A DNA stretch of 37,157 nt, taken from assembly GCA_030426545.1 (NCBI GenBank), contig JAUHYL010000038.1, positions 1-37,157 on the forward strand. Reading direction: 5' to 3'. Of this stretch, positions 1 to 37,157 are shown piece by piece. Source of the stretch: Gammaproteobacteria bacterium. Lineage in GTDB: Bacteria; Pseudomonadota; Gammaproteobacteria; Pseudomonadales; Halieaceae. Numbering within the stretch: the first letter of the stretch is position 1; each line of letters begins with the position of its first letter. Below the pieces are notes generated by a model. It was not told the DNA's origin. It did no database searches and saw only the letters and a list, made by a program, of their open reading frames with translations. A program made the translations under genes and the position numbers.

Positions 1-927
1 GCGATTACCGTGGTGGCCGAAGCCGGCGACGCCTCGCCCAGCACACCGGTGGGCATCAACCTGCCCAACTCGGCGTGGATTCGCGCCAACCACGGCTCCA
101 AGTCGGTGACGATCGCCAACATCTTCAACGCCTACTATGCATCGCCCGACAAGAGCCTGCGCGAGTTCGCCTGGGACGGCACAGAGATCGCGCGCGCCGA
201 ACAGTACCGGCAACTGGCCAGCGCGCTTTCCATCGACCTGCACGAGGTCATCGGCCACGCCTCGGGCAAACTGAACCCGGGCGTGGGCACGATCAAGGAA
301 ACCCTGAAGCAGTACGCCTCGACACTGGAAGAAGGCCGCGCGGACCTTATTGCGCTGTACTACATCATGGATCCGAAGCTGATCGAACTGGGCGTAATGC
401 CCAACCTGCAAGTGGGCCGCGCAGCCTACGACCGCTACATACGCAGCGGCATGCTGACGCAGTTGTACCGCATCCAGCCCGGTGAGCAACTTGAAGAAGC
501 GCACATGCGCAACCGCGCCATGGTAGCCCGCTGGGCCTACGCCCAGGGCAAAGCCCGGGGTGTGATCGAGCGCAAGGTGCGCGACGGCAAAACCTACTTC
601 GTGATCCAGGACTACCACGCACTGCGCAACCTGTTCGCACAGCTACTGCGCGAACTGCAGCGCATCAAATCAGAAGGCGACTACGACGCCATTGCCTACC
701 TGGTGGAAACCTACGGCATCACGGTAGACCCGGAACTACACGCCGAGGTACTGCGCAGGTTTGAACCGTTGAACATTGCGCCCTACAAGGGCTTCGTCAA
801 CCCGCTGCTGACGCCGGTGACGAAGAATGGCGAGGTGGTTGATGTGCAGTTGAGCTACCCGGAAAGTTTTGATGCGCAGATGTTGTATTACGCGGACGAG
901 TACTCGTTATTGCCGCACGTTAACTAG
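1..927 (+). CDS. Dipeptidyl-peptidase III-like (M49) zinc peptidase, C-terminal part
   Basis: The reading frame is open from the first base of the window, so the N-terminus lies outside; about 308 residues are present. The zinc-binding motif HEVIGH is encoded at 241-258 and the third-ligand motif EEGRAD at 328-345. This spacing is typical of family M49 (HExxxH followed by EExRA[DE]), which removes dipeptides from peptide N-termini. The metal site and the C-terminal half of the lower lobe are therefore intact. Proteins of this kind are sometimes mislabelled as dihydrofolate reductase in databases. The GTG at position 10 is only the first possible start inside the window and is unlikely to be real. 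Cellular location cannot be judged without the N-terminus. The family call is firm; substrate is unknown. Confidence 0.85.
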   Translation, partial: AITVVAEAGDASPSTPVGINLPNSAWIRANHGSKSVTIANIFNAYYASPDKSLREFAWDGTEIARAEQYRQLASALSIDLHEVIGHASGKLNPGVGTIKETLKQYASTLEEGRADLIALYYIMDPKLIELGVMPNLQVGRAAYDRYIRSGMLTQLYRIQPGEQLEEAHMRNRAMVARWAYAQGKARGVIERKVRDGKTYFVIQDYHALRNLFAQLLRELQRIKSEGDYDAIAYLVETYGITVDPELHAEVLRRFEPLNIAPYKGFVNPLLTPVTKNGEVVDVQLSYPESFDAQMLYYADEYSLLPHVN

Positions 928-1114
928 TGTACGCAGGCGGTCTGGCTTGGGCTGATTCCGGGGCCGGTAAATTCGCAGCCAGATCCGCCCCAACGCTCTG
1001 GCCCAGGCGAACACGTTGCCCTTCCGTGAACCGGGAAACTTGATAGCGCTTCAACAACTTCTGAACTAGGCTTGGTAGACTGAAAGCAACGGGTAAGCGC
1101 CTGTGCAAACCAAG

Positions 1115-1747
1115 ATGATACGTGTGATGCTCAAGGGCATTGCCGCCACTGTCCTAACCCTCTTCGCCGCCGGCGTTCACGCCACCAGCATACAGCCCGT
1201 TCACGTGGGCGAACGGCAGTGGTTGCAGCCCAACGCATTTGTCGATATTCGGTGGTGGGACGTTGAAGATATTTGCGACACCCAGACCGGCACCTGCGAG
1301 GGCTCACTGAATGGTGTAGACCTGAGCGGCTGGACATGGGCATCCTTAGGCGATGTAAACAACCTGTTCAACAGCTTCATTGGTCAGCCTCAGCTAACAG
1401 GCCCGGACATGTTTTTTACCTTGACGCATTTGGAGATCCAATCGTTCTTCGATGCGGGATTCGAACCTACTTTGATTTTAGCACTGGGCATCTATGAGAC
1501 GGCCGTGTTAGTGGGTTTGACCCGCACGGAATCGCCACCCGTGATGCACACAGCCTATGCGGGCGTGGTGCTGCACGAGTATGAGAACCCGTTTCTGCCT
1601 AGCAGGTATCGAACGGATCTGCGCTTTGAGGTTTTCAGTGCTCGACCGGACGTGGGGTACTTTTTCTACCGAGCGCCTAGCCCTGGGAGTTTGTTGCTGA
1701 TGGTGGCGGGGATGGCATGCCTGTTCAGAAGCCGACGGCAACGATAG
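1115..1747 (+). CDS. Secreted protein with PEP-CTERM-like sorting tail
   Basis: A protein of about 210 residues. It starts with a basic, hydrophobic signal peptide (cleavage near VHA-TS) and ends with a Pro-Ser-Pro-Gly-Ser motif, a hydrophobic stretch and an Arg-rich end (SRRQR). That is the tripartite layout of PEP-CTERM/VPxPA exosortase substrates, but with PSPGS in place of PEPGS. The mid part (GSLNGVDLSGWTWAS, then DVNNLFNSFIG, then FFDAGFEPT) resembles a family of gammaproteobacterial surface proteins of unknown function. I chose ATG 1115; an in-frame GTG at 1103 would add four residues, and neither start has a strong ribosome site. It is probably exported and then anchored or released at the cell surface. 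No exosortase gene lies in the window. Role unknown. Confidence 0.75.
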   Translation: MIRVMLKGIAATVLTLFAAGVHATSIQPVHVGERQWLQPNAFVDIRWWDVEDICDTQTGTCEGSLNGVDLSGWTWASLGDVNNLFNSFIGQPQLTGPDMFFTLTHLEIQSFFDAGFEPTLILALGIYETAVLVGLTRTESPPVMHTAYAGVVLHEYENPFLPSRYRTDLRFEVFSARPDVGYFFYRAPSPGSLLLMVAGMACLFRSRRQR

Positions 1748-1821
1748 CGCGTTGCGCGTGTACAAAAACGTAGCAAGCACCAACCGCACCGCAACCGTTG
1801 ATTCTTCTGTGCGCTTACCCC

Positions 1822-2952
1822 TTAGTCAGAATGCAGAGACTTACGCGGCGCGGTAAGCGCTGTCCCCGCGTATGCGGGATCAACGTAAGGCGGTTTATGA
1901 ACGCACCTGCGCCTTCCCTCACCCTCGCTCTTCGGCCTGATTAACGCGCCCGCACTGGCTGGCTCAAACGGGGACTCATTGCCCGACCGCGTCTCCCACA
2001 ATAACGCCAGCCCGATAGCAAAATGGCGCGCGGCGCGTACCGCATCGCTGGGCTCACCACTTATCCCGTCAGAGAACATAGGTTCGCCGCCTATATAGAG
2101 GCCCTCTTTGGAGAAAAACGGCAGCGGCAGAAAGGCGTAGCTCATTACTGTGCCCACGGTGCAGGTGCTATCGCAATAGCCACGACCGTAGTCCAGCTCG
2201 GGCGGGTACTGCCCAAAAGCTTCGTCGTTGGCTACGTCGTGGAACAAACCCAGCAGATGCCCGATCTCGTGAGCCAGTGTGTAATCGAACTCAAATTGGT
2301 CACAGGCGCTGAGAACAACCGGCGGTGCACCGTAAAAGTACTCCAAAGGTGCCAGCCCACAAATAAGATCACCCGGATCAAACTGGAGGGAGATGAACAG
2401 CATGTCTGCCTCGTGCTTATCCAACAATGCCCAGGTCTCGTCTTCGTTGTCGTTGACGAAATACTCGTAAGCCGCCTCGATATCGCCATAACTTGCGATA
2501 TCTTCCGTTTGGATATGCTTGACCACCAGCCGAATGGGGAGCCCTGAATTCTCGAACACGCGATTGGCCCTGCGAATACCCTGAATCGCTACCCGCCAGT
2601 TGTAGCTAACCCGCGCGTCAGCCAGCACGACCACATCCACGGGGAATATACCTGCCCCTTCAAACAGGCGGTGCTCGTTGTACATGCTCTCACCAGAGCA
2701 GGTCTCTTCCAGCTCGTCTTCATTGCACACGTAAAAGTCGCCGTGGCGAAAGTCATTGGAGGCGAAATCTTCGTGTTTGAGGCTCTCCTGCTGGTACCAA
2801 TGAATGTTGTCGGCGCCTTCGTAGTTGCCGCGCGGTGCATTGATGGGGACATCGGCGGCGAGGGCTTGGGGTGGTAGCGCCAGAAACGAGAATGCGAAGA
2901 AGAATGCTGCGTGTACGGCGGTGATACCGGTAGGGAGCTTGATGTAAGGCAT
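1822..2952 (-). CDS. Secreted metzincin zinc metalloprotease (reprolysin-like)
   Basis: 376 residues with a clear N-terminal signal peptide (about residues 1-33, ending ALAA). The extended zinc motif HEIGHLLGLFHD spans residues 228-239 (ligands His228, His232, His238; base Glu229). The Met-turn MSY is at 270-272, about 30 residues later. Together these define a metzincin of the M12B/reprolysin-like type. Several cysteines (76, 85, 198, 217, 260, 264) suggest disulphides in an exported enzyme. A ribosome-binding stretch GAGGG lies about 8 bases before the ATG. The last 40 residues are Arg/Pro-rich and look unlike the rest, perhaps a worn or extended C-terminus. It sits just beyond the low-GC cassette region and may be accessory. 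Substrate unknown. Confidence 0.8.
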   Translation of the reverse strand: MPYIKLPTGITAVHAAFFFAFSFLALPPQALAADVPINAPRGNYEGADNIHWYQQESLKHEDFASNDFRHGDFYVCNEDELEETCSGESMYNEHRLFEGAGIFPVDVVVLADARVSYNWRVAIQGIRRANRVFENSGLPIRLVVKHIQTEDIASYGDIEAAYEYFVNDNEDETWALLDKHEADMLFISLQFDPGDLICGLAPLEYFYGAPPVVLSACDQFEFDYTLAHEIGHLLGLFHDVANDEAFGQYPPELDYGRGYCDSTCTVGTVMSYAFLPLPFFSKEGLYIGGEPMFSDGISGEPSDAVRAARHFAIGLALLWETRSGNESPFEPASAGALIRPKSEGEGRRRCVHKPPYVDPAYAGTALTAPRKSLHSD

Positions 2953-3104
2953 GGTGCTACACCCTCTTGTTGAGTTTTATGTTGTGACGCCGTTGCCTGG
3001 GAGTTACCCGGAAGCCGAATCTTTTCCGTTAACAGTTAGCCTAAGGAAAGTAATGCCGTGTTTAACCCTGCATGAAAAAATCAAAATCGATTTGCTAAAC
3101 CAGC

Positions 3105-3141
3105 ATATAGAAGTCGCCCGCTTGCGTGCGCTGGCTATGGG
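3105..3141 (-). other. Possible attC remnant (half site) after the 287-residue cassette gene
   Basis: The stop codon of the upstream gene lies inside CCCATAGC, followed by CAGCGCACGCAAGCGGGCGA. This looks like the R'' and L'' half of an attC site in which the conserved AAC has become AGC. No matching L' or GTTRRRY box is visible downstream, so the site would be dead. This is a weak call based on similarity to the better sites at 4064-4121 and 5831-5893. Confidence 0.3.
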
Positions 3142-3998
3142 TCTTCTTCGATCTTCTTACGCAGCGCTTCAATAAATCGAACATCGCCACCAGATTCTGT
3201 AGATAGAACTATCTGCAACCATGCATCCTCGTCATAGGAATTTACCTGGTAGATGCTGTCTTTAAGATAGTTACCTTCTTCCACCAGTTCTACGTTTCGG
3301 ATATCCGGGATATACAGCTCGTATACCACCAGCTCACCTTCTTCATTCTTGAAGTATGAAATTACTCGCCGATCAGTGAGTACATTGCCGTCCTCCATAA
3401 TCGACGAAAATCCCGCTGAATAGAAGTACTCGACCTTCTCATGTTCATCGATTATACCCTCTGCCAGTAGTGTCTCCATTTCGCTCTGAGGAACTTTTTT
3501 CCCGGCCAAAACCTCCGTTGACGGCATCGCGCCAGTCATCGTCAAATAACCAAGACCAAACAATATTAATGTGACCACGCCCAGTGGAATGCCGACGAAA
3601 TAGTACCAACGGGGCGCAGCTCGATACTCGGGATTCTGCGCTTTTTCCAACTTGTGAAACACGAACGTGCCCTGAATCGCTTTCCCATAATAGTAGAGAA
3701 ATATCAGACTCAAAAAGAACCCGGGAAAACGCCCAAGAGAAATTGTCAAATATATTCTGGACAAAATAAAGTATACGAATAGGACAACCGCCGCTGCTCG
3801 GGATTTTCTATAGATGCCAACAGCGCATATAAAAACGAGTGCAATATCAAATAGATTAGAGGCATCATTCCATAAACCGAGATCACCGTCGGAATCGGTG
3901 TACATCGCGAAAAAGACCACTGCCAGGGTAAGCACACCAGAGATTGTGGCCGCAATTGATCCATTCTTCGCGGCCTGAATAGCCTCTGTTCTATTCAC
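3135..3998 (-). CDS. Multi-pass membrane protein of unknown function, probable gene cassette
   Basis: 287 residues starting with GTG. The start is supported by a strong ribosome site (AAGGGGGA) 4-5 bases upstream. Hydrophobic segments lie at about residues 17-33, 49-63, 68-85, 90-106 and 130-152. They are followed by a soluble acidic domain of about 120 residues (FSSIMEDGNVLTDRRVISYF onwards), which resembles PH-like or DUF-type membrane-associated domains but which I cannot name. The DNA is much richer in A+T than the core genes. The gene starts about 70 bases after the GTTGGAC end of a probable attC site, which fits an integron cassette. Its own downstream attC is at best a remnant. Function unknown. 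Confidence 0.7.
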   Translation of the reverse strand: MNRTEAIQAAKNGSIAATISGVLTLAVVFFAMYTDSDGDLGLWNDASNLFDIALVFICAVGIYRKSRAAAVVLFVYFILSRIYLTISLGRFPGFFLSLIFLYYYGKAIQGTFVFHKLEKAQNPEYRAAPRWYYFVGIPLGVVTLILFGLGYLTMTGAMPSTEVLAGKKVPQSEMETLLAEGIIDEHEKVEYFYSAGFSSIMEDGNVLTDRRVISYFKNEEGELVVYELYIPDIRNVELVEEGNYLKDSIYQVNSYDEDAWLQIVLSTESGGDVRFIEALRKKIEEDP

Positions 3999-4063
3999 AT
4001 TTCCCCCTTACCACTTCAAGCCTGAAATCTACAGCGTCTTGTCTGACTTAATTTCACCCGCAT

Positions 4064-4121
4064 GTCCAACGCTTCGGGTTGGGGCACGCGTAGCGCGTCG
4101 CGCTGCTTCGCCTTGCTACGC
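4064..4121 (-). other. Probable integron attC site (partly degenerate)
   Basis: Read on the minus strand, the stop codon of the upstream gene (TAG, 4118-4116) begins the element. A GC-rich foldable stretch (GCGCGACGCGC then TACGCG) follows, and the site ends in GCGTTGGAC, a good match to the R' consensus GTTRRRY. The R'' side reads GCGTAGC instead of the expected form ending in AAC. It sits between two small minus-strand genes, as an attC should. The altered R'' lowers confidence. Confidence 0.5.
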
Positions 4122-4466
4122 GGATTCCGCAAGCTTTACCGCTAGAGTAACCCAATTGGGAGGAGGAGTTTCAGCAGTGATATTTCTAATCATTTCAATA
4201 ATCTCCTCTCTAGTCACTGCTCCTGACAAGAGCCTTTCAGAGAAATACTCTCTTCCGGAGGTGGTCAAACGGACTTTACCGTCTGCTACAGATTCAAACC
4301 TGCCGGCGTCCATATGTGTTCCAAAATTCCCCAGCATGGCCCTCAATTCGAACGCCTCCCCGGCCAGGAGCCCTGACACTTCGAGGAGGGCTTGCATATA
4401 TGCACGCATCTGGCGCGTGTTCGTTTTGTTTCTCTCACTCTCCGGAAGTCGATTTAGGAAGATCAT
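4116..4466 (-). CDS. Small hypothetical protein, probable integron cassette gene
   Basis: 116 residues, start ATG with GGAG seven bases upstream. The protein is mostly helical in character and has a central SGREYFSERLLSG stretch followed by VTREEIIEMI. There is no signal peptide and no membrane segment, so it is probably cytoplasmic. The stop codon lies in the R'' side of a probable attC site, as is common for cassette genes. I recognise no family. Base composition is intermediate between the AT-rich cassettes and the GC-rich core. Confidence 0.6.
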   Translation of the reverse strand: MIFLNRLPESERNKTNTRQMRAYMQALLEVSGLLAGEAFELRAMLGNFGTHMDAGRFESVADGKVRLTTSGREYFSERLLSGAVTREEIIEMIRNITAETPPPNWVTLAVKLAESA

Positions 4467-4581
4467 ACCTACTCCTTAGGTTGGACTCTCCGCGTACCGC
4501 CGCCAGCAGCTGGCGCTGCTCTAAGCATGCCCGACGGCTCAAAGGATTCACCACGCAGACAACCTGCGATTGTTAGCTGAT
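4467..4581. other. Intercassette region with unresolved hairpin-rich sequence
   Basis: Between two cassette-type genes. Read on the minus strand it begins with AGCTAAC just after the stop of the upstream reading frame. It contains an inverted repeat around CAGCTGCTGG and ends in GTCCAACC before the next ribosome site. The first box could be an R'' and the position suits an attC, but no proper GTTRRRY end is present. I leave it as a possible decayed or rearranged attC. Confidence 0.3.
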
Positions 4582-4782
4582 TTATGAGCATGAATTCTTA
4601 TCAATAACTATTGCTAGTATCTGTTTCTGATCCTTTCCATTATATCTATAGGAAACGGAACCACCCTGATCTATAACAGGCTTCAGATTCGGCGCTGTAC
4701 AAGTTTGTTGAGTAACCATTGGTCTTAGATTTTGCTCAAGCGCGACAGCATCTAGCTCTGATGATAAATAGTTTACCAGCAC
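4582..4782 (-). pseudogene. Truncated small cassette protein (C-terminal part)
   Basis: A 66-residue frame starting at a GTG without a ribosome site. The segment with the spacing TC-x7-IDQG, then SYRYNGKD, then a terminal NSC resembles the C-terminal half of small exported proteins (about 120 residues) that are common in integron cassettes. Those normally have a signal peptide, which is absent here. The start lies within the downstream side of the preceding attC-like dyad, and an in-frame stop sits just upstream. A cassette that lost its 5' part is the simplest reading. It could instead be a short intact gene. The resemblance is recalled, not searched. Confidence 0.4.
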
Positions 4783-4811
4783 AAAATGATAGTGACTGTA
4801 CTGGTTACGTG
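4771..4811 (-). other. Degenerate short attC site
   Basis: The R'' box is CACGTAAC (4811-4804) and includes the stop codon TAA of the 81-residue gene. It matches in 7 of 8 positions the complement of the first bases of that gene's cassette (GTTATGTG, 5086-5079). It forms an imperfect dyad, TAACCAGTACA against TGTGCTGGTAA. The distal box GTAAAC lacks one T of the GTTRRRY consensus. Position and complementarity support an attC that has decayed. Confidence 0.5.
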
Positions 4812-5050
4812 TTCATTTCACTGCCGTACTTATCAAACTCACACCCACAATGCTTACAGGTCCAGCCACCCCACAAGAACTCCCGACTATTTAGAGGTAC
4901 GCGAACCATTGGAGCTTTTGGATTACACGTCGGGCAGTGAACTGTATTGGTATTGATACCTATTTTTCCTTTTCTGGGCCAAAAGTAATGCAACACTACA
5001 ACTACGAGAACTGGTACAAGGGCCGCGATAGCGTAGATGCCTGTTTCCAC
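4805..5050 (-). CDS. Small membrane-anchored zinc-ribbon protein, integron cassette gene
   Basis: 81 residues. An N-terminal membrane segment (about residues 5-24, AIAALVPVLVVVVLHYFW) is followed by a basic stretch and then two CxxC knuckles, CPTC near residue 40 and CKHC near 66. The context WGGWTCKHCGCEFDKYG is typical of a small family of zinc-ribbon proteins that I associate with mobile gene cassettes. It is probably held in the inner membrane with the zinc ribbon outside or inside (orientation not clear). The stop codon TAA lies within the R'' box of the following attC-like site, and the gene starts about 35 bases into its cassette. Function unknown. Confidence 0.65.
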   Translation of the reverse strand: METGIYAIAALVPVLVVVVLHYFWPRKGKIGINTNTVHCPTCNPKAPMVRVPLNSREFLWGGWTCKHCGCEFDKYGSEMNT

Positions 5051-5078
5051 TTCGTTCTCATCTCAGGTTCGATGTTGG

Positions 5079-5146
5079 CACATAACGAACAAGCACAACG
5101 GCGAGACTCCAAGTGCGCGATCCCGTTTGCTTGTGCTTACTATGTG
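5079..5146 (-). other. Integron attC site, R'' box mutated
   Basis: Read on the minus strand it begins CACATAGT, continues with AAGCACAAGCAAACGGG and ends CCGTTGTGCTTGTTC then GTTATGTG. The terminal R' is close to GTTRRRY. R'' should be CACATAAC to pair with the start of its own cassette (GTTATGTG at 5838-5831), and six of eight bases agree. The L'' sequence is nearly the same as in the neighbouring site at 5831-5893. It is probably a real attC whose AAC core has become AGT. Confidence 0.65.
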
Positions 5147-5189
5147 TTTCTTCCCAGATCCATGAAGATGCATTTTGCCGGCCTGCGAA

Positions 5190-5756
5190 CTAATCGGATG
5201 CTATATACGTAGTCTTTTTTCTAAACCCGTAAAATAGAACATCCTCAATCAGCTCTTCTTCACTATTCGGGCTCACTCGCTCATTGCTCCCGTTGAGCAG
5301 CTCAACGAAATATCCCTTTCTATCAGGGTAGATGTTCTGGGAATAGAACTGAAACTTGCCATCATCGGTTAGCAAGAACAACAAAAAGGGATATGGGTAC
5401 GGCTTGCATGCCAAAACCCACCGGTATGCCCATTCATTCTTTCCAACAGGCATTCGCTCTTTAAGGCCACTTCGAACAAAAGGAATTCGAGTACGAAGAC
5501 CAAAACGACGCTCTGAATCTCTTTCAAAGTTACTGTCCACTGAGATACAATACCGACGCCCCAACAATCCACGACCCCATAATTTCAATCCTAAATCATG
5601 AAGCCCCTCATGAATTATGGGCGACAGATCGGCAATTAGCTTTTTCTCTGCTTTAGTTCGCGCCCTCCTTCTTGCTGCGGCGTGAAGGGCTCTTTCTTGA
5701 GCTTCATTTTCCTCGGTGAGTATCTTTTGGTCGATTCTCTTGCTCAGTCTAGACAC
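5190..5756 (-). CDS. Hypothetical protein, integron cassette gene
   Basis: 188 residues, predicted soluble. The first 45 residues form a charged helical stretch rich in Arg, Lys, Glu and Ala (RALHAAARRRARTKAEKK). A mixed domain with many aromatic residues follows (WAYRWVLACKPYPYPFLLFLL). There is no signal peptide. The gene lies within a cassette bounded by attC sites at 5831-5893 (upstream) and 5079-5146 (downstream). The first 80 bases of the cassette before the start show no feature beyond the attC end. The DNA is AT-rich compared with the core genes. I recognise no family and give no function. Confidence 0.65.
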   Translation of the reverse strand: MSRLSKRIDQKILTEENEAQERALHAAARRRARTKAEKKLIADLSPIIHEGLHDLGLKLWGRGLLGRRYCISVDSNFERDSERRFGLRTRIPFVRSGLKERMPVGKNEWAYRWVLACKPYPYPFLLFLLTDDGKFQFYSQNIYPDRKGYFVELLNGSNERVSPNSEEELIEDVLFYGFRKKTTYIASD

Positions 5757-5830
5757 AGCTCCCAGACCCCCATTTATTAAGTCTCAAAATATGCTCCTCA
5801 ATCACTAAGAGTGGCACTGCAATAGCCGGA

Positions 5831-5893
5831 CACATAACGCCCACAACAAGGGCGGCCGGTACGGCCGTCCCGATTGCTTGTGCTTGTTAGGTG
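5831..5893 (-). other. Integron attC recombination site (best preserved)
   Basis: A 63-bp minus-strand site. R'' is CACCTAAC (5893-5886), L'' is CACAAGCAA, a GC-rich central stem (GGGACGGCC against GGCCGCCC) follows, then L' TTGTTGTGG and R' GTTATGTG (5838-5831). L'' and L' pair if one G in L'' is left unpaired, which is the extra-helical base used by integrases to choose the strand. R'' is exactly complementary over 8 bases to the first bases of its own cassette, GTTAGGTG at 6275-6268. That is expected because R' and R'' meet in the circular form. Confidence 0.85.
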
Positions 5894-6270
5894 GACTCTG
5901 GCTGATCTGGATGGAGCCATGCAACTTCTCCGTTTGGTTTTAACTGTGCCAGCCTAATACTGCCCATGCCATAGTCATGATGGAGATAACAGGGTAACTC
6001 CGCGCCAGAGATCAACTTTTCTAGTTCAGGCCAATTCGAGAGAAGCTCCTCGAACACGCCTTTACCATGAAGGAGCTCAAGTTTAGCTGACTCCATACTA
6101 GTAGATTCAGCGCCATTTTTAGACCATACCAGCAGCTGGAGGCCTTGACATTTAGCGTTAACAATCGAAATCGGCGGAATGAGCAGAACATCCAGACCTT
6201 GGGACAAACGTTCGAGTGCAAGCGTGCCCCTTTCGTTATCCAAGTCACTAGCCTGAATCTGCATGGCCAC
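5887..6270 (-). CDS. Hypothetical protein, first integron cassette gene
   Basis: 127 residues from a GTG inside the cassette boundary box. The ATG at 6264 (two residues shorter) is the more likely start because AGGTGG just before it can act as ribosome site, though the spacing is short. The stop codon TAA lies in the R'' box of its attC, so coding sequence fills nearly the whole 437-bp cassette (6274 to 5838), a classic cassette layout. The protein is soluble with no signal peptide. The segment VLLIPPISIVNAKCQGLQLLVW suggests a beta-rich core, and SNWPELEKLISG follows. I recognise no family. Being first in the array, it would be the best expressed if a promoter lies toward nagB. Confidence 0.65.
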   Translation of the reverse strand: MAMQIQASDLDNERGTLALERLSQGLDVLLIPPISIVNAKCQGLQLLVWSKNGAESTSMESAKLELLHGKGVFEELLSNWPELEKLISGAELPCYLHHDYGMGSIRLAQLKPNGEVAWLHPDQPEST

Positions 6271-6531
6271 CTAACAGCTAATTCTACGCAAAGTTTCTAT
6301 TCTCAACATACTCGAAAGCATAGCCCGAAAAACCCACCCCTCAAAGCAATCCAACACAGCCAATCAAAGACTTACGCTCACCCCGTGAAAGAGAGCAAAA
6401 ATCGCACAAAGCAATTTTCAGTGTGCGCTTCGCTTGGTACAGCATACTCTTTCCATTGATGACGGAACAAACTCACCGTCAAAACAACATCACCCACCGT
6501 TGCGGCACCGACAACCGAAAACCCTCTCCTC
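6268..6531. other. Gap between nagB and the first cassette; possible attI side
   Basis: About 260 AT-rich bases downstream of nagB. At its left edge AGCT-GTTAGGTG forms the junction with the first cassette. In an integron this is where attI and the cassette promoter would be. No integrase gene, no clear -35/-10 pair and no strong terminator for nagB are visible. I can support the recombination junction at 6275/6274 but not a complete attI. Confidence 0.35.
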
Positions 6532-7374
6532 TCAATCCAAATCCTCCACAGTCTTATGAAACCACGGATCATCATCCGCACTCCCACCATGCTGTGAAGC
6601 AATAGAATCATTCTTCCGCCGCACCCACTGATAATACTCGCGCAACTGCAGTTGCGAAGCCGCCGCCTCATCCACGATCACGCGCACACGCTGGTGCGCC
6701 TGCAACACGGAGGCGGGATGCATGGCCGAGATGGCGCCCTCCACGGCGCCCGCCACTGCGGCCGCCTTGTGTTCACCGGTGGCCAGCAGCAGGATTCTGC
6801 GCGCGTCCATTATTGTGCCGATGCCCATGGTAATGGCCATTTCCGGTTGCGTTTCGTCGTCGCGCAGTAGTTTGCTGTTGTCCTGCAGGGTGCGCGGCGC
6901 CAGCGCTTTTACGCGGGTGCGCGAGCCGAGGCTGGAGCTGGGTTCGTTGAAGCCGATGTGGCCGTTGGCGCCGATGCCCAGTACCTGCAAATCGATGCCG
7001 CCGGCGTTGGAAATCGCCCACTCGTAGCCCGGGCCTACCGTGCGTGGGTCCTGCTCGGCGGCGCACTCGGGGAAGTGGATGTTGTCGGCTTCGATATCGG
7101 TGTGGGCGAACAGGTGCTCGCTCATGAAGCGGCGATAGCTGAGGCGGCTTTTGGGTTGCAGGCCCAGGTACTCGTCCAGGTTAAAGGTCTGCACCTCGCG
7201 CAGGCTGATCTCGCCCTGCTGATAGCGGTGCACCAGTTCCCCGTAGAGGGCGATGGGGGTACTGCCGGTGGCCAGGCCCAGCACGCAGGCGGGTTTGTGC
7301 AGCAGCATATCCCGGAGGATGTCGGCCGCAACCTGGGCGACTTCGTCGCTGCTGGAAACAATCATGACTTCCAT
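6532..7374 (-). CDS. nagB: Glucosamine-6-phosphate deaminase
   Basis: 280 residues. The enzyme converts glucosamine-6-phosphate to fructose-6-phosphate and ammonia in amino-sugar breakdown. The phosphate loop GLATGSTP is at 33-40, the catalytic Asp67 is in FNLDEY, and GIGANGHIGFNEP spans 133-145 with His139 and Glu144. ITMGIGTI follows further on. The Asn before Gly-His (Asn137) is the form seen in Bacillus-type NagB, where E. coli has Asp, so it is not a defect. Length is normal (about 240-270) with an extra C-terminal tail rich in Asp and His. GAGG lies 8 bases before the ATG. It starts 24 bases after an SDR gene and is probably cotranscribed with it. No nagA is present. Confidence 0.93.
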   Translation of the reverse strand: MEVMIVSSSDEVAQVAADILRDMLLHKPACVLGLATGSTPIALYGELVHRYQQGEISLREVQTFNLDEYLGLQPKSRLSYRRFMSEHLFAHTDIEADNIHFPECAAEQDPRTVGPGYEWAISNAGGIDLQVLGIGANGHIGFNEPSSSLGSRTRVKALAPRTLQDNSKLLRDDETQPEMAITMGIGTIMDARRILLLATGEHKAAAVAGAVEGAISAMHPASVLQAHQRVRVIVDEAAASQLQLREYYQWVRRKNDSIASQHGGSADDDPWFHKTVEDLD

Positions 7375-7398
7375 GGGGAAGCCTCATTGTTGCGTGTG

Positions 7399-8172
7399 TC
7401 AGAAACCCTCAACCTGGTGTACTTGCTTCCAGATGAGGCCGGGGAACAGGCGCCGCATAATCACGCCGATTCTTGCCTCGCGGGTAGGCAGCACAAAAAA
7501 CTTGCCCTTATCGAGGCATTCCTCGATCGCGTCGATCACGGTTTTCGGCTCAATCGGCGGGCCCTGGTCATCCAGCATCTTGGGCCAGTCACTATCCTGC
7601 CCCTGTTTCAGCAGGGGCGTTGCCACCGCCGGCGGGCAAACGCAGGCGAAGCGCACGCCGGACTTCATGTTCTCGTGATAGAGCGTCTCGGTAAAGGCGC
7701 GCACGGCAAATTTTGTTGCCGTGTAGGCACCCGTTTTAAGCATGGGTATCCAGCCTGCCATCGAGGCGAAGCTGACGAAGTCGCCGCGCCCGCGCTGCAG
7801 CATGCCGGGCAGTACCGCCTGGGTGATATTCACCAGGCCGCCGTAGTTGATCGCCATCTGCTTGTGGATGATGGCGTTGTCCTGCTCCACGAGAATACCG
7901 AAGGGCATGATGGCGGCACAGTTGTACAGGCGCTCCACGGGGCCGATCTGGTCTTCCACCTGGCGCACGGCGGCCGTTACCGCGTCAAAATCCGTCACGT
8001 CCACGGTGTGCGGGTGCACATTGTCGAAGCCCGCGGCGGTTTCCTGCATGCCGTCGACGTTAACGTCGAACAGCACCACCTGCGCGCCTTCGGCCGCAAA
8101 GCGGCGTGCCGCCTCCCGGCCCATGCCGCTGCCGCCGCCGGTAATCAACACCACCTTGTCCTGCTCTGCCAT
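7399..8172 (-). CDS. Short-chain dehydrogenase/reductase (SDR), paralogue of the one at 10407
   Basis: A classical SDR of 257 residues. The NAD(P) motif TGGGSGMG is near the N-terminus. Asp (FDVN) at the end of the second strand favours NAD(H). Catalytic Ser (FASMAG), Tyr and Lys (YTATK) are present at about residues 137, 150 and 154. The usual NNAG is replaced by NCAAI, which is odd. The ATG at 8172 is preferred over the one at 8178 because AGGG then lies at normal spacing. It is very similar to the SDR at 10407-11177, including a shared C-terminal ending (EGF). nagB follows 24 bases downstream. Substrate unknown; alcohol, steroid or hydroxyacyl oxidation are all possible. Confidence 0.85.
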   Translation of the reverse strand: MAEQDKVVLITGGGSGMGREAARRFAAEGAQVVLFDVNVDGMQETAAGFDNVHPHTVDVTDFDAVTAAVRQVEDQIGPVERLYNCAAIMPFGILVEQDNAIIHKQMAINYGGLVNITQAVLPGMLQRGRGDFVSFASMAGWIPMLKTGAYTATKFAVRAFTETLYHENMKSGVRFACVCPPAVATPLLKQGQDSDWPKMLDDQGPPIEPKTVIDAIEECLDKGKFFVLPTREARIGVIMRRLFPGLIWKQVHQVEGF

Positions 8173-8448
8173 AACCATTCACCCTGTCTGAGACCCTGCC
8201 TGAGAAGTGCGGCAAGTATAGCGCTGGCGGGTAACAGGTACAGCCGGCGCAGCGCTTTGGCGTGAGTCGGTTTAACTGGCCGGTACACACGGCCCGCCGG
8301 CAACCGTGGCGCTAGGCCTGACGGGCATTGTATCCTCCGGGCAGTAACAACGTCGCCCGGCGACCATGTAGCGGGCGATGGCAGCGGACAATCAAGCCAA
8401 ACAGGACGGGGCCACCCACGGTATTGCCCCGAACACAGGATAAAAACA

Positions 8449-9366
8449 ATGAAGAAGTGGCTACTGGGAATCGTGCTGGCAGGGCTCTGGGCCGTGAGCC
8501 TTTTTTACACCTATGGCCTGGGCGGGCTCGCCGGCATTCACATGCCGGAGCTGGTGCGCGAACCGGCAAAGGCGGCCATGCCGCTGGCGGCGCTGTGGTA
8601 TTCAGGCCGGGCCTGCAACGAAGGTGACCGCACTGCCTGCGGCTTCCAGGACACCGCCGGCCGCAAACCGGTCAACTGCGCCGACTACGCAAGCGGCGAC
8701 AACAGCGCGGTGTTGTTCGCCTTCGGCCAGTCGAACAGCGCCAACGCGGGCCGCTCGCCCTACACCGCCGAGGGTAAGGTGGCCAACTTCAATCCCCACG
8801 ATGGCAAGTGCTACCGCGCCAAAGATCCGCTGCTTGGCCCCAACGGCAGTGGCGGCTCGGTGTGGGGCCAGGTGGGCGATCAGCTCATCGCCGGCGGCCA
8901 CTACAACCGGGTGCTGGTAGTGCCCTTCGGTATCGGCGGCACCAACATTGCGCGCTGGATACCCGGCGGCGATTTACACGTGCGCGTTGAGCACACGGCA
9001 AAGGCCATGCACGAAGCGGGAATAAAGGCCACGCACGTGCTGTGGCACCAGGGCGAATCCGACGTCGACAAAACCAGTGGCGATGCCTACACGCAGATGT
9101 TCGCTGCACTGGTGGCAGCGCTGCGTGACTATGGCATCGACGCGCCGGTGTACCCGGCCGTGGCCACGATCTGCATGAACAAGGGTAGCGACGAGCTACG
9201 GGCGGCCCAGGCGGCCCTGCCCGGCAACATTCCCGGCGTAAAACCGGGGCCGAATACCGACAGCCTGAACAAGCCCTATCACCGCTTCGACGCCTGCCAC
9301 TTTTCAGCGCAGGGCATGCGCAGCCATGCGAAGCTCTGGGTGAAAGCTATTACCGCTTCCGGGTAG
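8449..9366 (+). CDS. SGNH-type carbohydrate acetylesterase (SASA-like)
   Basis: 305 residues with an N-terminal membrane anchor or signal (residues 4-24). The nucleophile Ser95 is in GQSN, followed by GIGGTNIARW (161-170), WHQGESD (199-205) and the Asp/His pair Asp281 and His284 in DACHFSAQG. These are the blocks of the SASA/CE6-like SGNH hydrolases that remove acetyl groups from sialic acid, xylan or other glycans. It is probably periplasmic and tethered to the inner membrane. It stands alone on the plus strand between two minus-strand SDR genes. The start ATG has AGGA about 8 bases upstream (5'-ACAGGATAAAAACA). The exact ester substrate cannot be told from sequence. Confidence 0.8.
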   Translation: MKKWLLGIVLAGLWAVSLFYTYGLGGLAGIHMPELVREPAKAAMPLAALWYSGRACNEGDRTACGFQDTAGRKPVNCADYASGDNSAVLFAFGQSNSANAGRSPYTAEGKVANFNPHDGKCYRAKDPLLGPNGSGGSVWGQVGDQLIAGGHYNRVLVVPFGIGGTNIARWIPGGDLHVRVEHTAKAMHEAGIKATHVLWHQGESDVDKTSGDAYTQMFAALVAALRDYGIDAPVYPAVATICMNKGSDELRAAQAALPGNIPGVKPGPNTDSLNKPYHRFDACHFSAQGMRSHAKLWVKAITASG

Positions 9367-9407
9367 CAGGGCGGTGCGGCTTGATAAAAGATAAACAGCG
9401 GCGCGTA

Positions 9408-10400
9408 CTAGCCCGCGTTAAAACTGACGACCGTTTTGCCCAGCGCACGCCCGGCGTGCATTTCGCGCAGTGCGTCGGGTAGTTGCTCGCAGGCGTAGTG
9501 GTGGCCGATGTGCGGCTGCAGCAGGCCCTGTTCGTACCAGTCGAACAGGCGCTCGAAGTTTTCCGCGTTCATCGCCGGGTCCTTGATCGCCGACATCCCG
9601 TAAGCCACACCCACCACGGCAATGGACTTTAGAATCGTGTAGTTCACACCAAGCTGGGGAATATCGCCGCCGGCAAAGCCCACCACCAGGTAGCGCCCGT
9701 TCCAGGCGAGGCTGCGCGAAGCCGGCCGGAACAGGGCGTCGCCCACCGGGTCGAAGACCACGTTCACGCCCTCGCCGTCGGTTAATGCCAGCGCGCGCTC
9801 GCGCAGGTCTTCGCTGCTGTAGTTGATGGTTTCATCGGCGCCGGATTGCCGCGCCAGTGCACACTTTTCATCGCTGCTGGCGCTGGCGATAACGCGCGCG
9901 CCCATGGCTTTGCCGATCTGCACCGCGGCGCTGCCACAGCCGCCGGCCGCGCCCAGCACCAGCAGGGTTTCGCCCTCCTGCAGGGCACCGCGCTGCTCAA
10001 GGCCGTGCATGGCAGTGCCGTACACCATGTTGAAAGCGGCCGCGTGCTCAAAGGACATGGCATCCGGGATGACCATTACCTGTTGCATGGGCGGTGCCAC
10101 CAGCACCTGCGAGGCAAACGCGCCAAAACCCGTCATGGCCAGCACGCGCTGCCCCGGCGCGATGTCGGTCACGCCCTCCCCCACGGCCAGTACCTCGCCC
10201 GCCAGTTCACTGCCGGGGATAAAGGGTGGGTCCAGCTTTAACTGGTATTCGCCGCGGGTGATCAGCACATCGGGGAAGTTCAGCGCCACGCAGTGCGTGT
10301 TCACCAGCACCTGCCCAGGGCCACAGGCCAGTTCGTCCTGCGCCTGCAGTGCAAGGCCGTCCTCGCCATTCAGTTCGGTGCAGACCCAGGCGTCAGACAT
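9408..10400 (-). CDS. Zinc-free MDR oxidoreductase, quinone-oxidoreductase type
   Basis: 330 residues of the medium-chain dehydrogenase/reductase superfamily. The N-terminal GroES-like domain contains IPGSELAGEVLAVGEGV (61-77). The Rossmann motif GAAGGCG at 150-156 binds NADPH, and ASSDEKCALARQSGADETINY follows. The zinc-binding Cys/His pattern of alcohol dehydrogenases is missing, as in QOR/enoyl-reductase members. It starts 6 bases after the stop of the SDR at 10407, so it is the last gene of the catabolic operon. The reaction is probably NADPH-dependent reduction of a quinone, enone or enoyl thioester; which one cannot be decided from sequence. Confidence 0.85.
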   Translation of the reverse strand: MSDAWVCTELNGEDGLALQAQDELACGPGQVLVNTHCVALNFPDVLITRGEYQLKLDPPFIPGSELAGEVLAVGEGVTDIAPGQRVLAMTGFGAFASQVLVAPPMQQVMVIPDAMSFEHAAAFNMVYGTAMHGLEQRGALQEGETLLVLGAAGGCGSAAVQIGKAMGARVIASASSDEKCALARQSGADETINYSSEDLRERALALTDGEGVNVVFDPVGDALFRPASRSLAWNGRYLVVGFAGGDIPQLGVNYTILKSIAVVGVAYGMSAIKDPAMNAENFERLFDWYEQGLLQPHIGHHYACEQLPDALREMHAGRALGKTVVSFNAG

Positions 10401-10406
10401 GGGGGG

Positions 10407-11177
10407 CTAGAAGCCTTCCGCTTTGTGCGCGTAGTTCCACAGGTAGTTCGGCGCGATGCGGCGCATGAGGGCACCAATGCGCGTCTGCTTGCCGGGGTAG
10501 GACACAAATTTCCCCTTCTCCAGGCATTCCTCTACATCGGAAAGCACTTCTTCAGGGCTGATCGCCTCGCTCGCTTCGGTGAGCTTGGGCACCACGGTAT
10601 CGCGCGCCTGGTTCCACAGCGGGGTGGCCACCGGCGGCGGGCACACGCAGCAAAAGCGTACACCGCTGTCGCGGTTCTCGTGGTAGAGAATCTCCGTGTA
10701 CATCTGCACCGCGCCCTTGGTTGCGCAGTAGCCGCCCATCAACAGCCCCGGGATAATGCCCGACATCGAGCTGAAGCTGATGAAGTCGCCGCTGCCGCGC
10801 TGCACCATGCCCGGTACCGTTGCCGTGGCGATGTTCACCAGGCCACCGTAGTTGATGTCCATCAGCTTGATCTGGATTTTGGGATCCTGCTCCAGCAGTT
10901 TGCCGAAGGGCATGATCGCGGCCGCGTTGGCCACCCGGTCGATGGGGCCCAGGTCTGCCTCCACTTGCCTGACGGCAGCGTGCACCGCGTCGGTATCGCT
11001 GATGTCCACGCTGTAGGCCTTGATGTTGTCCAGGCCCTCGGCGGTTTTCGCCATGCCTTCCTGGTTAACATCGAAGATCGCCACCTGTGCGCCCTGCTGC
11101 GCCAGCAGGCGCGCCGCGGTTTGGCCCATGCCGCTACCGCCGCCTGTGATCAGTGCTACTTTGCCTTTAAATGCCAT
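10407..11177 (-). CDS. Short-chain dehydrogenase/reductase (SDR)
   Basis: 256 residues. The cofactor motif TGGGSGMG is at about 11-18 and FDVN gives the acidic residue that favours NAD(H). Catalytic Ser135/136 (SFSSM), Tyr149 and Lys153 (YCATK) are present. NNAG is replaced by NAAAI, matching the unusual NCAAI of its paralogue at 7399. Other shared blocks are MPFG, INYGGLVNI, LYHEN, SGVRF and CVCPP. It lies between the aldehyde dehydrogenase (33 bases upstream) and the MDR gene (6 bases downstream). An alcohol or 3-hydroxyacyl oxidation within the same pathway is likely, but the substrate is not known. Confidence 0.87.
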   Translation of the reverse strand: MAFKGKVALITGGGSGMGQTAARLLAQQGAQVAIFDVNQEGMAKTAEGLDNIKAYSVDISDTDAVHAAVRQVEADLGPIDRVANAAAIMPFGKLLEQDPKIQIKLMDINYGGLVNIATATVPGMVQRGSGDFISFSSMSGIIPGLLMGGYCATKGAVQMYTEILYHENRDSGVRFCCVCPPPVATPLWNQARDTVVPKLTEASEAISPEEVLSDVEECLEKGKFVSYPGKQTRIGALMRRIAPNYLWNYAHKAEGF

Positions 11178-11210
11178 GCTTGTTTCTCCTCGGGTAACTG
11201 GGTGGTGGCG

Positions 11211-12635
11211 CTACTTCTTGATTTGCGCCGCCAGCATTTTCTTTAGTTTTTCCGGCTGGTAAGGCGGCAGGGTGCCGGCCAGCTTGGCCAGGTTCACCTT
11301 GCCCTCAGTGTAGACGCCGCGGGCGTGGCTGAAGGTGCGAAAGCCCTCGCGCCCGTGGTAATTGCCCATGCCGCTGGCGCCTACCCCGCCAAACGGCAGG
11401 TCGGAGCAGGCCACGTGCATCATCACGTTGTTCACGCTGACGCCGCCGGACAGGGTGTGATTCAGCACCAGCTCCTTTTCCGCCGCGTCCGTGCCGTAGT
11501 AGTAGAGGGCAAGTGGCGCGGGCCGTGCGTTGATGTAGTTGATGACATCCACCACGTCGGCGTAGCCCTTCACCACCATGATCGGGCCGAAGATTTCCTC
11601 GCGCATCACCGCCAGCGAGTCGTCCGGGTTCACCACGATCTGCAGCGGCACACGCCGGCTGCCTTCCATGATCGGCTCGCCCGAGAGGTTATCGATACGC
11701 ACCCCCGCTTCCTCGGCCTCGCGCAGGTAGCCGATGATGCGCTGGTAGTGACGGTCATTGATCACGGCGGTGTAGTCGCGATTCTTGAGGACGGAGGGAA
11801 ACTGGCTGACGAAGTTGGCGCGGCAAACGTCGATAAACTGTTCCACGTCGTCCTGCGGCACGAACACGTAGTCCGGCGATACACAGGCCTGCCCGGCGTT
11901 CATGCACTTGCCGGTAATGATGCTGCTGGCGGCGCCGATGATACTGGCTGACTTACCCACGATCACCGGCGATTTACCGCCGAGTTCCAGGGTGACCGGC
12001 GTGAGATTGCGGGACGCTGCCTCCATCACCTTACTGCCGATGCCGCCGGCGCCGGTGAAGAACAGGTGGTTGAAGGGCAACTCGGCAAAGGCCGCGCCTA
12101 CTTCAGGGCCGCCGTTGATCACCACTACCTCGTCATCCGCAAAATACTCGTGCAGCAGCTTTTCCAGCAGGGCGGCGGTTTTCGGGTTGAACTCGGAGGG
12201 CTTTACCATCGCGCGGTTGCCCGCCGCAAGAGCGTTGCACAGCGGGTTCATCACCATCGCAATCGGGTAGTTCCACGGCGACATAATGCCCACCACGCCC
12301 TTGGGCTGGTAACGCAGTTCCGCTTTTGAACCGAACAGCCCCATGGGAAAGGGCGCCTTGCGCTTCTCTGGCTTCATCCACTTGTGTAACTGTTTTTGTG
12401 CTTCTTTCAGGTGGCCCAGCGGTTGCAGCACTTCCGACATCAGCGTGAGGTAAGGCGAGCGGCCGCCGTAATCCTCATCCAGCGCATCGGCCAGCGCCTG
12501 CTGGTGATCAACCAGCAGATCAATGGCTTTTTGCAGCCGTGCCTTGCGCTCCTCGGCCGAGGGAATGCCGGCGGAGAGTTGTGCCTGCTTCAGGCGCTGC
12601 AAGGTATCCTGCATGTGTTGTTGGGGTTCGCTCAC
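11211..12635 (-). CDS. Aldehyde dehydrogenase, coniferyl-aldehyde dehydrogenase-like
   Basis: 474 residues from GTG 12635, chosen because GGAGGG lies 7 bases upstream; a longer frame from 12665 would add ten residues without support. The catalytic Cys is in NAGQACVSPDY (about residue 251) and the general-base Glu in LELGGKSP (about 217). MSPWNYP and FTGAGGIGSKV form the NAD site. The overall pattern (short N-terminus, QACVSPDYV, GGVGASGMGNYHG, then FSHARGVY) fits the class 3-like ALDHs annotated as coniferyl aldehyde dehydrogenase, which also oxidise fatty aldehydes. It would convert an aldehyde from one of the neighbouring dehydrogenases to an acid using NAD(P)+. First gene of the ALDH-SDR-MDR block. 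Confidence 0.88.
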   Translation of the reverse strand: MSEPQQHMQDTLQRLKQAQLSAGIPSAEERKARLQKAIDLLVDHQQALADALDEDYGGRSPYLTLMSEVLQPLGHLKEAQKQLHKWMKPEKRKAPFPMGLFGSKAELRYQPKGVVGIMSPWNYPIAMVMNPLCNALAAGNRAMVKPSEFNPKTAALLEKLLHEYFADDEVVVINGGPEVGAAFAELPFNHLFFTGAGGIGSKVMEAASRNLTPVTLELGGKSPVIVGKSASIIGAASSIITGKCMNAGQACVSPDYVFVPQDDVEQFIDVCRANFVSQFPSVLKNRDYTAVINDRHYQRIIGYLREAEEAGVRIDNLSGEPIMEGSRRVPLQIVVNPDDSLAVMREEIFGPIMVVKGYADVVDVINYINARPAPLALYYYGTDAAEKELVLNHTLSGGVSVNNVMMHVACSDLPFGGVGASGMGNYHGREGFRTFSHARGVYTEGKVNLAKLAGTLPPYQPEKLKKMLAAQIKK

Positions 12636-12861
12636 GGTATTGCCCTCCACCCGGGGCGCTCGCAACAGCGATGCGGTGCAACGTCGCTGGCGGCAGATGT
12701 CTTCGCAGCGGCGCTGTGCGCTGGCCGCGAATCAGTAACAAGAAAATGGAGCCGCAGCATAACCCCGGTCGCCGGGGCTGTGAAGGCGACAGGCGTGAAA
12801 GCAAGGCAGGGTATAGATTGTTGAAAGCCGCTGCTTCAGGTCGCCCGGGGCGTGCGCCGGG
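12636..12861. other. Gap upstream of the aldehyde dehydrogenase gene
   Basis: 226 bases between the SDR at 12862 and the aldehyde dehydrogenase. It contains a short perfect hairpin at 12763-12777 (CCCCGG, loop TCG, CCGGGG) without a T-run, and a TATACC box on the minus strand near 12811-12816. A separate promoter for the ALDH-SDR-MDR block may lie here. The evidence is weak. Confidence 0.3.
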
Positions 12862-13689
12862 TCAGTGCTGGCTCAGTTCATCGTCGCGCCTGGCGCGGAA
12901 CTGCGCGATGGAGTGCGCCGCGCCCTTGTGGCCAAACTCGGGCCACAGGCGCTGGATAAACCCCAGCACCCTGGCATAGAAAGGAAAGATGACCTTGCGC
13001 CGCCGGCTGGACAGGCCGTCGACAATGACCTTCGCCGCGTCATCCGTCGCCATAATCCGGGGCAGCACATCGAGCACACCCTGGGCATTGGTGCCGCGCG
13101 TCTGCGCCCTGGTCAACATGTCGGAGGCGATGTTGCCCGGGCAAATCGTCTTCAGCACCACGCCGTGCGCCTCGGCCTCCCCCGCCACCGAGGCCGTTAG
13201 CCCCACCACCGCGTGCTTGGTGCCGCTATAGGCTGCCATGGTGCCCACCGGCATCAACCCGCCCTGGGACGCCACGTTGGCGATCATGCCGCCGCCCTGC
13301 TGCATCATCGCGCGGTAACCGTACAGGGTGCCAATGGCCACGGCGGTGTGATTCACGCGGATGAGTTGCTCCAGGTAAGCCTCGTCCATCTCGTGGTATT
13401 CCCCCACGTAGAGCATGCCGGCGTTGTTGATTAACAGGTCGATGCGGCCCTGTTCGGCAACTACCCGCTGAATGCCGGCGAGGTATTCACCGTTGTCGGT
13501 CACGTCCAGCTTCACCGCGATGGCGCGGCCGCCGGCTGCGGTAATCTCGTCCGCCACGGGCTGCGCTTCATCCAGCGACAGCGCGCTGACGTACACCACG
13601 GCGCCGCGCTGCGCGAGTTCCCTGCACACTGCGCGGCCAATACCGGTAGCGGCGCCTGTTACCAGTGCGGATTTATCCTGCCACTGCAT
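12862..13689 (-). CDS. Short-chain dehydrogenase/reductase (SDR)
   Basis: 275 residues, a classical SDR. TGAATGIG is at 11-18, NNAG at 88-91, and the catalytic residues are Ser141, Tyr154 and Lys158 (YSGTK). The C-terminal 40 residues are basic and hydrophobic (FPFYARVLGFIQRLWPEFGHKG), an extension often seen in SDRs that act on membrane lipids or steroids. The sequence GTGTDxxLxx common in bile acid enzymes is absent. The gene is followed on the minus strand by a 226-base gap before the aldehyde dehydrogenase and preceded by a 14-bp tandem repeat region. Substrate unknown; membership of the catabolic cluster is inferred from position and strand. Confidence 0.87.
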   Translation of the reverse strand: MQWQDKSALVTGAATGIGRAVCRELAQRGAVVYVSALSLDEAQPVADEITAAGGRAIAVKLDVTDNGEYLAGIQRVVAEQGRIDLLINNAGMLYVGEYHEMDEAYLEQLIRVNHTAVAIGTLYGYRAMMQQGGGMIANVASQGGLMPVGTMAAYSGTKHAVVGLTASVAGEAEAHGVVLKTICPGNIASDMLTRAQTRGTNAQGVLDVLPRIMATDDAAKVIVDGLSSRRRKVIFPFYARVLGFIQRLWPEFGHKGAAHSIAQFRARRDDELSQH

Positions 13690-13742
13690 TGTTGTTCTCC
13701 CGGCGTAAACGCCCTGGCGGGTGTTGTGCGCCCGCTGTTGCC

Positions 13743-13863
13743 TGCTTGCTGTTGTGTGCTTGCTGTTTTCTGCTTGCTGTTGTGTGCTTGCTGCTGTCTG
13801 CTTGCTATTGCTTGCCTATTTCCACTTGCCATTGCCTGCTTGCGGTTGTCCGTTTGCTCCCGC
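13743..13863. repeat. Degenerate 14-bp tandem repeat
   Basis: The unit TGCTTGCTGTTGTG starts at 13743 and recurs every 14 bases at 13757, 13771, 13785 and 13799 with one to four changes. It then fades into variants up to about 13863 (TGCTTGCGGTTGTC is one). It fills most of the 194 bases between the stop of the MDR gene and the start of the next SDR gene. No reading frame or hairpin explains it. Confidence 0.75.
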
Positions 13864-13883
13864 GTCGTGCTATCGCCTGCTCA

Positions 13884-14891
13884 CTACTGAACCTCGATAG
13901 CAATTTTTCCGAAGTGCTCGCCGGCCTGCATCAGGTCCAGCGCCGCTGCCAGTTCGCCGGCCGGTAGCTGGTGGCTGATCACCGGCCGGATGTCATGCTC
14001 TTCCACGAAGCGGCAAAAGCGGTCCAGGGATTCGCCGCAGCCCACGGTCACGCCGCGCAGGTTCAGGTTCTTCTGCATCACGTCGATCACCGACACCGCC
14101 GCCTCGCCAAATCCGCCCAGCACACCGATCACGGCGATGAATGCATCGATGTTGGCGCAGGCAATCGATTTGCCCAGCGTCGCTTCACCGCCAACATCGA
14201 GCACGGCGTCCACGCCGCCGCAGCATTGCAGCACCTGTGCGTGCCACTCGGGATGTTCGCGGTAGTTCACCAGGTGCCGTGCACCCAGCGCTTCGAGCTG
14301 TCCCAGTTTTTGCGCGGAGGACGACGTGGCCACGACGGTGGCTCCCAGCGCCTGCGCAATCTGCAAACCGAACAGCGACACGCCGCCACTGCCCTGCACC
14401 AGAACGGTTTGCCCGGCCTGCAAACACCCCTCTTCCACCAGCGCGTACCAGGCGGTATGGCCGGCACAGACCAGCGTTGCCGCCTCCTCGTCGGTGAGGT
14501 TGTGCGGCGCGCGCACCACGCTGCGCGCATCGATGTTGAGAAACTCCTGCAAGCAGCCGTCGGTAGACTCGCCCAGTATGAGGCGCTTGCCGGCCCGGCC
14601 CGGACGCCCGCTGTGCCACTGCGGGTAGAACAGGCCGATCACTCGATCACCCAACGCCCAGTCAGTCACGTCAGCACCGACAGCGACAATCTCGCCGCAG
14701 CCATCAGACAGCGGCACGCGCGGGTACTGCAGATCGGGAATCAAGCCGAGCAGGGTCACCAGGTCGTGATAGTTGAGGCTCGACGCGCGCATGCGCACCT
14801 GTACCTCGTTGGCCGCGGGCGGCTGCGTGGTTGCGTCCACGCGCGCCACGTTGGCCGCACCGGGCGCCGTCATCTCGTAGCGAAATCCCAT
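13884..14891 (-). CDS. Zinc-free MDR alcohol dehydrogenase/reductase family protein
   Basis: 335 residues with an MDR fold. The GroES-like domain contains NYHDLVTLLGLIPDLQYPRVP, SDGCGEIVAVGADV and the lid segment AGKRLILGESTDGCLQEF. The NAD(P) motif QGSGGVSLFG is at 166-175, and ATSSSAQKLGQLEALGARHLVNYR follows. The zinc ligands of classical alcohol dehydrogenases are lacking. It resembles the common family annotated as zinc-dependent alcohol dehydrogenase family protein or NAD(P)-dependent alcohol dehydrogenase. The ATG follows CAGGAGTAACAGG, which gives a good ribosome site. It lies about 105 bases downstream of the SDR at 14997. Substrate unknown, probably an alcohol or enone in the same pathway. 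Confidence 0.83.
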   Translation of the reverse strand: MGFRYEMTAPGAANVARVDATTQPPAANEVQVRMRASSLNYHDLVTLLGLIPDLQYPRVPLSDGCGEIVAVGADVTDWALGDRVIGLFYPQWHSGRPGRAGKRLILGESTDGCLQEFLNIDARSVVRAPHNLTDEEAATLVCAGHTAWYALVEEGCLQAGQTVLVQGSGGVSLFGLQIAQALGATVVATSSSAQKLGQLEALGARHLVNYREHPEWHAQVLQCCGGVDAVLDVGGEATLGKSIACANIDAFIAVIGVLGGFGEAAVSVIDVMQKNLNLRGVTVGCGESLDRFCRFVEEHDIRPVISHQLPAGELAAALDLMQAGEHFGKIAIEVQ

Positions 14892-14996
14892 CCTGTTACT
14901 CCTGCTCAGTCATCCAGTTGCTCCTGACTACCCGGGTTAGCGCGGCTTCTACGCCACAAGGCGGGCGCTCGCGTTACTCGATGTGATTGCATTGCC

Positions 14997-15758
14997 TCAG
15001 GGCCTGACGCCACCGTCCACCGTGAGGCAACTACCGGTGGTATAGGAGGAGGCATCCGAGGCGAAGTACAGCGCGGCGCCCACCACTTCCTCCGGGTCGC
15101 CCACGCGTTGCAACGCGATGGGGCCGATAATGTGCGGCAGGATATCCGGGTTCTCCAGCATGGCCGCCGCCGCATCGGTATTAAAGGTGCCGCACACGAT
15201 GCAGTTAACGCGCACGCCCACGCCGGCGTACTCCTGCGCCGAAGCGGCGGTGAGTGCATTCAGGCCGGCCTTGGCGGCGCTGTAAGTAGTGGTCAGCGGC
15301 GAGGGGCGCTGCGAGGCCAGCGAACTCAGGTTGATAATAGAGCCGCCGCCCGTCTGCGCCATTTGCGTCGCGGCCAGCGCGGTGAGGCGCAGCGGCCCCT
15401 TGAGATTGATCGAGATGATCTTGTCGAACAACGCCTCACTGGTTTCCAGCAGCGAAGGCGCAACCGGTGACATACCGGCATTGTTGATCAGTACGTCGAT
15501 GCGCCCGTAGTGCGCGACCACGGCGTTCACCACGCCCTCCAGCGACGACCAGTCACCGACGTGGCAGGCCAGGGGGAGCGCGTCGCCGCCGGCCGCGCGA
15601 ATTTCGTCTGCGACTTTCTCGCAGGCTTCGAGCTTGCGGCTGGCCACCACCACCTTTGCACCGCGCGCGGCGAACACCCGGCTCATGGCCCGGCCGAGGC
15701 CGCGGCTGCCGCCGGTAATCATCACCACTTTCTCTGCAACGTCGAACAGGTCGCTCAT
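14997..15758 (-). CDS. Short-chain dehydrogenase/reductase, FabG-like
   Basis: 253 residues. TGGSRGLG is at 15-22, NNAG at 91-94, and the catalytic residues are Ser144/145, Tyr158 and Lys162 (YSAAK). The C-terminal GSCLTVDGGVRP is typical of FabG-like SDRs. ASRK at the end of the second strand, with Arg40, favours NADP(H). It starts 15 bases after the kinase-like gene at 15774, so the two are almost certainly cotranscribed. In the Pseudomonas levulinate (lva) system an SDR likewise accompanies the kinase and acyl-CoA dehydrogenase. A 3-hydroxyacyl or similar oxidation is the likely role, inferred from context. Confidence 0.88.
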   Translation of the reverse strand: MSDLFDVAEKVVMITGGSRGLGRAMSRVFAARGAKVVVASRKLEACEKVADEIRAAGGDALPLACHVGDWSSLEGVVNAVVAHYGRIDVLINNAGMSPVAPSLLETSEALFDKIISINLKGPLRLTALAATQMAQTGGGSIINLSSLASQRPSPLTTTYSAAKAGLNALTAASAQEYAGVGVRVNCIVCGTFNTDAAAAMLENPDILPHIIGPIALQRVGDPEEVVGAALYFASDASSYTTGSCLTVDGGVRP

Positions 15759-15773
15759 GCGTATTCCTTATTG

Positions 15774-16805
15774 TCAGCCGTCCGTCTGTGCGAAACGCTG
15801 CGCGCGTTCCATCAACTGATCCACCACGAAGCCAAAAAATTCATGGTTGGGATTTTTCGATTCGCCGGACAGAAATTTTGCGTAGGAACCTTCCAGCACG
15901 ATGCCCAGCTTCCACGCGGCAAAGGCCTGGTACCACTGCAACCCGTCGACACTGCGCCCGGTGCGCTCGGCGTAGCGCTCAATCAGCACCCCGGGCGCCT
16001 GACAATGGTCCGCATCCATTCCGCCGGGCTCACCCGGTGCGGCAATGGCAATCAGGTTGCCCGCTTCCGGCCAGAAGATCATCGCCCAGGCCAGGTCGAT
16101 CAGCGGATCGCCGACGGTGGTCATCTCAAAATCCACCAGCGAGAGAATGCGCGGCGGTGTGTCCGGGCTGAACATGGCGTTATCGATCTTGTAGTCGCCG
16201 TGCATCACACACAGTTCACCCGCCGCGGGCCGGTTGTCCTCCAGCCACCTGGCCACCGTGTCCACACCGGCGAGTTCCCGGCTGCGGTACTTGTCCAGTT
16301 GCGACATCCAGCGGTTCACCTGCCGTTCCAAAAAGCGCTCGGGTTTGGCCATGCGCTCCAGCGCGCTGCCGCGCCAGTCGAATGCGTGCAGTTCCACCAG
16401 TGCGTCGATCAGCTCCTCGCCGATGCAACCCTGCGTGCCGGGATCGTCGAGGTAGCGCTGGGGCAGTTTGCGCCGTATCACCTCGCCGTCGATGAAACGC
16501 ATCACGTAAAACGGCGCGCCCAGCACGCTGTTATCCTCGCAACAGGCGAGCAGTTCGGGCACGCGCACATCGCCGCCGCTCAGCGCTTCGATCACCTGGA
16601 ACTCGCGCACCACGTTGTGCGCTGTGTCGGCGACCGCAGCCAGCGGTGCACGGCGAATCACGAAACGCTGCCCCTCCACGGCCAGCGCAAACATCTCGCA
16701 GGAGCCACCGCCGCGGATGGGCTCGATGCTGAAATCGCCGCGCAGGCCGACCGTGCCCGACAACCAGTCGGCGAAGCGGTCGCGGTTGAAGTCCGGTTCA
16801 GTCAA
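15774..16805 (-). CDS. APH-family phosphotransferase, LvaA/ACAD10-11 kinase-like
   Basis: 343 residues of the aminoglycoside phosphotransferase (APH) kinase fold. RGGGSCEMFAL (31-41) is the nucleotide loop. The catalytic loop VMHGDYKIDNAMF (200-212) holds Asp204 and Asn209, and LVDFEMTTVGDPLIDLAW (223-240) carries the metal-binding Asp225. Relatives paired with acyl-CoA dehydrogenases (LvaA of Pseudomonas putida, the N-terminal half of human ACAD10 and ACAD11) phosphorylate 4-hydroxyacyl-CoA so that the dehydrogenase partner can remove the hydroxyl group. The dehydrogenase gene ends 50 bases upstream and the SDR starts 15 bases downstream, which supports that pairing. True antibiotic resistance is unlikely. 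Substrate chain length is unknown. Confidence 0.85.
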   Translation of the reverse strand: MTEPDFNRDRFADWLSGTVGLRGDFSIEPIRGGGSCEMFALAVEGQRFVIRRAPLAAVADTAHNVVREFQVIEALSGGDVRVPELLACCEDNSVLGAPFYVMRFIDGEVIRRKLPQRYLDDPGTQGCIGEELIDALVELHAFDWRGSALERMAKPERFLERQVNRWMSQLDKYRSRELAGVDTVARWLEDNRPAAGELCVMHGDYKIDNAMFSPDTPPRILSLVDFEMTTVGDPLIDLAWAMIFWPEAGNLIAIAAPGEPGGMDADHCQAPGVLIERYAERTGRSVDGLQWYQAFAAWKLGIVLEGSYAKFLSGESKNPNHEFFGFVVDQLMERAQRFAQTDG

Positions 16806-16855
16806 GCCTTCACACCCTGTTGCCTGTAACGGATAAACTCATGTAACGGACAGGC

Positions 16856-18157
16856 TCATGCGTCACGCTGGTCCAGCAGGTCGGCGAAGCGCTGCCGCGC
16901 AGTTTCGCGCCGCGTGGGAATGTGCTCGCTGGGCCAGCCTTCCACCGCCTCGTAGCGTTTCAGTTCTTCTCTGGCGATGGTCACCTTGTGCACCTCGTTG
17001 GCACCGTCTACCAGCGGCGCCATGCGCGCGGAACGGTACATCATCTCCAGCGGCATGTCGCAGGAATAGCCCAGCGAACCGTGCACCTGCAAGGCGCGGT
17101 CAATCACGTTGAACAACACACTGGCGTTATTCACTTTCACCATGGCGATGTCTGCGCGCGCCGCGTGCGCGCCGTCTCTATCCATCTTCCAGGCGGCGCG
17201 CAGGGTAAGCAGTTTGGCCTGCTCCAGTTCAATGCGCGAATCGGCGATGTAGGCCTGGATCATCTGGTGTTTCTCGTAGCCCTTGCCAAAGGACGCACGC
17301 GACTTCGTGCGCTCGCACAGCATGTCAAAGGCGCGCTCGGCCTCGCCCAGCCAGCGCGTGGCATGGTGAATACGGCCCGGCCCCAGCCGCACCTGCGACA
17401 GGATAAAACCGTGGCCGCGCTCGCCGATCAGGTTGTCCCGCGGTACGCGCACGTTATCCAGCAGTATCTCCGCGTGGTTACCGATCAGGCCGTACTCGGC
17501 GTGCGGGTGATGCATGGTGGGAATGTCGCGCATGATCTCCATGCCGGGCGTACCCCGCTCGACCACGATCATAGAACAGCGCTTGTACAGTGGGCCGTCC
17601 GGCTCGGTGACCGCCATGAAGATAATGAAGTCGGCAATGGACGCATTGGTGATCATCCACTTGCGGCCGTTGAGCACCCACTCGTCGCCCTGCAGTTCGG
17701 CGCTGGTGGTGATCTGGGTGGGGTCGGTCGACGCCACGAAGGGCTCGGTAATGGCAAACGCTGAGCGCAACTCGCCGCGCAGGTTCGGCCACAGCCACTT
17801 CTCTTTCTGCGCGTCGGTGCCACCCTCGGCGAGCAACTCGGCGTTGCCGGAATCCGGGGCCATGTTGCCGAAGATTTCCTGCGCGAAGGGGCAGCGCCCG
17901 GTAATCAGGTTCATCTGCGCCAGCGCGAGCTGGCCAAAGCCCTGGCCGCCCAGTTCCTTCTCCAGGTGACAGGCCCACAGGCCCTGGTCCTTCACCTGCT
18001 GCTTCAGCGGTTCCTGCACGGCACGCCACTGCTCGGGCGTGAAATCCGGCAGGAGGGTCTCCAGGGGAATCAATTCGTCTTCAACGAAGCGCTGTACCCA
18101 ATCGAGCTGCTGTTGAAAGCCGGCGTCCGTCTCAAAATCCCAGGCCATGCTGTGCAT
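16856..18157 (-). CDS. Acyl-CoA dehydrogenase, ACAD10/11-type
   Basis: 433 residues, a flavin-dependent acyl-CoA dehydrogenase. AITEPFVASTDP (135-146) is the first signature, followed by NGRKWMITNA (163-172), RVPRDNLIGERGHGF (237-251), SRASFGKG (286-293) and QVHGSLGYS (357-365). Where medium-chain enzymes have the catalytic Glu in YEGT, this protein reads VDGA (Asp384), as I recall for the ACAD10/11 group. This supports work on unusual acyl chains rather than plain beta-oxidation. It is the first gene of the minus-strand cluster and its kinase partner follows after 50 bases. The start may be ATG 18157 or the ATG three codons later. Cofactor FAD is inferred from the family. Confidence 0.9.
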   Translation of the reverse strand: MHSMAWDFETDAGFQQQLDWVQRFVEDELIPLETLLPDFTPEQWRAVQEPLKQQVKDQGLWACHLEKELGGQGFGQLALAQMNLITGRCPFAQEIFGNMAPDSGNAELLAEGGTDAQKEKWLWPNLRGELRSAFAITEPFVASTDPTQITTSAELQGDEWVLNGRKWMITNASIADFIIFMAVTEPDGPLYKRCSMIVVERGTPGMEIMRDIPTMHHPHAEYGLIGNHAEILLDNVRVPRDNLIGERGHGFILSQVRLGPGRIHHATRWLGEAERAFDMLCERTKSRASFGKGYEKHQMIQAYIADSRIELEQAKLLTLRAAWKMDRDGAHAARADIAMVKVNNASVLFNVIDRALQVHGSLGYSCDMPLEMMYRSARMAPLVDGANEVHKVTIAREELKRYEAVEGWPSEHIPTRRETARQRFADLLDQRDA

Positions 18158-18335
18158 CCGCTGTTTTCACGAAGGACCCGGCAGTGTGCGCTGCCTCCGT
18201 GCTGCAAACAACGGCGTTCTCACAAATGCTTAAACCGACGCGGTAAACCGTGGCCTGGCGGCGGCACACCGGCGCGCCGACTGACAGTGTTACACTGCGA
18301 TTCCGTCACACAGTTTCCCAAAAGGGGCTTTTACC

Positions 18336-19163
18336 TTGGAGCTCAGTCCAGTCTTCTGGGGGCTAGTACCCGTGCTGCTCGCCCTCGCCGCCTTCGCCAT
18401 CAATTTCATGTATCGCCGCTGGCGGCGCGAACGCATCCTGCAGCGCCCGTTCCCCGAGGCGTGGAGCAACTACTTGCTGCAGCGGGTTCCGGTCTACGGC
18501 CGCCTGTCGGATGCGGAGCGCTCGCGGCTGCACCAGATGATCCACGTGTTTCTCGAAGAAAAGCCGTTCTACGGCTGCGCCGGGCTGGAAATCAACGACG
18601 AGATTCGCGTGAGCATCGCGGCGCAGGCCTGCCTGTTGTCCCTCGGCAGAAATGCAGCGCTGTACCCGGGGCTACAGGCAATCCTGGTTTACCCGAACGC
18701 GTTCATTGCACGCCGCGACGTGTTCGGTGACGACGGCATCGTCGCGGACAGTGAACACCACATGCTCGGCGAGTCCTGGGACAATGGCCGTGTCATCCTG
18801 TCCTGGGATGACGTGGAGGCCGGCGGCAGCAACTTCCGCGATGGCCACAACGTGGTGCTGCACGAGTTTGCGCACCAGCTGGATTCTGCTTCCGGCGCTA
18901 CTAACGGCGCACCCCCGCTATGGCGCAACAGCTACCAGGCGTGGGCTACGGTGTTTTCGGAGAACTTTGAAGACCTGCGCAAACGGGTGGCGAGTCAGCA
19001 GCCGACGGTGATGGATGCTTATGGCACTACGAACGAGGCGGAGTTTTTTGCGGTGGCGACGGAGACGTTTTTTGAGCGGCCTGAGGAGTTGTTGGAGCAT
19101 CGGCCGGAGTTGTTTCGGGAACTGGAGGCTTATTATCAGTTGGATCCTCGGCGGTGGCGGTAG
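18336..19163 (+). CDS. MtfA-like zinc peptidase (M90 family)
   Basis: 275 residues starting with TTG, supported by AAAAGGGG about 8 bases upstream. A membrane segment at residues 6-25 is followed by basic residues, so the body probably faces the cytoplasm. The zinc motif HEFAHQLD is at 176-183 (His176, Glu177, His180), and a later Glu in EFFAVATETFF (about 240-250) can be the third ligand. This matches MtfA, the Mlc-binding peptidase of enterobacteria that influences glucose uptake. A role toward Mlc is not implied here, since no Mlc is seen. The last 50 codons switch to G- and T-ending codons, unlike the C-rich first part. A strong hairpin follows the gene. Confidence 0.85.
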   Translation: MELSPVFWGLVPVLLALAAFAINFMYRRWRRERILQRPFPEAWSNYLLQRVPVYGRLSDAERSRLHQMIHVFLEEKPFYGCAGLEINDEIRVSIAAQACLLSLGRNAALYPGLQAILVYPNAFIARRDVFGDDGIVADSEHHMLGESWDNGRVILSWDDVEAGGSNFRDGHNVVLHEFAHQLDSASGATNGAPPLWRNSYQAWATVFSENFEDLRKRVASQQPTVMDAYGTTNEAEFFAVATETFFERPEELLEHRPELFRELEAYYQLDPRRWR

Positions 19164-19177
19164 TTTTAGATTCGACT

Positions 19178-19247
19178 CCTGACGGTGGCGATGGGTAGGG
19201 TTAAAGGCCTGACGGTGGCGATAGATGGGTTAGAGGCCTGACGGTGC
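19178..19247 (+). repeat. Direct repeats of CCTGACGGTG
   Basis: CCTGACGGTGGCGAT occurs at 19178 and 19208, and CCTGACGGTGCCAGG at 19237, with spacings of 30 and 29 bases. The third copy is the start of the left arm of the inverted repeat at 19235-19307. The region lies just after the MtfA-like gene. Confidence 0.7.
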
Positions 19248-19314
19248 CAGGGTAACGAGGTTCGGAAGGCTGAGATACTCACCTCGTTACCCTGGCACCG
19301 TCAGGCCATTTTTT
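19235..19314 (+). terminator. Perfect 26-bp inverted repeat A with T-run
   Basis: Left arm 19235-19260 and right arm 19282-19307 are exact reverse complements over 26 bases with a 21-base loop. On the plus strand the right arm is followed by ATTTTTTG, so it can act as an intrinsic terminator for the MtfA-like gene. The stem is far longer than terminators need. It is the first of four such repeats in this gap. Confidence 0.8.
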
Positions 19315-19360
19315 GCCGCTTTCTGCGGAGAGGGTGTTGGCGGTTCTGTTATTTGGAGGC

Positions 19361-19506
19361 GGTCTGCCAATGGGGCGGGCGGTTGCTGCGCGGCAGGCGG
19401 CGCTCCGCGCTGCCCTCGGTCGGTCGCGAGCCGGGAAAGCGCCGTCTCGCGCCTCTCTCTCGGCGCCTACCGTCAGCGCAGCAACCGCCCGCCCCATTGG
19501 CAGACC
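19361..19506. repeat. Perfect 31-bp inverted repeat B with 84-bp core
   Basis: Left arm 19361-19391 (starting GGTCTGCCAATGGGGCGGGC) and right arm 19476-19506 are exact reverse complements over 31 bases. The 84-bp interior contains CTGCCCTCGGTCGGTCGCGA followed by GCCG. This matches the interior of repeat C read on the other strand. No open reading frame of note and no transposase is present. Confidence 0.85.
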
Positions 19507-19593
19507 TTGTGATTTCTGGGTGGATGGATTCTGTGGGATTTGAGCCGTGGTGGGTCTTTTTCGAACGCCCCTGCGGCTGTAGCTCTCTGAGGT

Positions 19594-19724
19594 GGGAGAA
19601 GGGCTGCAGGGCCCGTTGCAAATCTCGCGCTGAAGGAGTGGCGGGTGACGCGTAGCGGCTCACAACCGACTGAAGGCACCCCGGAGGGGCGCGGAGATAA
19701 AACGGGCCCTGCAGCCCTTCTCCC
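19594..19724. repeat. Perfect 24-bp inverted repeat C with 83-bp core
   Basis: Left arm 19594-19617 (GGGAGAAGGGCTGCAGGGCC then CGTT) and right arm 19701-19724 are exact reverse complements over 24 bases. The 83-bp interior, read on the minus strand, contains GTGCCTTCAGTCGGTTGTGA then GCCG. This agrees with the core of repeat B at 19 of 24 positions. The arms of B and C are unrelated to each other. Confidence 0.85.
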
Positions 19725-19787
19725 GCCGGCAACGGCAGCGAAAGGCCGCCAACACCTGTTGGATCTACAAACTAAAGAACGTTAGAA

Positions 19788-19864
19788 GCATGGCGCGAAC
19801 GGGCTGTGCCGCCGAAGGGAGTCTGCTTTTCGACCGCAGGCGGCACAGCCCGTTCGCGCCATGC
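19788..19864. repeat. Perfect 26-bp inverted repeat D
   Basis: Left arm 19788-19813 (starting GCATGGCGCGAACGGGCTGT) and right arm 19839-19864 are exact reverse complements over 26 bases with a 25-base loop. It lies 35 bases after the stop of the minus-strand GAPDH gene, where a terminator is expected, but no clear T-run follows on that strand. The loop on the minus strand has ACTCCCTTCGGCG, similar to ACTCCTTCAGCG in the core of C. Confidence 0.8.
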
Positions 19865-19898
19865 GTCCACCACGAAAGAACCGCGTCAACAGAGCAAT

Positions 19899-20897
19899 CT
19901 AACCCCAGGAATTAATCCGCCCCAACAGATCACAAACCCGCGAAGAATAACCCCACTCATTGTCGTACCAGTTCAAAACTCGCAGGTTGCTACCGCCATT
20001 TACGTTGGTAAAACCCGCATCGTAAATCGACGAGTGTGAGTTGCCGATAATGTCGGTCGACACTATCGGCGCACGGGTAAATTGCAGGATGCCTTGCAGC
20101 GGCCCGTTGGCCGCCTCTTCCACCGCGGCATGCACATCGTCCACGCTCACTTCGGAATTGAGACGCACAAACAGGTCTACTACCGAGCCGTCGGGCACCG
20201 GTACGCGCGCGGCGATGCCGTGCAGTTTGCCCTGCAGTTGCGGCAGTACTTCACCCACCGCCTTGGCCGCGCCGGTAGAGGTCGGGATGATGTTTTCCGC
20301 CGCGGCGCGGCTGCGTCGCCAATCCGAGTGCGGTACGTCGGCGAGGCGCTGGTCATTGGTGTAGGCGTGCACGGTATCGATCACGCCTTCGCGGATGCCA
20401 AAGGCGTCGTCCAGCACCTTGGCCATCGGCGCCAGGCAGTTCGTGGTGCAACTGGCATTGGAGATAATGCGGTGGGACTCCTGCAGGCCATCATCGTTGA
20501 CGCCCAGCACCACCGTGTAGTCGATATCATCCTTGGCGGGCACGGTTAACAGTACACGGCCCGCGCCGGCGGCGAGGTGTTGCTCCAGTTGTTCGCGCGC
20601 GCGAAACACACCGGTGGCTTCTACTACCGCGTCGATACCGAGTTCACCCCACGGCAGTTGCGCCGGGTCGCGCTCGCAGAGCATTTTCACGCGGCCCTTG
20701 TCCGTCACAAATTCATCGCCTTCAAGCGCGAGATTGCCCGGGAAGGGACCCATTACCGTGTCGTAGCTGAGGAGATAGCGCAGGGCGTCGTTGTCGAACA
20801 GGTCGTTGATCGCAACGACATCGATGCCCTCCACGTTTTCCAGGATGCGGAACACCGAACGGCCGATACGGCCAAAACCATTGATGGCAACTTTCAT
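19899..20897 (-). CDS. gap: Glyceraldehyde-3-phosphate dehydrogenase, type I
   Basis: 332 residues, the normal length. It oxidises glyceraldehyde-3-phosphate to 1,3-bisphosphoglycerate with NAD+. The N-terminal INGFGRIGR binds NAD, and Asp32 in AINDLF favours NAD over NADP. Catalytic Cys150 is in SNASCTTN and His177 in TVHAYT. STGAAKAVG and ARVP form the phosphate sites, and NWYDNEWGYSSRV closes the protein. The ATG overlaps the stop of the upstream GAPDH-like gene (ATGA), so the two are translationally coupled. KDPG aldolase is two genes upstream, which places the enzyme downstream of the Entner-Doudoroff pathway. Confidence 0.95.
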   Translation of the reverse strand: MKVAINGFGRIGRSVFRILENVEGIDVVAINDLFDNDALRYLLSYDTVMGPFPGNLALEGDEFVTDKGRVKMLCERDPAQLPWGELGIDAVVEATGVFRAREQLEQHLAAGAGRVLLTVPAKDDIDYTVVLGVNDDGLQESHRIISNASCTTNCLAPMAKVLDDAFGIREGVIDTVHAYTNDQRLADVPHSDWRRSRAAAENIIPTSTGAAKAVGEVLPQLQGKLHGIAARVPVPDGSVVDLFVRLNSEVSVDDVHAAVEEAANGPLQGILQFTRAPIVSTDIIGNSHSSIYDAGFTNVNGGSNLRVLNWYDNEWGYSSRVCDLLGRINSWG

Positions 20898-21919
20898 CAG
20901 GCGGCCTCCTCCTTGCGATCCAGTTCGGCGTAGAGCCGCGCGACATCCAGCAGGCGCGCCGCGTGCCCCAGGGATTCGTACCAGCCCAGCGTTTTGATGA
21001 TGGTATTGCCCGCCTTGATGGTGCCGCGCAGGTCATAGAGCAAAGACAATGAGCTGCCAATCACGTCGGAGGACACGATGGGATCTTCTGCAGCACCGAT
21101 CAGCTGCGGAGACTGCGCGGCTGCATCGATCATCGCGGCGTTGATATCTTCCGCGCTCACGGCGCTGTCCGCGATCACCAGGTTGGTGTCCAGCAAACAA
21201 CCCTCGTGTATGGGCACATTCAATGCAGCGCTCATTACCTTGCCCTGCATGGCGGGCAGGATTTCGCCCACCCAGCGTCCCGCGTCGTGATTGTTGGGGA
21301 TGATGTTCTCCGGCGCCGAGCGGCTGCGGCGAAAATCAGAACCGGCGTAGTCCTGCAGTGCCTGATCCGAGGTATAGCTGTGGATGGTAGTCGTGCTGAC
21401 GCACTCGATTTCAAAGTGTGCACTCAGCGAATGCAGCAGCAGGGCCAGCGCAGACGTGGTGGCGGATCCGGCACTGATCATGCGGTCCGCGGCCTCGATC
21501 TGGCCGGCGTTGATGCCGGGCATCACGATGCGGTCGATATGGTCCACGGGCAGCGTGCGGATCAGCACGCGCGGCGCGCCGTTATCCAGGTGCTGCTGCA
21601 TGTGCTGCGCCTCGCGGTACTTGCCGGTGGCATCGATCACCACGTCAACATCGAACAGATCCCAGGGCACTTCACTCGGCAAATCCATCGACATCAAGCG
21701 CGTGCGCATGTGGTCGCAGACCAGGAAGTTGTCTTCCAGTGTGTAGGCCTGCGCGTCATCCGCTTCCGAACACAGCAGGTAGTGCAGGATGTCTGCCTGG
21801 CCGATATCCGCTACCGCCACCACGTCTACATCCTCGGACCGAGCTGCAAGCTGGTAGATCTGGCGCCCTATCTGGCCAAAGCCCATAATGCCGACGCGAA
21901 TCGGCCAGTAACTCGTCAT
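20897..21919 (-). CDS. GAPDH-like protein lacking the catalytic cysteine
   Basis: 340 residues with full-length GAPDH architecture: MGFGQIGR at 12-19, IDATGKYREAQ, TIHSYT (His180), ENIIP, and a DVIGSSLSLLYD block like that of its neighbour. The catalytic box SNASCTTN is SAGSATTS here, so the essential Cys is Ala153. The phosphate-binding segments STGAAKAVG and ARVP are NHDAGRWVG and LNVP. It therefore cannot carry out the usual thioester chemistry. Asp38 (VADIG) and the Rossmann motif suggest it still binds NAD(H). CAGGAG lies 8 bases before the ATG. It lies between KDPG aldolase and active GAPDH in one operon. A regulatory or hetero-oligomeric partner of GAPDH is a reasonable guess, not shown. 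Confidence 0.88.
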   Translation of the reverse strand: MTSYWPIRVGIMGFGQIGRQIYQLAARSEDVDVVAVADIGQADILHYLLCSEADDAQAYTLEDNFLVCDHMRTRLMSMDLPSEVPWDLFDVDVVIDATGKYREAQHMQQHLDNGAPRVLIRTLPVDHIDRIVMPGINAGQIEAADRMISAGSATTSALALLLHSLSAHFEIECVSTTTIHSYTSDQALQDYAGSDFRRSRSAPENIIPNNHDAGRWVGEILPAMQGKVMSAALNVPIHEGCLLDTNLVIADSAVSAEDINAAMIDAAAQSPQLIGAAEDPIVSSDVIGSSLSLLYDLRGTIKAGNTIIKTLGWYESLGHAARLLDVARLYAELDRKEEAA

Positions 21920-21948
21920 GTTTGTGTCTCCTGAGAAATCGGGAACCG

Positions 21949-22572
21949 TCAGTTGCCCGTGCTGAGCGCTTCTGCGGCGAGCGCTTCGATCTCCTGCCAG
22001 TTGCCATTGTTAACCAATGTCTCACTGACCATCCATGATCCACCGCAACACACCACGTTGGGCAGCGCCAGAAAATCACGGAAGTTATCGCGGTTAAGCC
22101 CCCCGGTGGGGCAGAAACGCACATCGGGGAACGGCCCTGCCAGGGATTTCAGCAGCGCGATGCCGCCCACTGCGACGGCGGGAAACAGCTTGAAAAACTG
22201 CAGGCCGTGCTCCAGGCCGAGCATGACTTCTGACGCGGATGCCACGCCGGGTAAAAACGGCACCTTGGCATACGCGGTGGACGTCAACAGTTCGACACTG
22301 ATGCCGGGGCTGATGCAGGCATCGGCGCCCGCTGCGACGGCGTGCTGCACATCGGCGCCGCTGAGAACCGTACCGGCGAATACCGCCATATCGGGTTGAT
22401 CTTTCTTTACAGCGCTGATGCTGCTCAGCGCCTGCTCGGTGCGCAGGGTGATCTCCACGCTGCGCATACCGCCACGTTGCAGGGCACGCACCAGTTCGAC
22501 GGTCGATTCCACTTCAACGGCGGTAATCACCGGCAGAACGCGCGCAGCGGGCAAGTGCTCTGCCAGGTTCAC
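21949..22572 (-). CDS. eda: 2-keto-3-deoxy-6-phosphogluconate (KDPG) aldolase
   Basis: 207 residues from GTG 22572, chosen because the family starts close to NLAEHLPAARVLPVI and AGGGA lies upstream at usable spacing; a longer frame from 22656 adds 28 unlikely residues. The Schiff-base Lys is in FFKLFPA (about residue 128) and the catalytic Glu in VEITLRT (about 40). FCPTGG binds phosphate. The enzyme cleaves KDPG to pyruvate and glyceraldehyde-3-phosphate in the Entner-Doudoroff pathway, and the latter is the substrate of the downstream GAPDH. First gene of a three-gene operon; 29 bases separate it from the GAPDH-like gene. Confidence 0.92.
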   Translation of the reverse strand: MNLAEHLPAARVLPVITAVEVESTVELVRALQRGGMRSVEITLRTEQALSSISAVKKDQPDMAVFAGTVLSGADVQHAVAAGADACISPGISVELLTSTAYAKVPFLPGVASASEVMLGLEHGLQFFKLFPAVAVGGIALLKSLAGPFPDVRFCPTGGLNRDNFRDFLALPNVVCCGGSWMVSETLVNNGNWQEIEALAAEALSTGN

Positions 22573-22643
22573 AGGGCAATCCCTGCACCGCGGGAAACTG
22601 ACATTGCGAGCGACGTAAGGCGTAGGATTGAGGACATCAATGC

Positions 22644-22672
22644 AGCATCGTCTCAATTAAAAGCGATGTCAA
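22644..22672 (-). promoter_or_regulatory. Candidate promoter and dyad upstream of eda
   Basis: On the minus strand TTGACA (22672-22667) is followed after 17 bases by GATGCT (22649-22644), a perfect -35 with a weak -10. The 23-bp stretch 22646-22668 has dyad ends CATCG and CGATG inside this promoter, a possible operator. It is not an obvious HexR site. Confidence 0.45.
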
Positions 22673-22732
22673 ACTTTGGGCAAATTAGCGGCGCAAAAGC
22701 ACCACTTCGGGCGCCATTTCCCCGGTTAACAT

Positions 22733-25015
22733 TCAGGCCAGGCTGATGCGCGCCGGAACAAACTTGTGGTGCGGCGTGCCGGCGAACCGGTCGCGGTTCT
22801 GCGGATTGGTCAGCTCGTTGGCGTACACGCCGGTTGGCAGCACCTTGCCCGTCTCGTCTGCGAAGCGCATGCCCTGCCCATTGGGCAGCGCGGCGGTTCC
22901 GGGGTGCATGCGCTCATCGTAGGCCAGGTCGATAACGGCGGAGCCGGTGTCGGTCTCCAGCTTCACCGTGGCGCCCTCGGGCAGGTTGAAGCGCTCGCCG
23001 TCCTCGGGGTGAATCGTCAGCGCGGTCACGTTGCGCCCCTTGGCCCAGCGCGGATCGCGAATCGCGCAGTTGGCGGTGTAGGCGCGCCGTGCGCCGGCGA
23101 CCAGCGCAAAGGGGTAGTCCTCGGAGGTTTCCACCAGCGGCTGTAGCGCTTCGAGTACCGTCGCCTCGTCCAGCAGTTCAGGCAGGTGCAGCTGAATTCT
23201 GTTTTCCGGATTGGGAATGCGCGTAAAACTTTCCTCGTAGGTGGATTCGCCGATCTCCACTGCGGTCTCCGACGCCAGCAGCGCGTTGAACAGCTCAATG
23301 CCCGCGTCGGGCCCGTCCCAACCGGCCCGCGCGGCCTCCGCGGCGTGCTTCATGGTATAGACGTGGCACAAACCCCAGACGATCGCCGTGGCGGCATTGC
23401 CCTCACCGAGAGTGGGGCCCAGGGTGCGATAGAGCACATAGGGCAGCAGTGGGCCGAGTTTCGGGTTGCTGCCCAGGGCGCTGAAAAAGGCGTCCCGGTA
23501 GGCGACCATGCCCTGCTCCGCCGCGGCGCTCAGCGCGTCGAGTTCGCCCTCCTCCAGCAGACCCATCGCCTCGATGATGCGCGCGTGAATCTCCTGCTCG
23601 GTTAGCGTATTGGGCGACGCCGACAACAGCGGCTTGCGCAGGTGAAAAATGTTCGCCGGGAAATTGCGCGGGAAGAAGGTTGCCTCCCACTTTTCAAAGG
23701 TAGACGAAGCGGGCAACACGTAGTCGCACTCGCGCGCGGTCTCCGTCATCGCCACGTCCACGCAGAGGCTGAACTCGAGCGAGCGAATGGCGTCGCGCAA
23801 AGATTGCGCGCCGGGCAGGGAGTGCACGGGGTTGGCGCTCTCGATGACCAGGGCACGCGGACGTTCCGGGTGGTCGTTGAGGATTTCCTCGGCGAGCATG
23901 GCGCCCGGATAAAGGCCGCTGATCAATGGCGCGCCGGTGACCGGGAGTGTTTTCAGCTGGTCCACACCGTTTTCGTCGAGGCGGGCCTGGTGCAGGGAAA
24001 TCACCTGCGCCAGCTGGGTGATCATGCCCTGCGTCCCCGGCTTGCCGTAGTTTCCGGTCAGCAACACGGCGAGGTGGTTGAGGTAGGTGACCAGCGTGGA
24101 GTGCGGCGCCATCTGTATGCCCAGGTCCTCCTCCAGCGCCACGCTGTTCGCCGCACCGATACGCTCGGCCGCACGGCGCAGCAGTGCGGGCTCAAGGCCC
24201 GCGAACGCCGCGTACTCGTCTACCGGCACCGTTTTGAAATACGCCAGCACGGGTTCGAGGCCCGCCGCGTGTTGCGCCAGCCACTCGTGGGCAATCAGGT
24301 CCTGCTGCACGATGTGGCCGACGATCGCCGCCATGCACCAGGCATCGCGCCCGGGTGTGACCGCCAGGTGAATGTCGGCGTAGTCCGCCGTTTCGGTGCG
24401 GCGCGGATCGATGACGATCAGGCACCGCGACGGATCGGCGCGCATTTCTTTCAACCACGGGCGCGCCCTGTCCATGCCGTTACTCATGAAGGGGTTTTTG
24501 CCGACGATTACCGCCACTTCCGCCCCATGCAGTTCCGGGTGCGTCATGCCGCCTATCATGCGGCTCATCACCCAGGCGAGGCCGGTCTTCTCCTGCGAAA
24601 TGGCGTTACCCATGTAACGCACGCCAAGGGCGCCGCGCAGGCCGAGTGCGGAAGCGCCGACCAGGTGATTGCCCTGTGCACCGCCACCGTAATAGAAGAT
24701 GCGCTCGCCACCGTGCGTGTCTTTTACCGCGGCCAGGCGCTGCGCTACCTCGGTGATCGCGGTCTCCCAGTCGACCTCCTCGTAGCTGCCGTCAGGTCGT
24801 CGGCGCATGGGGCTGGTCAGCCGCGCCGCGTGGTTCTGGTAGTAATCGATGCGCGCGGCCTTGTTACAGATATAGCCCCTGGAGGTGGGATGCCGCTCGT
24901 CGCCGCGCACCTTCACGAACTGGCGCCCGTCGTCACCGCCCAGTTCCACGGTAATTCCGCAGTTCACAAAACACAGGTTACAGGCGCTGCTACGCACAGT
25001 GTTGTCAGCGGTCAT
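22733..25015 (-). CDS. Molybdopterin oxidoreductase, DMSO reductase superfamily
   Basis: 760 residues. The N-terminal Cys motif CNLCFVNC with a further Cys at 50 (C12, C15, C19, C50) binds one [4Fe-4S] cluster. VGKNPFMSNG, VIDPRRTETADYADIHLAVTPGRDAW and IESANPVHSLPG are bis-MGD-binding blocks. The C-terminal segment VTALTIHPEDGERFNLPEGA is the molydopterin dinucleotide-binding domain. The active-site stretch before VGKNP has no Cys or Sec, so the molybdenum ligand is not the usual one of formate dehydrogenase or Nap. No Tat signal is visible, so it is probably cytoplasmic. It is divergent from an HxlR regulator. Reaction unknown. Confidence 0.88.
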   Translation of the reverse strand: MTADNTVRSSACNLCFVNCGITVELGGDDGRQFVKVRGDERHPTSRGYICNKAARIDYYQNHAARLTSPMRRRPDGSYEEVDWETAITEVAQRLAAVKDTHGGERIFYYGGGAQGNHLVGASALGLRGALGVRYMGNAISQEKTGLAWVMSRMIGGMTHPELHGAEVAVIVGKNPFMSNGMDRARPWLKEMRADPSRCLIVIDPRRTETADYADIHLAVTPGRDAWCMAAIVGHIVQQDLIAHEWLAQHAAGLEPVLAYFKTVPVDEYAAFAGLEPALLRRAAERIGAANSVALEEDLGIQMAPHSTLVTYLNHLAVLLTGNYGKPGTQGMITQLAQVISLHQARLDENGVDQLKTLPVTGAPLISGLYPGAMLAEEILNDHPERPRALVIESANPVHSLPGAQSLRDAIRSLEFSLCVDVAMTETARECDYVLPASSTFEKWEATFFPRNFPANIFHLRKPLLSASPNTLTEQEIHARIIEAMGLLEEGELDALSAAAEQGMVAYRDAFFSALGSNPKLGPLLPYVLYRTLGPTLGEGNAATAIVWGLCHVYTMKHAAEAARAGWDGPDAGIELFNALLASETAVEIGESTYEESFTRIPNPENRIQLHLPELLDEATVLEALQPLVETSEDYPFALVAGARRAYTANCAIRDPRWAKGRNVTALTIHPEDGERFNLPEGATVKLETDTGSAVIDLAYDERMHPGTAALPNGQGMRFADETGKVLPTGVYANELTNPQNRDRFAGTPHHKFVPARISLA

Positions 25016-25084
25016 CGTGAAAATCCTCCTGCACAGGCGGGTTGCGGGCTGGCGGGGTCAGCGGGCCAGCACCAGTTTGTCAGT

Positions 25085-25117
25085 CTATTTTATGGATACA
25101 TTAATCTATTTAATGGA
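25085..25117. promoter_or_regulatory. Direct-repeat operator candidate for the HxlR regulator
   Basis: CTATTTTATGGA (25085-25096) and CTATTTAATGGA (25106-25117) differ at one base and are spaced 21 bases apart, two turns of the helix. They lie in the AT-rich middle of the divergent gap between the molybdopterin enzyme and the HxlR regulator. A TAAAAT box on the minus strand overlaps the first copy, fitting promoter control of the enzyme gene. Confidence 0.6.
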
Positions 25118-25216
25118 CTTAGTATAGCCGTGCCGTTAGAATCATTGGCTATGACGGGCCGGGCGTCTGCCAGGCATCACTGCATACCGCGCACTGGCCG
25201 GAAAAGGGCTTCCCCG

Positions 25217-25702
25217 ATGAAATGGCAAGATCTGGCACAACAACCCTGCTCCGTGGCCCGCACGCTCGCCGTGATCGGCGACCGCTGGACGCTGATGATC
25301 CTGCGCGACCTGTTCCTGGGGGCCAATCGCTTCGAGCACTTCCAGCAGAGCCTCGGCATCCCGCGCACGACCCTCAGTGAACGCCTGCGCCTGCTGGAAC
25401 GGGAAGGCGTGGTGCGCAAACTGCCCTACCAGGAAAAACCCACGCGCTACAAATACCGCCTGACGGCCAAGGGGGTCGACCTGTACCCGGTGCTGATCAC
25501 CCTGGTGCAATGGGGCGACAAGTACTATGCCGGCGAGGCCGGGCCACCGGTGGTGCATCACCACAAGCGCTGCGGCCACGATTTCAGCGCGGTGCTCACC
25601 TGTTCAGAGTGCAACGGCGCGATCAGCCCCTTTGAAACCGAACCGAGATCGGGGGCCGACTACCCCGGCCTGCTGGAACAGCGCGCAAACATCAAAGCCT
25701 GA
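25217..25702 (+). CDS. HxlR-family transcriptional regulator
   Basis: 161 residues. The winged-helix HxlR core is plain: CSVARTLAVIGDRWTLMILRDLFLGANRFEHFQQSLGIPRTTLSERLRLLEREGVV, then RYKYRLTAKG. A C-terminal extension carries HHHKRCGH and CSECNG, which may bind a metal. The frame is open far upstream, but the family begins at MKWQDLAQQPCSVAR, so ATG 25217 is the start, with AAGG upstream. It is divergent from the molybdopterin oxidoreductase and probably controls it through the repeats at 25085-25117. HxlR proteins often respond to aldehydes or oxidative signals through a Cys; here Cys11 is conserved at the expected place. The signal is unknown. Confidence 0.9.
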   Translation: MKWQDLAQQPCSVARTLAVIGDRWTLMILRDLFLGANRFEHFQQSLGIPRTTLSERLRLLEREGVVRKLPYQEKPTRYKYRLTAKGVDLYPVLITLVQWGDKYYAGEAGPPVVHHHKRCGHDFSAVLTCSECNGAISPFETEPRSGADYPGLLEQRANIKA

Positions 25703-25790
25703 CGCACTGGACAGTCGCCATTGCAGGGCGGTACAACTGTCAGCTGCCCGCAAACAACCACCCCGACGCAACGAACGTTAGCCCGCAGAG

Positions 25791-26651
25791 ATGATGAGCC
25801 GAGACATGTGGATATTTATAGGCGGCATGTTGGCGGTAGCGTTGCCCGCCGCGCTGTTCCTGGCGGTAAAAAAACTGGATCTGCTGCAGCTCCACGCAGA
25901 CGAGACGATCGTCTACCGCGAGGCCGCCGGCAAGCCCCTGCACCTGCACCTGTTTCGCGCACGCACCGACAACGACGCCACGGCACCGGCGCTGTTGCTG
26001 TTTCACGGCGGCGGCTGGCGCAGCGGCAGTGCGCGGCAGTTTTTCGGGCAGTGCGACTACTTCAGTCGGCAGGGCATACACTGCGTCTCGGCGGAGTACC
26101 GACTCGGCCCGTCGCACGCGCCCGACGTGCGCGGCGCAATTGACGACGCGGCAGCCGCCCTGAACTACCTGCATGAGCATGCCGACGCACTGGGAATCGA
26201 TCGCACAAGGCTTGCCGTGGGCGGCGGTTCATCCGGCGGCCACCTCGCCGCCAGCCTGGGCGCGGGCCTGCACGGTCCCGACCGCGCCAGGCCGCAGACA
26301 CTGGTGTTATACAACCCGGTGCTGGACCTCGCGCCCGGCACGGCGTCGCACCACTGGGTCACAGAGTACTGGCAGGCGGTATCACCACGACAACAGCTGA
26401 CGGCAGATTTTCCCGCGACACTGATACTCTCGGGCACCGAGGACCGCGAGGTACCGGCGGCCATGCTGCAGGCAGTTTGCGCGACGCTGCACGCACAGAA
26501 CGTAGCGTGCGAGCTGGCGCTCTACGAAAAACAGGGGCACGGATTTTTCAATCCGCGCGAGGGCGACAGCGAACACTTCGACAGCACTAACGAACGGGTG
26601 CTGGCGTTTCTGCGCCAGCGTTGGAAGGCCGCCACCGCAGCTTCGCGCTAG
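25791..26651 (+). CDS. Alpha/beta hydrolase, HSL-type esterase
   Basis: 286 residues with an N-terminal membrane segment (about residues 6-26), so probably anchored with the enzyme domain outside. The oxyanion-hole motif HGGGW is at 72-76, the nucleophile is Ser148 in GGSSGG, and Asp218 (TEDREVP) and His250 (KQGHGFF) complete the triad. The pattern is that of the hormone-sensitive-lipase or BD-FAE type carboxylesterases. It starts about 90 bases after the HxlR regulator. Start choice between two adjacent ATGs is open; AGAG lies just upstream. Substrate unknown, probably a short-chain ester. Confidence 0.87.
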   Translation: MMSRDMWIFIGGMLAVALPAALFLAVKKLDLLQLHADETIVYREAAGKPLHLHLFRARTDNDATAPALLLFHGGGWRSGSARQFFGQCDYFSRQGIHCVSAEYRLGPSHAPDVRGAIDDAAAALNYLHEHADALGIDRTRLAVGGGSSGGHLAASLGAGLHGPDRARPQTLVLYNPVLDLAPGTASHHWVTEYWQAVSPRQQLTADFPATLILSGTEDREVPAAMLQAVCATLHAQNVACELALYEKQGHGFFNPREGDSEHFDSTNERVLAFLRQRWKAATAASR

Positions 26652-26705
26652 CGGCGACTAATCAATACTGCCGCAACTTCCAGCCGACGCGCACACAGCA
26701 ACCGC

Positions 26706-29558
26706 TTACAGGTTGTGCTGAATGCCGGTATCGATCCAGCGCCCGATGATGTGACACTCCAGTGGCGTTGCGCCTGAATCATGCGCGCGCCCGAAGTCGA
26801 TGTCGTTGGGGTAGTCACTGTCCTTGCGACCGTCCTGGCGCGAACCCAGACACTTCCAGTACAGCAGCGAATCGCGCGCAAAGCGCGCCACCCATTTACT
26901 GCTGTACGGACGCGCCAGGTCGAAACGGTCGGTCATTGCTGTGAGCTTCGCACCCTGCCCGGTGGCCGATTGCACCTCCACGCGTGTGCGCGGCGAGTAG
27001 CCGTCGCCCGGGTTGGTCAGGCGAATCTGCGTGATCTCGCCGTCACGCCCCACCGCGGCGACCTTACCGGCAGCGCCGCCGGGCGGAAACTTCAATGCGT
27101 CGCCTTTGCGGTAGCCCTTGCCGCCGTTGAGGATAAGCACGTGTTCTACATTCTTGCGCTGCCCGATCCCGGGTTGTTTTTTCGCCCACACCCAGTCGTG
27201 CTGCTCGTAATCCTGCGCCACGCGTGAATAAAGCAGCCCGTCCTTGTCGTTCATATCCCGGTGGCAACCGGTACAGCGCCGTTCGAGAATCGGGCGCACC
27301 TGGTCAAAGGTGACAGGAGCAATGGTCTGCGGCAGAGGCGGCAGCGTGTTGTAAGCCAGGGTTTTTTCAAAACGTGCCAGCGCCGGCTGCTTGAGTTTTG
27401 CCGCGCGCTCCTCGGAGTGCCCGTCGTGACAACCGTGGCAGGTACGGCTCTCGCCGGCGCGCAATGAATGCAACATCACGTCGTAGGCGATGACCATACC
27501 GTTTTTATCCGTGCCAGCCATGATCAACGGTGTTTCGCAGGGTACGCGCATTTTCACCGAGCCATCCGCCTCTATAGGCTGGGAGCCCAGCGTGGCCATG
27601 GATTTGTGGCCGGTGTTGTTAAGAATGCTCGCGTATTCCTTTTCGCGACCCCAGCCGTAGGTAAAATCCCACATCTCGGGCAGGAATACGGTCAGTGCCG
27701 CCATGTTCTTCTTGTGAAACCCCGGGTCCTCCGCGTTCACCGCGCAGCCCTGGAACGCGCAGTGCTTGAAGAAGTTCGTCAACCAGTTGAACTGCTCATC
27801 CGAGGGTGACAGCTCAGCCTCGCGCGCGTCCACTACCTGCAGGTAACACGCGCCGTTCGGATCCAGCGGCTCGGGCTGATCCGGCAGCGGCTTGCCGAAC
27901 AGCGACTGGTAAGTGGCAATCGCCCGCGCGTCCCACGCATGCCACTGCTCGTCACCGGCTATCTTCACCATCTGCCGCGAGTCGAAGGGGTCGGTCACCA
28001 TATCGACCTTCACCTTGTAGATCGCCTTTTGACAGGTGGGCTCACCCCCCATGGCACGCCGATTGGCATCCTTGATGCGGGTCACCTCGTAACAGGAACC
28101 CCGCCCATGGGTAAGCATGAAGGCTGTATCGGTGCCGGGCAGCGGTGCGGGGTAGCCGGCCTTGCCGAGCGCCCTGCCCTTGGCGTCGCGACGTACCTGG
28201 ATATCCTGATCGGTGCCGTAGGGCGTGATCGGGCGCAGCGAACTGGGAACATACTGGCCCGTACCGGGTTTCCGCGAACGCTTTTCGCCATCCGGGTAGC
28301 AGCTTGCGGTGGAACAGCCCTCCACGTGCGGATCGGTGTAGTCGATCTCGAACACGATACCCATCGAGCCCGCGTGGTTGGCGCGATAGTAGTTGGTGAC
28401 GGCCAGCCGGTTGGGGAAAATTTCCGCCACCGAGCGAATGGCGCGCAGCATGGTTCGGCCCTCGCCGCCGGTTACCCCCGGCGACAGGAACTCGCGGGCT
28501 TTCAGCGTCGTGGTTTTGTGGCCGTTGAGCAGCACCGTGGCGTCTGCGCCGTTGGCGTCGGTGCGGCACAGCCACCACTTGTTTTTCGACGTCGCAGGAC
28601 GGTTGGAGTGAGCAGTTTTCGTGTCGTGGCTCTTGTTCTCGTGCGAATTCCAGCACGAGTACAGAATATCGCCGTTGCTCATCACCGCCGGCGCCAGCGC
28701 GTTTTGCTCATGCGGGCTGATATTGCGCGCGTCAGTACCATCGATGTTCATCGTCCATAGCTGCATGGACATACCCGTGCGGCCGTATCCGTACTCCTGC
28801 GACACGCAATAAGGCGGATTGAAGCAGCGCCCACGGCCGTACTGGTCCTCGCCCTGGTGCATGCCGACGGGATTCTTAAACGGGAATGTGCCGCCGCGGT
28901 TACTGACAAACACGATCTTCTCGTTGTTCAGCCACTCAGGCTGTCGGTCGATGGCGCGTTTCGGGTGGTTGGGTATGCGCGACTTCTTGTTCTTCTTAAT
29001 ATCGTAGAGCCAGAGTTCGGCGTGGGTGAGTCCGCCAATGTCCTTGATGCCCATGTCCACGCCTTCAACGGAGATAGGTATCAGGTCATTGCCGTAACCG
29101 ACGGAGTAAACGATTTTCTTGCCGTCCGGGCTGACGCGCGCCTCGTGCGCGACACAGATCTCCTTCGAAGTCGTGCAATCGTGCACAACGCGGATATTGC
29201 CCTTCAGGTCGTCCAGCACAATATCCGCCTCGGCGATGCCGCCATTGATGCGGCCGACGTCCGTCGCGTGCTGCCAGTTAGCCGCCTCGCGCACGGGCGT
29301 TCCCTTGATAGGGGTTCGCGCCCGCGGCTGCCGCGTGTAGACCAACTTCCAGCGCGGCTCCTGCCCGGCTTTTGCCTTGCCACGTGCTGCCCTGGCGCAA
29401 TCTTCCGCCGCACTTGATCCCGGCACACAATCGTCCTGGGACGGCGCGGCGATAGCGGGGAGCGGCAGCAACCATCCCGCAGCACAGGCAACAATAAACA
29501 AGGCAGCGAACCGGCTGCGCGCGCGGTACGGGAATAAAGCGAATCGAAAGCACATCAT
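26706..29558 (-). CDS. Hydrazine-synthase-alpha-like dihaem cytochrome c with beta-propeller domain
   Basis: 950 residues. There is a signal peptide (cleavage near AIAAPSQ) and an N-terminal region with PD40/WD-like repeats (RVSPDGKKIVYSVG, RQPEWLNNEKIVFVSNRGG). The middle part resembles the HZS alpha middle domain. Two haem c motifs are CHGCH (about residue 706) and CTGCH (about 760). Between the second haem and the C-terminal segment (ECHIIGRWIDTG) lies an unusual glycine-rich module with GGKGYRKGDALKFPPGG and NPGDGYSPRTRVEV. The protein is periplasmic. Relatives outside anammox bacteria are widespread and uncharacterised, so hydrazine synthesis must not be assumed. Divergent from the DUF3604 gene. 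Confidence 0.8.
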   Translation of the reverse strand: MMCFRFALFPYRARSRFAALFIVACAAGWLLPLPAIAAPSQDDCVPGSSAAEDCARAARGKAKAGQEPRWKLVYTRQPRARTPIKGTPVREAANWQHATDVGRINGGIAEADIVLDDLKGNIRVVHDCTTSKEICVAHEARVSPDGKKIVYSVGYGNDLIPISVEGVDMGIKDIGGLTHAELWLYDIKKNKKSRIPNHPKRAIDRQPEWLNNEKIVFVSNRGGTFPFKNPVGMHQGEDQYGRGRCFNPPYCVSQEYGYGRTGMSMQLWTMNIDGTDARNISPHEQNALAPAVMSNGDILYSCWNSHENKSHDTKTAHSNRPATSKNKWWLCRTDANGADATVLLNGHKTTTLKAREFLSPGVTGGEGRTMLRAIRSVAEIFPNRLAVTNYYRANHAGSMGIVFEIDYTDPHVEGCSTASCYPDGEKRSRKPGTGQYVPSSLRPITPYGTDQDIQVRRDAKGRALGKAGYPAPLPGTDTAFMLTHGRGSCYEVTRIKDANRRAMGGEPTCQKAIYKVKVDMVTDPFDSRQMVKIAGDEQWHAWDARAIATYQSLFGKPLPDQPEPLDPNGACYLQVVDAREAELSPSDEQFNWLTNFFKHCAFQGCAVNAEDPGFHKKNMAALTVFLPEMWDFTYGWGREKEYASILNNTGHKSMATLGSQPIEADGSVKMRVPCETPLIMAGTDKNGMVIAYDVMLHSLRAGESRTCHGCHDGHSEERAAKLKQPALARFEKTLAYNTLPPLPQTIAPVTFDQVRPILERRCTGCHRDMNDKDGLLYSRVAQDYEQHDWVWAKKQPGIGQRKNVEHVLILNGGKGYRKGDALKFPPGGAAGKVAAVGRDGEITQIRLTNPGDGYSPRTRVEVQSATGQGAKLTAMTDRFDLARPYSSKWVARFARDSLLYWKCLGSRQDGRKDSDYPNDIDFGRAHDSGATPLECHIIGRWIDTGIQHNL

Positions 29559-29771
29559 CTGCCCAGTTTAGCCCGGCCTCCCTCCAATGCCTACCGGGAA
29601 TGCGCGGCGCTAACGTTTGCGACAGGACAGAAAGCGCACACCGCACAACGCAAAAAAAACCGGGGAAAGTCCACAAGGTTATCCACTTGCGGGTATAGGC
29701 TGTTGCAGATTTGTGCGCAAAGGCCGAGACTGGCCCTCATCCCCGAAAGCCAGACTACAGGACCTTCTTTC

Positions 29772-31874
29772 ATGCGCATCAACCGTGCAATTGCCACTAC
29801 GCTGGGTCTGTTTTTGTCTCCAATCGCGCTCGTGCCCGGCCACGCGCAGACCAACGCTGCCGCTGCGCCACCAACTGCAACGCAACCGGCAATACAAACC
29901 GGGAACGCACTTCCCACGCAACCCGTTGCGGCAAAAATGGCTAGCCGTGAACCCGCCTTTGAACGCACCGAAGAACGCGAGCCCTGCGCCGACTACGATC
30001 CGCTGCGTCGCCCGCACTATGGCGACTTTCATGTTCATACGGCCTGGTCTTTCGACGCCAACACGCAGGACACGCGCAACAAGCCCGCCGATGCCTACCG
30101 CTTCGCCCGCGGCGAGCCCATGGGTATACAGCCCTACGACGAAAACGACCAACCGACCCGCACGATCAGGCTGGACCGGCCGCTGCAATTTACCGCGGTC
30201 ACTGACCACTCGGAGTTTATGGGCGAAATGCGAATGTGTAACACGCCCGGGATGGACGGCTACTGGCACCCGGTGTGCATGATTCATCGCTACCGGCCGC
30301 AGTGGTCATTTCTCACGCTGGCAGCCGCCGGCATGAGCCAGAAGCACCGCTGGGGGTATTGCGGCGAGAACAACGAAATCTGCTTTCGTCACGCCGCCGA
30401 TACCTGGCGCGACATCCAGGCAGACACCGAGGCGGCCTACGATCGCTCCAGCGACTGCCGCTTCACCAGTTTCGTCGGCTACGAGTGGACAGCCAGCGCA
30501 GAGACGGGACAAAACCTGCACCACAACGTTATCTTCCGCAACGCCAAAGTGCCTGATCGCGCCCTGAGCTGGATCGAAACACCTTCGCAGGTTCACCTGT
30601 GGGATTACCTCGAGCAGGAGTGCGTCGAGGACAAGCCCGGCTGCGACGCCGTGGTCATTCCGCACAACTCCAACCTCGGTGGCGGGCTGATGTTTGAAAG
30701 CGCGCGCATCACCAACGACAGTATCCCCAGCGATCCGGTCACGGCGGCCGAAGCGGCCAGACGCGCGCGCTGGAACACGCTGTTTGAGGTGATGCAGCAC
30801 AAGGGTTCTTCGGAGTGTGACAGCCGCCTGCCGGTGTGGTCGGAAGACGAATTCTGTGGTTTCGAAAAGCTGGGCTACGACCGTTTTGGCGGCAAGGACA
30901 CCGGCCAGATCAAGTTTACCGACTACGCCTGGCTGCAACCGCTGCTGGGCGACCTCGAGGTGCCGGAAACCGTACCGCCGACGGAGACCAACTTCCTGCG
31001 CTATGCCTTGAAGAAGGGCTTGCAGCAACAGGCCGAGTTGGGGACCAACAGTTTCAAGTTCGGCCTTATCTCCAGCACCGATACGCACATCGCCGCACCG
31101 GGCCTGACCATGGAGAAGAATCACCCCGGCCACGGTGGTGCGGGCATGGGCGCACGCGACGGTGTGCCGGCGGGCCTGCCGGATGAACTGGAATTTGGCC
31201 CCGGCGGTCTGGCCGTGTTGTACGCGGAAGAAAATTCGCGCGATGCGCTGTTCGACGCCATGCAGCGCCGCGAGGCCTATGCCACCAGCGGCACGCGCCC
31301 CACCGTGCGCTTCTTTGGCGGCTGGGAGTACCCCGAGAATCTGTGTCAGGCGCCGGATATGGTGGCGCAGGGATACGCCGCGGGCGTACCCATGGGCAGC
31401 GATCTGCCCGGCGTGCCCGCCGAGGGCGCGGCACCGCGCTTCGTCGTCTCCGCCAGCATGGACAACGGCACGCCCGACTACCCGGGCAGCCCGTTGCAAC
31501 GCGTACAACTGGTGAAGGGCTGGTACGCGGATGGCGAATTGCACGAGCAGGTACTGGATGTTGCCGGCGGGGCGAACGATGCCAGCGTCGACATTTACAG
31601 TTGCGAACAGTCCGGCAGCGGTCACCAGCAATTGTGCAGTGTGTGGGAGGACAGCGGCTTCAACCCCGATGCACCCGCCTTCTACTATGCTCGCGTGCTG
31701 GAAAACCCCAGTTGCCGCTGGAGCCAGCGCATCTGCGCCGGCGCGGGTGTGCGCTGTGACGACCCTGCGACCATACCGGAGGGCATGGAAAACTGCTGTG
31801 CGGCGGACCACAAGAAAGTGATACAGGAGCGCGCCTGGACCTCGCCCATCTGGTACACGCCGCCTGCACTATAG
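29772..31874 (+). CDS. DUF3604 secreted protein
   Basis: 700 residues from ATG 29772, the start that gives a clean signal peptide (MRINRAIATTLGLFLSPIAL, cleavage after GHAQ). HYGDFHVHTAWSFDA with two His, FTAVTDHSEFMGE and SSTDTHIA are His/Asp clusters of the PHP-like metal site known in DUF3604 proteins. PETVPPTETNFLRYALKKGL and DAMQRREAYATSGTRP are typical of the family. At least ten cysteines suggest disulphides in the periplasm. It is divergent from the dihaem HZS-like gene, with about 210 bases between starts. Function unknown in the family; a phosphoesterase-like hydrolase is plausible from the metal motif only. Confidence 0.87.
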   Translation: MRINRAIATTLGLFLSPIALVPGHAQTNAAAAPPTATQPAIQTGNALPTQPVAAKMASREPAFERTEEREPCADYDPLRRPHYGDFHVHTAWSFDANTQDTRNKPADAYRFARGEPMGIQPYDENDQPTRTIRLDRPLQFTAVTDHSEFMGEMRMCNTPGMDGYWHPVCMIHRYRPQWSFLTLAAAGMSQKHRWGYCGENNEICFRHAADTWRDIQADTEAAYDRSSDCRFTSFVGYEWTASAETGQNLHHNVIFRNAKVPDRALSWIETPSQVHLWDYLEQECVEDKPGCDAVVIPHNSNLGGGLMFESARITNDSIPSDPVTAAEAARRARWNTLFEVMQHKGSSECDSRLPVWSEDEFCGFEKLGYDRFGGKDTGQIKFTDYAWLQPLLGDLEVPETVPPTETNFLRYALKKGLQQQAELGTNSFKFGLISSTDTHIAAPGLTMEKNHPGHGGAGMGARDGVPAGLPDELEFGPGGLAVLYAEENSRDALFDAMQRREAYATSGTRPTVRFFGGWEYPENLCQAPDMVAQGYAAGVPMGSDLPGVPAEGAAPRFVVSASMDNGTPDYPGSPLQRVQLVKGWYADGELHEQVLDVAGGANDASVDIYSCEQSGSGHQQLCSVWEDSGFNPDAPAFYYARVLENPSCRWSQRICAGAGVRCDDPATIPEGMENCCAADHKKVIQERAWTSPIWYTPPAL

Positions 31875-31877
31875 CGT

Positions 31878-31883
31878 TATACT
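31878..31883 (+). promoter_or_regulatory. Candidate -10 box before the pqi operon
   Basis: TATACT, one base from the TATAAT consensus, lies 72 bases upstream of pqiA1 and just after the DUF3604 stop codon. No good -35 is visible at 16-18 bases, so this is tentative. Confidence 0.3.
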
Positions 31884-31949
31884 GAGGGTCAACCACACCC
31901 AGAAAGGCGTTCGCTGGCCGACATCGGCCATGGACGAAGACGATCCGCG

Positions 31950-32558
31950 ATGAGTTCAGAAATCGCCTGTCACGGCTGCGACCTGCTGGTTAACATCGGC
32001 GGGCTACAAGACGGCGAAAGCGCCTCCTGCCCCCGCTGCGGCCAGTTTCTCACGCGTTACCGTGAAGACGCCTTCAGCCGCACGCTCGCCTACACGATCG
32101 CCGCGATCATCCTGCTGATTCTCGCCAACAGCTACTCGTTCCTGTCCTTCGCCGCCAATGGCCTGGAGAATGCAATTACGCTGCTGGAAACCCCTGCGGC
32201 CCTGTGGGAGTACGAGGTCTACAGCGCGGCAGTTATCGTCGCCGCTTTTATACTGGCGATCCCTGCTGCCGTGCTGGCGATGCTGCTGGCGCTGTGTGTA
32301 CCGCTGAGCCGCGGCATCTACCTGCCGTGGCTCAGCAGCCTGGCCAAGGGTGTTTTTCTCAGTCAGAACTGGGCGATGGTCGAGGTGTTTATTATCGGCG
32401 TGATCGTCTCGCTGGTTAAGATTGCTGAAATGGCGGATGTCTCACTGGGTATTTCCTTCTGGGCCTACGCCGCCTTTGCGCTGTGCTTCACCCTCGCCGT
32501 TTCAAGCCTTGATCGCTACCAGTGCTGGGAAACGCTCGAAGACCTGGAACGCGCATGA
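31950..32558 (+). CDS. pqiA: Paraquat-inducible protein A, first half (split PqiA)
   Basis: 202 residues. A zinc-ribbon knuckle pair CHGC (7-10) and CPRC (27-30) precedes four membrane segments (about residues 45-65, 92-117, 138-156 and 165-185). In E. coli PqiA and YebS two such units are fused in about 420 residues; here each unit is a separate gene. PqiA sits in the inner membrane next to the MCE protein PqiB, part of a lipid transport path across the envelope. The stop overlaps the ATG of the second unit (ATGA). LSRGIYLPWL and VEVFIIGVIVSLVKIAEMADV match PqiA domain blocks. Confidence 0.88.
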   Translation: MSSEIACHGCDLLVNIGGLQDGESASCPRCGQFLTRYREDAFSRTLAYTIAAIILLILANSYSFLSFAANGLENAITLLETPAALWEYEVYSAAVIVAAFILAIPAAVLAMLLALCVPLSRGIYLPWLSSLAKGVFLSQNWAMVEVFIIGVIVSLVKIAEMADVSLGISFWAYAAFALCFTLAVSSLDRYQCWETLEDLERA

Positions 32559-33181
32559 GCAGGGCAGCCGTGAGTGCAGCGTCGCAGGGTCTCGTTGGCT
32601 GCCACGTCTGCTGCAACCTCGCCTCCAGCTCGCAGCACCGCTGCCCGCGCTGCGGCTCAGCGCTGCACCCACGCAAGAACGCCAGCCTGCAACGCACCCT
32701 GGCGCTGCTGATCACAGCGTGCATGCTGTATGTGCCGGCGAACCTGTACCCGATTATGTACACCGACTCATTCGGCTCCACCGAGGCCTCCACCATTCTG
32801 GGCGGCGTTGTGTTGTTGATCGAAATGGGAGAATTGCCGATTGCATTGATCATTTTCCTGTTCAGTGTAATGGTGCCCTCGGGGAAATTGATGACGCTGT
32901 TCTACCTGGTGTGGAGCGTGGAGCGGGCATCCGGCCTGGACGCCAGGCAGCGCTCGCAGATGTATCGCATCACTGAATTTATCGGCAAGTGGTCCATGGT
33001 GGACGTCTTCGTTGTCGCCATTCTCGCCGCTCTGGTCCATCTGGGCGGACTACTGGTAGTGCGCCCGGGTGTGGCGGCCGTATCGTTTTCCGGCGTGGTT
33101 ATCATCACCATGCTGGCGGCGGAAACCTTCGACTCACGCCTGATCTGGGATAAAGAGGAAGAAAACCAACGTGGCAGCTGA
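32555..33181 (+). CDS. pqiA: Paraquat-inducible protein A, second half (split PqiA)
   Basis: 208 residues from ATG 32555, which overlaps the preceding stop; the longer frame from 32522 lies inside the upstream gene. It has zinc-ribbon cysteines 16, 19, 30 and 33 and then four membrane segments. LLITACMLYVPANLYPIM, MVPSGKLMTLFYLVW and FIGKWSMVDVFVVAILAALV are conserved PqiA blocks. It would pair with the first PqiA unit in the inner membrane to act with PqiB. The stop overlaps the start of pqiB by 11 bases, so the four genes form a tight operon. Confidence 0.88.
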   Translation: MSRAAVSAASQGLVGCHVCCNLASSSQHRCPRCGSALHPRKNASLQRTLALLITACMLYVPANLYPIMYTDSFGSTEASTILGGVVLLIEMGELPIALIIFLFSVMVPSGKLMTLFYLVWSVERASGLDARQRSQMYRITEFIGKWSMVDVFVVAILAALVHLGGLLVVRPGVAAVSFSGVVIITMLAAETFDSRLIWDKEEENQRGS

Positions 33182-34796
33182 ACAGGCAGTGGTAAAGAAG
33201 AGCTCCAGCATCTCCAACGTCTGGTTTATCCCGATACTGGCGCTGCTGCTGGGTGCCTACATGGTGTTGCACAGCTGGATGACCGAGGGGCCCGAAATCG
33301 AAATAGCCTTCAAGACGGCCGAGGGTCTGGAACAGGGCAAAACCAAGATCAAGTACCGCAACGTCGACATGGGCGTGGTGGACAGTGTGCGGCTGAACGA
33401 GCAGTTCGATGGCGTTATCGCCACGGCGAAGCTGGACCGCCAGGCAGAAGCGCTGCTGCGCGAAGACACGCGCTTCTGGGTGGTGACTGCCAGCGTCAGT
33501 GTGGACAGGATAACGGGGCTCGATACCCTGCTTTCCGGTGCCTATATACAGCTCGCCCCCGGCACCGGCCAGGACGGCTGGCGCCACTTCGAGGCACTGG
33601 AGCAGGCGCCCCTCACCGACACCGATGCCGACGGCCTGCGCCTGCACCTGACCAGCCGCGAAGCGACCTCGATCACCACGGGCGATGCCGTGCTCTACCA
33701 CGGCTTCAAAGTTGGCCGCGTTGAAAGTGTGGAGTTTGACGCCAATGCGCGTGTGGTCGATTACGTTATCTTCATCGACGCGCCTTACCACAAACTGGTG
33801 AACACGTCGGTGCGCTTCTGGGATGCCAGCGGTATTTCGATCTCCGCCGGCGCGGACGGCTTCCAGGTAGAAATCGGCTCACTGGACACCGTGTTTCTCG
33901 GCGGTGTGGCCTTCGGTACGCCCCCCGGTATCGCACCGGGCGACCCGGTCGATCACAACGCGGAGTTCCGGCTGTATGAATCGTTTGAAGAGATCCAGAA
34001 GAACCCCTACAAGTTCGGCACGTACTACGTCGTCTCCTTCACCCAGTCAGTGAAGGGATTGCAGCCGGGCGCGCCCGTGGAGTATCGCGGTATTCCCATA
34101 GGCCGGGTGGAGCGACTGATGCTGCGCGACACCCTGCGTTTGCAGCAGGCAGACAATTCCGAGGGAACCGGGGCCGCCATCCCGGTACTTATCTACCTGG
34201 AACCGGCGCGCCTGGAGATGCCGGATCGACAATCATCGGTGGATTCTTTTGCCAGGGGCATCGAGACCGGCGTCAGCAACGGCATGCGTGCTTCACTGGA
34301 ATCAGGCAGCATCATTACCGGGGCCAAGTTCGTCAACATCGATTACTACGCCGATGCTGAACCTGCACAGATAGATACCTTCCTGGACTACCCCACTATC
34401 CCCACCATCGAGACCGGCCTGGGGCAGATCCAGTACAAGGTGGAGACCATCCTGGACAAGGTGAACAACCTGCCGCTGGAAGATACGGTGACCGCGGCCA
34501 ACAGCGCACTGGCCTCACTGGATGACACCCTGGCCAGTCTCGATCACATACTGGAAAACGAAAGCACCCGCGACCTGACCCGGCAACTGCAGGAGACGCT
34601 CAGCGAACTGCAAACTGCACTGGGCGGCCTGTCACCCGGCTCCGGCATCTACCAGAGCCTGGACGCCAGCCTGTTGCAACTGAACCGAACGCTGGACAAC
34701 ATCGAATCGCTGACCGGCACGCTTGCCAAGAAACCCAATGCCGTGGTCTTCCCCACGACCATTCCCGCCGACCCCGAACCAGAGGCCAGACCATGA
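33171..34796 (+). CDS. pqiB: MCE-domain lipid transport protein PqiB
   Basis: 541 residues, start GTG with AAGAGGAAG upstream. One N-terminal membrane helix (residues 17-36) anchors it in the inner membrane. Three MCE domains follow, starting near GPEIEIAFKTAEGLEQGKTKIKYRNVDMG (about 40), SREATSITTGDAVLYHGFKVG (about 162) and FTQSVKGLQPGAPVEYRGIPIG (about 291). A C-terminal helical region (about 410-525) is rich in Leu and Asp. In E. coli PqiB forms a hexamer with a long channel across the periplasm that carries lipids between membranes. Length agrees with the family (about 545). Confidence 0.93.
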   Translation: MAAEQAVVKKSSSISNVWFIPILALLLGAYMVLHSWMTEGPEIEIAFKTAEGLEQGKTKIKYRNVDMGVVDSVRLNEQFDGVIATAKLDRQAEALLREDTRFWVVTASVSVDRITGLDTLLSGAYIQLAPGTGQDGWRHFEALEQAPLTDTDADGLRLHLTSREATSITTGDAVLYHGFKVGRVESVEFDANARVVDYVIFIDAPYHKLVNTSVRFWDASGISISAGADGFQVEIGSLDTVFLGGVAFGTPPGIAPGDPVDHNAEFRLYESFEEIQKNPYKFGTYYVVSFTQSVKGLQPGAPVEYRGIPIGRVERLMLRDTLRLQQADNSEGTGAAIPVLIYLEPARLEMPDRQSSVDSFARGIETGVSNGMRASLESGSIITGAKFVNIDYYADAEPAQIDTFLDYPTIPTIETGLGQIQYKVETILDKVNNLPLEDTVTAANSALASLDDTLASLDHILENESTRDLTRQLQETLSELQTALGGLSPGSGIYQSLDASLLQLNRTLDNIESLTGTLAKKPNAVVFPTTIPADPEPEARP

Positions 34797-35368
34797 GACG
34801 CGCGCTCTGCCTGTTACCCGTTCTATTGCTCTGCGCCTGTGCTTCCCAGCCGCCTTCGCCCACATACTACCTGCTGCGTCCCGCCGCAGACCTGGACAGC
34901 GCCCAGCTGCAGCCGTCTACCCGGTACACGCTGGGCGAGGTAAGCATCGCCCCGTATATCAATCAGCCGGGCCTGCTGCTGGAAACCGGTGAGGGCCGGG
35001 TTCGCCCCGCTGCCCTGCACCTGTGGGCAGAACCGATCGAGGCTGGCATCCGCACGTACTTGCTGCAGGAGATTTCCAGGCTGTACGGCCGCGACCTGTT
35101 GCCCGGCGGCACGGGCGATCAGCGCATCAACCTGCGCATCGACCAACTGCACGGCACTCTCGAGGGTGACGCGCGACTGGTGGCGTACTGGTGGCTGGAC
35201 GGTGACGATGGCGCGATGGGCGCCAGGCGCTTTGCACGGTCGCAACCGCTGGCGGCGAACGGTTACAACGCTTTGGCCAGCGCAGAGCGCGATCTGTTGG
35301 GGCAACTGGCGGCGGATATCGCGGCGGCACTGCAGGCACCGGTTGACGAGGAAAACGCAGCGCAATAA
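34793..35368 (+). CDS. pqiC: PqiC-like outer-membrane lipoprotein
   Basis: 191 residues; ATG overlaps the pqiB stop (ATGA). The signal MRRALCLLPVLLLCACASQ holds a lipobox, with the modified Cys at 16 (L-C-A-C) or 14. PPSPTYYLLRPA and a later VRPAALHLWAEPIEAGIRTYLLQEI match the ABC-type transport auxiliary/PqiC (DUF330) family. PqiC sits in the inner leaflet of the outer membrane and receives the PqiB channel tip. It closes the operon, followed by a hairpin at 35391. Confidence 0.9.
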   Translation: MRRALCLLPVLLLCACASQPPSPTYYLLRPAADLDSAQLQPSTRYTLGEVSIAPYINQPGLLLETGEGRVRPAALHLWAEPIEAGIRTYLLQEISRLYGRDLLPGGTGDQRINLRIDQLHGTLEGDARLVAYWWLDGDDGAMGARRFARSQPLAANGYNALASAERDLLGQLAADIAAALQAPVDEENAAQ

Positions 35369-35390
35369 TTGTCTGCGCTGGTCTTCACCT

Positions 35391-35412
35391 GCGGCTTTAC
35401 GCCGCTTGTTTC
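35391..35412 (+). terminator. Weak intrinsic terminator after pqiC
   Basis: GCGGC (35391-35395) and GCCGC (35401-35405) form a 5-bp GC stem with loop TTTAC, followed by TTGTTTCT. It lies 22 bases after the pqiC stop. The stem is short. Confidence 0.5.
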
Positions 35413-35455
35413 TAATCTATTTCACGCAGCCGGCGCTGGAGAATTCATCCCGCCA

Positions 35456-36148
35456 TCAGATCGGCAGTGGCAGAAAAACCGAACCGACCGCATGCACCGC
35501 ACCGGTGACCGTGCGATTGCCTGAGTCATCCGCGATGCGCGCCATCATTTCCTGCAGGATGATGATCTTGCCAAACAGACGCTCGAAACTCAGGTTGTCC
35601 ACCACGCCGTTGTTCTCGTGACTGACAATGTAGTGTCGCCCGTTGGGCCAGCGTGTGTTCTTCAACTTCCAGAGCAGTACTTCAACGTTGCGCGCACTGG
35701 TGAGTAGCACGTCCGGGTCCAGCCGGTCGGTGAGAAACATCTCGGGCTTGTGCTGGTAGGCCTGGCGCAACATGCTGCCCAGTCCAACCGCCAGCGCAAA
35801 AACCCTGTCACCGTTGTAGGCCGGATCGAAGGCGAGATTCATTGCGTCGATATCCTGCCTGCCGCCGAGTTCGGCAAAATTCAGTTCGTAGCGATTGACC
35901 CGCAGTTGCGCCAGCCGCCCCTCAACCGTCATGCCCGGGATTTTGCGCAGCTGCGACGGGTTGCGCTTGTACAGCTTGACGACCAGTTCCTGGACGGCCG
36001 CGCGGGTTTCCTCGATAAACTCGTCGGTAACAAGATCGATATCCGACTTCACCAGGTTCTTCAGCTCATAGCCCGCACAACCTGAAAGCAGCAGGGCCAG
36101 CAGGGGAACGAGCAGCGCACCCCTCATCATTCGCACAACAGATCGCAT
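35456..36148 (-). CDS. Lipoprotein of unknown function
   Basis: 230 residues from ATG 36148. The signal peptide MRSVVRMMRGALLVPLLALL ends in the lipobox LSGC (Cys24). The mature protein is mostly helical (KSDIDLVTDEFIEETRAAVQELVVKLYKR in the first part). It ends in a segment rich in hydrophobic residues (FGKIIILQEMMARIADDSGNRTVTGAVHAVGSVFLPLPI). The frame can be extended to 36202, but that N-terminus does not look like a signal. An AGGGG sits one base from the chosen ATG, too close for comfort, so the start is uncertain. It converges with the pqi operon. I do not recognise the family. Confidence 0.7.
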   Translation of the reverse strand: MRSVVRMMRGALLVPLLALLLSGCAGYELKNLVKSDIDLVTDEFIEETRAAVQELVVKLYKRNPSQLRKIPGMTVEGRLAQLRVNRYELNFAELGGRQDIDAMNLAFDPAYNGDRVFALAVGLGSMLRQAYQHKPEMFLTDRLDPDVLLTSARNVEVLLWKLKNTRWPNGRHYIVSHENNGVVDNLSFERLFGKIIILQEMMARIADDSGNRTVTGAVHAVGSVFLPLPI

Positions 36149-36336
36149 GCCCCTGATTCTAAGGCACCGGGATGCAAAGACAAACGCATTCAGCGTTTTC
36201 ATGTCTGTGCTTGCGCGCCATCACGCTATTCGGCGGAAGCTGCGAGCGAGCGAGACGCTGTTCACAGCACGTCGAGCAAAAAAGCCTATAGGCCTTGTTT
36301 CTTGCTAGTATCCCAATCATCGACCAACATAAAAAC

Positions 36337-37157
36337 ATGGCTATGCTAAGGAGCACCTTCCTTTCCCTCCTGCTGGGCCTCGTGCTGTCGCTCGCGTTGT
36401 TGGCCATGCTGTCTCCAGCAGAGACAGGGCAGCAGTTGCGGGCAGATGTCCTCGAAATCCCGGGCAGTGAACTACTTGCGCGCGGCGGCCAGGCCACGCT
36501 CGATGGCAGCACCCTGCGTATACGCCTCGATGAGCGCGGCATTGCCGCCGTGGTGCTGCCCACGGAAGGGCTGGCCGTACACCTCTACCGCTTTCTGAAA
36601 CTGGAACTGCGCGAACCACCGCAAACTCTCGACGTCACACTGTTCTGGACCAACGCCGATACCGCGGATCAAGCCGAAAGCCATATCTTCGAGACGCGGC
36701 CACGGCAGGCGCTGTGGGTAGCCACCGGCGAGTTACCGGGCTGGGAAGGCGAACTGAACTCAGTGGGTCTGATGCTCACGGGGGAACCGTCGAGTGAAGT
36801 GCAGATCGAGGGCGTGGCTCTGGCTTACGGATCGCCACTTATTCAATTGCAAGTTCTGCTCAACGACTGGTCAGGCTTCCAGCCCTGGCAGCGCGATTCC
36901 ATGAACAATTACGACGCGGTGACCAAGCTGTCACAGTTCTACCCCACTACCGTCGTCGCCATGATCCTTGCCCTTAGCCTGATCGCCTATGTGCTGCTGG
37001 TTGTGCTGCGCCATCGCAGGCTCGCGCTGGATTGGCGCGTGGTGGGTGCCATCGGGCTGGTGTGCTGGCTGGCGCTGGATCTACCCTGGCAATACAAACT
37101 GCTGCGACAGCTGGGCGAAACGCGGCAGCAGTTTGCAGGCAAGAGTGACGCGCAAAA
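36337..37157 (+). CDS. Membrane protein of unknown function, cut by the window end
   Basis: The frame is open from ATG 36337 to the last base (273 complete codons), so the C-terminus is missing. An N-terminal hydrophobic segment (about residues 8-25, FLSLLLGLVLSLALLAML) is followed by a periplasmic-type domain of about 180 residues with FLKLELREPPQTLDVTLFW and EGELNSVGLMLTGEPSSEVQ. Two further membrane helices start near residues 207 and 233. The layout suggests an inner-membrane protein with a beta-rich periplasmic domain. It is divergent from the lipoprotein gene. No ribosome site is evident, and ATG 36343 is an alternative. Family not recognised. Confidence 0.7.
   Translation, partial: MAMLRSTFLSLLLGLVLSLALLAMLSPAETGQQLRADVLEIPGSELLARGGQATLDGSTLRIRLDERGIAAVVLPTEGLAVHLYRFLKLELREPPQTLDVTLFWTNADTADQAESHIFETRPRQALWVATGELPGWEGELNSVGLMLTGEPSSEVQIEGVALAYGSPLIQLQVLLNDWSGFQPWQRDSMNNYDAVTKLSQFYPTTVVAMILALSLIAYVLLVVLRHRRLALDWRVVGAIGLVCWLALDLPWQYKLLRQLGETRQQFAGKSDAQ

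What the first reader, a model, noticed from the sequence alone, without database searches (positions are those of the whole stretch)
19235..19864. Four long perfect inverted repeats of unrelated sequence packed in one gap
Arms of 26, 31, 24 and 26 bases are all exact reverse complements with loops of 21, 84, 83 and 25 bases, and the arm sequences differ from one another. Terminators do not need such perfect stems. Perfection implies recent formation or active correction, for example by template switching during replication or by a hairpin-processing enzyme. This is the least explained structure in the window.
Basis: seen in the sequence. Interest (0 to 1): 0.75.

Follow-up and report, generated by a model that had tools for sequence, protein, structure and literature searches.

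The report
Mirror-paired folding repeat with free stems
The four long perfect hairpins are the parts of one copy of a scattered, folding DNA element of marine bacteria, in which the loops and a core stay the same while the long stems change freely but keep pairing.

Summary
The four repeats are not four unrelated accidents: they are the stems of one copy of a dispersed Halieaceae element, two units head to head (19235-19867). Each unit is a folded module with a long free stem, tandem G.A pairs and a GGA-capped hairpin (IR-B, IR-C), then 53 or 63 nt, then a 26-27-bp hairpin with a conserved loop (IR-A, IR-D).

IR-A has at least 22 places in this genome: stems differ, loop constant. The folded module is in 15 of 140 family genomes and none of 368 others in a class sample; 38 of 39 neighbouring pairs are head to head.

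Arms change in concert (9 of 12 changed pairs of IR-D against its paralogue). Across genomes imperfect pairs are G.T rather than A.C on one strand (123 vs 27; 63 vs 18), so one folded strand is kept, not only symmetric DNA correction; this genome alone shows no bias (9 vs 9).

It fits no terminator, retron or RAYT-linked REP as tested. What moves or reads it, and whether RNA or ssDNA folds, is open.

The parts
19235..19867 (.). one copy of the double element: two units head to head
   Evidence: layout as in 38 of 39 neighbouring F3 pairs of relatives
19235..19307 (-). IR-A, hairpin of the left unit (family F1): 27-bp stem, 19-nt loop (GAGTATCTCAGCCTTCCGA in the outward reading)
   Evidence: 22 aligned own copies, 27 + 19 in each, the loop being found by a 19-nt pattern; covariation
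19308..19360 (-). spacer of the left unit, 53 nt
   Evidence: spacers of 52-71 nt in 36 units of other loci
19361..19506 (-). IR-B with its interior: folded module F3 of the left unit, 31-bp stem
   Evidence: core match 19389-19474 (-), 79.0 bits; this row was in the model's training set
19507..19590 (.). centre between the two units; no promoter-like site found
19591..19727 (+). IR-C with its interior: folded module F3 of the right unit, 24-bp perfect stem (26 of 27 extended)
   Evidence: core match 19619-19700 (+), 72.6 bits, also in the training set; paralogue on C44, 88% identical
19725..19787 (+). spacer of the right unit, 63 nt from the perfect stem
19788..19864 (+). IR-D, hairpin of the right unit (family F2): 26-bp stem, loop with GAGTCTGCTTTTCGA
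   Evidence: same place and loop type as in relatives; decayed paralogue on C44
19178..19234 (+). tandem partial repeats of the outer IR-A arm (CCTGACGGTGGCGAT...), outside the hairpin
   Evidence: similar repeats outside F1 in C44 and G014

Best explanation
The four inverted repeats are one copy of a dispersed, non-autonomous element of Halieaceae made of two head-to-head copies of one folded unit, each read outward. A unit is a module with a long free stem carrying a two-armed conserved core, a spacer of about 55 nt, and a hairpin of about 27 bp with a conserved loop. Shown: dispersal, layout, conserved loop and core, free but complementary stems, and one-strand bias of imperfect pairs across genomes. 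Inferred: a protein acting in trans reads the folded single strand by its loop and core and spreads the element, so that any stem sequence serves as long as it pairs; selection for folding, helped by arm-to-arm copying in replication, keeps the stems near perfect. The protein is unknown, and whether the folded strand is DNA or RNA is not settled.
For: At least 22 F1 places in this genome. Fixed layout: 35 of 41 F3 cores in loci partly fetched for the hairpin have it downstream, and 36 of 58 in loci fetched by F3 alone, at 52-71 nt, against 7 of 400 control windows; 38 of 39 neighbouring F3 pairs head to head. F1 covariation: 76 both-side cells against 19.8 shuffled; F3 core: 93 against 34.4, tandem G.A pairs in 29-33 of 33 rows, GGA triloop in 32 of 33. 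23 stem clusters with one loop type. Strand bias G.T over A.C in two separate stems: 123 to 27 and 63 to 18. Patchy spread: 15 of 140 family genomes, 10 of them not in the training set. Different contents of one orthologous gap in congeners G083 and G081.
Against: No transposase is tied to it: no Y1 in this genome, none of 14 fetched Y1 regions carries an F1/F2 loop or a hairpin-bearing F3, no RT in the 8 F1-positive genomes. No target duplication was established and no copy with a gene in the centre among the 39 pairs (largest centre 602 nt). 22 of 58 units lack the second hairpin as searched. The own genome shows no strand bias (9 to 9). In G083/G081 insertion and loss cannot be told apart from replacement.
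Confidence: 0.5

Rival explanations
1. A functional RNA element: each unit is transcribed, in a 3' region or as a small RNA, and the fold works in the transcript, for example as a barrier to 3' exonucleases behind Rho-dependent ends. Copies spread rarely and are kept for function.
For: G.T over A.C on one strand, tandem G.A pairs and GGA loop, strong predicted folds (z -11.1 and -14.7). F1 copies lie between genes (none of 104 inside a called gene; own copies with both flanks known: 13 convergent, 7 tandem, 0 divergent). Flanks on the folded strand are rich in C and poor in G in 22 of 23 own copies.
Against: No transcript data. Head-to-head pairs with no promoter-like site in the window's centre. 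Over all genomes 7 of 56 F1 copies with both flanks known lie in divergent gaps, and in tandem gaps the folded strand matches the genes in only 20 of 30. The own genome has no strand bias.
Confidence: 0.3
2. Inverted repeats born and kept perfect only by template switching between arms in replication, without function or reader.
For: Concerted changes against the C44 paralogue: IR-D 9 of 12 changed positions, IR-C 1 of 1, IR-A 4 of 5. In own F1 stems 33 of 76 double-changed cells are of the type reachable through G.U (43%), where PMC8794818 gives 61.0% for its instantaneous changes in rRNA (section 8; counted differently). No strand bias in the own genome.
Against: Loop 92% identical between copies against 76% for the arms, conserved core and layout, strand bias in the relatives. 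Mismatches shared by many G014 copies show that correction is not prompt there (by eye).
Confidence: 0.1
3. Plain intrinsic terminators of the two convergent genes.
For: Convergent gap; IR-A is followed by six T on the plus strand.
Against: A run of five T within 12 nt follows the hairpin in 1 of 24 own copies on that strand and in 0 of 24 on the other. Terminator-like hairpins lie beside F1 in four own gaps noted by eye (L035, L072, L077, L154). In G083 and G081 an ordinary terminator lies upstream of differing elements.
Confidence: 0.05

Closest known systems
REP / REPIN / BIME repeats with RAYT (TnpA_REP) transposases
   Same: Dispersed intergenic palindromes, often as inverted doublets (PMC3116915, abstract and passages); strand-specific recognition of a folded hairpin, and in two studied systems a loop and a perfect stem matter (PMC8266576, passages).
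   Different: Stem of 27 bp and loop of 15-19 nt, a second two-armed module, no GTAG at the foot (0 of 102), no Y1 gene in this genome and none of 14 Y1 regions elsewhere tied to it.
Quasi-palindromes corrected by template switching (PMC8794818, abstract and section 8; Lavi et al. on proteobacterial inverted repeats, recalled, not read)
   Same: Complementary double changes in the arms.
   Different: Interior conserved, strand bias across genomes, copies dispersed with a fixed layout.
MITE-type non-autonomous elements (general knowledge)
   Same: Short, dispersed, without a gene, mirror-symmetric.
   Different: No target duplication or mobilising transposon established; the ends are folding units with free stems rather than one constant terminal repeat.

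Membership tests
REP/REPIN with RAYT | dispersed intergenic palindromes, inverted doublets | tested here: met
REP/REPIN with RAYT | GTAG-type tetranucleotide at the foot | tested here: not met
   GTAG within 10 nt 5' of the hairpin in 0 of 102 (2 of the 104 lacked enough flank); GGAG in 6, GTTG in 2
REP/REPIN with RAYT | RAYT (Y1_Tnp) gene in the genome, flanked by the repeat | tested here: not met
   none in G000 (97.85% complete); Y1 in 13 of 18 element-bearing genomes, but none of 14 of the 16 matches, those fetched, has an F1/F2 loop nearby; three loose F3-core matches had no hairpin and two lie in genes
Intrinsic terminator | G+C-rich stem followed by a T-run | tested here: not met
   T5 in 1 of 24 own copies on one strand, 0 of 24 on the other
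Retron / RT-based element | reverse transcriptase in the genome | tested here: not met
   RVT_1 in 0 of 8 F1-positive genomes; G012, which has F3, has one
Rfam RNA families | match at gathering score | tested here: not met
   0 matches in the window; only matches below gathering score with lax settings, 19 of 21 to microRNA families
MITE | target duplication and mobilising transposase | tested here: inconclusive
   ends looked at by eye in G083/G081 and G012 copies; an inverted CTTGCTAAGCGGGC pair flanks the G083 copy, no duplication established
Integron attC site | R boxes and an integron integrase | not tested
   considered from memory only

The most novel reading that the evidence does not exclude
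A new class of bacterial mobile element defined by a fold rather than a sequence: a two-armed core and a loop-capped hairpin are kept on one strand, while two stems of about 27 bp may take any sequence that pairs; two such units are joined head to head, and an unknown protein, neither Y1 transposase nor reverse transcriptase, moves or reads the folded strand.
Probability: 0.4. Interest if true: 0.85.

Novelty: new variant of a known kind. Interest (0 to 1): 0.68.

Why it matters
Dispersed palindromes in bacteria are commonly explained by REP sequences with a RAYT transposase. This element is more elaborate and, as tested, has neither that partner nor that signature. Its 23 stem clusters with one loop type are a natural experiment on an old question, how perfect stems stay perfect: selection on one folded strand and arm-to-arm copying in replication leave different marks (strand bias of imperfect pairs; type of double change) that can be counted. 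It also gives a clear bait for finding the protein that reads the loop.

Tried and rejected
Rfam: nothing at gathering score; loose hits only below it. The likeness of the F1 loop to part of the TPP riboswitch was noticed by eye and dropped, since no TPP match appears. RT-based element. RAYT. Against my reading, Y1 genes are commoner in element-bearing genomes (13 of 18) than in the 17 family genomes without a hit of either model (6 of 17, my count); kinship was not corrected for. Strain comparison of this very gap was not possible: 0 of 30 relatives' loci held both neighbours. An autonomous copy was sought only among the 39 listed F3 pairs.

Rows left out or chosen: A2 leaves out L088 of 22 own copies (same lengths, but it shifted the alignment). 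A4 uses 33 of 38 fuzzy core hits; three looked spurious (L037, L166, L185) and two were near-duplicates (L118, L161). A3 uses 26 of 29. One of 41 core hits (L012) looks false and is counted as a miss; three of the 41 also show a hairpin upstream. One search leaves out 2 units cut by a locus end and asks for a P1 score of at least 11. In one search one of five measures (further pair types) is weak, 33 of 500 shuffles reaching it. Gene calls come from my own codon-usage script trained on this window, also where applied to other genomes. Searches over more than 40 genomes used stricter filters and can miss weak copies.

Papers: PMC8794818, abstract and section 8. PMC3116915, abstract and passages. 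PMC8266576, start of abstract and passages. Lavi et al. recalled, not read. Searches that ran for a description in print; none of the listed titles describes this element. Facts on sheared G.A pairs, Rho sites, exonuclease barriers and MITEs are recalled.

Full report
What is in the window. The gap between the convergent genes 18336-19163 (+) and 19899-20897 (-) holds four long inverted repeats, as reported: IR-A 27 pairs with loop 19, IR-B 31 with 84, IR-C 24 with 83, IR-D 26 with 25. The other 13 inverted repeats listed for the window pair at 70-88% over 16-27 nt.

They belong to dispersed families. A search with the gap found further copies in the own genome and in relatives. The IR-A hairpin (family F1) was aligned from 22 places of this genome; the covariance model lists a few more. 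In 22 of 22 the stem is 27 bp and the loop 19 nt; the loop was located with a 19-nt pattern, the stem end was not imposed, and pair 28 forms in 6 of 24 copies, as chance would give. On the 21 copies of alignment A2, 96.8% of 567 cells pair against 81.8% after shuffling, 20 of 27 pairs have changes on both sides, and 76 cells are changed on both sides against 19.8. The arms are about 76% identical between copies, the loop 92%. IR-B and IR-C share one interior in opposite orientation (family F3). IR-D (family F2) has a loop similar to that of F1 but shorter.

Other genomes. Among 104 distinct F1-type hairpins from fetched loci, stems fall into 23 clusters with one loop type. The exact loop pattern in the genome collection gave 29 stretches: 24 in Halieaceae (23 of Halioglobus sp. 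NAT121, one with four copies of Pseudohalioglobus sediminis NY5) and 5 in Bacteroidota records whose flanks do not pair (3-10 of 27). That collection may leave out the own genome. F1 was found in 8 of 140 family genomes at the cut-off and F3 in 15 of 140, 10 of which gave no row to the model; F3 was found in none of 368 other genomes of a class sample. Contig lengths identify G014 as NAT121 and G027 as NY5.

The unit. On one side of F3 lies a second hairpin of F1 or F2 type. In loci fetched for F3 alone, 36 of 58 units show one within 140 nt, with spacers of 52-71 nt, against 7 of 400 control windows; the 22 without it are mainly in G012, G091, G092, G093 and G014. Of 39 neighbouring F3 pairs closer than 1 kb, 38 are head to head. 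The window is such a pair: IR-B with IR-A on the minus strand (spacer 53), IR-C with IR-D on the plus strand (spacer 63). Contig C44 has a decayed relative with IR-A-, IR-C- and IR-D-like hairpins but one F3.

The fold. The F3 core (33 rows) has tandem G.A/A.G pairs at two places (33, 32, 31 and 29 of 33 rows), a GGA triloop in 32 of 33, and covarying helices (93 both-side cells against 34.4). The two units of the window fold as RNA with z-scores of -11.1 and -14.7; that does not prove that they are RNA.

How the stems stay near perfect. Against the C44 relative, IR-D differs at 12 positions, 9 of them changed in both arms to another Watson-Crick pair; IR-C 1 of 1; IR-A 4 of 5. In own F1 stems 43 of 76 double-changed cells are of transversion type, which no single G.U step bridges; PMC8794818 reports 61.0% of the other type in rRNA, counted differently. 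That speaks for a part played by arm-to-arm copying. But read on the outward strand, imperfect pairs are G.T rather than A.C: 123 to 27 cells in F1 without the innermost pair, 61 to 18 after collapsing to stem clusters and positions, 16 clusters to 3 with 4 ties, and 63 to 18 in 76 stems of F3. A strand-symmetric process does not give that. In the own genome the count is 9 to 9, so the bias rests on the relatives.

Where it sits. None of 104 F1 copies lies inside a called gene. Own copies with both flanks known are 13 convergent, 7 tandem, 0 divergent; over all genomes 19, 30 and 7, with 48 unknown. Sixty-base flanks of the folded strand have more C than G in 22 of 23 own copies. A run of five T follows 1 of 24 own hairpins, that of the window, and ordinary terminator-like hairpins lie beside four others. 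In the congeners G083 and G081 the same gap with the same upstream terminator holds a full element in one and a lone F3 with an unrelated 32-bp stem in the other: the contents of such gaps turn over.

What it is not, as tested. RT: 0 of 8 F1-positive genomes. Y1 transposase: none in this genome; present in 13 of 18 element-bearing genomes, yet none of 14 fetched Y1 regions carries an F1 or F2 loop, and their own palindromes are of other kinds. GTAG at the foot: 0 of 102. Rfam: none at gathering score.

Reading. The best-supported account is a dispersed, non-autonomous element recognised as a folded single strand, with free stems. Dispersal, layout, covariation and strand bias are shown. The reading protein, movement, and whether DNA or RNA folds are inferred. 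A transcript-level role in 3' regions is the main rival.

Noticed in passing
L145:3132-3245; L146:540-672 and 5998-6115 (G016): A further class of repeat with 26-30-bp near-perfect stems around an interior with two small hairpins (GGCGACAGGACGTCGCC, GCACATGGATGTGC) and GCTTTTTGGC.
   Followed up: no
L053 (G000:C82) and L290 (G082:C88): A 3.7-kb contig of this genome is 96.6% identical over 378 bp to a genome of another genus: contamination or recent transfer.
   Followed up: no
L314 (G027) and L304, L305, L309, L310, L311: Y1 genes lie near other palindromes: repeats TCGCGGCTGTGGCCGCTCC in G027, GGGGTCAGAG- or GGGGACAGACC-type palindromes in others.
   Followed up: partly
window 19178-19234; L147; L170; L031: Tandem partial repeats of the F1 arm outside the hairpin; in L147 the period looks like 46 nt, the sum of arm and loop.
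   Followed up: partly
window 19349-19732 (-) and 19353-19655 (+): Two open frames of 127 and 100 aa inside the array; my gene caller gives them no gene.
   Followed up: partly
G014 contigs (L188-L206): 22 of 28 listed F1 hits lie within 600 nt of a contig end, so the element probably breaks that assembly.
   Followed up: partly
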